This document shows, piece after piece, positions 1 to 64,000 of a stretch of DNA of 64,000 bases. Every line of letters begins with the position of its first letter. Positions within the stretch are counted from its first letter, which is position 1. The translations under genes were made by a program, and so were the position numbers. The notes below the pieces were generated by a model. The model was given only the letters and a program-made list of their open reading frames with translations. It had not been told where the DNA came from and did not search any database. Source of the stretch: Chryseobacterium sp. MYb264 (GTDB lineage Bacteria; Bacteroidota; Bacteroidia; Flavobacteriales; Weeksellaceae); NCBI RefSeq assembly GCF_035974275.1, contig NZ_CP142422.1, forward strand, positions 1,488,001 to 1,552,000. The letters run 5' to 3'.

Positions 1-574
1 AGAAGCATATGTTTCAAACATCGATAACAACATCGCAGATGCCCTTTCTAAAGGAGGTTTGGAGATTGTTTTTGACAATTTGAAAGAGGCCGTTGAAAAT
101 CCTAACAATATTGTAGCCCGTCAGAATATGCACGATGCTTCATTTATGGCAGGGTTGGCATTCAACAATGCATGGTTGGGAATTGTTCACTCGTTATCTC
201 ACCAGGTTGGTGCTTTGTACGGAATTCCTCACGGAGCGTCTAACGCAATTTTCCTTCCGAATGTAATCCGTTATAATGCTCAAGCGACAAACCGTTTTCC
301 TGATTTAGCGAGAGTAATCGGTAAAGAAACAGCTGAAGATCTGGCTCAGGCTATTGAAACTTTACGTTCTGAGGTTAATAATCAATCAGCGATCAAAGAA
401 TTTGGAATTTCTAGAGAAGACTGGGATAAAAACCTTGATTATATCGCCAACAATGCTTTGGTAGATCCTTGCACAGGTTTCAACCCAAGAGTTCCTTCTT
501 TGGAAGAATTGAAAGCTATTTACAATGCTTGTTATGAAGGTCTTGTTTATGCTGAAGAAGTTGTTGCAGGATAA
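1..574 (+). CDS. Iron-containing alcohol dehydrogenase, C-terminal part (cut by window edge)
   Basis: The open frame runs in from the left edge (first full codon at base 2) and gives about 190 C-terminal residues; the family is usually about 380 residues, so roughly half is missing. The stretch 'GIVHSLSHQVGALYGIPHGA' carries the conserved histidines that bind the catalytic iron in group III NAD(P)-dependent alcohol dehydrogenases. The enzyme reversibly oxidises alcohols to aldehydes in the cytoplasm; the substrate cannot be told from this part. The TTG at 59 is not a real start because the homology continues upstream of it. A strong terminator follows 25 bases after the stop. Confidence 0.93.
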   Translation, partial: EAYVSNIDNNIADALSKGGLEIVFDNLKEAVENPNNIVARQNMHDASFMAGLAFNNAWLGIVHSLSHQVGALYGIPHGASNAIFLPNVIRYNAQATNRFPDLARVIGKETAEDLAQAIETLRSEVNNQSAIKEFGISREDWDKNLDYIANNALVDPCTGFNPRVPSLEELKAIYNACYEGLVYAEEVVAG

Positions 575-598
575 TATTTTAATCCTACTATTATAATT

Positions 599-637
599 AA
601 ACGTTATAGATTTTTGAAATCTATAACGTTTTTTTTT
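599..637 (+). terminator. Rho-independent terminator of the alcohol dehydrogenase gene
   Basis: A perfect 15-bp inverted repeat (599-613 with 617-631) has a 3-base loop and is followed by a run of seven T. It starts 24 bases after the stop codon. Confidence 0.93.
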
Positions 638-650
638 GGGTATGTTTATC

Positions 651-764
651 ACTAGCCCCGATTGAGCGGCCTGTTTGAGCTCTTTTTCAAGTTTCGGGTT
701 CGGCGGCTTCGCCGCCGAACCCGAAACTTGAAAAAAGCGAGTAGCGAAAGCGGGAAAAAGCTCC
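651..764. repeat. Dispersed palindromic intergenic element
   Basis: A conserved-looking outer frame ('agccccgattgagcgg' on the left, 'gcgagtagcgaaagcggg' then 'aaaaagctcc' on the right) encloses a 25-bp perfect stem (683-707 with 711-735) with a TTC loop. A short outer pairing joins GAGCT (677-681) to AGCTC (759-763). Frames of this kind occur between genes in many Flavobacteriia genomes; that is from memory, since only one copy lies in this window. The inner arm is GC-rich compared with its surroundings. Confidence 0.7.
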
Positions 765-783
765 AAAATTTAAGTTTAAAATA

Positions 784-815
784 AAAACAGGAAGCCAATT
801 TTGACTTCCTGTTTT
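784..815. terminator. Bidirectional terminator downstream of the 819-1232 gene
   Basis: An 11-bp perfect stem (784-794 with 805-815) with a 10-base loop has T runs on both sides. It lies immediately past the stop codon of the minus-strand gene that ends at 819. Confidence 0.75.
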
Positions 816-818
816 GTT

Positions 819-1232
819 TTATTGATAAATCACTACATCATCTTTTTTAATCTGATAGCCTTTTTTCTTATAAGGAACTAAAACGTAGCTTTCTTTAATG
901 TGACTTCCGCTTTTCCAGATTTTTCCCGTGCCCTGTCTATCCAGAATAATACTTTTAGCATTTCCATCGGGAATAAAAATTTCGGCTTTGCTCATGCTTT
1001 TGTTGAAGATAACCGCCGTCATCGAAGTATAGCTTTTATCAGATTTCACCTCGTTGAGTTTAATTTTCTGTTCAAAAACGCGTACACAATCATTTCTAAG
1101 TTGTGAATAGGTATAACCCGCCGAACCGATGCAGCCATGAACATCTCTGTCGCCACCCACAACCGGAGCTTTCTTCTGTGCAAAGGTTAAACTTCCAAGG
1201 AACATCGCAGTAAATAAAATTGTTTTTTTCAT
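819..1232 (-). CDS. Small secreted protein with a GCIGSAGY cysteine motif
   Basis: The product has 137 residues and a clear signal peptide (MKKTILFTAMFLGSLTFAQ), which decides the start at 1232 over an in-frame ATG at 1274. The mature N-terminus holds 'DRDVHGCIGSAGYTYSQLR' followed by 'DCVRVFE'. This resembles the short cysteine motif of small periplasmic proteins in Proteobacteria that contain GCIGSAGYxW...CxR. The two cysteines probably form a disulfide. The rest (about residues 55-137) is a beta-rich domain I do not recognise. The gene is monocistronic with its own terminator. Function unknown. Confidence 0.8.
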   Translation of the reverse strand: MKKTILFTAMFLGSLTFAQKKAPVVGGDRDVHGCIGSAGYTYSQLRNDCVRVFEQKIKLNEVKSDKSYTSMTAVIFNKSMSKAEIFIPDGNAKSIILDRQGTGKIWKSGSHIKESYVLVPYKKKGYQIKKDDVVIYQ

Positions 1233-1462
1233 ATTGTAAAAATTTAAGTTTTCATTTGGTAAAAAGTGTGCCAAAAAGCATCTATTGGTTATTATTGTTC
1301 TAAGATAGAAAAAAAACCATTCATTTTGAGCGGCTTAAAAAAAAAATTTATTCTGTTGGGTTTTGCCTTATATTTTATTTTGGTCTCTTCGATTAGAGCT
1401 TTGAAAAAAATCATATCGAGAAGTTTGTGTTTGGGAGACCAATTTTGAGCTTTGGTTCACGG

Positions 1463-1516
1463 GGTTCTCGATACATTTTTTCTCCACTTCGTTACGAAAA
1501 AACACTCGAACTGACG
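1463..1516. repeat. Dispersed intergenic repeat, copy A (TTCTCGATAC type)
   Basis: The block from 'ggttctcgatacattt' through 'cactcgaactgacg' recurs at 15646-15697 with only a few differences. Both copies are intergenic. It contains a near-palindrome (ttcgttacgaa). The gap 1233-1817 (585 bases) holds this repeat, the 21-bp tandem array at 1574 and a terminator, and no gene I can support. Confidence 0.65.
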
Positions 1517-1573
1517 CATCTATTCTTAACATGTATTATATTAGAATTTATATTTAATTGTTTAAAAATACTG

Positions 1574-1699
1574 ATTGACCCATTCGTTAAGTACATCAAA
1601 CATTCCATTAAACTAATCAACCATTACGGTACAACAGTCAAGCATTTTGAAATAGCAGTCAACCATTCCGAAGAGGCAATCAAGTATAATTTATTGCTT
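1574..1699. repeat. Degenerate 21-bp tandem repeat, six units
   Basis: Units start at 1574, 1595, 1616, 1637, 1658 and 1679, exactly 21 bases apart, each beginning with a variant of 'atcaaccattc'. In one plus frame the units read as heptads such as VKHFEIA and VNHSEEA. An open frame (1427-1807) runs through them, but it has no ribosome-binding context or recognisable domain, so I treat the array as a decayed minisatellite rather than a gene. Confidence 0.7.
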
Positions 1700-1770
1700 T
1701 TTAATACTTTACAGACATATTCTATTTTTAATCTGTTCTGTTTTAGTTTTATTAATTTATTTTCCATAAA

Positions 1771-1796
1771 AAAAGTCACTCTTTCGAATGACTTTT
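1771..1796 (-). terminator. Terminator of the polysaccharide-utilisation operon
   Basis: An 8-bp stem (aaaagtca with tgactttt) is followed on the minus strand by seven T. It lies 22 bases past the stop of the GH3 gene, the last gene of the operon. Confidence 0.8.
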
Positions 1797-1817
1797 ATAA
1801 TAATTGATTTGAACCTT

Positions 1818-4145
1818 TTATTTTGTCCAATTGATTTTTGAATGTTTCACCTCTTCCGAGTTGGTACCAATCATGATATCAAAATCTCCGGCTTCCCAAT
1901 CGTATTTCAAATCTCCGTTGTAGAATTTCAGATTTTCAGGGCTGATATCGAAGGTAACCTTTTTAGATTCTCCTTTTTTCAACATCACTTTTTGGAATCC
2001 TTTCAATTCTTTTACCGGTCTTGTGATGCTTCCCACCATATCTCTGATGTATAACTGAACCACCTCAGCTCCGTCGTAGTTTCCGGAATTGGTAACCGTT
2101 ATGGAAGCCTGAATCGTCTGGTCTCCTTTTGGATGAGCATTAGAAACCGTTACATCAGAATAAGTGAATGTAGAATAGCTTAAACCAAATCCAAACGGAT
2201 AAAGCGGTGTATTACACTCATCCATATAATTAGAACGGAATCTTTGGTATTCACATTTATCAGTCAACTCCTGGCTTAAAGGGCGACCTGTGTTTTTAGC
2301 ATTATAATAAATAGGAACCTGTCCTAAGCTTCTTGGGAACGTCATCGGTAATTTCCCTGAAGGATTTACTTTTCCAAAAAGAACATCTGCAATAGCATTT
2401 CCGGCTTCAGAACCTGGGAACCAAGCATTCAGAATAGCATCGGGCGTATCTTTTACATTCGTTAAAGCCAAAGGACGACCGGTGAATAACACCATTGCGA
2501 TTGGTTTTCCTGTCTTTTTCAATTCATTTAATAAATCAACCTGAGACTGAGGAATCGTGATTTCAGTTCTTGAAGAAGATTCTCCGCTCATTTCCGCAGA
2601 TTCTCCGATGGCCAGAACAATAACATCTGCTTTATTGGCAACGTCAACCGCTTCTTTTAATAACGCTTCTTTTGAACGGTTGTCTCTATCGGTTTTCTTT
2701 CCGTGAGCTGCGTAGATTTCTTCTAATTTAGCATCGTAATCGATGTTTGCTCCTTTAGCAGAAAGGAATTTCACATCTTTTCCGTAATTAGCCTGAAGAC
2801 CTTGCATTAAATTCACAGAAATTGCGTGCTTTGTAGCCACACTCCAAGTTCCTGCCATGTTCATTGAGTTGTTTACCAATGGTCCGATTACCGCAACTGT
2901 TCCTGATTTTTTCAATGGTAAAACCTGGTTTTCGTTTTTCATCAAAACCATAGACTGAGAAGCTACGTTTCTCGCAATATTACGGTTTTCCATGCTGTAA
3001 ACTTCTTTTGCAGCCAACTTAGCATCTCCGTGCTTGTATGGATTGTCGAACAAACCCAGATCATATTTTGCTTCAAGAATTCTTTTCGTTGCCATATCGA
3101 TCTCAGCCTGCGTCACTTTTCCTTCAGCTAAAGATTTTTTTAATGTTGTTAAAAAGCCTTCACCTACCATATCCATATCAACACCCGCTTTCAACGCCAA
3201 TGCAGAAACTTCCTGAAGATCTCCCATTCCGTGGTCTACCATCTCATTGATCCCTGTGTAATCGGTCACTACAAAACCTTTGAATTTCCACATATTTCTC
3301 AATACTTCTGTCTGCAACCATCTGTTTCCCGTCGCCGGAACTCCATCCACTTCATTGAAAGAAGCCATCACAGATGCTACACCTGCATCAACAGCTGCTT
3401 TATACGGTGGGAAATATTCGTTGAACATTCTCACGTGGCTCATGTCAACCGTATTGTAATCTCTACCCGCTTCACCAGCTCCGTACAGTGCAAAATGCTT
3501 TACACAAGCCAAAATATTAGTTCCGTTTGCCAAATCTTTTCCTTGATAACCGTACACCATGTTTTTAGAAATTTCACTTCCTAAATACGGATCTTCACCA
3601 GAGCCTTCAGAAACTCTTCCCCATCTTGGTTCGCGGGAAATGTCCACCATTGGCGAGAACGTCCAGTTGATTCCGTCGGCTGCTGCTTCTCTTGCTGCAA
3701 CTTTCGCTGACTGCTGCACTAAATTCATATCCCAGGAAGACGCTAATCCTAGTGGAATCGGGAAAGTGGTTTCGTAACCGTGAATCACATCCATTCCGAA
3801 GATCATCGGAATTTTCAGACGGCTGTTTTCAACCGCTACTTTCTGAACGGCCTTGATTTTATCAGCCCCTTTTATATTGAATAGTCCACCGACTAAACCT
3901 TGCTCTACTTTTTTTCCGATATCGGAACTTTTAGCCAGACCTGTCGTAAAATCTCCTGAACTTGGTAAATTCAGCTGCCCGATTTTCTCGTCTAAGGTCA
4001 TTTTAGCCAAAAGATTATCTACAAAAGCTTTCTTTTTAGCCTGATACTGCGCTGTCTGATAAGACTGAACGGGCTTCGTTACCATTTCCTGAGCCGAAAC
4101 TACAGGTGCTAGTGCTAAAGTCGCGATTACAATTAACTTTCTCAT
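1818..4145 (-). CDS. bglX: GH3 beta-glucosidase, periplasmic (BglX type)
   Basis: The 775-residue product has a signal peptide (MRKLIVIATLALAPVVSAQ) and the full GH3 architecture: a TIM-barrel domain (about 40-370), an alpha/beta sandwich (about 395-620) and a C-terminal fibronectin-III-like domain (about 680-765). The nucleophile is Asp295 in 'GFVVTDYTGINEM'; Lys216-His217 in 'CVKHF' binds substrate. GH3 enzymes of this type release glucose from beta-gluco-oligosaccharides. It is the last gene of the SusC/SusD operon, so it probably finishes oligosaccharides made by the GH144-like enzyme. In Bacteroides a GH3 enzyme of this class acts on beta-1,2-gluco-oligosaccharides, but linkage cannot be read from the sequence. 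Confidence 0.93.
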   Translation of the reverse strand: MRKLIVIATLALAPVVSAQEMVTKPVQSYQTAQYQAKKKAFVDNLLAKMTLDEKIGQLNLPSSGDFTTGLAKSSDIGKKVEQGLVGGLFNIKGADKIKAVQKVAVENSRLKIPMIFGMDVIHGYETTFPIPLGLASSWDMNLVQQSAKVAAREAAADGINWTFSPMVDISREPRWGRVSEGSGEDPYLGSEISKNMVYGYQGKDLANGTNILACVKHFALYGAGEAGRDYNTVDMSHVRMFNEYFPPYKAAVDAGVASVMASFNEVDGVPATGNRWLQTEVLRNMWKFKGFVVTDYTGINEMVDHGMGDLQEVSALALKAGVDMDMVGEGFLTTLKKSLAEGKVTQAEIDMATKRILEAKYDLGLFDNPYKHGDAKLAAKEVYSMENRNIARNVASQSMVLMKNENQVLPLKKSGTVAVIGPLVNNSMNMAGTWSVATKHAISVNLMQGLQANYGKDVKFLSAKGANIDYDAKLEEIYAAHGKKTDRDNRSKEALLKEAVDVANKADVIVLAIGESAEMSGESSSRTEITIPQSQVDLLNELKKTGKPIAMVLFTGRPLALTNVKDTPDAILNAWFPGSEAGNAIADVLFGKVNPSGKLPMTFPRSLGQVPIYYNAKNTGRPLSQELTDKCEYQRFRSNYMDECNTPLYPFGFGLSYSTFTYSDVTVSNAHPKGDQTIQASITVTNSGNYDGAEVVQLYIRDMVGSITRPVKELKGFQKVMLKKGESKKVTFDISPENLKFYNGDLKYDWEAGDFDIMIGTNSEEVKHSKINWTK

Positions 4146-4195
4146 AAATCTATCTTCTTAAATTATAGTTCAATTTTTTTTGTTTTTTGTTGGTT

Positions 4196-4385
4196 AAACG
4201 CAAAGGCGCAATTCTTTTAAAAACTTCATGTTTTTAAGGCGCAAAGGCGTTTCACTTAGTAAAGTTTTTATGCTTTACGATTTAATAATAATTTAAATTT
4301 TAACGCTAAGTTCGCTAATGTTCTTCTTTAAAATTATCCTGCGTATTTTTTATTCGCAAGGGCGTTTCACTCAGCGAATGATAGC
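4196..4385. repeat. Degenerate 'GCAAAGGCG' intergenic repeat region
   Basis: The gap between the esterase and bglX holds related segments: 'acgcaaaggcgcaa' (about 4199), 'aggcgcaaaggcgtttcac' (about 4238) and 'cgcaagggcgtttcactcag' (about 4356), plus a 'taacgctaag' piece. They look like decayed copies of a dispersed repeat. No gene is visible between 4146 and 4422. Confidence 0.45.
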
Positions 4386-4422
4386 AATCTAAAATTTACT
4401 TATACTATCAATTTTAAATGAA

Positions 4423-5130
4423 TTATTTCTCTTTCTTTTTACTCAACATCCATTCATACAACGCAGGATTTGAATATGTAGAATCCCATGAATTATGATT
4501 ATCATTTGGGAAAATCGTTAATTCTGCCGATGGATTGACTGGGTGTAGTTTTTGGTAAAAATTAAAAGCATTTTCAGGCAAAACAACATCGTCCATTCCG
4601 CCGTGAAAAATTTTCATGTTTAAATCTTTGTATTGATTGATGTTCGCATACATCACTCTGTCAGTCGGTGCGCAAACGGAAACTACCGCAGCAAACATTT
4701 CAGGATGTTCCATAGCCAGTTTCAGCGTTCCCCAACCTCCCATCGAAAGCCCTGTAAGGTAAATTCTGGAAGTATCTATCTTATACTTTTTCTGAATTTC
4801 TTTAATCAAATGATAAACGCTTACCGTATCCCACCAATTATCTGCAGGGCATTGAGGAGCCAAAATCGCCACAGGTTCATTAATTAAATTCCTGTACGTA
4901 AAAGGACTATGCGCTTTTACAGCTTCCAGATCGTTTCCTCTTTCTCCCGAACCGTGAAGAAATACAATTAACGGAACATTTCCTTTTACTTTTTGAGGAT
5001 AATCGAGAACGTAAGATATTTTCTCGGTTCTTTTGACCTCTTTGTTGAATGTTGTTTTTATTTCCTGAGCATTTACGCTTAAAGAAAATGGTAAAAGTAA
5101 GAGGGGTAAGTGGTTTATTTTTAATTTCAT
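4423..5130 (-). CDS. Secreted alpha/beta-hydrolase, probable carbohydrate esterase
   Basis: The 235-residue product has a signal peptide ending in 'SVNAQ'. It shows the alpha/beta-hydrolase fold of the dienelactone hydrolase/PHB-depolymerase-like group: oxyanion motif 'FLHGSGERG' near residue 58, nucleophile Ser129 in 'LTGLSMGGWG', acid Asp180 or Asp181 in 'HGGMDDVV', and His212 in 'PNDNHNSW'. It lies inside the polysaccharide-utilisation operon, so I infer that it removes ester substituents (for example acetyl or succinyl groups) from the glucan before hydrolysis. A peptidase role is less likely at this size. The substrate is not known. Confidence 0.85.
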   Translation of the reverse strand: MKLKINHLPLLLLPFSLSVNAQEIKTTFNKEVKRTEKISYVLDYPQKVKGNVPLIVFLHGSGERGNDLEAVKAHSPFTYRNLINEPVAILAPQCPADNWWDTVSVYHLIKEIQKKYKIDTSRIYLTGLSMGGWGTLKLAMEHPEMFAAVVSVCAPTDRVMYANINQYKDLNMKIFHGGMDDVVLPENAFNFYQKLHPVNPSAELTIFPNDNHNSWDSTYSNPALYEWMLSKKKEK

Positions 5131-5165
5131 TGTTAATATTTAGGTTTTGTTTGAATGGTTATTTA

Positions 5166-5196
5166 TCCTTGTCAAGGTTTAAAACCTTGACAAGGA
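5166..5196. repeat. Perfect 15-bp palindrome inside the operon
   Basis: The arms 5166-5180 and 5182-5196 are perfectly complementary with a single A between them ('tccttgtcaaggttt'). It lies in the 69-base gap between the GH144-like gene and the esterase gene. No T run follows on either strand, so it is more likely a dispersed repeat or an mRNA-stabilising hairpin than a terminator. Confidence 0.7.
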
Positions 5197-5199
5197 CAT

Positions 5200-6588
5200 T
5201 TATTTAATATTATATTTTTCAGATTTGAAACTCAATTTCTTTAATCCTTGCTGAATTTCCGGAGCATTCATGAATAATTTCCATAAAAATCCGGTTCTGT
5301 AATTTTCAATCATCGGAGCAATCGTTCCCTGATCAATCGCTAAATATCTTGGCGTTGTCCAATTATCATAATTGATTGACGTTGCATCATAAGGTCCCGC
5401 AGACCCTATAAATTCAGGTTTTTGAGTATAGATAAATCTCAGGAAATCCATCGATTCTTTTGGCGAATACGGAAAACTGCTTAACGCCGCCGTCGGAGTA
5501 ATTACACCATGATCATTTTGTGGAAAATGAGCATCATACCCTACACTTCCGTCTTTATTTCTTGAATAGCCTGCTGTTAATCCCCAATAATTTGGTCCGT
5601 AACCTTTCCAACCTTTTGGATTTTCAACACAATATTTATAATCGATAAGAACCTGATTTTTGTTTAAATCAAAGTAATTTTTGATTAATTTATCTGATAA
5701 ATTCGTTGGATCTAAACCGATGTAAGAATATTGGGTCCAGAATAATGGTCCGCCATATTCTTCTGCCCCATTGTGCTTTACATACATTGGAAGTCCGTAT
5801 TTTTCTTTGTCTGAAAGGTAAGTTCCGTTTCTTGTCCAGCCTTTGTAATACGTTTCAGCGTCGATTGGATAGGTTGGTGACGAAGCTGCCAGAATGTAAG
5901 TAATCAAACATTCATTATAGCCTTGAAGCGGGAAGTTCATTTCCCACTGATATTCCGGTGACCAGTGCCAGTAAAGGACTTTCTCACCTCCTTTCGTATA
6001 CCAATTCCATTGAATTCCTTTCCAAAGTTCGTCACATTTTTTAGCAAGTGCTTTTTCTTCAGCATTTCCGTTTTTAAAGTATTCACGAACCATTAAAATT
6101 CCTGAAGTCAAAAACGCTGTTTCAACCAAATCTCCACCATTATCTTTTTTACCGAAAGGAACAGTTTTTCCGGTCTCTCCGTTGATCCAGTGAGACCAGG
6201 CGCCTTTATGACGATCTGATTTTGCTAAAAAATCCATCATCGTGGTGAGCCTTTTTACGGCTTCCTTTCTTGGAACAAAACCTCTTTCGACACCCACTAA
6301 AATTGTCGCCAATCCAAACCCGGAACCTCCTGTTGTGATGACGTGCTTATCATTATCAGGATAAATATTATCTTCATGATAACGCTCTCTTCCTAATTTA
6401 GAATTGGGTTCTGCGTAATCCCAGAAATATTTTAAAGACTCATTCTGAACTTTATCCATCAATTGCTCATCCGTAATATCGTTTTTTACAACCTGAGTTT
6501 GAGAGTTTGAGGGTTTAAGCGTCTGAGAATTTTTGCAGGAAACCGTAAGTAATGATACAACAGCCATTGATAGTACTATCCTTTTCAT
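5200..6588 (-). CDS. Glycoamylase-like lipoprotein, probable GH144 endo-beta-1,2-glucanase
   Basis: The 462-residue product begins with a lipoprotein signal (lipobox LTVSC, Cys18), so it is membrane anchored and probably surface exposed or periplasmic. It has the glycoamylase-like (alpha/alpha)6-barrel domain (PF10091 type), the fold of GH144 endo-beta-1,2-glucanases and of the C-terminal part of cyclic beta-1,2-glucan synthases. Acidic residues Asp149, Asp153 and Glu226 ('DNGGDLVE', 'GYNECLI') have nearly the spacing I recall for the active site of the Chitinophaga GH144 enzyme. The gene is third in the SusC/SusD operon, upstream of an esterase and a GH3 enzyme. The family call is firm; the beta-1,2 specificity is inferred. 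Confidence 0.85.
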   Translation of the reverse strand: MKRIVLSMAVVSLLTVSCKNSQTLKPSNSQTQVVKNDITDEQLMDKVQNESLKYFWDYAEPNSKLGRERYHEDNIYPDNDKHVITTGGSGFGLATILVGVERGFVPRKEAVKRLTTMMDFLAKSDRHKGAWSHWINGETGKTVPFGKKDNGGDLVETAFLTSGILMVREYFKNGNAEEKALAKKCDELWKGIQWNWYTKGGEKVLYWHWSPEYQWEMNFPLQGYNECLITYILAASSPTYPIDAETYYKGWTRNGTYLSDKEKYGLPMYVKHNGAEEYGGPLFWTQYSYIGLDPTNLSDKLIKNYFDLNKNQVLIDYKYCVENPKGWKGYGPNYWGLTAGYSRNKDGSVGYDAHFPQNDHGVITPTAALSSFPYSPKESMDFLRFIYTQKPEFIGSAGPYDATSINYDNWTTPRYLAIDQGTIAPMIENYRTGFLWKLFMNAPEIQQGLKKLSFKSEKYNIK

Positions 6589-6619
6589 AATTCAAATTTT
6601 AAAGTTGATCCCTAAAAGA

Positions 6620-6643
6620 AGAGGAGAATTTTCATTCTCCTCT
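6620..6643 (-). terminator. Intercistronic hairpin after susD
   Basis: A 10-bp perfect stem (6620-6629 with 6634-6643) with a 4-base loop is followed on the minus strand by 'tcttttag'. It lies between susD and the GH144-like gene, where a partial terminator or processing hairpin would give more SusC/SusD than enzyme. Confidence 0.5.
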
Positions 6644-6664
6644 GTGATTTTATTGATTAAATTT

Positions 6665-8131
6665 TTAGTAGTTCGGGTTCTGAGCTGAACGACCTTTAGC
6701 TTCAGTAATAAATGTCTGAGGCAAAGGAAAAACTTCATGCTTTCCAACAACAAATGTTTTACCATTAGCAGCCATAGCAGATTCGGCCTGTCCTGTTCTT
6801 ACCAAATCAAACCATCTGTCATGTTCAAATGCTAATTCTAATCTTCTTTCTTTCCAAATTGCAGTTCTTAAAGCTGATTGAGTAGTAGCCGTTGTATTGG
6901 CAATCTTCGCTCTATCTCTTACTTCATTCAATAATGGAATTGCTGTTGAAGTTTGACCTAACTCATTTAAAGCTTCGGCTTTTATCAGTAATACTTCTGC
7001 ATATCTAAGATAACGAATATTGGTATCTGTATTATCTTGTGAAGTATACGCAGACGAATATGCCTTGTAATTATAATAATTATTGTCTGCATCATTTGCT
7101 ACGACTCTTCCATCATACAAGGTCATCCCTTTTTTAATGATGGTAGCATCTCTTCTTTCTGTATCACCTTCAGAAGTATATGCATCATATAAACTTTGAG
7201 TTGGAGTATTGAAACCCCAGCCCCAGCCTCCGGTACCTCTGGCACCTTGAACTTGAGTATATTGTTTGATTCCTTTACCTTTTTCATTTCCAGAGCCCTG
7301 AATTTCAAAAATTGACTCTGCATTATTTTCACCAGACACTTTATATATATCTAGAAAAGTTGGTGTAAGAGAATAGCCTGTAACCAAATTACATTGATCA
7401 ATAGCTAATTGATATTTTTTCTGATAAAGATAAACTTTTGCAAGTAATGCATGAGCAGCGCCTTTTGTTGCACGACCAACATCTGCAGTACCATATTCTG
7501 ATTTATTCGGTAAAGCTTCTGCAGCATCAAGAAGGTCTTTTTCTATAAAAGCATATATTTCTTCTTTGCTTTTTCTTGTTAGCTGCATCTCAACATCTTC
7601 TTCGTTTCCTAACACAGGAACATGATCTACTAAAGGTACTCCTCCAAATGATCTAACCAAAGTAAAATACATGAATGCACGCAGAAACTTAGCCTCCCCT
7701 GTAAGTCTGGCTCTCAAACTAGTATCTGCATTATTAAGTTGAGGCAGATATTTCAGAGCTTGATTACATCTATTAATACCTTGATAGTTTGAGGAAAATA
7801 AGCTTTCAAAAGAAGGTGTAGATGGAGTAAACGCAAGAGCATCTAAAATATCTTTATCTGAACCAGTGTCTCCGGCTGTACTGCCTTTATCTGCATCATC
7901 AGAAGTAATTGACGTAACACCAATCCAAGCAAAACTACTCATATCCCAATCTAAAAATTTAGCATAGATAGAATTCACAAAACTTGTTGCCCCTTCATTA
8001 TTATCATATAAAGATAAATCATCAACATTAACCTGTTCAGTCGGTGATACTTCTATAAAATCATTGCTACAGCTTTGGTTAAATAGTCCTGTAAGAACAA
8101 GAGCTGATATTATTATATATTTCTTTTTCAT
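6665..8131 (-). CDS. RagB/SusD family nutrient-binding lipoprotein
   Basis: The 488-residue product has a lipoprotein signal (Cys21 in 'LFNQSCSNDF') and the SusD fold, including the C-terminal signature 'RYAEVLLIKAEALNELGQT' and 'ERRLELAFEHDRWFDLVRTG'. SusD proteins sit on the outer face of the outer membrane and cap the SusC channel, binding glycans for uptake. It starts 5 bases after the stop of the paired SusC gene. Its neighbours (glycoamylase-like enzyme, esterase, GH3) point to a glucose polymer as ligand. Confidence 0.96.
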   Translation of the reverse strand: MKKKYIIISALVLTGLFNQSCSNDFIEVSPTEQVNVDDLSLYDNNEGATSFVNSIYAKFLDWDMSSFAWIGVTSITSDDADKGSTAGDTGSDKDILDALAFTPSTPSFESLFSSNYQGINRCNQALKYLPQLNNADTSLRARLTGEAKFLRAFMYFTLVRSFGGVPLVDHVPVLGNEEDVEMQLTRKSKEEIYAFIEKDLLDAAEALPNKSEYGTADVGRATKGAAHALLAKVYLYQKKYQLAIDQCNLVTGYSLTPTFLDIYKVSGENNAESIFEIQGSGNEKGKGIKQYTQVQGARGTGGWGWGFNTPTQSLYDAYTSEGDTERRDATIIKKGMTLYDGRVVANDADNNYYNYKAYSSAYTSQDNTDTNIRYLRYAEVLLIKAEALNELGQTSTAIPLLNEVRDRAKIANTTATTQSALRTAIWKERRLELAFEHDRWFDLVRTGQAESAMAANGKTFVVGKHEVFPLPQTFITEAKGRSAQNPNY

Positions 8132-8136
8132 TTTTC

Positions 8137-10980
8137 TTAAAAATTAATGTTTAAACCAAATACGAAACTTCTAAGTGCCGGATAAGAATCTAACTCTACA
8201 CCTGCAAGTTTATATGGATTTCCTTCATCCTGTGGACTTGAAGAGTTAAATCCGCTAAGTTCAGGATTATATCCAGTATATTTAGTGAAAATAAACGGGT
8301 TAATAGCGCTTACATATAGCCTAATGGACTTCACATGATCCATAATATCTTTAAATGTATACCCTACAGAAATATTATTAATTCTAAAATAATCTCCTTT
8401 TTCTAAAAAGAATGTTGAAGCAATTGGAAGAGTTGTATATGGTGTTGGATTACTAGCATTAGTATTGGTAGATGTCCAAAAATCATTCGCTACAGAAGCT
8501 TCAACATTTTCTCCTGAGATTCGTTGTGCTTTTTTACCATTATATACATTGAAACCAAAAGCACCATAACCACTAAGATTGAAATCAAAACTTTTATAGG
8601 CCATTGAAATATTTATACCCAAAGTTGATTTTGGAATATAGGAATCAAAATACTTTCGGTCTCCTGCATCTGCCTTACCTGTTATGCCGTTACCATTAAG
8701 ATCTTTGTATTTTAAATTTCCATTGGCATCATACCCATCAGTTTCCCATAAATAGAAACTACCTAGAGCATGTCCAACAGTTGTATTATTGAATAATTTT
8801 GTCCATTCTCCATTTGCTAAATCACCTCCTGATATTTGTGATATGTTAGAATCATTTACTCTTGTTAATTCATTTTTATTATAAGAATAATTAGCTCCAA
8901 TAGAGTATGTAAAGTTTTCTCCTACTTTATCTGCCCAATTTAATGAAGCTTCAATACCTTTATTTGTTACAGAACCTACATGAGAAGGAAATTCTATATT
9001 CTGCCCAGAAGACAAATAGTTTCTCACCATTAAGATCAAGTTTTTAGTTTCTCTGTTGTACACATCAAAACTACCTGTTAAACGGTTATTAAGAACTCCA
9101 AAATCTAAACCTAAAGAAGATTCTTCTGTAATTTCCCATCCTAAATTAGGATCAAGCCCTTTGTTAACGGTTATACCATTACTTACAGCATTACCACCAT
9201 ACGCATAATTATAATCTGTACCAGAAGAAAGCGGCAAGTAACTTAATGGAACATTTTGGTTTCCTAATCTACCCCAACCTCCTCTTAATTTCAATAAATC
9301 AAAGAAACCATCTTTTAAGAAAGATTCTTCAGAGACAATCCATCCTGCACCAAATGAAGGAAATGTTCCCCATTTGTTACCTTCAGCAAATTGAGAGGAC
9401 CCATCACGCCTAACTGTAGCACTTAATAAATAACGATTCATTAATTTATATTGTGCTCTTGCAAAATAGGATGTTGTAGTATTTTTATTAAAATATATTG
9501 AATTTAGGGATAATATATTATTAATATAATTCGTATTATTTAGATTCCAATAATCAGAAACAGTCCCTAAATCTTTTCTCTTTACTTCAGTTCTATCAAT
9601 ACCACTTTTAACGGACGACTCTGTACCAATGATTGCATCAATGTTGTGATTTCCAAATGTTCTATTATAATTTAAAACATTTGAAAGCACCCAATTATGA
9701 TAATCTTCTTTAGTATTAGTTAATGTGTTTCTTGCATTTCCATCAAACTTTGCTACAACTCTTGTAGGATCTGCAGCTAACCAGATTCCTAAATCATCAG
9801 AAAAATTATAGGATTTAAAGTTTGAATATTCACCAGAGAACTGTGAGGTAAATTTCAATCCTTTCATGATCTCAACGTCTAGTTTAAGCCCCCCCTGTAG
9901 AAGCATATTCTTGCTTTTCTCGTTAAAGAAATCTAACTGGCTTACAGGATTCCCTACGTTATTAAATCTAGATCCAGAGTATGAAATATTACCATTTGAA
10001 TCAATGATTGGAACACCATACTGCCCTGATGCATAACGTACCGGTACTAATGGTGACTGCTTATACGCATTCGTAAATGCACTTAATGGTTTAGGTGAAT
10101 TATTAGTAAATGCAATGCTCAAGTTTTGAGACAAAGTGATTTTCTTAGAGATTTTGAACTCATTATTAGTTCTAATAGTGGTTCTATTATAATCCGTTCC
10201 TTTTAGAATAGATTGTTCATCATAATTACTTAAACTTAAAAAATACTTCGCACTTTCTGATGAACCGGAAATTGCAATATTATGTTGATTATAAATTCCT
10301 GTTCTTGTGATTTCTTTAAACCAATCCGTATTATATGGTTGATTTGTTGCAAAAGGAACTTTAGGTTCTTCTAGGTAACTATTAGCAGTGTTATTATAAT
10401 TAATAAACTCCTGAGCATTTGCCATTTTCACAGTCTTTAAAGGATTTCTCACCCCTACCAAACCATCATACTCAACCTTTAATTTTCCTCTTCCTGATTT
10501 TGTTGCAATAATAATAACTCCATTTGCAGCTCTGTTACCATAAATTGCAAGTGCAGCGGCATCTTTCAGAATATCATAAGAAAGTATATCATTGGAATTA
10601 ATATTATTAATATTATCCATAAACATTCCATCAACTACATATAATGGTGTTCTACCTCCAGTAACCGTACCAAGACCTCTGATCATAACAGTAGGCGTAG
10701 ATCCCGGCATATCAGATGCCGTAACCTGTACCCCTGCAGCCTTACCTTGAATAGCCTGTGATGCATTAAGAACTTTTGTTTTAGTAACCTCATCAGCGCT
10801 AATAGAGCTAACAGCAGTAGTATTATCTACCTTCTTACGGCTACCATATCCAATCATTACTACCTCTTCGATCTTCTGTTCTTTTGGAACCGTATCTTTT
10901 GGCGTAGTTTGTGCATTGACGTTCATACCAAAGTACAAAACAGCAATGAGTGATGAATACTTTAAATCACTTTGTTTCAT
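8137..10980 (-). CDS. SusC/RagA family TonB-linked outer membrane transporter
   Basis: The 947-residue product is a TonB-dependent glycan importer. I chose the ATG at 10980 because it gives a signal peptide (MKQSDLKYSS...MNVNAQ); an in-frame ATG at 11007 would bury it. A TonB-box-like 'IEEVVMIGYGSRKK' follows directly, then the plug ('LNASQAIQGKAAGVQV', 'LYVVDGMFMDN', 'ILKDAAALAIYGNRAANGVI') and a 22-stranded barrel ending in an aromatic-rich strand. The N-terminal carboxypeptidase-regulatory-like domain found in many SusC proteins is absent. It heads the operon with SusD 5 bases downstream. Confidence 0.96.
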   Translation of the reverse strand: MKQSDLKYSSLIAVLYFGMNVNAQTTPKDTVPKEQKIEEVVMIGYGSRKKVDNTTAVSSISADEVTKTKVLNASQAIQGKAAGVQVTASDMPGSTPTVMIRGLGTVTGGRTPLYVVDGMFMDNINNINSNDILSYDILKDAAALAIYGNRAANGVIIIATKSGRGKLKVEYDGLVGVRNPLKTVKMANAQEFINYNNTANSYLEEPKVPFATNQPYNTDWFKEITRTGIYNQHNIAISGSSESAKYFLSLSNYDEQSILKGTDYNRTTIRTNNEFKISKKITLSQNLSIAFTNNSPKPLSAFTNAYKQSPLVPVRYASGQYGVPIIDSNGNISYSGSRFNNVGNPVSQLDFFNEKSKNMLLQGGLKLDVEIMKGLKFTSQFSGEYSNFKSYNFSDDLGIWLAADPTRVVAKFDGNARNTLTNTKEDYHNWVLSNVLNYNRTFGNHNIDAIIGTESSVKSGIDRTEVKRKDLGTVSDYWNLNNTNYINNILSLNSIYFNKNTTTSYFARAQYKLMNRYLLSATVRRDGSSQFAEGNKWGTFPSFGAGWIVSEESFLKDGFFDLLKLRGGWGRLGNQNVPLSYLPLSSGTDYNYAYGGNAVSNGITVNKGLDPNLGWEITEESSLGLDFGVLNNRLTGSFDVYNRETKNLILMVRNYLSSGQNIEFPSHVGSVTNKGIEASLNWADKVGENFTYSIGANYSYNKNELTRVNDSNISQISGGDLANGEWTKLFNNTTVGHALGSFYLWETDGYDANGNLKYKDLNGNGITGKADAGDRKYFDSYIPKSTLGINISMAYKSFDFNLSGYGAFGFNVYNGKKAQRISGENVEASVANDFWTSTNTNASNPTPYTTLPIASTFFLEKGDYFRINNISVGYTFKDIMDHVKSIRLYVSAINPFIFTKYTGYNPELSGFNSSSPQDEGNPYKLAGVELDSYPALRSFVFGLNINF

Positions 10981-11084
10981 ATAGTTTAATTTTATTCGTA
11001 CAATCAATTTTTGGAAAGGTTTGATAAACCTCTTTTAATGCCTTAGTGTAAATTCTAATGTATTTCTCAAAAAAAGACATTAGC

Positions 11085-11092
11085 CAAAATTA
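11085..11092 (-). promoter_or_regulatory. Candidate -7 box upstream of the SusC operon
   Basis: The minus strand reads TAATTTTG, matching the Bacteroidetes -7 consensus TAnnTTTG, about 105 bases upstream of the SusC start. No good -33 TTTG is found at the right distance, so support is partial. The gap 10981-11356 is very AT-rich, contains divergent promoters and has no gene. Confidence 0.4.
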
Positions 11093-11286
11093 TAAAAATA
11101 TCCTTTATATCGTTAATATTTCATAAAAATTTTTAAAATTGACCATAAAAAAAACGAATACTCAACAAAATAATAAATAAAACGCCATTTTAATAATATA
11201 TAACACATTTTAAAAAAAATAATGCAATCGATTTTCCACCTATGTTTTTAATAATTTTCCCCAAAAAAACGTTCTAAGCATAAAAT

Positions 11287-11317
11287 TTTGTTAAACAGAA
11301 TATAGTGTTTAAATTTG
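11287..11317 (+). promoter_or_regulatory. Bacteroidetes-type promoter for the DUF4197 gene
   Basis: TTTG (11287-11290), a 19-base spacer and TAAATTTG (11310-11317) match the -33/-7 consensus exactly. Transcription would start near 11322, about 35 bases before the ATG. Confidence 0.8.
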
Positions 11318-11356
11318 GTTTGTTATTTGAGAAGATATAAAGTTTAAGAATTATAA

Positions 11357-12034
11357 ATGAAAAAGTATATTATTGCCGCTGCTTTAGTTATTGGAACGGG
11401 TGCAGTTATTACAACAAGCGTTCATTCATGCACTACGTTGGCTACTACCGATCTGGGTCTTTCCATTATTAAAAAGTTTTTGCTGAACGGAATTGATAAA
11501 GGCGCAAATGTTTACAGTAATAGAGAAGCCTTCTTACAAAACAATATGGTAGATAAGGCGCTTCCCAAGCAGTTGAGAGAAATTAATTCACTATTGGAAA
11601 AAGTAGCTCCCTCACTGGTACAGAAAGAGAGAGCCTATATTGCAGACGCAGCCGTTTACACGGTCAATATTTCAAAACCTATTTTGGTAAATGCGGTCAA
11701 CAGCCTGAATGCGCAGGACGTGACTAGAATTATCAATGGTGAAAAAGGAACTGCGACACTCATCCTGAAAGAGAAGACATCTCAGCAGCTTATAACCGCT
11801 ATCACTCCTAAAGTGGAAGAACAGCTGAACCAATATGGAATTGTAAAAAGTATTAATACCGCTTTAGCAGGCAGTAATTTTCTAGGAAGTCTTTTAGGAG
11901 GAAATACAACAACAGTAAATTCAGGTGGATTAAGCCAATTAGCATCTGAACAATTAGTAAACGGGATATTCAATATCATCGAGGATTACGAAGTTCAGAA
12001 CTCTAAATCACTTTTAGGACCACTTGGAAAATAG
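11357..12034 (+). CDS. DUF4197 domain-containing protein
   Basis: The 225-residue product has an N-terminal signal segment with 'TSVHSCTTLA', possibly a lipoprotein although the lipobox is atypical. The body shows DUF4197 features: 'GANVYSNREAFLQN', 'IKIPLP-like' helices around 'VDKALPKQLREI', and the C-terminal 'GIFNIIEDYEVQNSKS', which resembles the usual '...FxxIaxeEkxIR' ending. Family function is unknown; members are exported proteins found across Bacteroidetes and Proteobacteria. It has its own consensus promoter, and the DUF493 gene follows 40 bases downstream, probably cotranscribed. Confidence 0.85.
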   Translation: MKKYIIAAALVIGTGAVITTSVHSCTTLATTDLGLSIIKKFLLNGIDKGANVYSNREAFLQNNMVDKALPKQLREINSLLEKVAPSLVQKERAYIADAAVYTVNISKPILVNAVNSLNAQDVTRIINGEKGTATLILKEKTSQQLITAITPKVEEQLNQYGIVKSINTALAGSNFLGSLLGGNTTTVNSGGLSQLASEQLVNGIFNIIEDYEVQNSKSLLGPLGK

Positions 12035-12074
12035 AAAATTTTTCACTATTTTTATATATATTTAAAATTTGTAG

Positions 12075-12380
12075 ATGGATATATTACAAGGAAACCAGCA
12101 CGCTAGTCCTGAAGATTTTTATCAGTCTTTGAAGGACAAACTGGAAGGTCATCACGATTTTCCAGAAGACTATTTATTTAAATTCATCATTCCGACAGAC
12201 CAGTCAAAGCTTACGGAAATCTATAAGGTTTTTGACGGTATTAAATTCACGCTGGGAAACCGCGAAAGTAAAAACGGAAAATATACTGCCTGCAATATCA
12301 ACGCATTTGTTTTAGATGCAGATCAGGTGGTACGTATTTATAAAGAAGTTGCTAAAATAGAAGGAGTCATTCTATTATAA
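12075..12380 (+). CDS. DUF493 family protein (YbeD-like)
   Basis: The 101-residue product fits the usual length of this family of ACT-like alpha/beta proteins ('DFPEDYLFKFIIP', 'SKNGKYTACNINAFVLDADQVVRIYKEV'). It is cytoplasmic with no signal. The E. coli relative YbeD lies next to lipoate genes, but no such context exists here, so the role is undetermined. A terminator follows 13 bases after the stop. Confidence 0.88.
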   Translation: MDILQGNQHASPEDFYQSLKDKLEGHHDFPEDYLFKFIIPTDQSKLTEIYKVFDGIKFTLGNRESKNGKYTACNINAFVLDADQVVRIYKEVAKIEGVILL

Positions 12381-12393
12381 GAAAAACAAAAAA

Positions 12394-12413
12394 GTCAGCA
12401 TTCATGCTGGCTT
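12394..12413 (+). terminator. Terminator after the DUF493 gene
   Basis: An 8-bp stem with one G-T pair (12394-12401 with 12406-12413) and a TTCA loop continues into a T run. Confidence 0.75.
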
Positions 12414-12439
12414 TTCTGTTTATATTTGTAAGCTAAATC

Positions 12440-12790
12440 TTAATTCTCAATAAAATCTATCACTTTTTCGATAGGTCTCCCGATGATCGCTTCATTTCCT
12501 TTAATTAAAATCGGTCTTTGTACCAAAGATGGATTTTCAGATAAAATAGTTAGCCATTCTTCTTCAGAATATTCTTTATCTGCCCACTGTTCTTTATAAA
12601 GTTTTTCATTATCCCGAATGATTTCAGAAACATTTTTGTTTAATTTCTTCAAGACCGTTTTTATCTCTAAAACACTCAAAGGCTCTTCCACCATATTAAT
12701 AACTTCAAAAGCAACTTTATTTTCTTTCAAATATTCCAACACCGCATTGGATTTAGAGCAATTTGAATGATGTAAAACTTTAATGTGCAT
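12440..12790 (-). CDS. ArsC/Spx-type thioredoxin-fold protein (arsenate reductase family)
   Basis: The 116-residue product has the ArsC-family fold: N-terminal strand 'MHIKVLHHSNCSKS' with the reactive Cys11, a helical insert, and the cis-proline motif 'VQRPILIKGNEAIIGRP', which in glutaredoxin-dependent arsenate reductases carries the arginine that holds the oxyanion. No other arsenic genes are nearby, so a general YffB/ArsC-like redox role is as likely as arsenate reduction. It is 38 bases downstream of the deoxynucleoside kinase gene and may share its transcript. Confidence 0.88.
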   Translation of the reverse strand: MHIKVLHHSNCSKSNAVLEYLKENKVAFEVINMVEEPLSVLEIKTVLKKLNKNVSEIIRDNEKLYKEQWADKEYSEEEWLTILSENPSLVQRPILIKGNEAIIGRPIEKVIDFIEN

Positions 12791-12828
12791 TTCAAATGAT
12801 ATTTATTAAATTATTCAATACAACTTAA

Positions 12829-13443
12829 TTAAAACAAGCCGTTTAATTCCGCTTCAATTTTATCTAAAATAAATCCAAAATCTTCAGGTTTTTCTACGAA
12901 ATCCAAATCATCTACTTCAATGATCAAAAGTTTTCCTTCTGTATAATTTGAGATCCATTTTTCATATTTCTGATTTAGCTTAGAAAGATACTCGATGCTG
13001 ATTGATGCTTCATATTCCCTTCCTCTTTTGTAGATTTTTTTAACCAGATTCGGAACGTCAGACTTTAGATAAATTAAAAGATCCGGTGCAGAAACGAAAG
13101 ATTTCATCAAATCAAAAACAGAAGAATAATTATTAAAATCCCTGTCTGAAAGTAGTTTCATATCATTTAAATTCTCAGCAAAAATGTGAGCATCTTCATA
13201 AATTGTACGATCCTGAATAATATTCTTCCCACTCTCTCTGATCTCTTTTACCTGACGGAATCTGCTTCCCAGAAAGTATACCTGCAAAGCAAAACTCCAT
13301 TTGCTCATGTCCGCATAAAAATCTTCCAGATAGGGGTTGTGATCTACATCTTCAAACTGTGCATCCCATCCGTAATGTTTAGAAAGCATTGTTGTTAACG
13401 TCGTTTTTCCTGCCCCAATATTTCCTGTAACCGCAATATGCAT
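12829..13443 (-). CDS. Deoxynucleoside kinase
   Basis: The 204-residue cytoplasmic enzyme phosphorylates deoxynucleosides for salvage. It has a P-loop 'GNIGAGKTT' at residues 7-15, an 'EDVDHNPYLEDFY' substrate-site segment, 'QDRTIYEDAHIFA' (the conserved DR[ST]xxxD/E motif) and a lid 'KKIYKRGREYE'. Length and motif order match the bacterial dGK/dAK-like group. The exact base preference is not readable. Confidence 0.93.
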   Translation of the reverse strand: MHIAVTGNIGAGKTTLTTMLSKHYGWDAQFEDVDHNPYLEDFYADMSKWSFALQVYFLGSRFRQVKEIRESGKNIIQDRTIYEDAHIFAENLNDMKLLSDRDFNNYSSVFDLMKSFVSAPDLLIYLKSDVPNLVKKIYKRGREYEASISIEYLSKLNQKYEKWISNYTEGKLLIIEVDDLDFVEKPEDFGFILDKIEAELNGLF

Positions 13444-13482
13444 ATTTTCCCTTAAATGTTTATGATTAATTAAAAAAATGAA

Positions 13483-14406
13483 TTAAACTCCCAATTTCTG
13501 AACCTCGCCGATTTCTTCAAAAAGTTGCAGCATATCAAAAGCATCCGACTTTTCCGAAGATTTGTCTTTCTTCTTTTCTTCTGAACTTTCTATCGATTTT
13601 TTAGCAGGTTCTGGTTCGGTTTGCTGTTTAATTTCTTTTCTGTTTTCCAGGCTGTAAAGATAAAGTTTGTTCGCTTTGATTTCAAAATAAGAAAGGGTAT
13701 TTTTATCCACAATTTGTGCATCAGGATCTTCAAAAACCTTTACCATTTCTTTTTCCGGAACATATTTTAGAATAGAATTATTCGTAATCACCAGAATATT
13801 ATCGTTTTCACGGCGAAATCTTTTTCCGTTCAACACCTCCGCTTCAAAGATCTTTTCAAACTTCAGACTGAATACCCGAATATGTTTTCTAGTAAGAATA
13901 TATACTTTATTCTCATATACCAGAAGATCCATCAAATCATCAAAACTTCCTTCAAACGGATAAGAATTAATCGTGGTATCGTTCCTGAAATTATACTGAA
14001 CCAAACGTTTCATACTATCATCGAGCAACCAGATTTGCTGCAGATCCTCAGCATACGCCATTTTAATAAATCCGAATTTTTGCTTGAAATCTACTTTTTG
14101 AATTTCATTAAGATTCTGATCCACAAATTTCATTTCCTGAGCATTTTCGGAGAACATGGGTACGCTTAAAGGATTTTGAACCGTCTGAATTTTAAACGGA
14201 ACCGTCACCATCAGTTTCCCGATCTGCTTTCCTAAAGAATCATATTTTGTAAAGCTGAAATCTTTGTTTTTATAGATATACAAATTCCCATAATCATCGG
14301 CAAGCATATCCTTCGCTTCCTTCAATTTTAAAGAATCTAAAGGAAGGGCTTTCTGCGCAGAAACAGCACAGAATGCAAAAACAAATATTAAATATAAGAA
14401 TCTCAA
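13483..14406 (-). CDS. Secreted hypothetical protein, beta-propeller-like
   Basis: The 307-residue product has a signal peptide (MRFLYLIFVFAFCAVSAQ). The body is a series of short beta-strand repeats of the form 'D..GNLYIYKNKDF', 'DLQQIWLLDDSMKRLVQYN' and 'NKVYILTRKHIRVFSL', as in a small propeller. The C-terminus (about 262-295) is a charged Glu/Lys/Ser linker. I do not recognise a named family. It lies 39 bases upstream of the deoxynucleoside kinase on the same strand and may form an operon with it, but no shared role is evident. Confidence 0.75.
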   Translation of the reverse strand: MRFLYLIFVFAFCAVSAQKALPLDSLKLKEAKDMLADDYGNLYIYKNKDFSFTKYDSLGKQIGKLMVTVPFKIQTVQNPLSVPMFSENAQEMKFVDQNLNEIQKVDFKQKFGFIKMAYAEDLQQIWLLDDSMKRLVQYNFRNDTTINSYPFEGSFDDLMDLLVYENKVYILTRKHIRVFSLKFEKIFEAEVLNGKRFRRENDNILVITNNSILKYVPEKEMVKVFEDPDAQIVDKNTLSYFEIKANKLYLYSLENRKEIKQQTEPEPAKKSIESSEEKKKDKSSEKSDAFDMLQLFEEIGEVQKLGV

Positions 14407-14496
14407 ATTTTATTTTGGTAAAGATAACTTTCTTAAACGGAACGTCTGCAATTTACAGCCTTTTATTTATACTTAAACGAAGTTTATATTTTAATA

Positions 14497-15522
14497 TTAT
14501 TTGAATGAAACTTCAAAAATTTTCGCCCAGTTCTTCCCTGTTATCAGCATATTATCACCTTTAAAGGCAATTCCGTTTAAAACATGTTCGCTGTCTCCGC
14601 CATCATTTTCGGCCGTCAGTTTTGTAAAGTCGAATTTACCTACTACTTCTCCGTTAGCCGGATTAATTTTCAGAATAATCGGCCTGTGCCATACATTAGA
14701 ATAAATAAAACCGTTGTGATATTCCAGTTCGTTGATTTTTTCAAACGCTTCGGTATTTCCAGCAACGGCAAGGGTTTTTACCACTTTTGAAGGGTCGTTC
14801 ACATCAAGAAAAAACAGATTTTTAGAACCGTCTGTTGCAATAAGGTTTTTGCCATCATACGTTAATCCCCAGCCTTCCGCAAGATCATTAGGCAAGGTAA
14901 ATTCTGAGATTTTTTTCAGTGTAGCTTTATCATAAACGAAACCTTTTCTATTTTGATAGGTCAACTGATAGATTTTATCGCCCACAATTGCACAACCTTC
15001 AGAAAAAATATCAGCGGGCTGTTTTTCTGTAATTGTTGGTGTTGTAGAACCTAAAGTATATTTAATTAATTGAGAATTTCCCGATAAGCCATCACTTTCG
15101 TAGATATAATTTCCGTCCATCTGAAAGCCTTCAACAAAATTATTCGGGTCGTGAGGATATTCAGCAATGATTTGATAAGCAATATTCTCTTCAGGATTTT
15201 TAGCAAAAACATTAATGGTGGCATCCTGATTTAAAGTCTCGCCACTTTTAGTTTTAATGATAAAAGAAACATTATTATCTCCCAAAGAAAAAAACTTCGG
15301 ATCAACCGTTAAATTGGAAGTTTCTTTGTCTCCAAAACTGATGGTAATGGTTTCTGCATCATCTGTAACCTCCTTTGGAAGTGTAATTTTATCTCCAAAA
15401 TGATAGCCTTGATCCTGCTTTGAATTATTATAATCCGCCAGCGTATCCATCATTTTTTCTTTATTATTACAAGATGCCAACAAAAAAAACGCGGCCAATC
15501 CCAGTACAATATTTCTTTTCAT
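14497..15522 (-). CDS. Glutaminyl-peptide cyclotransferase lipoprotein, paralogue 1
   Basis: The 341-residue product is a plant/bacterial-type glutaminyl cyclase (five-bladed beta-propeller, PF05096), which turns N-terminal glutamine of exported proteins into pyroglutamate. The start at 15522 is preferred because the lipoprotein signal (lipobox LLASC) then aligns with the paralogue at 16801. Residues about 1-120 are an extra N-terminal domain; the propeller covers about 125-341 with 'EGFQMDGNYIYESDG', 'EGWGLTYDGKNLIATDGS', 'NELEYHNGFIYSNVW' and 'VLNGIAFKGDNMLITGKNW'. Cleaved Bacteroidetes exoproteins often expose N-terminal Gln, which suits a periplasmic cyclase. It is a close tandem copy of the gene at 15779. 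Confidence 0.9.
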   Translation of the reverse strand: MKRNIVLGLAAFFLLASCNNKEKMMDTLADYNNSKQDQGYHFGDKITLPKEVTDDAETITISFGDKETSNLTVDPKFFSLGDNNVSFIIKTKSGETLNQDATINVFAKNPEENIAYQIIAEYPHDPNNFVEGFQMDGNYIYESDGLSGNSQLIKYTLGSTTPTITEKQPADIFSEGCAIVGDKIYQLTYQNRKGFVYDKATLKKISEFTLPNDLAEGWGLTYDGKNLIATDGSKNLFFLDVNDPSKVVKTLAVAGNTEAFEKINELEYHNGFIYSNVWHRPIILKINPANGEVVGKFDFTKLTAENDGGDSEHVLNGIAFKGDNMLITGKNWAKIFEVSFK

Positions 15523-15645
15523 TGAATTTTTTATCATTTTTCAAAAATAGTAATTTTAAACCTATTTAGCCTGAGTTGAAGGGAATAGTTCACGAATAAT
15601 AGGATGCAACTTTAGTTTAATTTTGAAAAGTTTTTATTTGAAAAA

Positions 15646-15697
15646 AGTTCTCGATACATTTTTCTTCATTTCACTGCGAAAAACACTCGAACAGACG
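15646..15697. repeat. Dispersed intergenic repeat, copy B (TTCTCGATAC type)
   Basis: This is the second copy of the block seen at 1463-1516: 'agttctcgatacatttt' through 'cactcgaacagacg'. It lies between the two glutaminyl cyclase genes. Confidence 0.65.
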
Positions 15698-15724
15698 TAA
15701 AAAACTTAATTCTTTATAATGAAA

Positions 15725-15751
15725 AATAGCGCTCCAAAAAGGAACGCTATT
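15725..15751 (-). terminator. Terminator after glutaminyl cyclase paralogue 2
   Basis: An 11-bp stem with one mismatch (15725-15735 with 15741-15751) is followed on the minus strand by T residues. It lies 28 bases past the stop of the gene ending at 15779, so the two paralogues are probably separate transcription units. Confidence 0.75.
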
Positions 15752-15778
15752 CTATTTTATTTGATGAAAGTTCATTGA

Positions 15779-16801
15779 TTATTTAATCTGAACTTCATAT
15801 ATTTTTGGCCAGTTTTTACCCGTCACCAACATATTTTCACCTTTAAAAGCAATTCCGTTTAAGACATCATCGCTTCCTTTTGTATTCTGCTTCGCAATAT
15901 CTGTAAAGTCAAATTTCCCAACCACTTCACCGTTTGCAGGATTAATTTTTAAGACAATCGGTTTCTGCCAAACATTAGCATAGATAAATCCGTTGTGAAA
16001 TTCAAGCTCATTCAGCTGATCGTATGCTTCCGTATTTCCTGCAACAGCAATGTATTTCACCATTTTTGAAGGATCTTTCGGATCTAGGAAATACAACAAT
16101 TTACTTCCGTCTGAAGCAATAAGATATTTCCCGTCATAGGTTAAACCCCAACCTTCACCAAGAACGTTCGGATAAGGAAATTCAGATAACAATTTCAAAG
16201 AAGCTTTATCATAAACATAGCCTTTTTTGCTCTGCCATGTCAACTGATACACTTTATCACCAACAATTGTACTTCCTTCAGAAAAATCCTCAGGAGCTTG
16301 TTTTGTTGCAACTAAAGGCGTTGTAGTTCCTAAAGTATATTTTAAAATTTGTGAAGAACCGTTTTGTCCGTCACTTTCATAAATCGTATTTCCCTCTACC
16401 TGAAATCCCTGAACGAAGTTTTTTACATCGTGAGGATATTCAGCAATGATTTGATAGGCGATATTTTTCTCCGGGTTTTTTGCAAAAACGTTAATTGTTG
16501 CATCCTGAGTTAAAGTTTCTCCACCTTTAGTTTTAATATTAAAAGTTACGGCATTATCTCCTAACGTATAAAATTTCGGATCGATAGTAAGACTTGTTGT
16601 TTCTTTATCTCCGAAGCTGATGGTAATGGTTTCCGCTTTATCTGTGATGTCTTTCGGAAGATCAAGCTTGTCTCCAAAATGATATCCTGTACTTTCTTTA
16701 GAATTATTGAAATCTGCTAATGTATCAAGAATTTTTTTGTCATTATTACATGAAGCCAACATCAAAACCGCCGCAAAACCTGCTATTATATTTTTTTTCA
16801 T
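15779..16801 (-). CDS. Glutaminyl-peptide cyclotransferase lipoprotein, paralogue 2
   Basis: The 340-residue product has lipobox LMLASC followed by 'NNDKKILDTLADFNNSK', closely matching paralogue 1 along its whole length (by eye about two thirds identical, differences spread evenly). All propeller motifs are kept: 'QGFQVEGNTIYESDGQNG', 'GEGWGLTYDGKYLIASDGS', 'NELEFHNGFIYANVW' and 'VLNGIAFKGENMLVTGKNW'. Both copies look intact. Its role would be pyroglutamate formation on exported proteins. The pair came from a tandem duplication. Confidence 0.9.
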   Translation of the reverse strand: MKKNIIAGFAAVLMLASCNNDKKILDTLADFNNSKESTGYHFGDKLDLPKDITDKAETITISFGDKETTSLTIDPKFYTLGDNAVTFNIKTKGGETLTQDATINVFAKNPEKNIAYQIIAEYPHDVKNFVQGFQVEGNTIYESDGQNGSSQILKYTLGTTTPLVATKQAPEDFSEGSTIVGDKVYQLTWQSKKGYVYDKASLKLLSEFPYPNVLGEGWGLTYDGKYLIASDGSKLLYFLDPKDPSKMVKYIAVAGNTEAYDQLNELEFHNGFIYANVWQKPIVLKINPANGEVVGKFDFTDIAKQNTKGSDDVLNGIAFKGENMLVTGKNWPKIYEVQIK

Positions 16802-16905
16802 TGAAATCTAAATATTTTTCCCAAAAGTAGCAAATTTTATTCCGCTTTACGAATTTTGGGCTTAGGGTTTACCAAATTGTAATAGAACCGTTTAATTTAA
16901 ATAAA

Positions 16906-17331
16906 CTATTGTTCCAAATGCGGTTTCAGACTTCTTCCGATAATTCCGTCCCAGCCTTCAGCAAAAGATTCTCTTGAAAAATTTTCGCCTAATTCTTTTA
17001 ACTGATCAATTTCATCATGAATTAATGTAATTACCGTTTCGTCAACTTGTTTGTTCAGTTCCCAGGTTACACTCGTTGTTCCTTTTGAAAGTTCAGGGAA
17101 AGCCCATGAATATTTCAGTTTTTTATTCGGAATAATCTGTAAAATTTCACATTGATGATGATATTTTTTCTCATCGCCCGGTTCATAAAAATTGAATATT
17201 TTCCCAACTTCCAATTCAAAATCGGGAATATTAAAATACCATGATTTCATTTCATTTTTATCTGTGATCGCGTTCCATACTTTATCGATGGGTGCTTTTA
17301 TTTTATATTGAACAATGATCGGGATGCTCAT
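16906..17331 (-). CDS. SRPBCC/AHSA1-family protein
   Basis: The 141-residue protein has the START-like helix-grip fold of the Aha1 C-terminal family: 'IVQYKIKAPIDKVWNAITD' at the N-terminus, 'MKSWYF', then 'YSWAFPE', 'TSVTWELN' and a C-terminal amphipathic helix ending 'EGWDGIIGRSLKPHLE'. These proteins bind small hydrophobic ligands; no specific function can be assigned. The sodium/proton antiporter gene ends its minus-strand reading 41 bases downstream. Confidence 0.88.
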   Translation of the reverse strand: MSIPIIVQYKIKAPIDKVWNAITDKNEMKSWYFNIPDFELEVGKIFNFYEPGDEKKYHHQCEILQIIPNKKLKYSWAFPELSKGTTSVTWELNKQVDETVITLIHDEIDQLKELGENFSRESFAEGWDGIIGRSLKPHLEQ

Positions 17332-17372
17332 ATTCTACTTTCTATTTAATTCTAAATGATACTCTTTTCCTG

Positions 17373-18986
17373 TTAACTATGTGCAAATCCTGTAATTTTA
17401 GCTTCATCAAAATCCAGTTGCATTTCAATGGTTCTCATCACATGATCATCAAAAATCTTTTCACGTTTCATACGATGAAGTTCATTTCTCTGCGCCTGAA
17501 TAATCTGTCTCATCACATCTTTATTTTCACTCATTGCCGTTACATAATCGCCTGTGGAAGCCATACATTGCGCCTTATCTACCATCATCATCATTTCGTT
17601 TTCCAGCTTATGTTTTTGATGCTGAACAAGACTGTTGGTTTGTGCAAGATCTGAAAAATCATTTTCCAGTTTATGTAAAGCCGTTTCTTTTAATTTTCTC
17701 ATTAAAATAACTTCCTGTTTTTCTTCAGGCAACTCACTTCCGGCATCATTTATTTTTAAAAATTTCAAAATCGGTGTCAATAATAAACCTTGTCCTACCA
17801 ATGTAATTAAAATAATCACAAATGTTACAAATAAGATAATGTTTCGGTGAGGAAATGCTTCGCCATTAGGTAAAAATGCCGGAATCGACAATGCCGCTGC
17901 CAAAGAAACAACACCCCTCATCGCCGCAAAACTAATGATAAAAGGCTCTCGCCAATCCGGTTTCGGAACTTTTAATCTTAATTCTTTTGAACACAATCGT
18001 GGAAAATACATCAGCGCATAACTGTATAAAATTCTGGTTCCAATAATGGCTCCACCAATTACAATGCTGTAGAAAATTCCTTCTGAAATTGTGTAATCTT
18101 TCATAGCAGCTACCACAACGGGTAATTCTAAGCCAATTAAGATGAAAATAATAGTATTCATCAGGAAAATTAAAACACTCCAAACATTTCCGGACTGAAT
18201 TCTCGAAGTATGACTTAAATAACAATGTGAATTATAAGACATCAACAAACCTCCTGCAACCACCGCCAACACTCCAGAAAAATGAAAATGTTCGGCTCCG
18301 ACATACATGATGTAAGGAACAATTAATGTAATAATAGTATCGATATTAGAATTTGACGGAATAATTTTAAGCAAAGAACCAAAAAGTAATCCTGCGCCCG
18401 CTCCTACAGCAATTCCGCCAACAGCCATGGTGAAAAAATCTTTTACAGCTTCTCCAAAAATGAACTGACCGGAAATAACGGCTGCTAAGGCAAATTTAAA
18501 GACAATTAAACTCGATGCATCGTTGATTAAACTTTCGCCTTCCAGAATACTTGTAATTTTCTTCGGAATTTTCATGTGCTTCAAAACCGAAGTTGCGGCC
18601 ACCGCATCCGGCGGAGAATTTACGCCTCCCAATAAAAATCCCATCGCCACGGTAAGCCCCGGAATAATGGATGACGACAAATAAGCAACGACAATGGAGG
18701 TTAAAAATACCAATCCGAAAGCCATTGAAAAAATCTGCTTTCTCCATTTGTGAAAGTCTTGCCACGAGGTAAACCATGCCGCTTCAAACAAAATTGGAGG
18801 AAGAAAAATAAGGAAAACCAAATCGGGCTCTATTTCTATATGTGGCATTCCCGGGACAAGACTTATCAATAATCCTGCAATAACGAGGAAAATAGGATAA
18901 GCAACTTTCAGTTTTTGCCCGATCATTACCAATATCATCACAGACAACAATACCGCGATTGATATAATGACGTATGTGTGAATCAT
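17373..18986 (-). CDS. Na+/H+ antiporter, CPA1 family
   Basis: The 537-residue product has about 12 transmembrane helices in residues 1-410, then a cytoplasmic tail (about 415-537) rich in charged helices. Characteristic segments are 'FLPPILFEAAWFTSW', 'LLGGVNSPPDAVAATSVLK' (the TM5 Asp-containing ion site), 'ILEGESLINDASSLIVFKFA' and 'FIISFAAMRGVVSLAAALSIP'. It exchanges cytoplasmic sodium for protons at the inner membrane. The bestrophin gene starts its stop-to-start gap only 38 bases upstream, so both membrane proteins may be cotranscribed and act in ion homeostasis. Confidence 0.94.
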   Translation of the reverse strand: MIHTYVIISIAVLLSVMILVMIGQKLKVAYPIFLVIAGLLISLVPGMPHIEIEPDLVFLIFLPPILFEAAWFTSWQDFHKWRKQIFSMAFGLVFLTSIVVAYLSSSIIPGLTVAMGFLLGGVNSPPDAVAATSVLKHMKIPKKITSILEGESLINDASSLIVFKFALAAVISGQFIFGEAVKDFFTMAVGGIAVGAGAGLLFGSLLKIIPSNSNIDTIITLIVPYIMYVGAEHFHFSGVLAVVAGGLLMSYNSHCYLSHTSRIQSGNVWSVLIFLMNTIIFILIGLELPVVVAAMKDYTISEGIFYSIVIGGAIIGTRILYSYALMYFPRLCSKELRLKVPKPDWREPFIISFAAMRGVVSLAAALSIPAFLPNGEAFPHRNIILFVTFVIILITLVGQGLLLTPILKFLKINDAGSELPEEKQEVILMRKLKETALHKLENDFSDLAQTNSLVQHQKHKLENEMMMMVDKAQCMASTGDYVTAMSENKDVMRQIIQAQRNELHRMKREKIFDDHVMRTIEMQLDFDEAKITGFAHS

Positions 18987-19024
18987 TTTATATATGTTTA
19001 TTTAGTTAAATTTTTTTATCTTTT

Positions 19025-20029
19025 TTAAAGAACAATATTATTTTTTGCTGTAATTGGCGCCGGAAGATTTTCTTCATCCAACATATCACGCATATCGATT
19101 TCTATTGTTCGGCTGATCTGTGTAATCGGAACGTCGTTCGGACTTCCTTCAAAAGGATTTACAGAAGCCTCTCCTACACTATCCAATGTATGAAAACACC
19201 ATGTTACCAATAACGAAAACGGAATATTGAACCATAAAGTCAGCCCTTCAAGAATAGTTCCGTCACCTAATTTGTCAAATTCTTTTAATAAACCAAAAGG
19301 CACAAAAAGAATGAATAAAAGCAACAGATAAGTTGTAATAGAAGAAAAATTTCTTGGATAAGGAAAGTTTTTAATTCGTTCTGCTTTCCCTTGATTATCG
19401 GTAAACTTTATCAATTGCTGATTGATTTGCGTCCACTGAAAATCGTTGATTTCTCCATTTGCATACGCTTCCGACAATTCTTTACTTTGACTTGCCATCA
19501 GCTGTGTCGCTCTGTTTTTCTTGTTTAAAATATATTGAAGTTCCGTTTCTGAAAGGTAATTTTTCAGTTCATCATCCAACTTCGACAATCGTTCGGGAAT
19601 ATCATACTTTCTGGCATATTCATCAAACTGTGCCGTATCCATATTTTCCCAGGTTCTCGTCTCACGAAGCTGAAAACGAAGCGCCGTTAACCATGCATAA
19701 TGACGTAGAAACATCTCTTTTACTTTACCTGAATTTTTAGATGAAAGAGAATCTCGCAAAATATATCCGAAACTTCGGCTGTCATTAATAATCGCTCCAT
19801 AAATCTGCCTGGCTTCCCAAAGTCGGCTGTAGCTCGCATTATTTTTAAAACCTACGATGAAAGCAACCGCCGTTCCCATGATTGCAATCGGTTGCCATGG
19901 AAATGAAAGGAAGGTACATCCTAAAAAATACAAAATAGTAGGAATTGATGATAAAACCGTGAGCCAAAGAATACTTCTCTTTGTCCAGACTGCAAATTCG
20001 CGGGCTCCAAACCTTTTTCCTGAGTGCAT
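19025..20029 (-). CDS. Bestrophin family ion channel (UPF0187)
   Basis: The 334-residue product matches bacterial bestrophins. It begins 'MHSGKRFGAREFAVWTKRS', then has transmembrane helices at about 22-70, the family motif 'GFKNNASYSRLWEARQIYGA' and further helices at about 232-275 ('YLLLLFILFVPFGLL'), ending with the conserved C-terminal 'PFEGSPNDVPITQISRTIEID'. Bacterial members form pentameric channels in the inner membrane that conduct cations. It is paired with the Na+/H+ antiporter downstream. Confidence 0.92.
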   Translation of the reverse strand: MHSGKRFGAREFAVWTKRSILWLTVLSSIPTILYFLGCTFLSFPWQPIAIMGTAVAFIVGFKNNASYSRLWEARQIYGAIINDSRSFGYILRDSLSSKNSGKVKEMFLRHYAWLTALRFQLRETRTWENMDTAQFDEYARKYDIPERLSKLDDELKNYLSETELQYILNKKNRATQLMASQSKELSEAYANGEINDFQWTQINQQLIKFTDNQGKAERIKNFPYPRNFSSITTYLLLLFILFVPFGLLKEFDKLGDGTILEGLTLWFNIPFSLLVTWCFHTLDSVGEASVNPFEGSPNDVPITQISRTIEIDMRDMLDEENLPAPITAKNNIVL

Positions 20030-20107
20030 AGTGTTTCGTTTTTAATAGTTTATTGTTATTATTTTTTAAGGGTTTTTAGCACTCAGCAAATTTATTTCAT
20101 CAACCCC

Positions 20108-20782
20108 CTAGTTTTTAGTAAACGAAATATTGTTATAAAAACCAATCTGAACCTGTCCTCGGTTTCTGTTCTCCTGAATCTGGTTCATATATCCCGCTTC
20201 CACTCTCATATTTTTATTGATTACATATCCCAACGCTCCATACACCCTGTTTCTGTCGAAAGTCGGACTGTTCAAATGAAGGAAAATTTCATTATAAACA
20301 GAACCATAAAATGTTTTCGGAAGCATTTCTTTATTATTAAGCGGAATATTAAGTCCTAAAAGATAACGAAACCTCATCCTGAAATCATCCTGTAAAAAAC
20401 GTTCTTCCAAACGGTAACGATGCTGAAGATTGAATCTTCCGAACTTTTGTTTTGTAATATATTGCTGAAAAATTCTGTGTTCTATATTTTCAGTTTTTTC
20501 ACCGTTTATATAAGGTTGACTTAAAATAAAACCATAACCCAACAAAATATTGTTATTATTTTCCGTTAAATCATATCCAATTCCGGTACGAATCAGGAGT
20601 TGCTCCAAATCTCCTCCCATATCAAAATTTCTATACTGGATCTCGTTATGAAAATTTAATTTTTTACTGATTTTATTATTTCCAAAATACATATACCAAG
20701 CTCCCAGATCATTTTTTTGCGCATACGAGAATGTTGCTGCCAATGAAAAAATGCTTAAAGCCAACGTTTTTAAAATCTTCAT
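20108..20782 (-). CDS. DUF2490 domain outer-membrane beta-barrel protein
   Basis: The 224-residue product has a signal peptide (MKILKTLALSIFSLAATFSYAQ) and alternating amphipathic strands typical of DUF2490: 'LGAWYMYFGNNKISKKLNFH', 'HRIFQQYITKQKFGRFNLQH', 'RYRLEERFLQDDFRMRFRYL', ending in an aromatic residue two positions before the charged tail. It is probably a small outer-membrane barrel; function is unknown. It lies 78 bases upstream of the bestrophin gene on the same strand. Confidence 0.87.
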   Translation of the reverse strand: MKILKTLALSIFSLAATFSYAQKNDLGAWYMYFGNNKISKKLNFHNEIQYRNFDMGGDLEQLLIRTGIGYDLTENNNNILLGYGFILSQPYINGEKTENIEHRIFQQYITKQKFGRFNLQHRYRLEERFLQDDFRMRFRYLLGLNIPLNNKEMLPKTFYGSVYNEIFLHLNSPTFDRNRVYGALGYVINKNMRVEAGYMNQIQENRNRGQVQIGFYNNISFTKN

Positions 20783-20920
20783 CTTCTTAAATTTTACCTT
20801 TATGTTTATTATTAAAATCTATCAAATTTAAAAATTCAATATTAATTATCAATAATAAGCAAAATTTAATTGTTGTGAAAATTTTTCTTTTTCAAATAAA
20901 AGTTCCTGATCAACGGTTTG

Positions 20921-21313
20921 TTATGAAGGAACTTGCTCCATCAACACATCATTTCCTGAGTTGTCAAAATACGTACAGGTAAGATGAGTCAGATCCATTT
21001 TCCAGCCTTTAATTCCGGTTTCTGCACAGTCTTTACAAAAAGTAGGATAATCTGTACCGCCTTGCTGGTGAAGTTTTAGCCTCGATTTAAATTCATCCAA
21101 ATTCAAATCTTCAGCGATATCCATTGTTTCATATTTTGCTCCTGTGGAAACAGATTGATTTTCTGCATCAAAATATTCTGCATTACCGTCACTCACATAA
21201 GTCACATAATTTGCAACTCCCAAATCTTTTATTGCTTTAATATAATTTGGAAAATCGGCACCGCTTTTTACTTTTTGGTGCTCTGCTTTAATTTCATCAA
21301 TGGTGAATTTCAT
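20921..21313 (-). CDS. DUF1398 family protein
   Basis: The 130-residue cytoplasmic protein consists of two related halves, each a helix then 'DFPNYIKAIKDLGVANYVTY' or 'DYPTFCKDCAETGIKGWKMD' followed by a strand with 'Y(F)D', as known for DUF1398 (envelope-protein YbcV-like family). Function unknown. It is an isolated minus-strand gene with a 95-base 3' gap and a terminator upstream that closes the neighbouring gene. Confidence 0.87.
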   Translation of the reverse strand: MKFTIDEIKAEHQKVKSGADFPNYIKAIKDLGVANYVTYVSDGNAEYFDAENQSVSTGAKYETMDIAEDLNLDEFKSRLKLHQQGGTDYPTFCKDCAETGIKGWKMDLTHLTCTYFDNSGNDVLMEQVPS

Positions 21314-21407
21314 TTGTTTATTTTTTTAATGATGAGTTTTATTTCAATCACAAAATTTTCAATTCAAATTTAAAAATTTTTGGAATGCAAATGTATTATA
21401 AAATAAA

Positions 21408-21431
21408 AACTGACGGAATGTTCCGCCAGTT
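21408..21431. terminator. Terminator between the VOC gene and DUF1398
   Basis: An 11-bp stem with one mismatch (21408-21418 with 21421-21431) has T-rich flanks on both strands. On the minus strand it closes the VOC-DUF1569 gene group that ends at 21467. Confidence 0.78.
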
Positions 21432-21466
21432 AGTTTTTTCGATATTTCGTATTCAAAATATTAATC

Positions 21467-21916
21467 TTATGGATGTTGCTGCATTTTCGCAGGATCGTCA
21501 TAATTTACCATCCAGTTGATCTCGAATTTATCGGTAAACATTCCGAAGTAAGCACCCCAGAAAGTATCTGCTAAAGACATTGTTATCTGTCCGTCAGCAG
21601 AAAGCCCATTGAACAGTTTTTCTGCTTCTTCCTTCGATTCTGCATTGATGGAAATGGAGAAGTTATTTCCAGTTTTGAACTGAGAAGCATAGTCGCATCC
21701 CGCATCGCTTCCCATTAAAATTGTTTCTTTAGAAATAGGAAGAGAAACGTGCATGATCTTGTCTTTATCTTCTTCTTTCGCTTCCTGACCTTCCATTGGA
21801 GGCATTTCACCAAAAGTTCCGATGTAAGGATATTCTCCTCCGAAAACAGATTTGTAGAAATCAAAAGCTTCTCTACAATTTCCGTTGAATGTTAAATAAA
21901 CGTTTACTGACGCCAT
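21467..21916 (-). CDS. VOC family protein, PhnB-like
   Basis: The 149-residue protein has the vicinal-oxygen-chelate fold of the PhnB/3-demethylubiquinone group: 'VYLTFNGNCREAFDFYKSVF' at the start, 'IMHVSLPISKETILMGSD' in the middle and 'FWGAYFGMFTDKFEINWMVNY' at the end. Members are small dimeric proteins that often bind metal or drugs; no substrate can be named. It is the last of four closely spaced minus-strand genes (23298 to 21467). Confidence 0.9.
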   Translation of the reverse strand: MASVNVYLTFNGNCREAFDFYKSVFGGEYPYIGTFGEMPPMEGQEAKEEDKDKIMHVSLPISKETILMGSDAGCDYASQFKTGNNFSISINAESKEEAEKLFNGLSADGQITMSLADTFWGAYFGMFTDKFEINWMVNYDDPAKMQQHP

Positions 21917-21955
21917 AATGTGTTCTTTTTTAAAGTTGAGTTTAATTTGTAAATA

Positions 21956-22327
21956 TTATCTATGCTGATCTATTAAAATCATATTACCATCCGGATCTTT
22001 CAGGTAAATATGTTCAGGCCCCTCAGTTGATTCGTCTGCTTCTTTTTCGATCTCAATTCCATTTTCCTTCAGATGTTTCTGAATAGCGCGAACATCATCA
22101 AAAGATTCAAGATTCTGAGCATTTTGGTCCCATCCGGGGTTGAAAGTAAGCATATTTCCATCAAACATTGCCTGAAAAAGACCGATAATATGATCTCCAT
22201 TTTTCAGGATCAGATAATTCTGGTCGATATTTCCCGCCATCTGACTGAAACCTAATTTTTCATAAAAATCCTTCGATTTCTGCAGGTCTTTTACACTTAA
22301 ACTAATTGAAAATGCTCCTAATTTCAT
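21956..22327 (-). CDS. VOC family glyoxalase-like protein
   Basis: The 123-residue protein has the glyoxalase/bleomycin-resistance fold: 'LSVKDLQKSKDFYEKLGF' (paired beta-alpha-beta start) and 'EGPEHIYLKDPDGNMILID' (typical 'DPDGN' turn and metal-ligand strand). It is not closely related to the PhnB-like neighbour 39 bases downstream. Possible roles are metal-dependent isomerisation or binding of small toxic molecules; undetermined. Confidence 0.9.
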   Translation of the reverse strand: MKLGAFSISLSVKDLQKSKDFYEKLGFSQMAGNIDQNYLILKNGDHIIGLFQAMFDGNMLTFNPGWDQNAQNLESFDDVRAIQKHLKENGIEIEKEADESTEGPEHIYLKDPDGNMILIDQHR

Positions 22328-22354
22328 ATAGATTTTTGTTATGTATCAACTTAA

Positions 22355-22825
22355 TTACTGATTGTTCAAACTCGTTTTGAAGTTCAGGGTTCCGTCATAG
22401 CTTTTCCAGTCGCCTGTAAGTTCAATAGTCTGTCCGTCTACTTTTTCTGTGGTTTTATTCCACTTAAACTTATAGACAAATTTTCCTTTGAAAAGCCCTG
22501 AATGCTTTCCTTTATTTTCTTCAGCAAATTCATATTCACCAAATACAATTCCTTTTTTCTTGGCGTCTCTGTATTTTGTGATCGTTAGTTTTCCTTCCAG
22601 TTTTGCATAAGTTTTATCGACAAGTGAATATCCTGAAACAAAATATTCCTGATCGTTCTTTTTATTCTGTTCAGAAATATTGATCTTCAGTTTGAGTTGC
22701 TGCTTATCATTACCAATTGTTCCGATATAAGGCTTGCTGTTATTCAGCCATACATTCGAAATATCAGGCATTTGCGCCATTGCAAAATTGGAGACTAAAA
22801 TGAGGAATAATAAAAGTTTTTTCAT
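22355..22825 (-). CDS. Secreted hypothetical protein
   Basis: The 156-residue product has a signal peptide (MKKLLLFLILVSNFAMAQ). The mature part is beta-rich: 'LNNSKPYIGTIGNDKQQLKL', 'EYFVSGYSLVDKTYAKLEGK', 'GVFKGKFVYKFKWN'-like and 'QTIELTGDWKSYDGTLNF'. This fits a calycin-like or lipocalin-like small barrel measuring extra groups, but I do not recognise a family. It lies 17 bases after DUF1569 and 27 before the VOC gene, so it is in one operon with them. Confidence 0.75.
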   Translation of the reverse strand: MKKLLLFLILVSNFAMAQMPDISNVWLNNSKPYIGTIGNDKQQLKLKINISEQNKKNDQEYFVSGYSLVDKTYAKLEGKLTITKYRDAKKKGIVFGEYEFAEENKGKHSGLFKGKFVYKFKWNKTTEKVDGQTIELTGDWKSYDGTLNFKTSLNNQ

Positions 22826-22842
22826 GTGTTCTGATTTATTTT

Positions 22843-23298
22843 TTAAACTCCGAATTGAGATAAATGGTGATTTAAATGTTTAGCAAACATATTGTTCCAT
22901 TCGATAGAATTTAGTTTTCCGAAAGAAAAAGATTCTTTTCCGTCAAAAGCTGAAGCTCCTAACTGTTGAGTTTTTTGGATAAAACCAATCAGTCTTTTCT
23001 TTTCATCATCAAAATTCTTTCTTCCCTGAACCAAAAACTGAGGCGATGTAGGAGAATCTCTCGGATACGCTTTTTCACCTACCACTTTAGGTTTTACGAA
23101 TCTCTTAAGGATAAACTTTGCAATTGCTCCCGGTTTTTTATGTTTTTCCGGTTCGTATACCATTTCATACGTGATGCAACAGTGCGCCAACATTTGATCT
23201 ACCGTCATTTTACCCCATAATCCGTGGGTATCTTCCACCAGTTTATTTATTCTATCTATATAATTCTGAGCATCTTTCGCATCAAATACATTTTCCAT
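22843..23298 (-). CDS. DUF1569 (DinB-like fold) protein
   Basis: The 151-residue protein is a four-helix DinB/YfiT-like protein of the DUF1569 group. Visible markers are 'LWGKMTVDQMLAHCCITYEM' with the first metal-binding His, a middle loop rich in Lys/Pro, and 'NSIEWNNMFAKHLNHHLSQF' with the paired histidines at the C-terminus. Such proteins bind a divalent metal and often act as thiol-dependent transferases; this one's substrate is unknown. It is first in the four-gene minus-strand group. Confidence 0.88.
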   Translation of the reverse strand: MENVFDAKDAQNYIDRINKLVEDTHGLWGKMTVDQMLAHCCITYEMVYEPEKHKKPGAIAKFILKRFVKPKVVGEKAYPRDSPTSPQFLVQGRKNFDDEKKRLIGFIQKTQQLGASAFDGKESFSFGKLNSIEWNNMFAKHLNHHLSQFGV

Positions 23299-23495
23299 AG
23301 CTTATTTTATTTGTCAAAGCAAATATATCAGTTTTTTTGTATCATTTTTCAACTCATAAAAAAAATAGTAAAAACACTGAAATACAATAACATTTATGAA
23401 ATATATGTTACGAAATACCGATTTTTGATCATGAATTAATTACAATTTTTTAATGTTAAAATTGTCAGTCCGTCAAAAGTTAATTTTATGATGAA

Positions 23496-24701
23496 TTAAT
23501 TCAAATTCTCAGAAGAATTTTCGTTTGAAATTGTAACAGATTTTGGATTTTTGAACATCAGCCACATTTTAATTTTTAAAGCAATCCACCCTAAAATGGC
23601 GTAAACGATTAAAAGAATACTTAAATGTTTTAAATATGGATACGTAAGTTCTACAGAACCTTTCTGAATCAGTAAAATTTTAAAAGCCTGTAAAAAAGGC
23701 GTCAACGGAATAATATTCGCGATAAACTGTACAAAAGCCGGCATGGCATTCAGAGGCCAGGTAAAACCACTGATGATGAATGCCGGAGAAGCAATCACCA
23801 TTAATATCTGGGTAGCTTTTAAAGCATCCGGAATTAAAATACTGATCAACACTCCTAAAAATGAAGCTGAGCCCACGAAAACTGCAGTTAATACAATAAA
23901 ATTAAAAATTCCTTCCGGCATCGGAACCTTGAAAATCATATGCATAAAATAATAAACACTCACAATTAAAATTGAAAAAATCCAGATGGGAAGAACCTTG
24001 ATTAACATTGTTGGAAACGCCCATTTTCGCATTTTTGCATATTCTTTAATAAATGTTCCGCCCTGAAATTCTGCAGCAAAACTCACCGCCATCGCCAGTA
24101 AAATAACCTGCTGTAAAACTACGGCCAACATCGCCGGCCACATAAAAATCAGGTAATTTCCTGTGGTATTGAATAATGTGATATAATTAGCTTTAAAAGG
24201 CTCATACTGTGTTACTGCTCTTGTAGCTGGCATTCCCGCTTTTTGTAGCGCTTTAATAGAAACTCCTGCCGAAAAAGTTCCTATGGTTAACTGCAAAGCT
24301 TTGGATGCAAAATTAGCCGTTAAAACATTTCCTGTATTCACATACACGTTGAGTTCAGGATATTTTTTCTGAAGAATAGATGCTTCAAATTGAGACGGAA
24401 TAATCACCACCGCGGCGGCTTCATGCTGAATCACCTCATCTTTAATACTGAAAGGTTCCTGCAAATACCGAATGATCTTAATACTTTTATTGTCTTCCAA
24501 CATTTCTGTCAATTGGCTCGACAAAGGTGTATTATCCCTGTCGATCACCAAAACCGGAGTATTTTCCACTTTTCCGCTTTTGTAGACGAAACCTAATAAT
24601 GTTGCATAAAAAACGGGCGCCAGAAAAAATACGGTTCTCAAGGTCGAATTACCGATAAACAGCTTAAATTCTCTTCGTAAAAGTCGGAAAAATTCTTTCA
24701 T
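23496..24701 (-). CDS. ABC-2 type permease (YhhJ-like)
   Basis: The 401-residue inner-membrane protein has one N-terminal helix (about 22-40), a large periplasmic loop and five C-terminal helices ('VLQQVILLAMAVSFAAEFQGGT', 'VFVGSASFLGVLISILIPDALKA', 'PAFIISGFTWPLNAMPAFVQF'), the layout of YhhJ/drug-export ABC-2 permeases. It starts 2 bases after the HlyD-type adaptor gene stops and ends a TolC-HlyD-permease operon. No ATP-binding-cassette gene is present in or next to the operon, so the ATPase must be encoded elsewhere. Confidence 0.9.
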   Translation of the reverse strand: MKEFFRLLRREFKLFIGNSTLRTVFFLAPVFYATLLGFVYKSGKVENTPVLVIDRDNTPLSSQLTEMLEDNKSIKIIRYLQEPFSIKDEVIQHEAAAVVIIPSQFEASILQKKYPELNVYVNTGNVLTANFASKALQLTIGTFSAGVSIKALQKAGMPATRAVTQYEPFKANYITLFNTTGNYLIFMWPAMLAVVLQQVILLAMAVSFAAEFQGGTFIKEYAKMRKWAFPTMLIKVLPIWIFSILIVSVYYFMHMIFKVPMPEGIFNFIVLTAVFVGSASFLGVLISILIPDALKATQILMVIASPAFIISGFTWPLNAMPAFVQFIANIIPLTPFLQAFKILLIQKGSVELTYPYLKHLSILLIVYAILGWIALKIKMWLMFKNPKSVTISNENSSENLN

Positions 24702-24703
24702 AA

Positions 24704-25663
24704 TTATTTCAGCAATACATTTGAATTCACCAAAATATCTTTCGCTTTATTCATATCATCAGGTTTCACCTTGATTTCGTAGATCGCGTCCTGTAGCTGA
24801 TAATCGGGGTAAGCTGTTGTGATATCTGCATATTTTGTCAATTGTTTGATATATAAAATCTTTCCCTGCAATTTCTCTTTATTATAAGGAACCTCCATAT
24901 TCACGGTCTGCCCTTTTTTATACTTCGAGATCTGACTTTCAGGAACTGTAAAACGGAAAAACGTACTGTTAGGAATATATCCGTTGAACAATGCAAAACC
25001 TGCTGTCGCCAACTCTCCTGGATTTAAACTAATAGTCTCAATTTCCATGTCGTTGGTGGCTATCACATATCTTTCGGAATAGGCTACATTAGCTTCCTGC
25101 AAAGCACCTTTTGCCTGTGAGGCCTGCCCTGCTGCCATTTCCACTTTTTCGAAACGGGTCCCTCTTTTCACATCATCCAATTCTGCTACCACCGCGTCGT
25201 ACTGCGCTTTTGCGCCCTGCATTTTAGCATAAACTTCATCATAAGCCTGTGGTGACATCAAGCTGTCACGATACATATTGGACGCCCTTTTATATGATTT
25301 CTGTGCAAAATCGTACTGTTCTTTCAACCCTTTATATTTTGCCTGAAGCTGCTTCATCTGATCGGCCGTGGCTCCATTTTTTGCCATCTGTTCCTGAGCT
25401 GTGGCTGCACTTACGGCACCCTGAGCCTGAGCAATTTTTGCAGAAACTTCAGGAATATCAAGCAATGCCAAGGTATCCCCTTTCTTTACGGTTTGCCCTT
25501 CTTCTACAAGTATTTTCACAATTCTGCCTGTAACTTTCGGAGCAAAAGAGATCACTTCTTTCTTTGTTTTCCCTTCAGAATCGTTCAGTTTTTCTTTTTT
25601 GTTGTCACAACTTCCCAGCAAGAGCAAAACAGCACATAATATAGAGAGTTTTTTTTGCATCAT
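24704..25663 (-). CDS. HlyD-family periplasmic adaptor lipoprotein
   Basis: The 319-residue product begins with a lipoprotein signal (lipobox LLGSC). Residues about 38-70 form the first half of the biotinyl-lipoyl-like domain ('GRIVKILVEEGQTVKKGDTL'); about 75-185 a long coiled-coil hairpin rich in Ala/Gln/Lys; then the second lipoyl half and a beta-barrel ('VPESQISKYKKGQTVNMEVP'). It would connect the inner-membrane permease to the TolC channel encoded 8 bases upstream. Confidence 0.92.
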   Translation of the reverse strand: MMQKKLSILCAVLLLLGSCDNKKEKLNDSEGKTKKEVISFAPKVTGRIVKILVEEGQTVKKGDTLALLDIPEVSAKIAQAQGAVSAATAQEQMAKNGATADQMKQLQAKYKGLKEQYDFAQKSYKRASNMYRDSLMSPQAYDEVYAKMQGAKAQYDAVVAELDDVKRGTRFEKVEMAAGQASQAKGALQEANVAYSERYVIATNDMEIETISLNPGELATAGFALFNGYIPNSTFFRFTVPESQISKYKKGQTVNMEVPYNKEKLQGKILYIKQLTKYADITTAYPDYQLQDAIYEIKVKPDDMNKAKDILVNSNVLLK

Positions 25664-25671
25664 TTTAAATT

Positions 25672-27087
25672 TTAAGGTTGATAAAGTTTCGCAATATCCA
25701 GTTCTTGAGTCGATCTCATCAACTCAATTCCCGCTCTTCTCTGGTTGAAGACCGCATTTTGATATTCCAATTCGGAAATTTCAAGATCATTTTCAGCATC
25801 GATAAGTTGGGAAGACTTGCTCATCCCGTATCTGAATTCTTTTTCGGCCTGTATCAATGCATTTTTTGCCAACTCTTTTTCCTTTGATTTTAAAGCAATC
25901 TGAGCGGTGGCAATATCATAATTCGTTTGATTATTGGCTAGATTCAGGGTTAGTTTTTTCAGCGCATCTTCTTTTTGATTCTGAAGCATTTCTTTCCCGA
26001 TTTTAGCGGTTTCTTCGGCATGTTTTCCTTCATTTCCATCAAAGATTTCCCATTTGAAACCTACTCCGGCAGTAATTAAAGGAAAAATATTGATATTTGT
26101 GGGTCGCCAGTCCAGTTTCGCTCCACCATATCCCAACTGGGGAATCGCAGGAATTACATTTTCCGACGTTTTAATGCGGCTTCCGTACAAACCAATGTAG
26201 TAAGCAGAAGCCATCAACTGAACTTTGGGGATTATCCACGTTCTTTCCGCTTTTATTTTATAATCGGCAGCAACAATTCCGTGTTCCAACGCACGAATCT
26301 CTGCTCTTTGTTCGATGCCTTTTTCGGGAGCTAATAATTCCACAGGCTCTAACACTGGTTCAATTAATCGTAATCGTTCCTTATTGATTCCCGTTAAAAT
26401 ATAAAGCTGCGTTAAGAGTAATTCTTTTTTGCCCTCATATTCCACCACTTTTGCATTGAGTGTGGCCTGAGCAAGTTCTATTTTTTTATGGTCATAAGGT
26501 GTAATTAATCCGTAACCTAACGCCTTATCGGCTGTTTTCCGATTAATATCTAATCTTTTCGTACTTTCATCCAACACCTTTTTTGACTGATGAATCAAAG
26601 CCAGCTGATCGTATGCTTTTGAAATCGCTGCTATGACCTCATCCTTTGTTTTTTCGAGCAGTATACTTTCTGATAACTTCTTTTCCTCAATCGCTTTCTT
26701 CAAATATTTCACCTTTCCACCGGAATAGACCACCATTTTGGCATCCGCTTTGGCAATACCCGAAAAGCCTGAAACATTAAGATTATTATTAAAACTTCCT
26801 TCCGGAATTCTGATAAATGGGGTTAAATTAATTTCAGGAGAAGTAAGACGAGCCGTAGCATTAAGATATCCTGCCTGTCCGCTCATTTCCAACGTAGGAA
26901 GAAAAATATCCTTCAGTTTATGCTCATCAAGATCGGTGAGTTTATTTTGGGTCAGCTGCATTTTAAGATCGGAATCCCGCACCACTGCACTATCCAGTAA
27001 TTCTCTGAAATCAGGCGCAGACTGAGCCCAGCCCAATACCGGAAGTGTCAAAAAACTAAACGTAAAAATCAATAGATTGCTTTTCAT
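25672..27087 (-). CDS. TolC family outer-membrane efflux protein
   Basis: The 471-residue product has a signal peptide ending 'VLGWAQ' and the two-fold TolC repeat: long helices around residues 120-215 and 340-450 ('SKAYDQLALIHQSKKVLDES', 'EKEFRYGMSKSSQLIDAEND', 'LEYQNAVFNQRRAGIELMRS'). It forms the outer-membrane exit duct for the adaptor and permease genes downstream. A TATATTTG -7-like box lies on the minus strand at 27110-27103, shortly upstream of the start. The gap 27088-27281 holds no gene. Confidence 0.93.
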   Translation of the reverse strand: MKSNLLIFTFSFLTLPVLGWAQSAPDFRELLDSAVVRDSDLKMQLTQNKLTDLDEHKLKDIFLPTLEMSGQAGYLNATARLTSPEINLTPFIRIPEGSFNNNLNVSGFSGIAKADAKMVVYSGGKVKYLKKAIEEKKLSESILLEKTKDEVIAAISKAYDQLALIHQSKKVLDESTKRLDINRKTADKALGYGLITPYDHKKIELAQATLNAKVVEYEGKKELLLTQLYILTGINKERLRLIEPVLEPVELLAPEKGIEQRAEIRALEHGIVAADYKIKAERTWIIPKVQLMASAYYIGLYGSRIKTSENVIPAIPQLGYGGAKLDWRPTNINIFPLITAGVGFKWEIFDGNEGKHAEETAKIGKEMLQNQKEDALKKLTLNLANNQTNYDIATAQIALKSKEKELAKNALIQAEKEFRYGMSKSSQLIDAENDLEISELEYQNAVFNQRRAGIELMRSTQELDIAKLYQP

Positions 27088-27281
27088 GGTTCATGTTTCT
27101 AACAAATATAATGCAAAAAACGATGTAAAACCATAAGAAATTCCCACAATAGAGTGAATTTAAAAAGAGTTTAAGTCCCGTTTAATAGAAAACCTTTATT
27201 GATGATAGTTTTAGCGGAATTGTTTAACTGAAATTTAAGTTTTGTTTTAATTGAAAATTTTGTTAATCTCTACCCTCTTGG

Positions 27282-29441
27282 CTAGTCCAGTTTTGTTCCT
27301 TGTTTTTCCCACATCATTTTATAGATAGAATCTCTTGAGATTAACTCTTGGTGTCCACCCTTTTCTATAATCTGCCCTTCTTTCATTACCAAAATGGTAT
27401 CAGAATTAATAATAGTACTCAAACGGTGCGCAATAACAATCATTGTTTTTCCTTGACTTCTAAATTCCTGTAATGTATTTTGAATAACCATCTCTGATTC
27501 TGTATCCAATGAAGAAGTGGCTTCATCTAAAATTAATATTTCAGGGTTTTTGTATAAGGCTCTGGCAATGGCAATCCTTTGTTTTTGACCTCCAGAAAGC
27601 AAAGCTCCGTTTTCTCCTAGGTACGTTTGAAATCCATTAGGTAATTTTTCTACGAAACGTAATATTCCCAAATTTTTAGTAATATTTAGAATTCTCTGTA
27701 TATCGGGAAAATCTTCACCTAATGCTATATTTTCGATCACATTTCCGGAAAACAAATCTATCTGCTGCGGAACTACAGATACTAAATTTCTTAAAGAATG
27801 ATTAGAAATATAGTGGCTGTCATAATCTCCAATCATAATTCTTCCTGTTTTAAGTGGGTATAAATTTTGAACCAAGGAAGCTAATGTACTTTTGCCACTA
27901 CCACTTTCTCCAACAATAGCAGTTGTCTCTCCCTTTTTTATAATACAATTAAAATTCGTAAATACTTCGGTTCTGCTACCATAACTAAAACTTACTTCTT
28001 TAAACTGAATGTCTCCAATATTTTCTTTTATTAATTCTAATTTATCTGCACTCTCCTCACGTTCCAGATCCATGATTTCGAAAAGACGGTCGGCAGCTAT
28101 TAGTGCATTCTGAATAGTTTTATTCATCCCGATTAATTGTGATACAGGATTGGTGAAATATCCAATCAAAGCATAGAAAGACAATAATTCTCCAGGGGTT
28201 ATGATTCTATCAATCACATATCCTGAGCCCGCCCAAAGTAGTACAATCGTAAAAATTCTGGATAAAAATTCGGATGAATTGCCTGAAAATAAGGCATTCT
28301 TTACAGAAGCGTAAATTGTTTTTAACAATTTGGAAAAAGCATTGTCTGTTTTATTATTAGCAAAAGTTTCTACGCCAAATTGTTTAATCGTTTTTACGGA
28401 AGTGATGGATTCCACCAAATGAGATTCTAGTTCTGCACTTTGCTCCATCAATTGTCTTTCTACTTTTTTATTCAATTTATTGGTAATCCAATATACTAAA
28501 AAATAGAAAGGAATTACTAATGCTGTAATTAATGCCAACTTCCAGTAATAGGTAAACATTAACGCAAATGAAAAAATAATGATAAATAGATTTACAAAAA
28601 TCTGTATGGAAACATCATTTATAAAGGTTCTTATTTTGACAGCATCATTTACTCTTGAGATAATTTCTCCGACTTTCATGGTATCAAAAAAACGTTGAGG
28701 AAGTTTTAGTAAATGTTTATAATAACCGAGAATAAGATGCTTATCCATTTTTTGCCCCGTTTGTAAAACTAAAACACTTTTCATGGCTCCAATAAAAATT
28801 TGAAACAACAGTATGACTATCATTCCAACTGAAAGTAAGTTGAGCAACCGCTTATTACCGTCTATCAGAACATAATCTGTTATTTTTTCTATATAAATTG
28901 AGGTTGATAATCCCAAAATAGTATACACCAAAGCACCTAACAAGGCTTGAATTAAAATACTCTTATGTGGCCGAACCAAGTTCCAGAATCTTTTATAAAG
29001 GCTTGTTTTTTCATTTCTTTGTTCAAAATACTCATTAGGTTCTAATAGGATTAGAACCCCTGTCCATATTTTTGAAAACTCTTCTGTTTTGTATTCCTCC
29101 AGCTTCCCTCTGGCGGGATCCATTACTGTAATTTTATCCTTTGTGACTTTATAAATGACCACGTAATGATGCATTTGTCCGTTAACAATAATATGAGCTA
29201 TAGCAGGAAGTGGAAGCTCTGGTAGAGCATCAATACCACCTTTTACTCCTTTTGCATTGAAGCCCATTTGTTCTAAACCTTGTATTAAACCTAAAACATT
29301 GGTTCCTCTTGTATCGGTATGGCAAATTTGTCTGATTTTTGCAATTGGCATTTTTAATCCATAATGGATCGCAACAGAGGCAAGACAAGCAGCACCACAA
29401 TCTTTAATGTCATGCTGTTTAATCAATATATCCTTTTTCAT
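27282..29441 (-). CDS. Peptidase-containing ABC exporter (PCAT, C39 family)
   Basis: The 719-residue product is a fused leader peptidase, transmembrane and ATPase transporter. The C39 domain (about 1-140) keeps catalytic Cys15 in 'HDIKDCGAACL', Gln9, His92 in 'HHYVVIY' and Asp108 in 'VMDPARG'. Six helices span about 155-430. The ATPase has Walker A 'GESGSGKST' (about 512), signature 'LLSGGQKQR' (about 615) and Walker B 'ILILDEATSSLD'. Such exporters cut leaders after a double glycine and pass the peptide outward. With the adaptor gene 59 bases upstream and GG-leader peptide genes at 30904-31209 on the same strand, it is their exporter; the GG-leader RiPP precursor at 33398 may also use it. 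Confidence 0.96.
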   Translation of the reverse strand: MKKDILIKQHDIKDCGAACLASVAIHYGLKMPIAKIRQICHTDTRGTNVLGLIQGLEQMGFNAKGVKGGIDALPELPLPAIAHIIVNGQMHHYVVIYKVTKDKITVMDPARGKLEEYKTEEFSKIWTGVLILLEPNEYFEQRNEKTSLYKRFWNLVRPHKSILIQALLGALVYTILGLSTSIYIEKITDYVLIDGNKRLLNLLSVGMIVILLFQIFIGAMKSVLVLQTGQKMDKHLILGYYKHLLKLPQRFFDTMKVGEIISRVNDAVKIRTFINDVSIQIFVNLFIIIFSFALMFTYYWKLALITALVIPFYFLVYWITNKLNKKVERQLMEQSAELESHLVESITSVKTIKQFGVETFANNKTDNAFSKLLKTIYASVKNALFSGNSSEFLSRIFTIVLLWAGSGYVIDRIITPGELLSFYALIGYFTNPVSQLIGMNKTIQNALIAADRLFEIMDLEREESADKLELIKENIGDIQFKEVSFSYGSRTEVFTNFNCIIKKGETTAIVGESGSGKSTLASLVQNLYPLKTGRIMIGDYDSHYISNHSLRNLVSVVPQQIDLFSGNVIENIALGEDFPDIQRILNITKNLGILRFVEKLPNGFQTYLGENGALLSGGQKQRIAIARALYKNPEILILDEATSSLDTESEMVIQNTLQEFRSQGKTMIVIAHRLSTIINSDTILVMKEGQIIEKGGHQELISRDSIYKMMWEKQGTKLD

Positions 29442-29500
29442 TTGTGTGTTAAAACTTTGAAATTATCGTAAAAGTTTTCATGGTAATTATGGGTAAAGAT

Positions 29501-30583
29501 TTATTTTAATTTGGGGTTGAACCAATCGTCAACACGGTCAAATAACAATTGCCATAATGTGCGGTCAAGCAAATGAAAACGTGCTGTAAAAGTCATTCCC
29601 TTATCTATTTCTCCTTTATACCCGTTTTTCAATTGCAAATAGTTTTTATCCATTTTACAAAGAACTCTAAAGGAAGCTTCTCCAGATTGTTCATTAATTT
29701 TAATATTCTGATCGATCTCAGAAACTTTGCCTTTCAATAATCCCCATTGATTATAATTATAGGTATCGATTTGGTATTTTACATTTTGTCCGACATGGAT
29801 AAAACCAATGTCTTTAGGGGAAACTAAACATTCAGCAATTAATGAAACTTCCGGAGAAATTTCTCCTATATTTTGTCCCTGTGTTAAAAAGTTATTTTTC
29901 TGTATTCCGGAAAAATTTACAAGTCTCCCTGAAATGGGAGCTGTTATGATATAATTTTTTTGTTCTTGATTAATACGCTGAACTTCTGAACCTAAAGAGC
30001 GGATTTGTCTTTCTACCTCTCTTTTTTGAGTTTGCCACTGAGCAATTTGTTGCTCTCTTACTCCGGCAATTTGGTTTTTAAGCCCTTGAAGATTGTAGTA
30101 AAATTTATCATATTCTGCTTTAGGGATTACTCCCTGATTAAAAAGTGTTGCGGCTCTATCAAAGTCTTTTTGCGCTAAAGACAATTGTGTTTGTACTTGT
30201 GCAATTCTTTCCTGCATGGCGGACAGTTCTCGTTGATATTGTCCGGTTTGTAATCCCGAAACTTGTGCTCTCGTTAATTTACTGAGATCCTGCAACTGTG
30301 CTGAATAGTCTGAACTTTGACTGTTTTGAAGATTTTTCTGTGTATCCAGCTGTTCTGCTGTGACAATAAGCAAGGTATCTCCTTGTCTGATTTCCTGATT
30401 ATTCTTTTCTAGTTTGTTATAAATAACTCTTCCTGAAACGATAGCAGAAATTTTTGTATTCTCCTGGACAGATCGTATAACGCCTCTTGAAGAAGAAGAA
30501 ATAGGAACTTTTGTGATCGGTAAAATGCATAGGAAAACAACTACAAGAACTAATATTCCTATATAAATTGATTTTTTGAACAT
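29501..30583 (-). CDS. HlyD-family adaptor of the peptide exporter
   Basis: The 360-residue product has one N-terminal transmembrane helix (about 5-25), a lipoyl half-domain ('ISAIVSGRVIYNKLEKNNQEIRQG' region, about 47-75), a long coiled coil (about 80-215, Gln-rich) and a C-terminal beta-barrel ('FIHVGQNVKYQIDTYNY'). This is the membrane-fusion partner that joins the PCAT to an outer-membrane channel. No dedicated TolC gene is in this operon; the TolC at 25672 or another copy could serve. It lies between the small peptide genes and the PCAT gene on one strand. Confidence 0.94.
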   Translation of the reverse strand: MFKKSIYIGILVLVVVFLCILPITKVPISSSSRGVIRSVQENTKISAIVSGRVIYNKLEKNNQEIRQGDTLLIVTAEQLDTQKNLQNSQSSDYSAQLQDLSKLTRAQVSGLQTGQYQRELSAMQERIAQVQTQLSLAQKDFDRAATLFNQGVIPKAEYDKFYYNLQGLKNQIAGVREQQIAQWQTQKREVERQIRSLGSEVQRINQEQKNYIITAPISGRLVNFSGIQKNNFLTQGQNIGEISPEVSLIAECLVSPKDIGFIHVGQNVKYQIDTYNYNQWGLLKGKVSEIDQNIKINEQSGEASFRVLCKMDKNYLQLKNGYKGEIDKGMTFTARFHLLDRTLWQLLFDRVDDWFNPKLK

Positions 30584-30733
30584 TGAAAATTTGAGATTTA
30601 ACTATAAGAAAAGTTTATTATAATTTTGATAAGCCTAAGCTTATGCTGTGACTAAAATATTACTTTAACATCCTATTATAGCGAGTAATATTAAAAGTAA
30701 ATTATTTTTATTAAATTATAAATATAAAATTAC

Positions 30734-30758
30734 AGGAAGAAGAAAAATACTACTTCCT
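30734..30758 (-). terminator. Weak intercistronic hairpin between peptide genes and exporter genes
   Basis: A 6-bp stem (aggaag 30734-30739 with cttcct 30753-30758) is followed on the minus strand by 'gtaattttatattt'. It lies in the 198-base gap between the last small peptide gene and the adaptor gene and could lower exporter expression relative to the peptides. The rest of the gap is AT-rich without a gene. Confidence 0.35.
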
Positions 30759-30781
30759 ATAATTATAATATGTATTTGTTT

Positions 30782-30892
30782 TTAGTTTAATAAATAAAAT
30801 AATGCCTTGCCAATAACTTTTCCACAAATAAGAATGAAAATAAAACTTAATATACAAGCCACTATGATACTTACTTTTTTAGAAAAAACCAT
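30782..30892 (-). CDS. 36-residue hydrophobic peptide, third member of the bacteriocin gene trio
   Basis: The product starts 'MVFSKKVSIIVACILSFIFI' and has one predicted membrane segment and no double-glycine leader. Its end, 'CGKVIGKALFYLLN', resembles the end of the peptide encoded at 31048-31209 ('GGKEIGKAAYYLTH'), and both contain GxxxG. It begins 11 bases after the preceding peptide gene. It could be an immunity peptide that mimics the bacteriocin, a leaderless third peptide, or a chance frame; the operon position argues for the first two. Confidence 0.55.
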   Translation of the reverse strand: MVFSKKVSIIVACILSFIFILICGKVIGKALFYLLN

Positions 30893-30903
30893 ATAATTAA
30901 AAT

Positions 30904-31035
30904 TTACTTTTTTGAATGTTCATATTGTGTCTCTTTATATCCTACATATATGCCTAGCATTAATGCAAAAACTAAGAGACCACCACCGTTTATATCTTTC
31001 TGCTCTTGTAAAGTTAATTCTTTTATATTTTTCAT
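30904..31035 (-). CDS. Double-glycine leader peptide, putative bacteriocin component B
   Basis: The 43-residue product has a leader 'MKNIKELTLQEQKDINGGG' with the hydrophobic spacing (L7, L9, I15) and terminal glycines recognised by C39 peptidases. The remaining 24 residues are a hydrophobic stretch with GxxxG ('GIYVG') and a charged tail 'YKETQYEHSKK'. It lies 12 bases after the next upstream peptide gene and on the same strand as the PCAT and adaptor genes, which supports secretion through them. Paired GxxxG peptides are characteristic of class IIb bacteriocins, so I infer a two-peptide pore former. Confidence 0.75.
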   Translation of the reverse strand: MKNIKELTLQEQKDINGGGLLVFALMLGIYVGYKETQYEHSKK

Positions 31036-31047
31036 AATTAAAAAAAA

Positions 31048-31209
31048 TTAATGAGTTAGGTAATAAGCGGCTTTTCCAATTTCTTTTCCACCATAATAAA
31101 CGGCTGCTGTCACTGTAGCTATGCCCATGATTAATGGTAAAATACCTCCCTCTGTTTCTTGTAATTCCTTATTGTTCAGTTCTTGAACATTTAATTTTTT
31201 TAGATTCAT
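31048..31209 (-). CDS. Double-glycine leader peptide, putative bacteriocin component A
   Basis: The 53-residue product has a leader 'LNVQELNNKELQETEGG' (glycines 21-22) of the lactobin/cerein 7B kind, then a 31-residue hydrophobic core beginning 'ILPLIMGIATVTAAVYY' and holding GxxxG ('GKEIG'). It is the first gene of the minus-strand run of three peptides, adaptor and PCAT. Two histidine- or lysine-ended cores with GxxxG suggest helices that pair in the target membrane. Expected to be cleaved and exported by the PCAT. Confidence 0.8.
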   Translation of the reverse strand: MNLKKLNVQELNNKELQETEGGILPLIMGIATVTAAVYYGGKEIGKAAYYLTH

Positions 31210-31315
31210 ATCTATATTATTTTAAAAATTAATATTTTTTTTGCCATACAATCCCTGGCATGGGTTTTTGCTGATCAGCGAGCGTTATATTTATATTTTC
31301 TGCACTGTACACATA

Positions 31316-31352
31316 CAAAAAATAAAACATTTGTGTTTTTATCTGAAGCAAA
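31316..31352 (-). promoter_or_regulatory. Tentative promoter of the peptide/exporter operon
   Basis: On the minus strand TTTG (31352-31349), 24 bases, then TATTTTTTG (31324-31316) approximates the Bacteroidetes consensus with one extra base in each interval. It would give a 5' leader of about 100 bases containing a small TGCCA...TGGCA hairpin. The gap 31210-31479 has no other feature I can support. Confidence 0.35.
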
Positions 31353-31479
31353 CTTAAATCAGAAATTGACAGAAAAAAAACAATACTTAGACGGATTTAT
31401 AAATTCAGAATATATATTTATAAAACCTTTCAAGATTAAAATTCTGAAATTCAATTATTTAGAATAAACAAACAGTAAA

Positions 31480-33198
31480 CTATAGTAAATTTGATTTTTC
31501 GATTTCCTTAATATAAATAGAGGGTGTAGTTTCGGTTTTTTTCTTAAATGCAATTGAAAATGCTTGTACATTATTATAACCAATCTCCTCTGCAATAGCT
31601 GGCAATTTATAAGATCGAAATTTTTTATCTTGAACAAGTCGTTCCAAAACGTAGTCAATCCGTAAATCATTAAGATAAGAAGTGAAATTTTTACCTTTAT
31701 GATTATTAATAGTCTCGGATAAATAGGCCGTATTTGTCTTTATATTTTTTGCCAAACTAGCTAAAGTAATACCATTTTTTAAAAAGAGTTGTTTATTTTC
31801 AAAAGTATCTAGTCCATTCAAAATAAACTTAGTAACATCATCCGGAACCGTTTTGGTTGTTTTGTTTTCTATTTCCTCGACAGGCACAGGTATTTGAGAC
31901 TCAATAATTTCTTTATTGATGGTAGATTCAATATTTCTTTTTTCAATACGTTGAATTAGTTCTTGAGCTATTTTTCGGTGTTTGCTTGCTGTTTTCTTCG
32001 CTTTATAATAAAGAGTTAAAATTAATAGAAGGACTAAAATTAAGACACCAATAGAAATATATAATATTCTTTTTCTATTTTTTAAATCTCTGATAATATT
32101 TTCTTTTTCTTGTAGAAGATTGGGAGTATCATACTTTTTAGGCAATTCTGTAGAAAGATATTGAAACTGGTCATCAAGTTTTTTATCTACTTTTAGAAAA
32201 CGATCGATATAATACAATTGTTTTTCTTTATCATTTTTTTCTTTGTAATAATCTATAAGATAAGTGTATACTTCGCGGAGCTCGGGAAAGGTGATATTAG
32301 TTTTTTGTACATTAAAATCTAATTTAATATAGGCTTCAGCCGCTTTTTGGGAGTTCTTTAAGCCTTCATAAGATTTACCAATATTTAATAAACAATAATC
32401 TGCATTTTGATCACTGATTTTGGAATAGTAAGCATTAGCTATAGAAAAATTTTTAATTGCGGATTTATAGTTTTTTAACTTTAAATTATAAGCTCCTGTG
32501 TAATATATATATTGGTTGAAAACATATTTATTTTTATCTGCCAATTGAGATTTTTTCCCTTCATTTATAAGAATATTTGCAGAATCAATTTTATTTAGTT
32601 CAATATAACAGTAAATTAGACTAATCCGCATCTGATTATGTTGCGATTCATCAGTAAAACTTCTTTCATTATACAGATAATATCTGAATGTTTTAGCTGC
32701 TTCTGCATTTTTACCTATATAACTATTTATATATGCTATATTCATATTTGCATATGCTGTAAGCTTTTTGTCTTTTTGCAGCTTTGCATATTGTAATCCT
32801 AAAATATAATTATCCAAAGCAAGCTTTAAGTTATCATATTTGTAATAAAGATTACCTTTCATTAAATATGTTTGAGAAGGATATATTGTTCCTTTTAAAT
32901 TTCTTGTAACTACAGTTGTACTATCTAAGTATTTTAGTGCATTAGAAAAATCTTCATTAAAATGAGTAAGAACATAGCCGTCAGCTATTGCTAGATTATT
33001 GTTTTCTTTTTTAGCCTTTTGCAGATAATATTGAGCTATAACCTTAGCATTATCGACTTTAATATTATCATTGTAATTATAAAATTTGTTTTTTAGCTCT
33101 TTATAATTAAATGCTCTTAAACTATCAACTTGTTTATTTTGTGAATAAAATAAATTGCTAAATAATATGATTAAAAGTAAGTATATAGATTTCATCAT
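31480..33198 (-). CDS. Membrane-anchored TPR-AraC family transcriptional regulator
   Basis: The 572-residue product has a signal peptide ending 'NLFYSQ', a TPR-like helical repeat domain (about 55-350), a transmembrane helix (about 377-396, 'ILYISIGVLILVLLLILTLYY'-type), a linker and a C-terminal AraC DNA-binding domain (about 475-570) with 'LPAIAEEIGYNNVQAFSIAF' as the second helix-turn-helix. Such proteins sense a periplasmic signal and act on DNA at the membrane. It lies between the bacteriocin export operon (same strand) and the divergent RiPP operon, so it is the obvious candidate regulator for both. A start one codon later (33195) is equally possible. Confidence 0.92.
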   Translation of the reverse strand: MMKSIYLLLIILFSNLFYSQNKQVDSLRAFNYKELKNKFYNYNDNIKVDNAKVIAQYYLQKAKKENNNLAIADGYVLTHFNEDFSNALKYLDSTTVVTRNLKGTIYPSQTYLMKGNLYYKYDNLKLALDNYILGLQYAKLQKDKKLTAYANMNIAYINSYIGKNAEAAKTFRYYLYNERSFTDESQHNQMRISLIYCYIELNKIDSANILINEGKKSQLADKNKYVFNQYIYYTGAYNLKLKNYKSAIKNFSIANAYYSKISDQNADYCLLNIGKSYEGLKNSQKAAEAYIKLDFNVQKTNITFPELREVYTYLIDYYKEKNDKEKQLYYIDRFLKVDKKLDDQFQYLSTELPKKYDTPNLLQEKENIIRDLKNRKRILYISIGVLILVLLLILTLYYKAKKTASKHRKIAQELIQRIEKRNIESTINKEIIESQIPVPVEEIENKTTKTVPDDVTKFILNGLDTFENKQLFLKNGITLASLAKNIKTNTAYLSETINNHKGKNFTSYLNDLRIDYVLERLVQDKKFRSYKLPAIAEEIGYNNVQAFSIAFKKKTETTPSIYIKEIEKSNLL

Positions 33199-33213
33199 TT
33201 TGGAAATTCATTA

Positions 33214-33221
33214 CAAAAATA
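33214..33221 (-). promoter_or_regulatory. Candidate -7 box of the AraC-family regulator gene
   Basis: The minus strand reads TATTTTTG, a match to TAnnTTTG, ending 15 bases before the start codon. The -33 region is poor. The 196-base divergent gap up to the RiPP precursor is very AT-rich; I found no clean plus-strand promoter in it (TTTCTTTG at 33364-33371 is one base off a -7 box). Confidence 0.4.
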
Positions 33222-33397
33222 GGGTTTTCATAATTAAAAAAGATGTGAAACAAGAATAAACAAAAAAAACATTAACATCTACATTTTCAAAACATTACAT
33301 CATTTTCCATATATACATTTATAAATCTAAAAATATAATTCTATTTAGTTTTATAAAATTTACTTTCTTTGTAAGATAAATTTTAATATTATTAATG

Positions 33398-33571
33398 ATG
33401 AAAAAACAAAATCAAAGTGAAAAAAAATTGTCGTTAAAAAAAGTTCAATTAATGAAGCTTAATGCTATGAAAACGATTACTGGAGGTGGCGGGAATCAAG
33501 CGGGAATTAATATGAACGGAAATGATGACCCAAATCTTCCTACTCCTTTTCAAACAGCTAGTAGTAAGTAA
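33398..33571 (+). CDS. RiPP precursor with class I lanthipeptide-type leader, no cysteine
   Basis: The 57-residue product (58 if the adjacent ATG at 33395 is used) has a leader with 'KKLSLKKVQLMKLNAMKTIT', the KLxLKKxxxxxLN signature of Bacteroidetes lanthipeptide leaders, followed by four glycines. The core after the glycines, starting 'NQAGINMNGNDDPNLP' and ending 'TPFQTASSK', has Thr/Ser for dehydration and three prolines, but no Cys, so lanthionine rings cannot form. Twelve bases downstream begins a prolyl oligopeptidase gene, then the two LanB halves. The GG site fits cleavage by the C39 exporter at 27282. Confidence 0.85.
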   Translation: MKKQNQSEKKLSLKKVQLMKLNAMKTITGGGGNQAGINMNGNDDPNLPTPFQTASSK

Positions 33572-33583
33572 TTCTTAAGACTA

Positions 33584-35761
33584 ATGAAAATAAAAATATT
33601 TCTTATTATCAGCTTCTCATCATTTTTTACGAGTGCTCAAAAAACAAAATTACCTCAATCAAAGCCAACTATTGATGAGTATTTTGGAACTAAAATCATT
33701 GATGATTACAGAAATTTGGAAAATTTAGATGACATCCAAAACATAGATTGGATGAAATCTCAGACAGCTTATACCAATTCTGTTTTAGATTTAATTCCTA
33801 AAAGGAATTACTATGTAGAAAAAAGACTAGAACTTGATACAAGGCAAGGCTATTCTGTATCAGATTTGAAGATAACAGATAATAATAAATATTTTTATTT
33901 AAAGAAAAAAGGAAATGAAAAAATAGCAAAATTATATTATCGAGAAGGATTTCAAGGAAAAGAAGAATTACTTTATAATCCTATTAACTACAAAAATTCA
34001 GAAACAAATCATGATTTTATTATCAATTATATAAGTCCAAGCTTAGATGGTAATAAGATTGCTGTTTCAATAGCTGAAAAAGGTGTAGAGCTATCCGATC
34101 TGATTATTATCGATGTTAAAAAAAAACAAATCTATCCTGAAGTCCTTACCAATACTGCGCCTGCTAGTTTTGATGGAATAAAATGGTTAGATGATAGTAG
34201 CGGTTTTTTTTATGTAAATTTTTCTACAATTGATTCTAAATCTAAAGACTTCTATAAAAATACTCAGACTGTTGTTTATAAAATAGGAACTGATCCAAAA
34301 AAAATAATTGATGTTTTTTCTGCCAAAAACAATCCTGATTTAAATATTGCTGAGGATCAATTTCCTATGATTTTAAATTCTGATATTGATGATCAGTTTT
34401 ATAAAGGAATGTTGTTAGATTTCCAATCATACCGAAAAACATTCATAATCAATAAAAAAGATTTATTAGCTGGGAAAAAAAATTGGAAATTATTTTCTGA
34501 ATCAAGTGATAAAGCTAAGAGTTTAGATTTTTTGAATGATCAAGTCATTTTTTTATCATACTATAATTCATATTTAAATAAATTATGTAGAACAAATATT
34601 ACTAATCCAAATTTTAAAAATGCTGAAGTATTAGTTCCAGAGAAAATAGAAGAAATAATTAAAAGCTATAGAATAACAAAAGATGGTATTTATTACACCA
34701 CTACTAAAAACGGTGTAGAAGCTAAATTGTATCTATATAAAGATGGAAAGGATAATGTAATTAAACTCCCTTTTCCATCAGGAAATATTGAATTACAGAG
34801 TAAAGGGAAAAATTATTCAGATATTTGGATTACCTGTTCTGGGTGGGCAAATGATGAGCAACGTTTTAAATATGATGTAAAAAAGGATTTTTTTATTCCA
34901 GAAAACATGGCTCCTGTGGCAGAGTATCCTGAATTTAAAGATATTACTGTTGAAGAAATAAGTGTAAAAGCAAGGGATGGACAAGAAATTCCAGTTTCTT
35001 TAATTTATAATAAGAACATTAAAAAAGACGGCAAAAACATGGTGTTGATTGACAGCTATGGTTCTTATGGAATTTCCTCTAATCCTTTCTTTGCTAAAAC
35101 TTACTTGTTATGGGCTAATCAAGGTGGAATGGTCGCTGTAGCTCACGTAAGAGGGGGAGGTGAAAAAGGAGAGCAATGGCGCTTAGGAGGATATAAAGAA
35201 ACAAAGCCTAATACTTGGAGAGATTTGATAGACTGTACAGAATATTTAATAAACGAGAAATATACCTCAAGAGATAAGGTCGCTATTTGGGGAGCCAGTG
35301 CAGGAGGAATTACAGTAGGCAGGGCTATGACAGAAAGACCAGATCTTTTTAAAGCAGTCATAGCTGAGGTTGGTTCATTAAACATGCTTAGAGATTATAC
35401 AAAACCTAATTCTCAGCCTAAAGAGTTTGGAAGCATAAAAGACCCAAAGGAATTTAAAGCTTTATTGGAAATGGATGCTTATCATCACATTAAAAAAGGA
35501 GTAAAGTATCCAGCGACTTTCATCACAGGAGGGATAAATGACCAAAGAGTTATTGTTTGGGAGCCTGTAAAATTTGCAGCTAAATTAATGACTAATGATG
35601 CATCTTCTAATCCTGTATTATTAAAAATAGATTTTGAAGGTGGGCATGCTGGTAATGTACCTGTTGCTCAACGATATGCTAATTTAGGCGATATGTTTGC
35701 ATTTGCATTATGGCAATTAGGACACCCTGATTACCAGCCAAAAGAAAATACAAAAAAATAA
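33584..35761 (+). CDS. Secreted prolyl oligopeptidase (S9A family) of the RiPP operon
   Basis: The 725-residue product has a signal peptide (MKIKIFLIISFSSFFTSAQ), an N-terminal seven-bladed propeller (about 75-430) and a C-terminal alpha/beta-hydrolase domain with Ser572 in 'IWGASAGGITVG', Asp653 in 'GGINDQRV' and His688 in 'FEGGHAGNV'. Prolyl oligopeptidases cut after proline in short peptides. It follows the precursor gene by 12 bases and its stop overlaps the LanB start by one base (TAATG), so it is translationally coupled into the RiPP operon. I infer a periplasmic maturation or trimming protease; the precursor core has prolines at suitable places. Turnover of the peptide as self-protection is an alternative. 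Confidence 0.93.
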   Translation: MKIKIFLIISFSSFFTSAQKTKLPQSKPTIDEYFGTKIIDDYRNLENLDDIQNIDWMKSQTAYTNSVLDLIPKRNYYVEKRLELDTRQGYSVSDLKITDNNKYFYLKKKGNEKIAKLYYREGFQGKEELLYNPINYKNSETNHDFIINYISPSLDGNKIAVSIAEKGVELSDLIIIDVKKKQIYPEVLTNTAPASFDGIKWLDDSSGFFYVNFSTIDSKSKDFYKNTQTVVYKIGTDPKKIIDVFSAKNNPDLNIAEDQFPMILNSDIDDQFYKGMLLDFQSYRKTFIINKKDLLAGKKNWKLFSESSDKAKSLDFLNDQVIFLSYYNSYLNKLCRTNITNPNFKNAEVLVPEKIEEIIKSYRITKDGIYYTTTKNGVEAKLYLYKDGKDNVIKLPFPSGNIELQSKGKNYSDIWITCSGWANDEQRFKYDVKKDFFIPENMAPVAEYPEFKDITVEEISVKARDGQEIPVSLIYNKNIKKDGKNMVLIDSYGSYGISSNPFFAKTYLLWANQGGMVAVAHVRGGGEKGEQWRLGGYKETKPNTWRDLIDCTEYLINEKYTSRDKVAIWGASAGGITVGRAMTERPDLFKAVIAEVGSLNMLRDYTKPNSQPKEFGSIKDPKEFKALLEMDAYHHIKKGVKYPATFITGGINDQRVIVWEPVKFAAKLMTNDASSNPVLLKIDFEGGHAGNVPVAQRYANLGDMFAFALWQLGHPDYQPKENTKK

Positions 35762-37971
35762 TGTCTCGTTTTCCTTATCAATTTTTTGAGGAGTATGTGG
35801 TACGTACTCCTCTATTTTCATATAAAAATTTCCAAAATCAGTTTAATGGATATGTTGTTTCTGATGATGAATTAAAGAAAATTTGCAGAGAGCCTATTTT
35901 TTTGGAAGCTATTTATTTGTCCTCACCATCTTTATACGTGGAGATTAATAAGTGGCTTGGTTCAGAAAAAGATTTTTCTACAAAAGAATTTCAAAAATTA
36001 AAGCATACTATTTTAAAATATTATAGCCGAATAAGTACAAGATCTACTCCATTCGGATTGTTTTCAGCGGTTAGGTTAGGGAAATTCAGTTTAGCGATGT
36101 CTAACATTCTTAATAATGAAAATAACCAACGCTCAATCGATCATCTATTACGAGATACCAAATTGGATATGTCTTTTCTTGTTTCATTGGCACAACATTT
36201 TACGCAGCAAATAGAAATTAGAAGTAAGCTTTTATTTTTCCCGAATAACAGCATCCACCAAGTAGGAAATAGAATTCATTATATAGAATATAAGTACACA
36301 AGAGGAAAAAGAGACTATATTATTTCTTTAGCTCCCCTTTCTGAAGAATTACAGCAGATATTAAATTTTTCAAAGAAAGGCAAAACGCTGCAAGAAATTG
36401 GTGATATTTTGATTAATGATAATATTACGAAAGAAGAAGCAATAGAATTTGTAGAAGAGCTTATCGAAAATCAAGTGCTTGTAAGCGAATTAGAACCCAA
36501 TGTTTCAGGAGATGATTTCTTAGATTCCATTATTACTATTTTAGAGAAAAGGAAAATAAAAGCTGAAGCCGAAATTTTAATTTCGATAAAAAATAAACTG
36601 AATGAGTTAGACCAAAACATTCATAATTCAATTTTTAAGTATATTGAAATTGAAGAATTAATAAAATCTTTTTCAATAGAATATGAATCTCAATACCTTT
36701 TTCAAACTGATCTCTACAATAAAACATTATTTTCTTTATCATCTGAATGGAAAAGAAAATTAAAAAAAGGAATAAGTTTTTTGAACAAACTCAACCTTAA
36801 TCAAAGAGAAAGTGAATTTTCGAAATTTAAAAAAGTTTTTAGCGAAAGATTTGAAACACAAGAGTTGCCCTTATTATATGTTTTGGATAATGAAGTAGGA
36901 ATCGGATACAAACAAAATATTCATTCAAAAGGCATTCATCCTTACCTAGAAGATTTAGTAATTCCCTATTCGCAAAAGAAACCAAACAAGAATATTGAAC
37001 TTACTCCTATTTCAGTAAAGCTTAATGAGAAATTACAGGAAGCTTTACTGGATAATCAACAGACTATTGAACTTACTGATGAAGACTTTAAAGATTTTGA
37101 AGAAAATTGGAATGATTTACCAGATACAATCTCCGTAATGACAGAAATAATTTCTGAAAATAATCAGGAAAAATTATTCTTAAATACTTTTACGACAGGT
37201 AGTGCTGCTAATCTTTTGGGGCGATTTTGCTCTGAAAAATCTGAAATCCGTCATTTAACCAAAGCTATTGCTCAAAAAGAACAGGAGCTTCATCCTGATG
37301 AGATTTTAGCAGAAATCATTCACTTACCGGAAGCTAGAATTGGCAATATAATCAGAAGACCCACTTTAAGACAATATGAAATTCCTTATTTAGCTCAATC
37401 CCTTTTACCAGAAGAAAATCAAATACCTTTAGAAGACTTATATATTTCGTTAAAAAATGACGAAATTATTTTACGCTCGAAAAAATTGAACAAAGTAATA
37501 AAGCCATATCATACAAACGCACATAATTATTATACCAACACCCTTCCTGTATATCATTTCTTAGCAGATTTATATTCGCAGAATATGAGATCAGGACTTT
37601 CTTTTAATTGGGGAGGATTAGAGCATGTGTATTCATTTCTGCCAAGAATAGAATATAATAATATCATTCTTTCAAAGGCTAATTGGAAAATTACAGAAAA
37701 AGAATTTTCTTCTTTGGATTTGACAAACTCACACAAAGCAGATTTTCTTTTGAAATTAAAAAATTGGAGAAATAAAAGAAAAATTCCTGCATGGGTTCAA
37801 TGGGCAAAGTTTGATCATACGCTCACAATAAACTTGGAGAATTATGATATGGCAATGCTTTTTATTCAAACTGTAAGAAAAGAAAAGACGATCAATATGG
37901 AAGAATTTTTATATAACGAAAATGATGACTTTAAAAGAGAATTTATTTTTCCCATGTATAAAGTAAAATAA
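35761..37971 (+). CDS. Lantibiotic dehydratase, N-terminal (glutamylation) protein of a split LanB
   Basis: The 736-residue cytoplasmic protein has the Lant_dehydr_N domain: 'KYYSRISTRSTPFGLFS' near residues 87-102 and, toward the C-terminus, 'RRPTLRQYEIPYLAQS', 'IPLEDLYISLKNDEIILRSK' and 'NYYTNTLPVYHFLADL', the usual LanB block order. Full-length LanB is about 1000 residues; here the elimination domain is a separate gene 4-7 bases downstream, as in pinensin-type and thiopeptide clusters. It would transfer glutamate from glutamyl-tRNA to Ser/Thr of the precursor. Its start overlaps the peptidase stop. Confidence 0.95.
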   Translation: MSRFPYQFFEEYVVRTPLFSYKNFQNQFNGYVVSDDELKKICREPIFLEAIYLSSPSLYVEINKWLGSEKDFSTKEFQKLKHTILKYYSRISTRSTPFGLFSAVRLGKFSLAMSNILNNENNQRSIDHLLRDTKLDMSFLVSLAQHFTQQIEIRSKLLFFPNNSIHQVGNRIHYIEYKYTRGKRDYIISLAPLSEELQQILNFSKKGKTLQEIGDILINDNITKEEAIEFVEELIENQVLVSELEPNVSGDDFLDSIITILEKRKIKAEAEILISIKNKLNELDQNIHNSIFKYIEIEELIKSFSIEYESQYLFQTDLYNKTLFSLSSEWKRKLKKGISFLNKLNLNQRESEFSKFKKVFSERFETQELPLLYVLDNEVGIGYKQNIHSKGIHPYLEDLVIPYSQKKPNKNIELTPISVKLNEKLQEALLDNQQTIELTDEDFKDFEENWNDLPDTISVMTEIISENNQEKLFLNTFTTGSAANLLGRFCSEKSEIRHLTKAIAQKEQELHPDEILAEIIHLPEARIGNIIRRPTLRQYEIPYLAQSLLPEENQIPLEDLYISLKNDEIILRSKKLNKVIKPYHTNAHNYYTNTLPVYHFLADLYSQNMRSGLSFNWGGLEHVYSFLPRIEYNNIILSKANWKITEKEFSSLDLTNSHKADFLLKLKNWRNKRKIPAWVQWAKFDHTLTINLENYDMAMLFIQTVRKEKTINMEEFLYNENDDFKREFIFPMYKVK

Positions 37972-37975
37972 AACA

Positions 37976-38818
37976 GTGATGAAAAGAAAGTTTATTCCAG
38001 GAAGTGAATGCTTGTATGTAAAAATTTACACCGGTATTAAAACAGCAGATCTTGTTTTGGAAGAAGCTGTACAACCGATCGTAGAATCTTTTCAGGCTAA
38101 TAAGCACATTTCAAAATGGTTTTTCATTCGATATAATGATCCTAAACCTCATCTAAGAATAAGATTTTTATTAAATCATAGCAACCATTATAATAAAATC
38201 CTTCATCAACTTCATCATGTTTTATCTGAATATTTAGAGAGCGGAGAAATCTCACAAATTACATTTGATACTTACACTAGAGAAATAGAACGTTATGGAG
38301 AAAATACGATGGAAGAAGCTGAATCTTTATTTAATAAAAACAGCGAATTTACTCTACAGTGCCTGCATTACGATGATGAAGAGAAAATCATCATTTCTCT
38401 TTTTTATGTGGATGAAATTTTAAACATTATTGGTCTTTCTACTCAGGAAAAATTAAACTGGATTAGAGATTTTAACAACGCATTTAAACAGGAATTTAAT
38501 GCGGATAAAAAGCTTAATTCCCAATTAGATAAAAAATACCGAGCATTTAAGCCAAAATACTTAGATTTTATTCAGTCCGAAGAATTTTTGGAGGAAAGAA
38601 ATATTATTATTTCGAATATTAAAGAAAGTAATTTAATATTACAAAACATATTATACCATTATGCTAACCAATCCCTAGGAATGTCTTTACAAAGCTTTTT
38701 CCAAAGCATATTTCATATGAATATCAACAGACTTTTTATTTCTAATCAGCGATTGTTTGAAATGATAATCTATGATTATTTGCTAAGATATTTCAAAGCA
38801 AAATCCTTTTCTAAATAA
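37976..38818 (+). CDS. Thiopeptide-type bacteriocin biosynthesis protein (LanB elimination domain)
   Basis: The 280-residue protein (279 if the second Met, at 37979, is the start) matches the SpaB C-terminal domain: 'CLYVKIYTG' at the start, 'WFFIRYNDPKPHLRIRFLL' at about 48-66, then 'YTREIERYG' at about 100-110 and a helical end. This domain removes glutamate from glutamylated Ser/Thr to give dehydroalanine or dehydrobutyrine. It completes the split LanB; a bidirectional terminator follows, so the operon ends here without LanC, protease or transporter genes. Confidence 0.94.
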   Translation: MMKRKFIPGSECLYVKIYTGIKTADLVLEEAVQPIVESFQANKHISKWFFIRYNDPKPHLRIRFLLNHSNHYNKILHQLHHVLSEYLESGEISQITFDTYTREIERYGENTMEEAESLFNKNSEFTLQCLHYDDEEKIIISLFYVDEILNIIGLSTQEKLNWIRDFNNAFKQEFNADKKLNSQLDKKYRAFKPKYLDFIQSEEFLEERNIIISNIKESNLILQNILYHYANQSLGMSLQSFFQSIFHMNINRLFISNQRLFEMIIYDYLLRYFKAKSFSK

Positions 38819-38826
38819 TCAAAAAT

Positions 38827-38856
38827 AAAGTGCAGACAACTATTTATCTGCACTTT
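38827..38856. terminator. Bidirectional terminator between the RiPP operon and ecotin
   Basis: A perfect 10-bp stem (38827-38836 with 38847-38856) has T runs on both strands. It closes both converging operons. Confidence 0.85.
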
Positions 38857-38882
38857 TATATAATTTGTTAAAGTAATCATAT

Positions 38883-39368
38883 TTATTTTTGAACCGCTTT
38901 CTTCATCGCATCCGGACGAAGCACTCTGTAACGCACTTCCATATCTTTCGGAATATAGAAAACCAATGGCAACTTGCTGTTGTATCTCACCGTTTCAGGC
39001 TTTAAGTTGACGAATTGTTTGGTCAGTTTCTGATCCGGACAGCCCATCAACGTACCTCCTACTTCACCTTTAGATTCAACATCATAGTAAGTGTAGCCCC
39101 ATCCTTGCAGGTCCTGAGTTTTTACTTCGCCCATCATAAAGTGTTTGTTGCAGTCTAGCATTTTTTCTGCACCTACAAAAAACTCAACTTTTAAGTCGTT
39201 TTCGTTTTTAGCAATAGGCAACTGAACGTATACTTGTTTATAACCTTCTTTCGCTTTCGGGAACATTTCAATCTCCAGTTTTGCGAACTTTTCTGCTTTC
39301 TTCTGAGCAAAAGCGTTCACTCCAATCATCATTATTAAACCTGTCATCAGTGTCTTTGAAAATTTCAT
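38883..39368 (-). CDS. eco: Ecotin, broad-range serine protease inhibitor
   Basis: The 161-residue product has a signal peptide (MKFSKTLMTGLIMMIGVNAFAQ) and matches ecotin along its length: 'FPKAKEGYKQVYVQLP', 'LDCNKHFMMGEV', 'GWGYTYYDVES', the reactive loop 'GGTLMGCPDQK', 'VRYNSKLPLVFYIPKDMEVRYRVL'. Cys73 and Cys110 form the loop disulfide. Counting back from Cys110 puts Leu107 at the P1 position, where E. coli has Met. The periplasmic dimer inhibits trypsin, chymotrypsin and elastase-type proteases. It is the last gene of the operon with the two macroglobulins (42-base gap). Confidence 0.95.
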   Translation of the reverse strand: MKFSKTLMTGLIMMIGVNAFAQKKAEKFAKLEIEMFPKAKEGYKQVYVQLPIAKNENDLKVEFFVGAEKMLDCNKHFMMGEVKTQDLQGWGYTYYDVESKGEVGGTLMGCPDQKLTKQFVNLKPETVRYNSKLPLVFYIPKDMEVRYRVLRPDAMKKAVQK

Positions 39369-39410
39369 ATTTTTTGTATTTTAATTTTACAAATTCCTTA
39401 AAGCCAAAAA

Positions 39411-42400
39411 TCATTCCAAAATCTGAACATTCATTCCTTTCGAGTGAGAATTCATCTGCGGCGCATAATAGTTCTGCATCGTGGTAATACCGTTTGAGAA
39501 CTTCCCGGCAGCATTCGCAATATAATCGTACTCAAATACATATTTACCTTTTGGCATGTATTGAATATAGAAATTTGTGGATGCGTCTTTAGTAGATTGA
39601 TAATATCCTAAATTATTTTTCCATTGATATGCTGAAAGTACATCCACGGGCTCAAATCCCGCCGCTCTCATGTCTTTAATATGAATAAATTCCATTGGGC
39701 GATCGGTATTCAGGATCATTTTTACCGTTACCTTATCGCCTACTTTCAGTGGCGTTTCAGGTGTTATTTTCTGTAATTCTTCGCCGTTTACCGTTTTGAT
39801 TTTTTTGTATAATTCTTTGGTAATCGAAATGTAGTTTTCAGAAGATTTTATTTTATCCAGATCTTCATAATATTGCCAGAATAAACCTCCCTGAACAATT
39901 CCTGCTCCAGGTTTTGTAATGGTAACGGTTGCAAGGTTTTTATTTAAAATATCAGATTTTACAGCCGATTTCACATATCCCGTTGCCTGCGTTTGTGGCT
40001 GCAGTTCTTTTCCGCCCCAAACGATGGTTGCCTTATCGCTTTCAGCGCTTGTCCATGATTTTCCTGAATTTAAAATCGTAAAAATAACCTCCGAAGTACC
40101 TCTTGACGTTCCCCAAGAATTAACCTCTTTCTGCGTAATCAGCCAGATTTTCATATCTTCAATAAACTTCTGATCATTTGGTTTCAGCGTATTGAAAGCT
40201 TCCAAAGCACCCGCCTGATTCACCACTTTTGAACCGAACCAGCCCCAGCCATCCAGATTTTGTTTCCAATAAACACCTTGTGTTTTTGTGTTTACTGAAG
40301 TTTCTTTTAAGTAATTTAATAATTTATCTGAAACCTCTTTTAAGCCGTAATCATTCATCAATAAAGCCGCACGATGTAATCCGAAGAAGGTAAAATCTGA
40401 TAATTTTGCCGTTTTTGCTTTTTGTTTAACCAAAGATTTTAAAGAAGCTCCTTTGCCTTTCAGCGGATATTCTTTTTCCCAGTAATTTCTCGTGTCCAAA
40501 TAATCCAATGACCAGTTTGTCCAGACATTTTTTTCATTCGAATCATAATATTTACCCATTTCATGATCAACATATCCAATCAGGTTTTTCACTAATTCTT
40601 TTTGTTCTGAACTTTGATAATCTTTCACGTTATCTTTCAACCAGGAATTAATCTTCCCTAAATTTTTAAGAATATATAAAGAAGTGGAATACGAACTCGG
40701 ATATCCCTGATACCAAGAGAAACCTCCATCTGGATTTTGCAGTTTTTTGAAATCATCCCAATCCTGATTGATCGAATTTTTCATGGTATTTGCATCGAAA
40801 AGCAATGCCAATTTAGCCATCTGCTCACTTTCATTTTTACTTTCTAAAACCCAAGGCGTTTCTTCCAGCAACAATTGTTTCAGCTCCTGATTTTTTTCAA
40901 GATTTGAATTTAATAATCCTTTATTCTGATACTCTTTAAAAACCGTTTTCATTTTCGGATTGGCTTTAAAAATTTCTGAAGCCAAAACATCGGCAAACCA
41001 TTTATTAAAGATGACATCTGCAGAATTATTCGGATCATTTTTCAAACTTGGAAGCGCAAACATAATTTCCCAAATAGGATTGGTCGTGAGCTCCAAGGTA
41101 TTTGATACATTGGAAATCGTTGATGAATTGACATTTTTAAGATTTTCAAGCTCAAAAGTTTTGGTTTCGCCTTCTTTTACAAAAATCGGAAGCGCATCGG
41201 TCACCAACATTCTGTTAGGAAGAATCGCCACTGCTTTTTGCTCACCGTCAGAATATTGCCCCGCCTTGGCAACGATTTTTAAAATAATCGAAGAAATAGT
41301 ATTCGGAACTTTCACTTTCCATGTTAAAACTGAATTTCCATTTTCCTCAACCGAAAAAGCCTGCTCTTTATTATATCCTGAAACCGCTGTTACTGTACTC
41401 AATCCGAATTTTTCTGAAATATCTTCATTTGTAAATGCATCAAGAACCTGCAATTGGGCAGAACCGTTTAACTTTTTATTAGTTAAATTAGATAATTTTG
41501 ACTGTAAATTAAGTTCATCCCCTTCTCTTAAAAATCTAGGATAATTGGGGGTAACGGAAAACTCTTTCTGAGTGACCACTTCTTTCTGTAAAGTCGCCGC
41601 TCTTGCATCTTTGGTGTGAGCCAAGAACATCAATTTCCACTTTGTTAATGCTTCTGGAGAAGTAAATTCAAAATTTACATTTCCTTCGGAATCTGTTTTA
41701 AGATCCGGATAGAAAAAAGCGGTTTCATTTAAATTCTGACGAACAGGAATTTTGTCTAGTTTATTCTCAGAACCTTCTCTATCAATCGCATTATTATCAT
41801 AATCTCCATTAGCTACAATATCTATTGCAGCATCATCAGTTACAGCTTCTTTTTTCATTCTCATGGCTACGGGAGCTGCAGAAGGACTTGGAACTCTTGA
41901 ACTGAAAACCTTCACACCTGCAGCCCTTCCAGATAATTCACTTAATACAGTATATTGCATTTCATTATCAAACCAATTAAACTGAGGAACTTCCACATAA
42001 TTTCCATTGAAATATTTCGATCTTTTTTGATAATAGCTTGAATAAAGGCTTTGTCTCATATCATACGATGAAACAATAGAATAAGGCGTGTAGAGCTTTT
42101 GCCAGTTAAAACTGTTCGCAGCAAACTGATCCAGAGACATATCGTACATATTCGCCAAAACCTCAGCATTGATCTTTTCTTTATCGCTTCCTGAAACTTT
42201 TACAGTCCATTTTTCCTTAGAATTAGGTTCTAATTTATCTCTGAAAGTTACTGTTTCAATCTTCAGAGGTTGTTCTGTGCTTTTAATTTTCAGATCAACA
42301 CTTTCGGTCTGAACATCATTGAATGAAACGATTTGAAACTGAAGATTTACCATTGACACAGACGGATCTTTTGGAATCTCTGTTGTATATTCCAGCAAAC

Positions 42401-45281
42401 CGTTTTTAAACTGATGACCCTCTGAAATTGTTTTTCCTGAGCCATTTTGAATAAAAACATTTACCAAAGCATTAGGAACCGCAGAATAAACATATACTTT
42501 TGCCTTTTCCCCTCTTGAAAATTCATTTTTAGGATCTAAAACGGTCAAGAATGTTTTTTGATTTGGCTTTAATGATTTTTTGTCCCAAACGCTGAAATTC
42601 TGAGCTGTTTTAATAGTATCTTTTCCTTCAATATTATACAATTCCAGCTGATAAGTTCCGGCATCCAGTTTTCCAAGATCCAGATCTGCTGTTGGTTGTT
42701 GGATTTTATTAATTAAAACTTTCTCTACTTTCCAGTTTTTTAACTCATCATTTTTATCATAAAGATCATGCGGAAATTTACTGTAAAACTCTTCTTTTGA
42801 ATATTTTGGTTGATCCTGAATGACGGTTTTAAAATTATTTCTAAAAATCCTGCCCGGCTCCTGAAGTTTGGTCAGTTTTACCTGATAAGACTTTTTAAGA
42901 TCCTGCTCATTATAATTCTTGGTTTCAACTTTCAGTTTTGTATTTTCATCAGAAAAAGTATTTTCAATATCATCCGCTTTGATATAATGGGAAACCGAAG
43001 CCACTTTCAGCTTGGTGTCAGCAGACTGCGTTTCACCATTGATATCTGTTATAGAAGCATTAATTTCATAATTATCAATCTGAATTCCTTCAATCTTTTC
43101 ATCTTTTTTAAGATCTAACTGAATGGTAAATTCTCCTTTCTCGTTCGTTTTAACGTCCCCTAAAATCGAGTTTTCATTATCATTATTTTGCGGATACCAA
43201 CTGAAATATCTCCAACGGATATTACGTTTTTTGATTTCATAATTGACCGTGGTATTACTCAATGCAACACCGGAAAACATCATTGCCTTTCCTTTCAGTT
43301 CAATGGTTTGTCCGTATTTATAATCTCCTTTTACCGGTTCAAAGGTCACTTCAAATTTGGGACGTTTATATTCTTCAACACTTATATCTTTATATCCGGC
43401 CGTTCCACCATCCGTTTCCAAAGTAAATCTGCCGTTCAGCTTTCCTTTTGGGAGAGTAAAACTTCCGTGATAAGAACCAAATTCATTGGTGGTAAATTCC
43501 TGAGAACTTACATCCTGATAATTGGCATCTTTCAGCGTAATTTTCTGCTTTAATCCTGAAGCAACCGATTCAATTTCTTTGTTAATTTTCGTATTGATGA
43601 CTTTAAAATAAACCGTCTGGCCAGGTCTGTAAATGGCACGATCGGTAAAAATCTGAGCACGGGTTTGGGTTTCCTTATTGGGATTTCGGTCAGCATAATA
43701 TTCCCTGTAGACATTTGTGAATTGATAATCATTCGTTTTAGGCTGCTGAACAAGATATTTTACATAATAGTTTTTAGAAGGCAAAGTAAAAATACCGTTT
43801 GCATCTGTTTTACCTTGAGTTTTAGTCAGACTTTTACCATTGGTGTATTCGTAAAATGTAAGATTTTCATTAGCTATAGGTTTTCCATTTTCACTGTTGA
43901 CCAATTTAAGCTGAGTGGAATTAACTTCACCTCCGCTCTTACTTTGATAAATAATTTTATTGTTTGAAACTAAAAAATAAAAATTTTGTCTTTGATCATT
44001 TTCACCGTTTGCGACATTATATTCAGCAATATACACTCCGGAAGGAAGAGGTTTCATTTCCAAAGAGGTTGAATGACTTTGATAATCTTTGGCATCCGTC
44101 AACTGGAATATTTCTTTTCTTACCTGATTTTTTTTAATAGTTTTGAATAAATCTCTATTAGAATTTCCCGAATACTGCATAAACAAAGTAAAATCATCTT
44201 TCACTTCATAGATATTTAAAGAAAACTGGGATACATTTTTGTGATCAACCACGAAATGAATCGGCAGATTAGGTTGCGTTTGCTGCTCATATCTAAAATT
44301 GAGGGTCGGAATTTTAATTTGTTCTTCAATATTTTTGATATTCTCAATAAATGGAGACTTGGGATACTGAGCTTTTGCCTGACTGGCGATTTCCAATGCT
44401 TCTTTCTGTTGTTTCTTTCCAACCAGTTCAGACATGATCTGCTCCATGACCAAAACCGTGTAATCTCCTTCTGTACTAGACTTAACAATATTTTTCAACT
44501 GCTCGAGTTTATCTTTACACTGATTAAAATTGCAGTTTTCTTCCAGCTTCTGATGCATAAAATACAGCTTTGAATTTCCTGTATTTTGAGCAATCAATTC
44601 ATCAAAAACAGCATCAATTATCTTTCTGTTTTCAGCAAGCTCGTTTTTAGTAAAAAGTTGATTATCTGAAAAGAAATTTACTTTTTTCAAATCATACCAA
44701 TCGGCCAAAGTCGGAAAATAAGCGATGTCTTTAACATTAGAAAAAAGATCCTTGTATTTTGCTAAAGACCCCTTTTTCATTTCAGATTTCTGCTGATCTA
44801 ATGTCTGAAAATTTTTCGTTAGATAATTTTTAAAATCAAGTTTACTCCATGTTTCTATCTGCGAAACATCCTGAGAATTAAGATTTGTTCTTCCGTTTAC
44901 TTTCCATGAATTTTGATTATAATAATCCATGAAAAAATTATTGGTCAGTACTTTAAAAACAATTTTTTCATCTCCTTTCAATTGTTTTTCAGCCTCCTGA
45001 ATTTTGGTAAAAAAAACTGATGCCGCATTATTTTGATCATCATCCGAAGTCGTATTCAAAATACTGAATTCAGCTTTCAGAGAGCGGATGAGCTGTAAGG
45101 TATTATTTTCTTTCATGGCCTGTTTTTGTATGTCTAAAACAATGGGAAGATTAGATTTAAAAGTTCCCGTTTTGCTGTTTTCTTCCACTTTTTTCCATTG
45201 GTCGTCGTAGTATTTTTGTGCCTGTATCTGATTAAAGACAGCCAAGCATAAAATGAGGGTGATAAGTTTTATATATTTCAT
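39411..45281 (-). CDS. Alpha-2-macroglobulin family protein, paralogue 1 (thioester lost)
   Basis: The 1956-residue exported protein has a signal peptide ending 'NQIQAQ'. The order is: helical N-terminus (about 20-320), macroglobulin domains with 'DRAIYRPGQTVYFKVINT' (MG2/3 hallmark), a bait-like region, the A2M domain 'TAFFYPDLKTDSEGNVNFEF', a terpenoid-cyclase-like thioester domain ('GGFSWYQGYPSSYSTSLYIL') and the receptor-binding-like domain. The thioester site is destroyed: 'PNNSADVIF' stands where PYxCxEQTF is expected. Before the A2M domain it carries 'SGRAAGVKVFSSRVPSP', resembling a SusC plug segment. It overlaps paralogue 2 by one base and ecotin follows. Confidence 0.93.
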   Translation of the reverse strand: MKYIKLITLILCLAVFNQIQAQKYYDDQWKKVEENSKTGTFKSNLPIVLDIQKQAMKENNTLQLIRSLKAEFSILNTTSDDDQNNAASVFFTKIQEAEKQLKGDEKIVFKVLTNNFFMDYYNQNSWKVNGRTNLNSQDVSQIETWSKLDFKNYLTKNFQTLDQQKSEMKKGSLAKYKDLFSNVKDIAYFPTLADWYDLKKVNFFSDNQLFTKNELAENRKIIDAVFDELIAQNTGNSKLYFMHQKLEENCNFNQCKDKLEQLKNIVKSSTEGDYTVLVMEQIMSELVGKKQQKEALEIASQAKAQYPKSPFIENIKNIEEQIKIPTLNFRYEQQTQPNLPIHFVVDHKNVSQFSLNIYEVKDDFTLFMQYSGNSNRDLFKTIKKNQVRKEIFQLTDAKDYQSHSTSLEMKPLPSGVYIAEYNVANGENDQRQNFYFLVSNNKIIYQSKSGGEVNSTQLKLVNSENGKPIANENLTFYEYTNGKSLTKTQGKTDANGIFTLPSKNYYVKYLVQQPKTNDYQFTNVYREYYADRNPNKETQTRAQIFTDRAIYRPGQTVYFKVINTKINKEIESVASGLKQKITLKDANYQDVSSQEFTTNEFGSYHGSFTLPKGKLNGRFTLETDGGTAGYKDISVEEYKRPKFEVTFEPVKGDYKYGQTIELKGKAMMFSGVALSNTTVNYEIKKRNIRWRYFSWYPQNNDNENSILGDVKTNEKGEFTIQLDLKKDEKIEGIQIDNYEINASITDINGETQSADTKLKVASVSHYIKADDIENTFSDENTKLKVETKNYNEQDLKKSYQVKLTKLQEPGRIFRNNFKTVIQDQPKYSKEEFYSKFPHDLYDKNDELKNWKVEKVLINKIQQPTADLDLGKLDAGTYQLELYNIEGKDTIKTAQNFSVWDKKSLKPNQKTFLTVLDPKNEFSRGEKAKVYVYSAVPNALVNVFIQNGSGKTISEGHQFKNGLLEYTTEIPKDPSVSMVNLQFQIVSFNDVQTESVDLKIKSTEQPLKIETVTFRDKLEPNSKEKWTVKVSGSDKEKINAEVLANMYDMSLDQFAANSFNWQKLYTPYSIVSSYDMRQSLYSSYYQKRSKYFNGNYVEVPQFNWFDNEMQYTVLSELSGRAAGVKVFSSRVPSPSAAPVAMRMKKEAVTDDAAIDIVANGDYDNNAIDREGSENKLDKIPVRQNLNETAFFYPDLKTDSEGNVNFEFTSPEALTKWKLMFLAHTKDARAATLQKEVVTQKEFSVTPNYPRFLREGDELNLQSKLSNLTNKKLNGSAQLQVLDAFTNEDISEKFGLSTVTAVSGYNKEQAFSVEENGNSVLTWKVKVPNTISSIILKIVAKAGQYSDGEQKAVAILPNRMLVTDALPIFVKEGETKTFELENLKNVNSSTISNVSNTLELTTNPIWEIMFALPSLKNDPNNSADVIFNKWFADVLASEIFKANPKMKTVFKEYQNKGLLNSNLEKNQELKQLLLEETPWVLESKNESEQMAKLALLFDANTMKNSINQDWDDFKKLQNPDGGFSWYQGYPSSYSTSLYILKNLGKINSWLKDNVKDYQSSEQKELVKNLIGYVDHEMGKYYDSNEKNVWTNWSLDYLDTRNYWEKEYPLKGKGASLKSLVKQKAKTAKLSDFTFFGLHRAALLMNDYGLKEVSDKLLNYLKETSVNTKTQGVYWKQNLDGWGWFGSKVVNQAGALEAFNTLKPNDQKFIEDMKIWLITQKEVNSWGTSRGTSEVIFTILNSGKSWTSAESDKATIVWGGKELQPQTQATGYVKSAVKSDILNKNLATVTITKPGAGIVQGGLFWQYYEDLDKIKSSENYISITKELYKKIKTVNGEELQKITPETPLKVGDKVTVKMILNTDRPMEFIHIKDMRAAGFEPVDVLSAYQWKNNLGYYQSTKDASTNFYIQYMPKGKYVFEYDYIANAAGKFSNGITTMQNYYAPQMNSHSKGMNVQILE

Positions 45282-48200
45282 TATTGTTTATTTTTAATTT
45301 CAATGGTATCGCCTTTTGTCCGGGCATTCATCTGAGGAGCATAATAATTCTGCAAAGTGGCAAATCCGCTGGAGAAATTACCCGATGCATTACATATCAA
45401 ATCATATTCAAATACATATTTACCTTTCGGCATATAGTAAATATAGAAATTGGTAGATGCATCTTTGGTGGTCTGATAATATCCCAGATTATTCTTCCAC
45501 TGATATCCTGAAAGCACATCTACAGGCTCAAATCCCGCTGCTCTCATATCTTTCAAATGAACATACTGCATCGGACGATCCGAATCAAGAATCATTCTTA
45601 CGGTCACTTTATCTCCTACATTTAACGGACTATTTTCTGTAATTTTCATTAATTGTTCTCCATTTTCAGTTGGCATTTTTTTATAAAACTCTCGGGTCAT
45701 GGCAATATACGTTTCGGTAGATTTTACTTTGCTCAGATCTTCATAATATTGCCAGAACAATCCTCCCTGAACAATTCCAGGACCAGGTTTTGTAACGGTA
45801 ACTTCACCTAAACCAGGATTTATCTTCTCCGATTTTACAACCTTTTTCAGATACCCTGTCGTTTTCGAATCCTGAGAAACTTCTTTTCCGCCCCAGATTA
45901 CAGTCGCTTTATCAGCTTCTGATGTCGTCCATGATTTTCCAAAATTCATCATAATGTAAATAATTTCAGCTGTTGTTCTGGAGTTTCCCCACGAATTATT
46001 TTCCTTTTGTGTTGCCAGCCAAACTTTTGCCTCTTCAATAAAATTAACGTCTTTGGGCGTTATTTTATTCAGAGCTTGAATAGCTCCGGCATGATTAACT
46101 GCTTTTGATTCGTACCAGCCCCAATCATTCAGGTTTTTCTTCCAATATACCCCTTGTGTTTCTGAGGAAACGGAGGTTTCTTTTAAATAATTAATTAATT
46201 TTTCTGATGCAACTTTTAAACCATAACTGTCAAAAATAAGCGCTGCCCTGTGAACTCCATAGAAAGTAAGATCTGTTAATTTAAACGTATCTGAACGTTC
46301 CTTAATAATTTTTTTCAGCCTTGCTCCTTTCTCACCAAGCGGATACTCTTTTTCCCAATAACGTCGGGTATCTAAATAATCCAAAGCAAAATTACTCCAC
46401 GGGTTATCTTCTTTTTCTTTCCAATATACATCCAATTCCTTGTCAATATAATTGATTAGTTTGGAAACCATTTCTTTCTGACCTTTCATTTGATATTCTG
46501 AAATTCCTTCTTTCAGCCATTCGTTCATTTTACCCAGATTTTTAAGAATATATAATGACACTGAATAACTGCTTTTATAGCCCGGAAGCCACGAAAAACC
46601 TCCATCACTACTTTGATACTGCAATAAAATTTCCCAATCGGAATTAATGGAATTTTTCATCGCATTCACATCGAAAAGTCTTGCTACTTTATTCATTGTT
46701 TCTTCTTCAGATCGCGATTGTAAAACCCAGGGCGTTTCTTCTAAAAGAACCTGTTTCAATTCCTGATTTTTTTCAAGATTACTTTTCAGAAGATCTTCAG
46801 ATTTATATTCATCAAAAACTGCTTTCATTCTGGGATTTGCTTTAAAAACCTCTGTTCCCACAATGTTGGCAAACCAAGTATTGAAACGCGAATCTGAACT
46901 GATATTAAGGTTATCACTTAAATCGGGAAGCGCAAAAAGAATTTCCCAAATAGGATTGGTTTTTAGGTCTAATGTATTGCTGAAATTAACAGCTGTTGAA
47001 GAAACATTATCAACTAAATTATTTATTTTAAATGTTTTCGTTTCGCCTTCTTTTACAAAAATCGGAACGGAATCTGTTAAAAGCATGGTATTGGATAAAA
47101 CCGCAACCGGAATCTGCTCGCCATCAGAATATTTCCCTGATTTTGCAACTACTTTTATAATAATTGAACTGACTTTATGATAAGGCGTTTTTATTTTCCA
47201 GCTTACCACTGAATTTCCGGTTTCCTTTACGTCAAAATCTTTCATAGAAGAGCTAATTCCAAACTGAGAGGTAATATCTTCATTATTTTCAGCATTCAAA
47301 ATCTGTAAAATGACCGAACCTTTTAATGTTTCTTGTGTAAGATTGGAGATTTTAGCCTGAAAATCAAGTTCGTCTCCTTCTCTTAAAAACCTTGGATAAT
47401 TTGGGGTTACAGATAGTTTTTTCTGCGTAATAATTTCTTTTTCCAATGTAGCTGCTCGGGTATCTTTTGTATGTGCTAAAAACATCAGCTTCCATTTTGT
47501 TAATGCTTCCGGGGTTGTAAATTCAAAGCTTACATTTTCGTTGATGTCTGTTTTTAAATCCGGATAAAAAAATGCAGTTTCATTTAGATTCTGGCGGGCT
47601 TTTACCTCATCAAGAATTTCTTTCTTATCGCCTGGTTTTTTAATATCATCTTTATCTAAAACTCCGTCATAATCAGTATCTTCATATTTCGCAAAACGAT
47701 TTCTAGAACTTTTAAAACTACTTTCAACTTCTTCAGCGGTAACTTTTCTAGGTTTAGGGCATCCATTATATTCAGGCAGTCCGGGAACAGTAGGACAAGC
47801 ATCATTTCGATCATCAATCCCATCACCATCAGTATCTGTGGTTAAACCATATTTTATTAAAAGATTATATAAAACATCATCATCAAACCAATTAAATTTT
47901 GGTTCACTAACCATTCTTTTTTCAAGATAGTTTACTTTTTTCGACCAGTATTCTTTTTCAATAAAATTTTCAATATTAAAATCTTTTATAATATTTGGTG
48001 GATAGTAAATCGTTGACCATCTATAATTGTTTACAGCAAATTTGTCTAAAGATTGATCATACATATTCGCCAAAACCTCCGCAACAACTTTTTCTTTATT
48101 TCTACCTGTGATTTTTACACTCCATTTTTCTTTGGAGTTCGGCTCTAATTTATCCCGAAAAGTCGTTAATTCTATTTTTAATGGATCTTCATCCTTTTTT

Positions 48201-51178
48201 ACATAAATATCAGCATATTCATTCTGAACGTCGTTATAGTGAGCCACGACAAACTGAACATTATATTTTACAACTTCTTTATTTTGAGAAACCGGAAAAG
48301 TGAAAGAAGCAAATCCGTTCACAAACTTTTTTCTTTCAAACTTTGGTTTTCCAGTTCCATCCTGAAGATAAATATTTACCGTAGCATCAGGAATCGCAGA
48401 ATAAGCATACAAAGTTACCGAAGAGCCTCGCTGCACTTCTTTTTTAGGTTCCACAACTTTCAAAAATGGATACTGATTTTTGCCCAGACTTTTATTACTC
48501 CAAACACTGAAATCCTGTTCTGCTTTGATGGAATCTTTCCCTTCAATATTATAAATAAGCAATCGGTAGGTTCCCGCTTCTAATTTGCCAAGATTTAATT
48601 CTTTTCCTTTTTTAGTACCATCAATAATAGTTTTTAAAGTTTCCCAATATTTCTGATCTTCAAATTTATCATATCGGTCATGAGGAAATTTGCTTAAAAA
48701 TTCTTCTTTTGAAAGTTTTGGAAGATCCTGAATATTCTTCTTAAAATTATTCCTCAAGACTCTTTCAGGTTGCTTAAGCTGAATAAGTTTTACTTTATAA
48801 CTTTTATCTAAAGCAATCCCGTTATAATTGAATGTTGAGACATTCAGTTTTACCTCATTTTCAGCAGAAGTTTCTTTAATTTGTTCAGCCTCCAGATAAT
48901 GCGAAATGGAAGCTACATTGACATCCGTCGCGGCTGATTGTGTTTCTCCGTTAATATCCGTAATACTTGCTTTTATTGTATAACCATCGATTTGAATACC
49001 TTCTTTATTCTCATCTTTTTTAAGATCAATTTTAATAATAAATTCTCCCTTTTCGTTGGTCTCTGCTTTTCCTAGAATCGGATTGTAATTGTTGTAAATA
49101 TCTTCATACCACCAAAAGTATCTTTTACGGATATTCTCTCTCTTAATCTCATAATTTACAACAGCATTATTCAGGGGAATGCCTGAAAAGGTAAGCGCTT
49201 TCCCCTTCAGTTCAATAGTTTCGCCATATTTATAATCACTTTTAATGGTATCAAAAACAATTTCAAATTTCGGACGTTTGTATTCTTCTACAGAAAAATA
49301 TTTTGTACCATACAAATCTCTTATATCATGTCTTCCGGATGTACTTAAACTGAATTGGCCATTCATTTTATCCTTCGGAAGCACAAAAGTTCCACTGTAA
49401 GAACCAAATGAGTTAGTTTTAAGCTTTTGAGTAGAAATAGCCTGTCTGTTCGCGTCATATAAAGTAATTTCCTGTTCATTATCAACAATCAAGGCATCTC
49501 GTTTTTTTTCAAAATCAGGATACGTTGAAATGACTTTAAAATGAACCGTTTGGCCGGGTCTGTAAATTTGTCTGTCTAAAAAAATCTGACTTAAAGGACG
49601 TTCATCTCTATAATCATGATTCCATTCGTAATCATTATTCAATAGATTAAAATCATTAGAATCTGGTTCATAAAGAAGTTCTGTACGGCTATAGTGATCA
49701 ACCTTCGGAGCAAATCTTGCAAAATTATCTGTTTTAATAAGAATTTCAGTTTCACTCACATTCGAATAATCTCTAAAACCATACTGCTGTAATTTTGTAT
49801 TTGGTTTTATTTCGCCATTTTCCCTTGAAAGCAAAATATAATTTTTACTCTGATCATAAATCACCCTTGAAGAAGTCGCGATAATTAAAAATCTAGAAAC
49901 ATCTTCACCGTTAATATATTCTGCAATATAAAGCCCTTTCTGAAGCGGATTCATTGCTAAAGAAGTTGTATATGTTTTGTAATCCTTTTTATTTGGCAAA
50001 GAAAAAATATCCGTCCGTACGAGGGTTTTATTAATTTTATCAAAAAAATCTTTATAATTAAGTTTTTCTAAATCTTCAAGATTATTCTTAAAATCATTAA
50101 CCTTGTAAATTTTAACTGTAAAACGATCCGCATTTTTATGCTTGGCAACAATATGAATTGGTTTTTCAGGTAAGTTGTGAACATCATAAGTGAGCTCTAC
50201 AAAAGGCGCTTTTATTGTATTTTCCTGCGAAATAATGTTACTTAGAAATTTAGAATTCGGATATTCCAGTTTCATCTTATCAATAAGTTGCACAGACTCC
50301 AGAAACTTTGATTTACGGTTAAAAAAATCTACAACATCTTTAGTGATTAAGATCTTATAATCTGCTTTCAAAGGTGAGTTGATTAAAGAAATCTGTTGAT
50401 TAATAAAATCTTCCTTATCCTCTCCCGAACTTTCAGAAATAAGTTTTTGATGTTGAAAATAGAGTTTAGGATTATTATCATTAGAATCAATTAAATTCTG
50501 ATATAATGTAGAAATAATTGTCTTATTTGCTTTTAATTCATCTTCAGTGAAAATATAATTTTCCTTTAAAAAATCTATATTTTTCTTCATCTTCCAATCA
50601 TAAAGCGTAGGAAAAAACTCAAAATCGCTTTCGCTTTTAAAAGCTTCTTTATATTTTTCCAAACTAACTTTTTTTAGTTTATGATCAATATTTGAAAGCT
50701 CTTTAAACCTTTGGATATAGAAATTTTTAAAATCCAGTTTGGTCCACGATTCTATTTTTGAAATATCTCCTTCGTTAAGATTCGTTCTTTTTTGAATTTC
50801 CCACTTTTTTGTATTAAAATAATCCTCAAAAAACTCAATTTCAAGAACTTTGAAAAGTAAAAGATCATTTTTACCCATCCTTTTTTCTGCCTCTTGTATT
50901 TTCGTAAAAAAGTCAGATGCATAATCATTTTTCGGATCGTCTTTAGTTTCTTTATAAATTGTAAATTCAGTTTTCAGAGCTCGAATAAGCTGTACAGCAT
51001 TTTTTTCTTTAATAGCTTTATTCTGAATTTCAATAATAATTGGTAGATTAGATTTCACATCTCCATTGTGGTAGCCTTCAGCAATTTTTTTCCATTGATC
51101 CTCATAATAGTTTTGAGAATAAAAAAAACTACAGGAAAATAGAAAAAATAATAAAACACATTTGCAGATGTTTTTCAT
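45281..51178 (-). CDS. Alpha-2-macroglobulin family protein, paralogue 2 (thioester lost, calcium-repeat insert)
   Basis: The 1965-residue exported protein (signal peptide ending 'SCSFFYSQ', possibly lipidated at the Cys) is collinear with paralogue 1 and shares blocks such as 'DRQIYRPGQTVHFKV', 'RQNLNETAFFYPDLKTD' and 'KWKLMFLAHTKD'. The thioester site reads 'LNISSDSRF', without Cys or Gln. In place of the plug-like segment it carries thrombospondin type 3-like calcium repeats ('DTDGDGIDDRNDACPTVPG' and 'DTDYDGVLDKDD', 47640-47845). It is first in the inhibitor operon, and its start codon lies 18 bases from the divergent gene. Likely periplasmic protease trap or scaffold. Confidence 0.93.
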   Translation of the reverse strand: MKNICKCVLLFFLFSCSFFYSQNYYEDQWKKIAEGYHNGDVKSNLPIIIEIQNKAIKEKNAVQLIRALKTEFTIYKETKDDPKNDYASDFFTKIQEAEKRMGKNDLLLFKVLEIEFFEDYFNTKKWEIQKRTNLNEGDISKIESWTKLDFKNFYIQRFKELSNIDHKLKKVSLEKYKEAFKSESDFEFFPTLYDWKMKKNIDFLKENYIFTEDELKANKTIISTLYQNLIDSNDNNPKLYFQHQKLISESSGEDKEDFINQQISLINSPLKADYKILITKDVVDFFNRKSKFLESVQLIDKMKLEYPNSKFLSNIISQENTIKAPFVELTYDVHNLPEKPIHIVAKHKNADRFTVKIYKVNDFKNNLEDLEKLNYKDFFDKINKTLVRTDIFSLPNKKDYKTYTTSLAMNPLQKGLYIAEYINGEDVSRFLIIATSSRVIYDQSKNYILLSRENGEIKPNTKLQQYGFRDYSNVSETEILIKTDNFARFAPKVDHYSRTELLYEPDSNDFNLLNNDYEWNHDYRDERPLSQIFLDRQIYRPGQTVHFKVISTYPDFEKKRDALIVDNEQEITLYDANRQAISTQKLKTNSFGSYSGTFVLPKDKMNGQFSLSTSGRHDIRDLYGTKYFSVEEYKRPKFEIVFDTIKSDYKYGETIELKGKALTFSGIPLNNAVVNYEIKRENIRKRYFWWYEDIYNNYNPILGKAETNEKGEFIIKIDLKKDENKEGIQIDGYTIKASITDINGETQSAATDVNVASISHYLEAEQIKETSAENEVKLNVSTFNYNGIALDKSYKVKLIQLKQPERVLRNNFKKNIQDLPKLSKEEFLSKFPHDRYDKFEDQKYWETLKTIIDGTKKGKELNLGKLEAGTYRLLIYNIEGKDSIKAEQDFSVWSNKSLGKNQYPFLKVVEPKKEVQRGSSVTLYAYSAIPDATVNIYLQDGTGKPKFERKKFVNGFASFTFPVSQNKEVVKYNVQFVVAHYNDVQNEYADIYVKKDEDPLKIELTTFRDKLEPNSKEKWSVKITGRNKEKVVAEVLANMYDQSLDKFAVNNYRWSTIYYPPNIIKDFNIENFIEKEYWSKKVNYLEKRMVSEPKFNWFDDDVLYNLLIKYGLTTDTDGDGIDDRNDACPTVPGLPEYNGCPKPRKVTAEEVESSFKSSRNRFAKYEDTDYDGVLDKDDIKKPGDKKEILDEVKARQNLNETAFFYPDLKTDINENVSFEFTTPEALTKWKLMFLAHTKDTRAATLEKEIITQKKLSVTPNYPRFLREGDELDFQAKISNLTQETLKGSVILQILNAENNEDITSQFGISSSMKDFDVKETGNSVVSWKIKTPYHKVSSIIIKVVAKSGKYSDGEQIPVAVLSNTMLLTDSVPIFVKEGETKTFKINNLVDNVSSTAVNFSNTLDLKTNPIWEILFALPDLSDNLNISSDSRFNTWFANIVGTEVFKANPRMKAVFDEYKSEDLLKSNLEKNQELKQVLLEETPWVLQSRSEEETMNKVARLFDVNAMKNSINSDWEILLQYQSSDGGFSWLPGYKSSYSVSLYILKNLGKMNEWLKEGISEYQMKGQKEMVSKLINYIDKELDVYWKEKEDNPWSNFALDYLDTRRYWEKEYPLGEKGARLKKIIKERSDTFKLTDLTFYGVHRAALIFDSYGLKVASEKLINYLKETSVSSETQGVYWKKNLNDWGWYESKAVNHAGAIQALNKITPKDVNFIEEAKVWLATQKENNSWGNSRTTAEIIYIMMNFGKSWTTSEADKATVIWGGKEVSQDSKTTGYLKKVVKSEKINPGLGEVTVTKPGPGIVQGGLFWQYYEDLSKVKSTETYIAMTREFYKKMPTENGEQLMKITENSPLNVGDKVTVRMILDSDRPMQYVHLKDMRAAGFEPVDVLSGYQWKNNLGYYQTTKDASTNFYIYYMPKGKYVFEYDLICNASGNFSSGFATLQNYYAPQMNARTKGDTIEIKNKQ

Positions 51179-51192
51179 AGGTATTAATTTTG
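51161..51192 (+). promoter_or_regulatory. Consensus promoter inside the macroglobulin gene, reading toward 51197
   Basis: TTTG (51161-51164), 20 bases, and TAATTTTG (51185-51192) match the Bacteroidetes consensus. The expected start of transcription, about 5 bases past the box, coincides with the ATG at 51197, which would make a leaderless transcript. The -33 element lies within the first codons of the divergent macroglobulin gene. Confidence 0.55.
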
Positions 51193-51196
51193 ATAA

Positions 51197-51952
51197 ATGA
51201 ACGTTTTAAAAATACTGAAAAAATCCGTTATCGATAGTCAACTTTACGTATCCTTAATGGGGACTCTTTTTGCAGTGTTTTTCATGGAAGAGCAAAACAC
51301 ATTCCGTTACCCTACGTTTTTTTTAATTTTCATCACGTATTTCAGTGGTTATCTGTATACAAAATATCAATATACCAGGCATTTCTTTAAAATTTTAATC
51401 TTAAATGCTATTGGTGGAATTATTTCTGCACTTTTAATTTATCATAACCATAATGAAATCAGGCTTCTGAAATGGTTTATTATCGTTGTTTTAGGACTTT
51501 TGTATAACAGTTTTTTTCTCGATGTTTATATCCGAAAAATCCCTTTTCTGAAAGTATTCTATGTAGGTTTGGTTTGGGCATTGGTGAATTGCTGGCTTAC
51601 GTTGCCGGAATTTAATCTTTCGATTTTTTTGATTAGTTTTTTCTTCATCACCGCACTGGTTTTACCTTTCGATATTCGGGACATGAAAAGTGATACAGTT
51701 CAGACCTTTCCGATGCTTATTGGAGTTCAAAATACGAAGCATATTGCCTATTTGCTTATTTTTGTGAGTAATATTCTATCGATTTTTTATTTAGATTTAA
51801 ATTATTCAATTGCATTTTTTTTATCAAGTATTGTCACTTATATTTTAATTTACTTCTCTGAAAATGAAAGAGATGACAGTTACTTCTCTTTTGGAGTGGA
51901 AAGCTGTTCTGCACTTCCCTTTTTATTTTTAGCAATAATGAAGTATTTTTGA
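51197..51952 (+). CDS. UbiA-like integral membrane protein
   Basis: The 251-residue product has about eight membrane helices. 'PFDIRDMKSDTVQTFPMLIG' (Asp159, Asp162, Asp166) resembles the second Asp-rich motif of UbiA prenyltransferases; the first motif (NDxxDxxxD) is not recognisable, the equivalent loop reading 'LYNSFFLDVYIRK'. It could be a divergent prenyltransferase or an inactive relative. It is three bases upstream of recF and probably cotranscribed with it, though no functional link is known. Confidence 0.7.
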   Translation: MNVLKILKKSVIDSQLYVSLMGTLFAVFFMEEQNTFRYPTFFLIFITYFSGYLYTKYQYTRHFFKILILNAIGGIISALLIYHNHNEIRLLKWFIIVVLGLLYNSFFLDVYIRKIPFLKVFYVGLVWALVNCWLTLPEFNLSIFLISFFFITALVLPFDIRDMKSDTVQTFPMLIGVQNTKHIAYLLIFVSNILSIFYLDLNYSIAFFLSSIVTYILIYFSENERDDSYFSFGVESCSALPFLFLAIMKYF

Positions 51953-51955
51953 CAA

Positions 51956-53059
51956 ATGAAAATCAAGAATCTTTCCCTTTATAATTTCAAAAACCATTCT
52001 GAAAAAAAATTCGACTTTTCTCCGCAAATCAATTGTTTTGTGGGAAATAATGGCGCAGGGAAAACCAATATTCTTGATGCGCTGCACTATCTTTCAGTAG
52101 GAAAAAGTTTTCTGGGAAATACCGACCTCAACAACATCAAAAATGAAGAAGATTTTTTCACGATTAGCGCTGAAATTCAAAACGAAGAAAGCGAAGATAT
52201 CATAAGGATAACACAGCCGAAAGAAGCAAAAAAAGTCATTAAAAAAAATGATAAAAGCTACGATCGCCTTGCCGACCACATTGGCTATTTGCCCAGTGTC
52301 ATGATCTCACCTTATGATTCTAATCTTATTTCAGATTCCGGGGAAAGCAGGAGAAAGTTTTTAGATTCGATGATCTCTCAGACAGATTCTGAATATCTTT
52401 TTAATTTAATTCAATATCAAAAAACCATTCAGCAGAGAAATGCTTTGTTAAAATATTTCGCTAAAAATAGAGTTTGGGATAAAGATTCTTTAGATATTTA
52501 CAATGATCCTATTACGAAATTTGGAACTAAAATTTTTGAAAAAAGAAGAATTTTTGTTGAAAAATTAAATCCTATTGTTCAGAATTTTTACGGAATTATT
52601 TCCGGTGGCAAAGAAACGGTTTCTGTCATTTATGAATCTCATCTGCTTGAAGGTTTTGATTTTGCTCAACCTGAAAAAAAATTTAATGATCTTTTAGCAG
52701 AAAGCCTAGAAAAAGACAGAATGCTGACTTACACTTCCAAAGGAATTCATAAAGATGATCTTTTATTTGAAATGGATGCTATTTTAATAAAGAAAATTGG
52801 TTCTCAGGGACAGCAGAAATCTTTTTTAATTTCATTAAAACTGGCTCAAATGAGTCTTGTAAAAGAGCTGACAAACAAAATACCTATTCTTCTTTTGGAT
52901 GATATTTTTGATAAGCTGGATGATACAAGGGTTTCACAATTGATAGAGCTGGTGAATCAGGAAAACTTCGGACAAATTTTTATTACCGATACCCATCGCG
53001 AACGAACAGAAAGTGTTGTGAAAAAAATTAATGAGGAAAGCATAATTTTTGAAATTTAA
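51956..53059 (+). CDS. recF: DNA replication and repair protein RecF
   Basis: The 367-residue ATPase binds gapped DNA and helps load RecA. It has Walker A 'GNNGAGKT' at residues 30-37, 'HYLSVGKSF', the ABC-type signature 'GSQGQQKSFLISLKLAQ' and Walker B 'ILLLDDIFDKLDDTR', followed by 'FITDTHRE'. Length and motif order match RecF. The start is ATG 3 bases after the membrane-protein stop, and the DUF721 gene begins 1 base after its stop, a common neighbour of recF. Confidence 0.97.
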   Translation: MKIKNLSLYNFKNHSEKKFDFSPQINCFVGNNGAGKTNILDALHYLSVGKSFLGNTDLNNIKNEEDFFTISAEIQNEESEDIIRITQPKEAKKVIKKNDKSYDRLADHIGYLPSVMISPYDSNLISDSGESRRKFLDSMISQTDSEYLFNLIQYQKTIQQRNALLKYFAKNRVWDKDSLDIYNDPITKFGTKIFEKRRIFVEKLNPIVQNFYGIISGGKETVSVIYESHLLEGFDFAQPEKKFNDLLAESLEKDRMLTYTSKGIHKDDLLFEMDAILIKKIGSQGQQKSFLISLKLAQMSLVKELTNKIPILLLDDIFDKLDDTRVSQLIELVNQENFGQIFITDTHRERTESVVKKINEESIIFEI

Positions 53060-53060
53060 A

Positions 53061-53354
53061 ATGAAGAAGAAAAAACGTGAATACCAATCTTCGGAATTGG
53101 TAAAATCTTTCGCCAAAATCTACGGATTTGAAGGAAAATTGGTTGCATTCGAAATCAAAGACTTTCTTGAAGAATATTTGGATGAAAGCCTTTTTCGTGA
53201 GATAAAAACGGTAAACATTGAAAATAAATGCATCATTATTAAAATCGATTCTCCTTTGTTAAAACATGATTTTCAGATGCGTAAAAGTTTCTATCTGAGA
53301 AAGTTTCAGGCAAAATTCGGAGAGGAAAAATTTAATGATCTCCTGATTTTGTAG
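53061..53354 (+). CDS. DUF721 / DciA-like protein
   Basis: The product has 97 residues from the ATG at 53061, chosen over an in-frame ATG inside recF (53049) because it directly follows the recF stop. It has the DUF721 KH-like fold: 'FAKIYGFEGKLVAFEIKDFL', 'NIENKCIIIKIDSPLLKHDF', 'QMRKSFYLRKFQAKFG'. Relatives (DciA) help load the replicative helicase. The last 23 bases overlap the converging gene at 53332. Confidence 0.88.
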   Translation: MKKKKREYQSSELVKSFAKIYGFEGKLVAFEIKDFLEEYLDESLFREIKTVNIENKCIIIKIDSPLLKHDFQMRKSFYLRKFQAKFGEEKFNDLLIL

Positions 53355-55362
53355 TCATCGTACTGCTCATCAAAGCGTCTGCTTTTTTGTCTAATCCCGA
53401 ACGGAGCGGAAAGAAAAATTTCAGCGGATGCTTGACGAAATATTTGAAAATTTCTTTATAAATCATACTTACCTGTCCAAAATTCAGTTTTCTTGATCGG
53501 AATGCTAAAAACATCGATAAGGTAAAACTTACCAAAAAGTTGAAGAATCCAATAAGGAAAACGGTTATGAATGATAACCAAAAAGTATAAGAATCGACAG
53601 AAAAATCTTTTCCATAAAGTCCGATGGCAAAATTACCTGCTGCAAATGTGATGTGACGGATATCCAGATCTAAACCGAAAAATAAACCTATCGGAGCGGT
53701 TGCCCCCAGAAAAACCCCAAACCAGAAATTAGAAACAATTCCGGGCCAGTTCTTAGCATAATACTTAGACAGCCCTTTCGCAAACTTTTTACCCAAAACC
53801 CTTCGTATCGAAAAGTTTTTTGCAATACGCTCCGGAATCTGATAAAAAACGGAGTTATTCCCAATATTACCTGAAATAATTCCTGAAATGAAAAGATAAA
53901 AACCGGCAATACTTGCGTGTAAAATTGCCTTAGATTTAAAAGGATCCAGATCCATTAATAATTTATCCGACCGATCGACCGCCAGATTCTGTGAAAAGAA
54001 CACATCCAGACCGTAAATTATTAACAAAGCAATAGGAAATGACAGTACAACATTACCCACGAATGCAATAAATTGGCTTCGGAATAATTTCGAGACCAAA
54101 TGAGCAAACTCAACGTAATTGCTCCGATTATTGCCCTCTTCAGACAGTATCTTCGTCATGGTCGCCGCTGTCATTGCAGGCTGCTTGGTTGCCAATGTAA
54201 AACCCATCAGATAGATCATTACAAAGCCCATGGCATAATTCATAGAATATAGAAAGGCATGGGAGAAATCACTTCCCGGAATATAGCCGTACAGCATTTT
54301 CAGAACGCACAAGGCACCTACAATAATCCCGCCACCACTGGCTTTATAGAACATCGTCATATATTCTTTCCTCGTAGACGTTATATAGTGTGTTCCTGTT
54401 TCTGCGGTATGGTTTGTGATGAGATGTGAGATTAATCTTGTACTGTCATTGATTAGCTCTGAGATATTATTTCGATGGGATTTGTAACTTAATACATTAA
54501 ATATTAACTGTTTTGATTTAATTAAAACGTCTTGTTCATCGTCAATTACAAGGAGCTGAGCGATTTCAAAAATACGCTGCAGCTGCTGCCGGATTTTGAG
54601 AAGAGACTGATTAATCTTCCCGGAAATACCATACTTAGAGGAGTTTTTAAAGGCAATACTAACAAAATCCAGAGACTGCTCAATATAAATTTTAATCTGT
54701 TTATATCTGCTGTCTTTGGAATTTAACTGAATTTCAGGATTTAATTTACATTCTTCAGCCAAATCCTCAAGTTCATTTTGTAAAGCTAAAAAAGGGTTGT
54801 CAAAATTTTTGTACTCAGGAGCCATTCTCACCACTTCCACTTCCATGGCAGCACCTGTCACGCGCCAGGAAAGGATATTCATTGCGAAAAGCATCTCTCT
54901 CTTGACATTAGGTTTTAAAATAAAATCAGAAATTCCAGCAATTTTAAAAAACTCATTGATTTCGTTTTCAGGAAGATTATGAAGATATTTTAAATCTTTT
55001 TTTGGCCTTAAACTAACATTATCAATGAGATACCAAACTGTTTTCTCATTAACAACCGGTGGAAGAATTTTATTTAAAACTCTTTTTTTTAATTCAGGAA
55101 AAAAAGCATTTTCAGATAAAATATTAGCTTCTGTTAACGATAAATTAAATGGTTTTCCCTCGAAAATATGATGAATATAATATTTAAAATTTTCAGTAGT
55201 TTCCTGATTTTCTCTAAAAAAATTAAGCACCTCTGTAAAATCGCTTTCTTTTATAGACTCTAAAAATTCAGCTAAAGGCTCTAGTGAAGACGTTTCGTTC
55301 CTAAAAGAAAAGTATTTTTTAAGAACAGATTGAAAATGGGTACCGGAATTAAAAAATTTCAT
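53332..55362 (-). CDS. Gcr-family membrane protein ('site-specific recombinase')
   Basis: The 676-residue product matches the Gcr family (COG4389), named for an old and unproven recombinase claim. Residues 1-330 are soluble and helical; 335-650 hold about seven membrane helices ('ASGGGIIVGALCVLKMLYGY', 'NYAMGFVMIYLMGFTLATKQ', 'GVFLGATAPIGLFFGLDLDI', 'RHITFAAGNFAIGLYG'). No serine or tyrosine recombinase motifs are visible, and the many membrane helices make a DNA recombinase unlikely; the true role is unknown. Its 3' end overlaps the DUF721 gene by 23 bases, and mtgA lies 13 bases upstream on the same strand. Confidence 0.9.
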   Translation of the reverse strand: MKFFNSGTHFQSVLKKYFSFRNETSSLEPLAEFLESIKESDFTEVLNFFRENQETTENFKYYIHHIFEGKPFNLSLTEANILSENAFFPELKKRVLNKILPPVVNEKTVWYLIDNVSLRPKKDLKYLHNLPENEINEFFKIAGISDFILKPNVKREMLFAMNILSWRVTGAAMEVEVVRMAPEYKNFDNPFLALQNELEDLAEECKLNPEIQLNSKDSRYKQIKIYIEQSLDFVSIAFKNSSKYGISGKINQSLLKIRQQLQRIFEIAQLLVIDDEQDVLIKSKQLIFNVLSYKSHRNNISELINDSTRLISHLITNHTAETGTHYITSTRKEYMTMFYKASGGGIIVGALCVLKMLYGYIPGSDFSHAFLYSMNYAMGFVMIYLMGFTLATKQPAMTAATMTKILSEEGNNRSNYVEFAHLVSKLFRSQFIAFVGNVVLSFPIALLIIYGLDVFFSQNLAVDRSDKLLMDLDPFKSKAILHASIAGFYLFISGIISGNIGNNSVFYQIPERIAKNFSIRRVLGKKFAKGLSKYYAKNWPGIVSNFWFGVFLGATAPIGLFFGLDLDIRHITFAAGNFAIGLYGKDFSVDSYTFWLSFITVFLIGFFNFLVSFTLSMFLAFRSRKLNFGQVSMIYKEIFKYFVKHPLKFFFPLRSGLDKKADALMSSTMTTKSGDH

Positions 55363-55375
55363 TGGTACAAAGATA

Positions 55376-56020
55376 CTATTTCAAACTCACATTCCTCATC
55401 TGTCTCATGATCCAATTATGTTTCTTTCTAAGATAGGCCGATGGATTTTTGGGATCATATTTCTTTGGATTAGGCAACACAGCAGCTATCCATGCAGCTT
55501 CTGAAGTCGTAAGATCCTTTGATGACTTATTAAAATAATACTGTGATGCTGCCTCAATACCAAAAACGCCCTGTCCCATTTCAATTGAATTAAGATATCT
55601 TTCCAAAATAATATCCTTACTCCACACCTTTTCGATAATGAATGTATAAACAGCCTCCAGCCCTTTTCTCACCCAGCTTCTGCCCTGCCAGAGAAAAACA
55701 TTTTTTGCCGTTTGCTGGGAAATCGTACTTCCACCACGCAGTTTTTTTCCTTTCTCATTGTTTTTCATCGCCTTTTCGATAGCGGTATAGTCAAAACCAT
55801 CATGAATAAAAAACTTTTGATCTTCAGACGCGATAACGGCTTTTTTCACATTATTTCCCATCTCATCATAAGAAATATAATCCCTGTGAAGTTTTCCATA
55901 TTCAAACAGACCTCCGATCTGAGTAAGGGTAATAGGAGGATTGAAAAACCTTCCCCATACGATGAACACTACATTCAGTATAAGGATAATGAAGATAAAC
56001 TGTTTAATTTTTTTCCACAT
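55376..56020 (-). CDS. mtgA: Monofunctional peptidoglycan transglycosylase
   Basis: The 214-residue product has one N-terminal membrane anchor (about 7-25) and a GT51 domain. Catalytic Glu66 is in 'AVIASEDQKFFIHDGFD', followed by 'LRGGSTISQQTAKNVFLW', 'WVRKGLEAVYTFIIE' and 'RYLNSIEMGQGVFGIEAAS' with the second key Glu147. It polymerises glycan strands from lipid II at the outer face of the inner membrane; there is no transpeptidase domain. It is cotranscribed with the Gcr-family gene. Confidence 0.96.
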   Translation of the reverse strand: MWKKIKQFIFIILILNVVFIVWGRFFNPPITLTQIGGLFEYGKLHRDYISYDEMGNNVKKAVIASEDQKFFIHDGFDYTAIEKAMKNNEKGKKLRGGSTISQQTAKNVFLWQGRSWVRKGLEAVYTFIIEKVWSKDIILERYLNSIEMGQGVFGIEAASQYYFNKSSKDLTTSEAAWIAAVLPNPKKYDPKNPSAYLRKKHNWIMRQMRNVSLK

Positions 56021-56065
56021 AACATTCTGTAAAAAGGAATAGCAAAAATAAGGAAATCCTTTGAT

Positions 56066-57112
56066 TTATTGCAATTCTTTCATGTAGGTTAACTGATACT
56101 CGGGTAAAAGTTCGGAGTGAAAGATCTTAATATAATCTTTTAAAACCCAATCAGCCCTTACCACACCGCTTTCAAAGAAATCATTGGCCTTATCTTTTTC
56201 TTTCCCTGTAATTCCATAGACCTTTCCTTTATTGAAAACTTCTAATTTTTCGTAAAAAGGATTAATATTCAGCATTTCTTTCTTAGAGACATGATTTCCA
56301 GCATTTACCCAAAACTGAACATTTCCTGATTTAGCAAAAACCTCTTCAAAGCTCATCGTTACCGCTTTTTCATCTGAATTATCTTTTAAAATATAATTGG
56401 CATTGGCATCTGAAATATAATTGGCTACCGAAGTTTTTCCTCCGGGAAGATACCAGACATCGCCATACATTTCATTCGCGAGAACCGTTGGTTTTACTGT
56501 AGACTTTAAAGCCAATTCTTTTAAATCATTGTAATTTTTCTCAATTTCATTAAACTTCGCCTCTGCTTCCTGGTCTTTACCCAAAAGTTTTCCGAACAGT
56601 TTAATATAAGCCGTTTTCTCTAAAGGTTTCTGTTCAAGATATTCATCAAGAAAAACAACCTGAATTCCATTATTCTTCAGTAATTCATAGGTATTTTGAA
56701 AACTCGCAATATAATTGGTGAAAATAGCATCCGGCTTTAAAGAAATGATTTTTTCAACATCATATTTCTGATCGCTTCCTATATTCTGAATCTTTCCATC
56801 TTTTACCAAGCTCTGAATTTTATCTGAATAAATATATTCCGGGCTCGAAACACCAATAATTATATTTTCAGCATCCAACTCTGAAAAATATCCCGCCAAA
56901 CTGGCATTTAATAAAATAATTTTCCTGAATGGCAGTTGATCTGCTTTGAAATTATAGGTATAATTTCCCGATTTTATCTGTAAAGACTTGATATCTTCTT
57001 TAAACTCCACCCGATTGGAGATTAAAACAGCATCTGCAGACGAAATTTTTGGTTCTCTTTTACAGGTGATTAGCGTGAAAAATGCGATAAACAGTAAATT
57101 TTTTGCTTTCAT
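56066..57112 (-). CDS. ABC transporter substrate-binding lipoprotein (siderophore/cobalamin type)
   Basis: The 348-residue product has a lipobox-like 'TLITCKREP' and the two-lobed BtuF/FhuD fold: 'RKIILLNASLAGYFSELDAE', 'VSSPEYIYSDKIQS', 'VEKIISLKPDAIFTNYIAS', then a long helix and 'GKVYGITG', 'ADWVLKDYIKIFH'. Such proteins bind iron chelates, haem or cobalamin for import. No permease or ATPase genes are adjacent, so its partners lie elsewhere. The gene is 45 bases upstream of mtgA. Confidence 0.9.
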   Translation of the reverse strand: MKAKNLLFIAFFTLITCKREPKISSADAVLISNRVEFKEDIKSLQIKSGNYTYNFKADQLPFRKIILLNASLAGYFSELDAENIIIGVSSPEYIYSDKIQSLVKDGKIQNIGSDQKYDVEKIISLKPDAIFTNYIASFQNTYELLKNNGIQVVFLDEYLEQKPLEKTAYIKLFGKLLGKDQEAEAKFNEIEKNYNDLKELALKSTVKPTVLANEMYGDVWYLPGGKTSVANYISDANANYILKDNSDEKAVTMSFEEVFAKSGNVQFWVNAGNHVSKKEMLNINPFYEKLEVFNKGKVYGITGKEKDKANDFFESGVVRADWVLKDYIKIFHSELLPEYQLTYMKELQ

Positions 57113-57113
57113 C

Positions 57114-57144
57114 TTTCAAAGAAAAGAAAAAAGTGCTATATTTG
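57114..57144 (+). promoter_or_regulatory. Promoter of the tRNA-Arg gene
   Basis: TTTC (57114-57117), a 19-base spacer and TATATTTG (57137-57144) match the Bacteroidetes consensus with one mismatch in the -33 box. Transcription would begin about 22 bases before the tRNA. Confidence 0.7.
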
Positions 57145-57171
57145 CAAACCTTTAAACAACAAGGAAACAAC

Positions 57172-57245
57172 GGCCTCGTGGCGCAACTGAATAGCGCATC
57201 TGATTACGGCTCAGAAGGTTACAGGTTTGAATCCTGTCGAGGTCA
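57172..57245 (+). tRNA. tRNA-Arg (anticodon ACG)
   Basis: The 74-base cloverleaf has a 7-bp acceptor stem (GGCCTCG with CGAGGTC, one G-T pair), a 5-bp anticodon stem (TCTGA/TCAGA) around the loop TTACGGC with anticodon ACG, and a T-arm ACAGG-TTTGAAT-CCTGT. No CCA is encoded. The wobble A is expected to be converted to inosine. A mobile island begins immediately downstream. Confidence 0.96.
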
Positions 57246-57249
57246 CTAG

Positions 57250-57290
57250 ACCGACATTTGCAGTTTTCACTCGCTTATGTCGGTTTTTTT
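57250..57290. terminator. Terminator after the tRNA, overlapping the recombinase 3' end
   Basis: An 8-bp stem (57250-57257 with 57277-57284) with a 19-base loop runs into seven T on the plus strand. The stop codon of the minus-strand recombinase (57267-57269) lies within the loop, so the right arm encodes the recombinase's last residues. Confidence 0.75.
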
Positions 57291-58772
57291 ATATCCTAAA
57301 CCATTGTTATACTGATAGATACACTGAGCAACAATATTCATTTTAGGTGTTTGAAAACTTTTTCCGTCAAATTCGACTTTTTTTGGAAATATCAAACACC
57401 CTATCGTCCTTTTTGTTTGAAGATCGCCCTGCTGATAAAGGTTTGAGAGATTTTCCATGGAATCCAGCGCATTTTCTATTTTTGTCTTGATATCAAGTTC
57501 CTTGCTTTCTGCAACAATGTATTGAAGTTCCAATTCTAACTGTTCGATTTGGGTTTTTGTGAGCATTTTTACCTCTTTGTAATCCTCTTCATCCAATTTA
57601 TCAGAAAGATATTTATCTCTCGCATTGGTAACTTTTTCATGAAGCAAGCTAATCTCTTTTGAAATAGATTTTCTTTTCGAATCAATATCAAAAGTGAATT
57701 GTTTATAATTGTCTAAGAGTATTTCTTTCATCAAGTCTTTGATGATTGGATTGTATTCTAATTTTGAGATTTCCTTTTCAAATAGTTCATTTAATTTATC
57801 AGAGTCAAATCTAAAACCACACTTGTAATGACAGTGATAATAGTAATAAGTTTTTGACTTCCCTTTGGCGCCACTCGCGGTAAGATTCTTTCCACATCTT
57901 GGACAAATAAGAAGCCCCCGAAGTGGAAACCTCTCATTACCCAGAACCCTTCCACCAGGTCCCTCCACTTTCCTTTTCTTGTCCATTATCTGTTGAACTT
58001 GATAAAACAGTTTTTCACTTACAAGTGCTTCATGTTTTCCATCAGTATAGTAAGCTTCTTCCTGCTTATAGTCCTCGATATAAATTTTACCGCAATACAC
58101 AGGGTTTCTCATTGCTTTCGCAAATGCACTTCGTGACATGGAAATTCCTTCCCTTTTATTCATTTGCAGTCTCACGTGGTCAGCCGGAATATGTCCTTTC
58201 GAAATCTCATTAAACGCCCAGATGATATTTGATGCCTCCGGTTCTTTTATAGCAATATACTTTTTACCGTCTTCCTGACTTCTGTTGATATATCCGTAAG
58301 GTGCAATTCCCATCAATCGCCCCTCTTTTTTTGCTCTTCGCATTCCGTGGAAAGTATTCAAGGCTCTTCGGTCGTTTTCTACCTCAGGAGTTGAAAGGTA
58401 TATTGCCAACATTAGTTTATTTTCAGGAACAGACATATCCAAGGGCTGTTCAATAGCTTGAGGAATAATGTGATTTTTTTGAAGCAAACTTATCATTTGG
58501 TATGCATCGCCAGTATTGCGACTGAATCGATCCCACTTAGTGAATAGAACCAAACTGCTTTTATGACTCTTTTTTTTAATTTCAATGAGATACTTTTTCC
58601 ATTCTGGACGTTCAAAACTCTTAGCTGAGTGATCTTCATAAATAACCCTATTAATAACTATATTGTGATTAGCACAATATTTTCTTAATCGTTCATCTTG
58701 GTCTCTTTGGGAATAACCTTTCTCAGCTTGTTCATCGGTTGATACCCTTATATACAAATCTGCAATATCCAT
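57267..58772 (-). CDS. Large serine recombinase (integrase of a mobile island)
   Basis: The 501-residue product has the resolvase catalytic domain at about 5-150 with Ser11 in 'YIRVSTDEQAEKGYS', 'WDRFSRNTGDAYQMISLL' and 'NDRRALNTFHGMRRAKKEG'. A recombinase domain follows (about 160-260, 'MGIAPYGYINR', 'AMRNPVYCGKIYIEDY'), then a zinc-ribbon ('LLICPRCGKNLTASG', 'CHYKCGF') and a coiled coil (about 355-430). It integrates or excises DNA at att sites. It lies against the 3' end of tRNA-Arg, pointing toward it, which marks the left edge of an inserted element. Confidence 0.95.
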   Translation of the reverse strand: MDIADLYIRVSTDEQAEKGYSQRDQDERLRKYCANHNIVINRVIYEDHSAKSFERPEWKKYLIEIKKKSHKSSLVLFTKWDRFSRNTGDAYQMISLLQKNHIIPQAIEQPLDMSVPENKLMLAIYLSTPEVENDRRALNTFHGMRRAKKEGRLMGIAPYGYINRSQEDGKKYIAIKEPEASNIIWAFNEISKGHIPADHVRLQMNKREGISMSRSAFAKAMRNPVYCGKIYIEDYKQEEAYYTDGKHEALVSEKLFYQVQQIMDKKRKVEGPGGRVLGNERFPLRGLLICPRCGKNLTASGAKGKSKTYYYYHCHYKCGFRFDSDKLNELFEKEISKLEYNPIIKDLMKEILLDNYKQFTFDIDSKRKSISKEISLLHEKVTNARDKYLSDKLDEEDYKEVKMLTKTQIEQLELELQYIVAESKELDIKTKIENALDSMENLSNLYQQGDLQTKRTIGCLIFPKKVEFDGKSFQTPKMNIVAQCIYQYNNGLGYKKTDISE

Positions 58773-58872
58773 AATTGTATTGATTTCGTTAAAATTTAGA
58801 TTTAGAAAGCATCAAAGGATAGGTGATGCCATAGAAATTCATCATTCCGATATATAGCTAAGATACAAATTA

Positions 58873-59088
58873 TCAATCAGCTGCAAAAAATTCTTTTAAA
58901 GTAAGTTTTACAATAGTATATAAAAATTCCATAATTTCTTCTGATTCTTCTTGATTCACCTCGTAACCAGCTTTATTTAATAACTGTAAAGCTCTTTCAG
59001 ATGGAATCTTTTTTAACTGTATTGACGGAATGTATGTATCGATTTTAATTTTTTGGGCAGTTTGCTTCTTTGCTCTCTCTCTCTTCAT
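58873..59088 (-). CDS. Small conserved mobile-element protein
   Basis: The 71-residue product is basic at the N-terminus ('MKRERAKKQTAQKIKIDTYI'), then has 'PSERALQLLNKAGYEVNQEE' and a hydrophobic helix 'EIMEFLYTIVKLTLKEFF'. Similar short proteins sit in integrated elements of Flavobacteriia, and I recall them carrying misleading automatic names; no function is established. It lies 100 bases upstream of the recombinase on the same strand. Confidence 0.7.
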   Translation of the reverse strand: MKRERAKKQTAQKIKIDTYIPSIQLKKIPSERALQLLNKAGYEVNQEESEEIMEFLYTIVKLTLKEFFAAD

Positions 59089-59095
59089 GATAATC

Positions 59096-59410
59096 TTATT
59101 GAGAATTGTAACTCAATAATTGTAATTTACGGAGCAACATTATCACTTCATTTATACTTCTTTGTAAGTCATGAATTGGCTTTATTATTCTACTGATTTT
59201 AAATGATAATTTCTTATAAAGTAAGAGTTCACCAAAATCTATAAAAAAACATAAAGCAAATTCTACAACTATATTGATACAAATATTGTAGTAAAACAAT
59301 TTCTCAAATGTAACCGATAAAAAGGCAGCTAAGGTATATCGGTCATCCATCACACATTCCAGCCAAAAGACTACGGCATAAACGGTTTCCTCCCTAAAGG
59401 TACCCTCCAA
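59096..59410 (-). CDS. Doubtful ORF between the small mobile-element protein and ssb
   Basis: A 104-codon frame ends 7 bases before the 71-residue gene. The C-terminal half ('KISRIIKPIHDLQRSINEVI' and onward) is helix-like and could be the real part of a shorter gene; the N-terminal half looks like random coding. I recognise no family. The wider gap 59089-59577 (489 bases) otherwise contains only the ssb upstream region and no other gene. Confidence 0.25.
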   Translation of the reverse strand: MEGTFREETVYAVVFWLECVMDDRYTLAAFLSVTFEKLFYYNICINIVVEFALCFFIDFGELLLYKKLSFKISRIIKPIHDLQRSINEVIMLLRKLQLLSYNSQ

Positions 59411-59577
59411 TTATTCCGTTTCCTTTTGGCTTTTCCTATTGCCCTGTAAGATTATCTGCTTTCTTTTTTCCGGTTTTTCTTTTGAAAAATATTTAGCGAA
59501 GCCCAAGGGGCTTTCAGGGAAAGGACGGAGAAAAGATCGTGAACAAATCAAAATGTACAATTTTAAAAAGCAATGTT

Positions 59578-59997
59578 ATGAACATTATCGGAAGACTGAC
59601 AAGAGATGCAGAAGTACGCACGCTGTCAAACAAAAAACAAGTAGTCAATTTTTCAATTGCTACCAATGACAATTATCGCAATAAACAAGGCGAAAGAATC
59701 GAGCAAACCACCTACTTTGATTGCTCTTACTGGATTTCGCCAAAAGTAGCTGAAATTCTTACCAAAGGTGCATTAGTAGAATTGAGCGGAAGAGCCTACA
59801 CAAGTGCATGGATAGGAAAAGACGGGCAAGCACACGCAGGATTAAATTTTCATACTTCACAAATCAAAGTTCATGGAGGAGCTGAAAAATCAGGTGCTAC
59901 TCAAACGGCTTCTAAAAACAGTACTAAATCGGAAAGAGTTAAATCCGAAAAATCTACCTCAGAGAAAAAGGAGGAAGATGACGATTTACCATTTTAA
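59578..59997 (+). CDS. ssb: Single-stranded DNA-binding protein
   Basis: The 139-residue protein has an OB-fold (about 1-105: 'MNIIGRLTRDAEVRTLSNKK', 'VNFSIATNDNYRNKQGERIE', 'YWISPKVAEILTKGALVELS') and a short charged linker ending in the acidic tip 'DDDLPF' that binds partner proteins. The ATG at 59578 is chosen because SSB homology begins there; an in-frame ATG at 59539 adds unrelated residues. A small divergent ssb next to a recombinase is typical of integrative elements, so this is probably not the housekeeping copy. Confidence 0.95.
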   Translation: MNIIGRLTRDAEVRTLSNKKQVVNFSIATNDNYRNKQGERIEQTTYFDCSYWISPKVAEILTKGALVELSGRAYTSAWIGKDGQAHAGLNFHTSQIKVHGGAEKSGATQTASKNSTKSERVKSEKSTSEKKEEDDDLPF

Positions 59998-60035
59998 AAC
60001 ATTCTCAAACATTTTCTAACATTTAATTACAAACA

Positions 60036-60820
60036 TCATGGATGATAGAAGTGATTGAGTTTTACCACGTTTTTCATCGTTCTGTGGTATCGTTCTATTT
60101 TCCCTTGGGTTTGCGGATGCATCGGTCTTCCGTGAACCTGCTTCATCTTTAAATCTTCTTTCAGGTAGGTTCTGAGTTCGTTTGATATGTAGCAGGAACC
60201 ATTGTCTGAGAGTAATTTCGGTTTGGCTTTAGACTTTAATTTTGCTTTTTCAATCGCTGTATTTACTGTTCTTTTCACATCTTCGGCCTTCATCGAATCG
60301 CATAGCTCCCAGTGGATGATATACCTGCTGTAGTCGTCTAAAACAGTGCTCAGATAGTACCAACCCCAACCAATCACTTTAAAATAAGTGAAATCTGTCT
60401 GCCACATTTGATGCACAAATTCTGTCTTATCCTTAAATTCATTTGCTGCTGAAAGTAAAAAATGATTCGGTGCAGGGATTAAATCCCGTTGCTTCAAAAT
60501 CCTGTAAACACTGGATTCTGAGATGAAAATACCTTGTTCATCGGTAATTTTGTGCGCCAGTTCTCTTGAGGAAAGTTCTGTATCTTCCAAAGCGATTTCT
60601 ACTACCAAATCTTTTTGTTCTTCCGGAATGCTATTCCATTGTCTTTTAGATGTTTTTTGGATGTTTCCAAGCCATCGTAGCCGTTTTCAAGGTATTTCTG
60701 ATACCACTTATAGAAAGTACTTCTTGCAATCCCAAAGCTTTCCAAGGTTTGTTTTACACCAATTTCACTCGTAGTAACTTCTTGAATAATTTCGTATTTC
60801 TCACTTGCTGATAATCTCAT
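60036..60820 (-). pseudogene. IS3-family transposase orfB, frameshifted and 3'-truncated
   Basis: The gene is split in two frames. The first part (60820-60602) has the helix-turn-helix 'SFGIARSTFYKWYQKYLE'; the second (up to 60608, ending 60036) has the DDE integrase core ('MWQTDFTYFKVIGWGWYYLS', 'LLSDNGSCYISNELRTYLK', 'QTQGKIERYHRTMKNV' with the final Glu). If read in the second frame, 'SKRQWNSIPEEQKDLVVEIA' joins the halves. The reading ends 'HFYHP' and a stop, about 60 residues short of the family's end. The copy cannot make an active transposase. Confidence 0.88.
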
Positions 60821-61262
60821 AAACTTTCTGTATTTATGGGTTAATCCAGCATGTCTAAGCTTTTTTTCACAATGTCATAGCGCAGAACCAAATCCGCAAC
60901 CATCTCTTTCAGGCGGGCATTCTCTTTCTTCAAATCCGACACTTCATCACTCGTTGCTTCTCTAATAACATCGCCATTGAGCCGTTTTTTACCGGCTTCC
61001 ATAAATTCTTTGTTCCATGAATAAAACTGAGATTGCGCAATACTATGCTGTCGGCATAGTTCTGCTACAGAAGTTTCTGCACAAAGCCCTTCCATTACAA
61101 TCAAAATTTTCTGCTCGGCTGTGAAGATCCTCCTTGTATTTTTACGGATGTCTTTAACGAATTTTTCGGAACTTTTCTTTTTAGGTGTTTCCATAATTAA
61201 ATGTAATTCTTTTTTTGAAAACACTCCTTAACTTTTATACTATATAATGTCTACTTTTTGCT
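60039..61262 (-). mobile_element. Truncated IS3-family insertion sequence
   Basis: It includes orfA (61194-60841) and the broken orfB (60820-60036). Homology stops at about 60039, where the sequence changes to AT-rich DNA that looks like the region following ssb, so the transposon's 3' end is deleted. The 5' end is probably near 'tgtctactttttgctgacg' (about 61245-61262), but without the partner inverted repeat the exact boundary cannot be fixed. Confidence 0.8.
60841..61194 (-). CDS. IS3-family transposase orfA
   Basis: The 117-residue product starts at the ATG 61194 ('METPKKKSSEKFVKDIRKNT'). It has the IS3 helix-turn-helix ('FTAEQKILIVMEGLCAETSV', 'LCRQHSIAQSQFYSWNKEF') and a C-terminal leucine-zipper-like helix ('DLKKENARLKEMVADLVLRY'), as in orfA proteins that bind the terminal repeats. 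It looks intact, but its orfB partner is broken. Confidence 0.9.
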   Translation of the reverse strand: METPKKKSSEKFVKDIRKNTRRIFTAEQKILIVMEGLCAETSVAELCRQHSIAQSQFYSWNKEFMEAGKKRLNGDVIREATSDEVSDLKKENARLKEMVADLVLRYDIVKKSLDMLD

Positions 61263-61295
61263 GACGATTTACACATAGATTAAAATTAATATATA

Positions 61296-61330
61296 TTTGA
61301 TATTACCTCAATTCGAATTGAGTATTTTTG
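61296..61330 (+). promoter_or_regulatory. Promoter of the ECF sigma factor gene
   Basis: TTTG (61296-61299), a 23-base spacer and TATTTTTG (61323-61330) fit the Bacteroidetes consensus at the upper spacer limit. The gene begins 29 bases after the box. Confidence 0.6.
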
Positions 61331-61359
61331 CGACTTACTGAAACCGTTCGGTTCTTATA

Positions 61360-61848
61360 ATGGAACATTTTAAAAAAATATATTTAGATTACAAACATCA
61401 AGTATACTTTTTTGTTAAAAAGTATATTTCAACTATGGAAGATGCTGAAGATGTTGTTCAGGAGATTTTTGTACATCTTTGGAAACATTCTTCCTCTCTG
61501 AAAAATCCGCAAACGTTAGAAGCTATCATCTTTAAAACCGCTCAACAGGAAGTTTCCAATTATTACAGAAAGAATAAAATACTTTTCTCTTACACTGATG
61601 AAAGTTTGATAAAAGATGAAGCCGATCCAGAAAAGGGAGATCATGAATTTAAAGATGAACAATTGAAAAAAATAGAGATTCTGATGGAAGAACTTCCGGA
61701 AAGAAGCAAAACTTTTTTCTATAAAAATAAACTGGAAAAAATAAGTTATTCTCAGATCGCAAAAGAAAATAATATCTCAAAAACAGCTGTAGAAAAACAG
61801 GTCAATAAAGTAATCCGATACATAAAGGCCAATCTAAATCTATTTTAA
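61360..61848 (+). CDS. ECF-type RNA polymerase sigma factor
   Basis: The 162-residue protein has sigma region 2 (about 5-70: 'YFFVKKYISTMEDAEDVVQE', 'IFVHLWKH') and region 4 (about 105-155: 'MEELPERSKTFFYKNKLEKI', 'SYSQIAKENNISKTAVEKQV'). Such factors redirect RNA polymerase in response to an outer-membrane signal. A FecR-type anti-sigma gene and an STN-type SusC gene follow on the same strand, the usual trio. A terminator-like hairpin lies between it and fecR. Confidence 0.95.
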   Translation: MEHFKKIYLDYKHQVYFFVKKYISTMEDAEDVVQEIFVHLWKHSSSLKNPQTLEAIIFKTAQQEVSNYYRKNKILFSYTDESLIKDEADPEKGDHEFKDEQLKKIEILMEELPERSKTFFYKNKLEKISYSQIAKENNISKTAVEKQVNKVIRYIKANLNLF

Positions 61849-61880
61849 CGAAATATTAACTCATGTAAACAAATCATTAA

Positions 61881-61906
61881 ATCCACCTCTTCGGGGTGGA
61901 TATTTT
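61881..61906 (+). terminator. Hairpin with T run between the sigma factor and fecR genes
   Basis: A 9-bp stem with one G-T pair (61881-61889 with 61893-61901) and a 3-base loop precedes 'attttta'. It lies 32 bases after the sigma stop and 26 bases before the FecR start, so it may attenuate read-through into fecR. Confidence 0.7.
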
Positions 61907-61931
61907 TATATTACTGCGTAAATATAATTGT

Positions 61932-62762
61932 ATGAAAGATTCTCAAAAACATTTTGAAAAAACCTGGAAGACTGTCTCTACTGAAAAACAGGAAATGGAT
62001 TCTGCAACAGATTCCAGAATATGGAGAGGACTAGAAGGAAAAATCAGAAGAGAACGTAGGCAAAAATATTATTGGAGTGCTGTTGCTGCTATTTTGCTGC
62101 CTTTGTTTGGGATACTGTTTTTCTATGAAGATGTTACTTTAAAAGAAACGAAAGGTGAGTTAACAGTACTTGTGTTGCGAGCAAATGAGTCATCTAAGAC
62201 TTTCAGATTATCAGATAATAGTATGATTACTTTAGAACCTCATAGTACATTATCGCTAAGTAAAGATTTTGGAGAACGCTCCAGAAATGTAACATTTCAA
62301 GGGAAAGGTTTCTTTTCTATTGCTAAAGATAAATCCAAACCTTTCATCGTCAATGCAGGTGATTTTAGTGTTGAAGTATTGGGAACAAAGTTTTCGGTCG
62401 ATCAGCAATCGGATGAAAAAAAGGTAAAGCTGCTTGAGGGAAAAGTAAAAATAGAACACAAGGGGAAGCTCACTTATCTTCTGCCACATGAGAACTGGAG
62501 CACTTCTCCTACCAAAAGTGATTTCCATTATTATGCAGTGAGCACGGCAAAATCTTTCACCTTTGAAAATACAACCTTCGAAGATGCCATCGCTGAAATA
62601 GAAAACACCTATGGAACTCATATTACCTATCCTCGAAAAATTGCTAAAAATCAAGTATCGGGTTCTTTTTCAGGAAATCTTAAAGAAATTCTTTCGATTA
62701 TAAATTATCCTTTTAACCTAAAAACAACATTCAACAATGACCAAGAAATAATTCTCTATTAA
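61932..62762 (+). CDS. FecR-family anti-sigma factor
   Basis: The product has 276 residues from the ATG at 61932 (an earlier in-frame ATG at 61896 lies in the hairpin region). It has a short cytoplasmic N-terminus that would bind the sigma factor, one membrane helix (about 53-72, 'YYWSAVAAILLPLFGILFFY'), the FecR domain ('FRLSDNSMITLEPHSTLSLS', 'PFIVNAGDFSVEVLGTKFSV') and a C-terminal DUF4974-type domain ('KSFTFENTTFEDAIAEIENT'). It relays occupancy of the SusC receptor across the periplasm. Confidence 0.94.
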   Translation: MKDSQKHFEKTWKTVSTEKQEMDSATDSRIWRGLEGKIRRERRQKYYWSAVAAILLPLFGILFFYEDVTLKETKGELTVLVLRANESSKTFRLSDNSMITLEPHSTLSLSKDFGERSRNVTFQGKGFFSIAKDKSKPFIVNAGDFSVEVLGTKFSVDQQSDEKKVKLLEGKVKIEHKGKLTYLLPHENWSTSPTKSDFHYYAVSTAKSFTFENTTFEDAIAEIENTYGTHITYPRKIAKNQVSGSFSGNLKEILSIINYPFNLKTTFNNDQEIILY

Positions 62763-62848
62763 AATAAAACAGCACTAATAATGTGGCGTTATCAGTGCTT
62801 GTATTAATTCAAAATTCGCTAAAGAATAATAATTAACTCATCAAATTT

Positions 62849-64000
62849 ATGAAAAAAACTGCAATTTCTATTGCTTTACTCGTAGCTGTAGGGTTACCGG
62901 TGTATAATTATGCACAAACCCAGGCTAATGTGCCTGTAACCAATACTCAAAAGCAGGTTCCTCTTGTCCAGATCATTAAAAAATTAGAAAAATCAACCAA
63001 AACTAAGTTTTTTTATTCTGCTTCAGATTTTAGAAATATTTGGGTAGATGAGAGCAAAATCAACTACTCTTCATTACAGCAAAGTTTAGAATATTTAAAA
63101 AAGAGTATTCCATTAGATTATCAAATTCAGAATAATACGATAACTCTAAGAAAATCAGCCAGTACTTCTTTTGTTGAAAATAATGTACAACCGATAAAAG
63201 ATACTCTGAACCAGCAGGAGAAAAAAATAGAAGAGGTAGTGGTTGTTGGATATGGCACCCAAAAGAAATCAATAATAACAGGTTCGGTATCTGTTGTAAA
63301 AGGTTCAGTAACCGAAGGGCAGCCCGTATTATCTGCAGGAAATGCTTTACAGGGTCTTGCAGCAGGTGTTACGGTTACTACACAAACAGGAGCTCCCGGT
63401 GGTGATGCCGGAAATATCAGAATCAGAGGGATCAACAGTTTCGGAGGATCTGACAGCAATCCGCTTGTGATTATTGACGGTGTTGCAGGAAATATGAACG
63501 ATATTGATGTTAATATGATTGAGTCTATCTCTGTTCTTAAAGATGCCGCTTCTTCTGCAATCTATGGTTCAAGAGCAGCTAATGGAGTTATTCTCGTGAC
63601 CACAAAACGTGCTAAAGGGAATAAGCTTACTGCACAATACAGAGTATATACAGGATGGCAAATGGCTACGGCAATCCCAAAAGTTACCGATGGCCTTACC
63701 TACATGAAGGTGTTTAACGATGCGAGTATGAATGACAACGGTACCAAGATCTACAGTGACGAAGCAATCAATGCTTTTTTAACCGCTTATAATAAAAACC
63801 CGAACAACTATGACTGGCAAAAGGCTATTCTTCAGGGAAGCGGATATTTACAGGATCATTATTTTTCACTGTCGGCAAAATCAGGAATTATAAGTGTAAC
63901 TCCATCATTTGGATATGCAAAGCAGGAAGGGATTATAAAAAACACCGATTTTACAAGGTTTACTTTCCGTAATAATATGGATATTACCCCAAATGATCAG
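62849..64000 (+). CDS. SusC/RagA TonB-linked receptor with STN signalling domain (cut by window edge)
   Basis: The frame opens at 62849 with a signal peptide (MKKTAISIALLVAVGLPVYN...YAQ) and stays open to the window end (384 codons; the family is about 1000-1100 residues). Residues about 38-102 form the STN domain ('PLVQIIKKLEKSTKTKFFYS', 'SLEYLKKSIPLDYQIQNN') that contacts FecR. Then come the TonB-box-like 'KIEEVVVVGYGTQKKS' and the plug ('ISVLKDAASSAIYGSRAANG'). There is no carboxypeptidase-like domain. With the sigma and FecR genes upstream it is a signal-transducing glycan or protein-fragment transporter. Confidence 0.95.
   Translation, partial: MKKTAISIALLVAVGLPVYNYAQTQANVPVTNTQKQVPLVQIIKKLEKSTKTKFFYSASDFRNIWVDESKINYSSLQQSLEYLKKSIPLDYQIQNNTITLRKSASTSFVENNVQPIKDTLNQQEKKIEEVVVVGYGTQKKSIITGSVSVVKGSVTEGQPVLSAGNALQGLAAGVTVTTQTGAPGGDAGNIRIRGINSFGGSDSNPLVIIDGVAGNMNDIDVNMIESISVLKDAASSAIYGSRAANGVILVTTKRAKGNKLTAQYRVYTGWQMATAIPKVTDGLTYMKVFNDASMNDNGTKIYSDEAINAFLTAYNKNPNNYDWQKAILQGSGYLQDHYFSLSAKSGIISVTPSFGYAKQEGIIKNTDFTRFTFRNNMDITPNDQ

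Follow-up and report, generated by a model that had tools for sequence, protein, structure and literature searches.

An antibiotic-like LanB cluster without a ring-forming enzyme in Chryseobacterium: more likely the production and sensing of a signal peptide

What does a gene cluster make that resembles an antibiotic pathway and has no ring-forming enzyme? The question is raised by a locus of Chryseobacterium sp. MYb264 (GCF_035974275.1), analyzed here within a window of 64,000 nt (NZ_CP142422.1:1,488,001-1,552,000, forward strand; Table 1). The production and sensing of a signal peptide is the more likely answer.

The precursor operon

The first-pass annotation described a Cys-free precursor with a leader and GG site, an S9A peptidase and a LanB pair, tightly spaced and closed by a terminator, and the coordinates and family matches bear this out. 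The precursor and peptidase genes are 12 nt apart, the peptidase and LanB genes overlap by 1 nt (TAATG), and LanB_C follows LanB after 4 nt (GTG start) or 7 nt (ATG start). Profile searches assigned Peptidase_S9_N and Peptidase_S9 domains to the peptidase, Lant_dehydr_N to LanB (E 3e-133), and Lant_dehydr_C (E 8e-63) plus TIGR03891 to LanB_C; the precursor leader matches NF038153, "class I lanthipeptide", at 16 bits, under the cut-off of 22. The terminator corresponds to a terminator-like hairpin (one found versus 0.1 expected in shuffles) that was scored on the minus strand only, the T-rich tail on the plus strand being recognized by eye. No immunity or exporter gene was found within the precursor operon. 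In agreement with the first-pass annotation, no LanC was detected in the operon, nor was one detected by profile in the 64-kb window; of the marks of a class I lanthipeptide, the window thus has the LanB dehydratase and neither a linked LanC nor a core Cys capable of ring formation. Roughly 100 related loci carry the same genes, so the operon is not a product of chance, and it is confirmed as a genuine unit in which a Cys-free GG-leader precursor and a secreted S9A peptidase accompany a split LanB with intact catalytic motifs and no LanC.

Table 1. Features of the locus, in window coordinates
Feature	Position	Strand	Remarks
C39-peptidase ABC exporter	27282..29441	-	PF03412 match at genome contig 1517031-1517426
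Membrane fusion protein, HlyD type	29501..30583	-	named from translation alone
Output peptide 2, GG-leader	30904..31035	-	weak TIGR03949 match, 16.2 bits vs 21.5 cut-off
Output peptide 1, GG-leader, class IIb bacteriocin-like	31048..31209	-	TIGR03949 above cut-off
Output operon promoter/leader, conserved	31229..31358	-	TAAGTTTG box, then leader
Tandem putative operators	31395..31425	.	ATTTATAAAT 31395-31404 and imperfect ATTTATAAAA 31416-31425, 21 bp apart; second copy by eye
REG, putative pheromone receptor	31480..33198	-	signal-peptide-like N-terminus, TPR domain, TM helix 376-402, AraC-type HTH
Palindrome ATTTATAAAT, putative operator of precursor operon	33317..33326	.	78 nt upstream of precursor ATG
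Precursor peptide	33395..33571	+	58 aa (57 aa from second ATG); KKLSLKK leader, GG site, core with PTPFQTAS, 0 Cys
S9A-family serine peptidase, predicted secreted	33584..35761	+	Ser/Asp/His present; Gln611 at S1 Trp position
LanB glutamylation protein (Lant_dehydr_N)	35761..37971	+	equivalents of NisB R83, R87, T89, R464 present
LanB elimination protein LanB_C (Lant_dehydr_C / TIGR03891)	37976/37979..38818	+	conserved Arg, Glu-Arg, His motifs present
Terminator-like hairpin	38827..38856	.	strand unassigned

Cysteine, cyclase and peptidase in the LanB clade

The window LanB belongs to a clade of at least 105 tree rows (support 100) that, among the genomes searched, is confined to the family of the window's organism, the Weeksellaceae. 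The number of clade loci is a lower bound, as fragments and short-contig matches (G066, G062, G152, G160, G117:C3 and similar) were left out; L139 is the outgroup locus, and one related-locus search returned three loci. In most loci the split LanB pair and precursor accompany the regulator REG and a peptidase, and in the alignment the glutamylation and elimination proteins are both present with conserved catalytic motifs. The leader profile detected a precursor in 86 of 95 clade loci (9/95 gave none; L052 and L125 probably have truncated starts). These precursors contain no Cys in 45/86 loci and one in 41/86, and none of the 86 has two or more; this count excludes Cys-rich peptides that belong to separate LanC clusters next to L116, L120 and L129. 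Given how frequent one Cys is, and the 18 changes of state along the LanB tree, the family is not defined by being "Cys-free". The existence of a real family of LanB dehydration enzymes without LanC is therefore supported; the new class of Cys-free dehydrated peptides that the first-pass annotation proposed, to be sought as a family of Cys-free precursors among relatives, holds as to the family and fails as to its defining trait.

A LanC match occurs somewhere in 84 of 173 genomes of the genus, including that of MYb264, where it lies about 100 kb away in a separate cluster that has a LanB pair of its own and precursors rich in Cys. A cyclase acting in trans was rejected as a general answer: the window core has no Cys, and 39 of 88 same-genus loci sit in genomes without a LanC match (18 one-Cys and 18 no-Cys loci are found in such genomes). 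LanB without cyclase is therefore the rule in the clade; a Cys-free precursor is not. The first-pass annotation had held that its proposal would fall if related precursors carried Cys with a linked LanC, or if a second, Cys-bearing precursor in the genome were served by these enzymes. Neither of these came true. LanC lies within about 6 kb in 3/104 clade loci, each time beside its own Cys-rich precursors, and a profile search of the MYb264 genome, which led us to discard a hidden precursor for the operon's enzymes, had only three hits: the window precursor (E 1.9e-26) and, weakly, two peptides (3.1e-4, 2.3e-3), both Cys-rich and adjoining the separate LanC beside its own LanB.

The earlier name "prolyl oligopeptidase" stands as to the S9A family, with S9A domains by Pfam and the catalytic triad present in 67/67 clade S9A proteins, but its "prolyl" is doubtful. 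The position of the S1 Trp that stacks on proline, W595 of pig prolyl oligopeptidase, is Q, S, N, T, G or D in 67/67 and Trp in none, and 13/87 cores lack Pro, so post-proline cleavage is a doubtful role. Moreover, an S15/CocE-type hydrolase replaces S9A in 19/95 loci and an S8 subtilase does so in some relatives, making three peptidase/hydrolase families overall. That Lys at position 613, found in 51/67 S9A proteins, confers a preference for acidic P1 is only a guess.

Regulator, palindromes and output operon

The first-pass annotation missed three features: REG, the palindromes and the neighboring output operon. A regulator with TPR, TM helix and AraC-type HTH lies beside 94/104 clade loci; its predicted topology includes a hydrophobic N-terminus in 81/83 and a TM segment in 83/83, and its TPR domain gives a fold match to RRNPP-type TPR peptide receptors. 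The core peptides co-vary with the sensor domain of REG to a degree that LanB does not account for; correlations between the parts were computed on the 61 loci, counting the window, in which every part is present and the peptidase is S9A. Incongruence further indicates that REG, precursor and peptidase were exchanged as a cassette relative to LanB, a comparison for which 14 locus pairs were hand-picked; L096/L099, L055/L064 and L123/L127 show no break.

In 71/86 loci the palindrome ATTKATMAAT precedes the precursor by about 83 nt. In relatives it is repeated, often in tandem, ahead of an adjacent operon that often opens with another RiPP or bacteriocin peptide, and the window's adjacent operon comprises two GG-peptides, HlyD and the C39 exporter. 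Judged from sequence, the signal and output promoters thus share a putative operator in relatives and window alike. The exporter probably serves the GG peptides and possibly the precursor too. Taken together, the regulator, palindromes and output operon suggest that the locus serves signaling and is not simply a new natural-product pathway. The output peptides (34, from 28/52 loci plus the window) and output leaders (18, from 17/26 loci plus the window) that we compared were hand-picked. A reading of the output leader as a known RNA was discarded: it matches no Rfam family, the best hit (E 0.85) staying below the gathering threshold, and covariation is weak (term -0.36). The palindrome was discarded as a genome-wide regulon marker, the pattern being unspecific (14 versus 16 in the control).

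Proposed circuit, alternatives and known systems

On balance, sequence comparison makes it probable that the locus encodes a dehydrated peptide pheromone with its own peptidase and receptor, controlling bacteriocin output. Conserved catalytic residues suggest that, upon leader recognition, the split LanB pair would glutamylate Ser/Thr and eliminate to Dha/Dhb; because the window has no Cys and no LanC, its product should lack lanthionine. The leader would be cut at GG in the course of export, a step for which a C39 exporter like the neighboring one is the probable agent, and the S9A peptidase, or its S15/CocE-type or S8 counterpart in relatives, would trim the peptide outside the cytoplasm. 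The mature dehydrated peptide would then bind REG at its TPR domain, predicted to be periplasmic, and the AraC domain of REG, in the cytoplasm, may act on the palindrome at the precursor promoter, giving feedback, and on the tandem palindromes at the adjacent bacteriocin/RiPP and exporter operon, binding and direction being presumptive at both. Signal specificity would differ between strains because REG, precursor and peptidase move together as one cassette, with the LanB pair inherited more independently. More tentatively, and with slightly less than even confidence, we propose an undescribed signal class: linear dehydroamino-acid pheromones of Weeksellaceae, with interchangeable secreted peptidases, a periplasmic TPR fused via the membrane to an AraC activator, swappable pherotype cassettes, a common conserved output promoter before many bacteriocin/RiPP operons, and a single-Cys branch whose peptides keep a free thiol or close one ring on their own.

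LanB products are usually effectors, and the loci often adjoin other antimicrobial-type peptides and exporters, as would suit an antimicrobial or surface-active linear dehydropeptide that is itself the effector, with REG an ordinary regulator answering another cue and happening to control two neighboring RiPP operons. We consider this unlikely in view of the co-variation of core and sensor domain beyond LanB's explanation, the cassette swaps against LanB, and an operon without immunity or exporter gene. It is improbable that thioether rings still form in one-Cys loci, spontaneously or via an unlinked LanC, making the family a degenerate class I lanthipeptide: exactly one Cys in 41/86 loci and LanC matches in 84/173 genomes, MYb264 included, would agree with it, whereas 45/86 loci plus the window have no Cys, which excludes a ring for the window, and 18 one-Cys and 18 no-Cys loci sit in genomes without a LanC match.

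A secreted peptidase with a periplasmic TPR sensor could suit peptide scavenging, as could the use of three peptidase/hydrolase families; nutrient-peptide sensing with an incidental RiPP-like gene is nevertheless very improbable, as the split LanB pair and precursor co-occur in most loci and the palindromes stand both at the promoter of the precursor and before RiPP-type outputs. Stand-alone Lant_dehydr_N proteins are capable of other tRNA-dependent chemistry (PEARL enzymes), but that the LanB pair leaves some modification other than dehydration, such as stable glutamyl esters, is scarcely probable at all, given that glutamylation and elimination proteins are both present with conserved catalytic motifs.

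A dehydrated pheromone would be akin to several known systems. Goadsporin is likewise free of lanthionine. Goadsporin and the thiopeptides share a split LanB-type dehydratase acting on Ser/Thr (PMC10676384, available part). Unlike in those pathways, no YcaO or azoles were found in the precursor operon, and a secreted peptidase and a regulator are present. The RRNPP systems (Rap-Phr, NprR-NprX, PlcR-PapR, AimR) use TPR peptide receptors, to which the TPR domain of the putative receptor REG shows a fold match, and their signals are peptidase-matured. Their receptors are cytoplasmic and respond to unmodified peptides, as is generally known and as the available part of PMC12998947 has it. Here, in contrast, the TPR is predicted to lie in the periplasm, with a TM helix connecting it to an AraC HTH, and the peptide to be dehydrated. 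The comQXP genes form an exchangeable pherotype locus, in which, as here, signal and receptor genes are exchanged together. Competence pherotypes of Streptococcus suis are also transferable (PMC4072589, in part). What differs from such loci is the LanB-type modification, the occurrence in Bacteroidota and the adjacent RiPP operons as output.

Known lanthipeptides of class I from Bacteroidota, namely the pinensins, whose LanB is also split, and the lanthipeptide of Chryseobacterium OV715, share LanB chemistry and an LxLxK leader with GG (PMC7268733 and PMC9993889, each in part), whereas here there is no LanC, zero or one Cys, and a secreted peptidase and TPR-AraC regulator in the unit. The LanPB prolyl oligopeptidases of class III lanthipeptides are also RiPP-linked S9A-family peptidases (PMC7268733, in part), but those described here have a signal peptide, no S1 Trp and a class I-type dehydratase beside them. 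Among the matches listed in the open-licence PMC literature, which is not proof of absence from print, nothing concerned LanB without LanC in Chryseobacterium or TPR-AraC pheromone receptors. If the locus does produce a pheromone, it would represent a peptide quorum-sensing system in Bacteroidota and a new use of LanB chemistry, and would provide a handle to turn on silent RiPP clusters in a RiPP-rich genus. According to the available part of PMC7268733, a lanthipeptide survey of more than 100,000 genomes began from LanC and dropped precursors without Cys; LanC-anchored mining of this kind would therefore miss the family twice.

The dehydratase operon and its clade

The operon outlined by the first-pass annotation was borne out as a closely spaced series of precursor, secreted S9A peptidase and two LanB proteins, one for glutamylation and one for elimination (LanB_C). 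The domain identities of its proteins are well supported by family profile searches, and a hairpin scan of the window places a terminator-like hairpin at its end. Directly 3' of the operon, neighbouring a secreted serine peptidase, lies a gene for an ecotin-type serine peptidase inhibitor.

Among named proteins and loci, the nearest matches to the window's genome are from Chryseobacterium. LanB matches (E 1e-30) were found in 143 of 320 genomes of the window's family, which going by the named relatives is Weeksellaceae. For the clade sample, 95 loci were fetched at no less than about 49% identity and nine were added later; in a FastTree tree, in which several outgroup rows have long branches, these and the window (105 rows) form a clade with local support of 100, adjoining LanC-bearing LanBs. 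Across the order (395 genomes), hits at clade level were confined to the window's family, and those of about 37–42% identity occurred in another family. Two loci of another family in the order, L178 and L179, combine a split LanB with an S8 subtilase and REG, the putative receptor/regulator (TPR sensor domain, transmembrane helix, AraC-type HTH); their precursors have two and one Cys, respectively, and they point to a possible wider family.

In the alignment, equivalents of NisB R83, R87 and R464 (numbered by counting along it) are present in all 95 LanBs and that of T89 in 89, and 92–93 of 93 elimination proteins retain the arginine, glutamate-arginine and histidine motifs; these residues and motifs are regarded as catalytic. 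At 68 of 95 loci an S9A gene comes to its end no more than 100 nt from where LanB starts; the place is taken by a CocE/NonD (S15-like) hydrolase gene at 19 and by neither type at eight. The nine later loci have CocE in seven cases and S9A in two, and the peptidase type changes 16 times along the LanB tree. The S9A catalytic triad is complete in 67/67 proteins, none of which has Trp where the S1 Trp would align; Gln, Ser, Asn or a few others occur there instead. An N-terminal hydrophobic stretch is found in 67/67 S9A and 19/19 CocE proteins, versus 2/95 LanB and 11/94 LanB_C. More than one S9A gene stands between precursor and LanB at L051, L058 and L095.

Palindromes and the adjacent output operon

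The palindrome ATTKATMAAT, a putative operator, occurs within 220 nt 5' of the precursor at 71 of 86 loci (background 0.029 per 220 nt), with 71 of 76 occurrences at -70 to -100. Where REG is divergent, an exact copy lies within 150 nt past the REG stop at 33 of 53 loci (controls 2/94 and 2/294) and is doubled in 20, of which 18 have 21–22 bp spacing. In the same-strand group it lies 5' of REG at 27 of 31 loci versus 0.108 expected per 600 nt, and the spacing is 31 bp in 12 of 13 pairs.

An ORF soon follows the palindrome at 52 loci, starting 180–204 nt on in 21, and encodes a secreted or larger protein in at least 14. Short RiPP-like output candidates were chosen by eye from 28 of the 52 loci, giving 32 peptides that were scanned with two from the window. 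Since these 34 were hand-picked, their matches, which include TIGR04139 (nine), a Chryseobacterium bacteriocin-like leader (nine), TIGR04149 (four), class IIb bacteriocin (four) and class I lanthipeptide leaders (two each), do not give rates. The window shares the layout of its relatives: two palindromes, the conserved promoter and leader, and genes for two GG-peptides, for HlyD and for a C39 exporter. Mean column identity of the promoter/leader is 70% across 18 picked sequences, and an Rfam search with the leader gave no match. Of its two further copies in the window's genome, one is an apparent orphan output and the other lies in the remnant of a second copy of the system (see table).

Features in the window and elsewhere in its genome
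Feature	Location	Strand	Remarks
Promoter and leader before output peptides	window 31229-31358	-	common to different RiPP classes in relatives
Palindromes	31395 and 31416		spacing 21 bp, latter imperfect
REG	31480-33198	-	
Operon	33395-38818		
Ecotin-type inhibitor	38883-39368	-	
Leader copy (L196)	C1:284590-284699		at C1:284590, behind two AAATTCATGAATTT-type palindromes; then two short peptides, 64 and 56 aa
Remnant (L180, L197)	C1:4196000-4207300		REG pieces, CocE gene, Lant_dehydr_C fragment, nearby C39 exporter, palindromes, leader
Leader copy	C1:4204024-4204138		
1026-aa frame (L002)	C1:1669110		resembles LanC in part; possibly a LanM-type synthetase

A C39 match was obtained in each of the 34 genomes tested, and at 26 of their 40 LanB loci one lies within 16 kb, versus about 1.5% expected. 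Islands with a C39 exporter, HlyD and genes of ATP-grasp- or maturase-like appearance by eye adjoin many loci (L155–L174); at L093, Pfam searches of a few island members identified an MvdD-type ATP-grasp.

Precursor cysteine and LanC

The proposed family of Cys-free precursors was only partly upheld: among precursors detected at 86 of 95 loci, 45 lack Cys, 41 have one and none has more, and of the nine later loci seven lack it and two have one. Because the state changed 18 times along the LanB tree, Cys is optional. A LanC profile, seeded in part with the LanC of L129 itself, matched at that clade locus alone; tblastn found LanC also at L116 and L120, where a Cys-rich lanthipeptide precursor, a putative output of the system, starts 204 nt past the palindrome behind REG. 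LanC matches occur in 84 of 173 genomes of the genus, and 39 of 88 same-genus clade loci are in genomes without one. Seven of ten outgroup loci carry LanC (L136, L137, L138, L140, L175–L177), and the search found none at the other three (L139, L178, L179). The sole other LanB match in the window's genome, about 100 kb distant, is accompanied by LanC and Cys-rich precursors.

A characterised Chryseobacterium class I lanthipeptide is described as produced with LanC, three of its dehydroamino acids having reacted with Cys (PMC9993889). A large mining survey started from LANC_like and discarded ORFs with Cys-less cores (PMC7268733).

Cassette exchange and a putative peptide signal

Pairwise distances across 61 loci correlate at 0.94 between S9A and the REG sensor, 0.43 between S9A and LanB and 0.71 between LanB and LanB_C, and the correlation declines along S9A in the LanB direction; the precursor's correlation with REG exceeds that with LanB by 0.10 (-0.02 to 0.21). 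Fourteen picked pairs were inspected for homology breaks. In L129/L130, L078/L091 and L079/L086 homology begins 9 to 26 nt 5' of LanB; in L042/L045, L043/L045 and L053/L063 (the last with the far flank conserved too) it begins about 942 nt 5' of LanB, within S9A. No break is seen in three other pairs.

In a single REG subfamily of 52 loci, the sensor's excess correlation with the S9A catalytic part over LanB was not significant (0.07; -0.12 to 0.27). In the same loci, the precursor core correlates more closely with the sensor than with LanB, by 0.35 (0.19 to 0.53), or than with the HTH, by 0.26 (0.12 to 0.41). Partial Mantel tests of core versus sensor given LanB, using distances from pairwise core alignment, gave 0.57 (n=56) and 0.35 (n=34), with 0/500 permutations as high in either group. 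In the n=34 group, where the HTH end adjoins the precursor, the excess of sensor over HTH was not significant (0.07; -0.07 to 0.25).

The genes present, the conserved residues, the palindromes, the incongruence and the co-variation are direct observations, and the best account of them, which as a reading of sequences we consider somewhat probable, is a dehydrated peptide signal with a processing peptidase and a membrane receptor, controlling itself and the neighbouring RiPP/bacteriocin operon. The peptide would be dehydrated, exported and cleaved, and then sensed by REG, which would bind the palindromes and switch on the adjacent operon. Quorum-sensing peptides control bacteriocins in streptococci (PMC5295010); PMC10352776, which found no LanB in Bacteroidales, mentions TPR genes and pheromone binding together for RiPP clusters of that order. 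Among the matches listed from open-licence PMC papers, none concerns the system described here.

In the window, the REG sensor is nearest to those of L083, L065, L055, L057 and L064, whose cores have PTP[FL]QT[AP]SGK in common, unlike the HTH and LanB, which are nearest to L042/L043.
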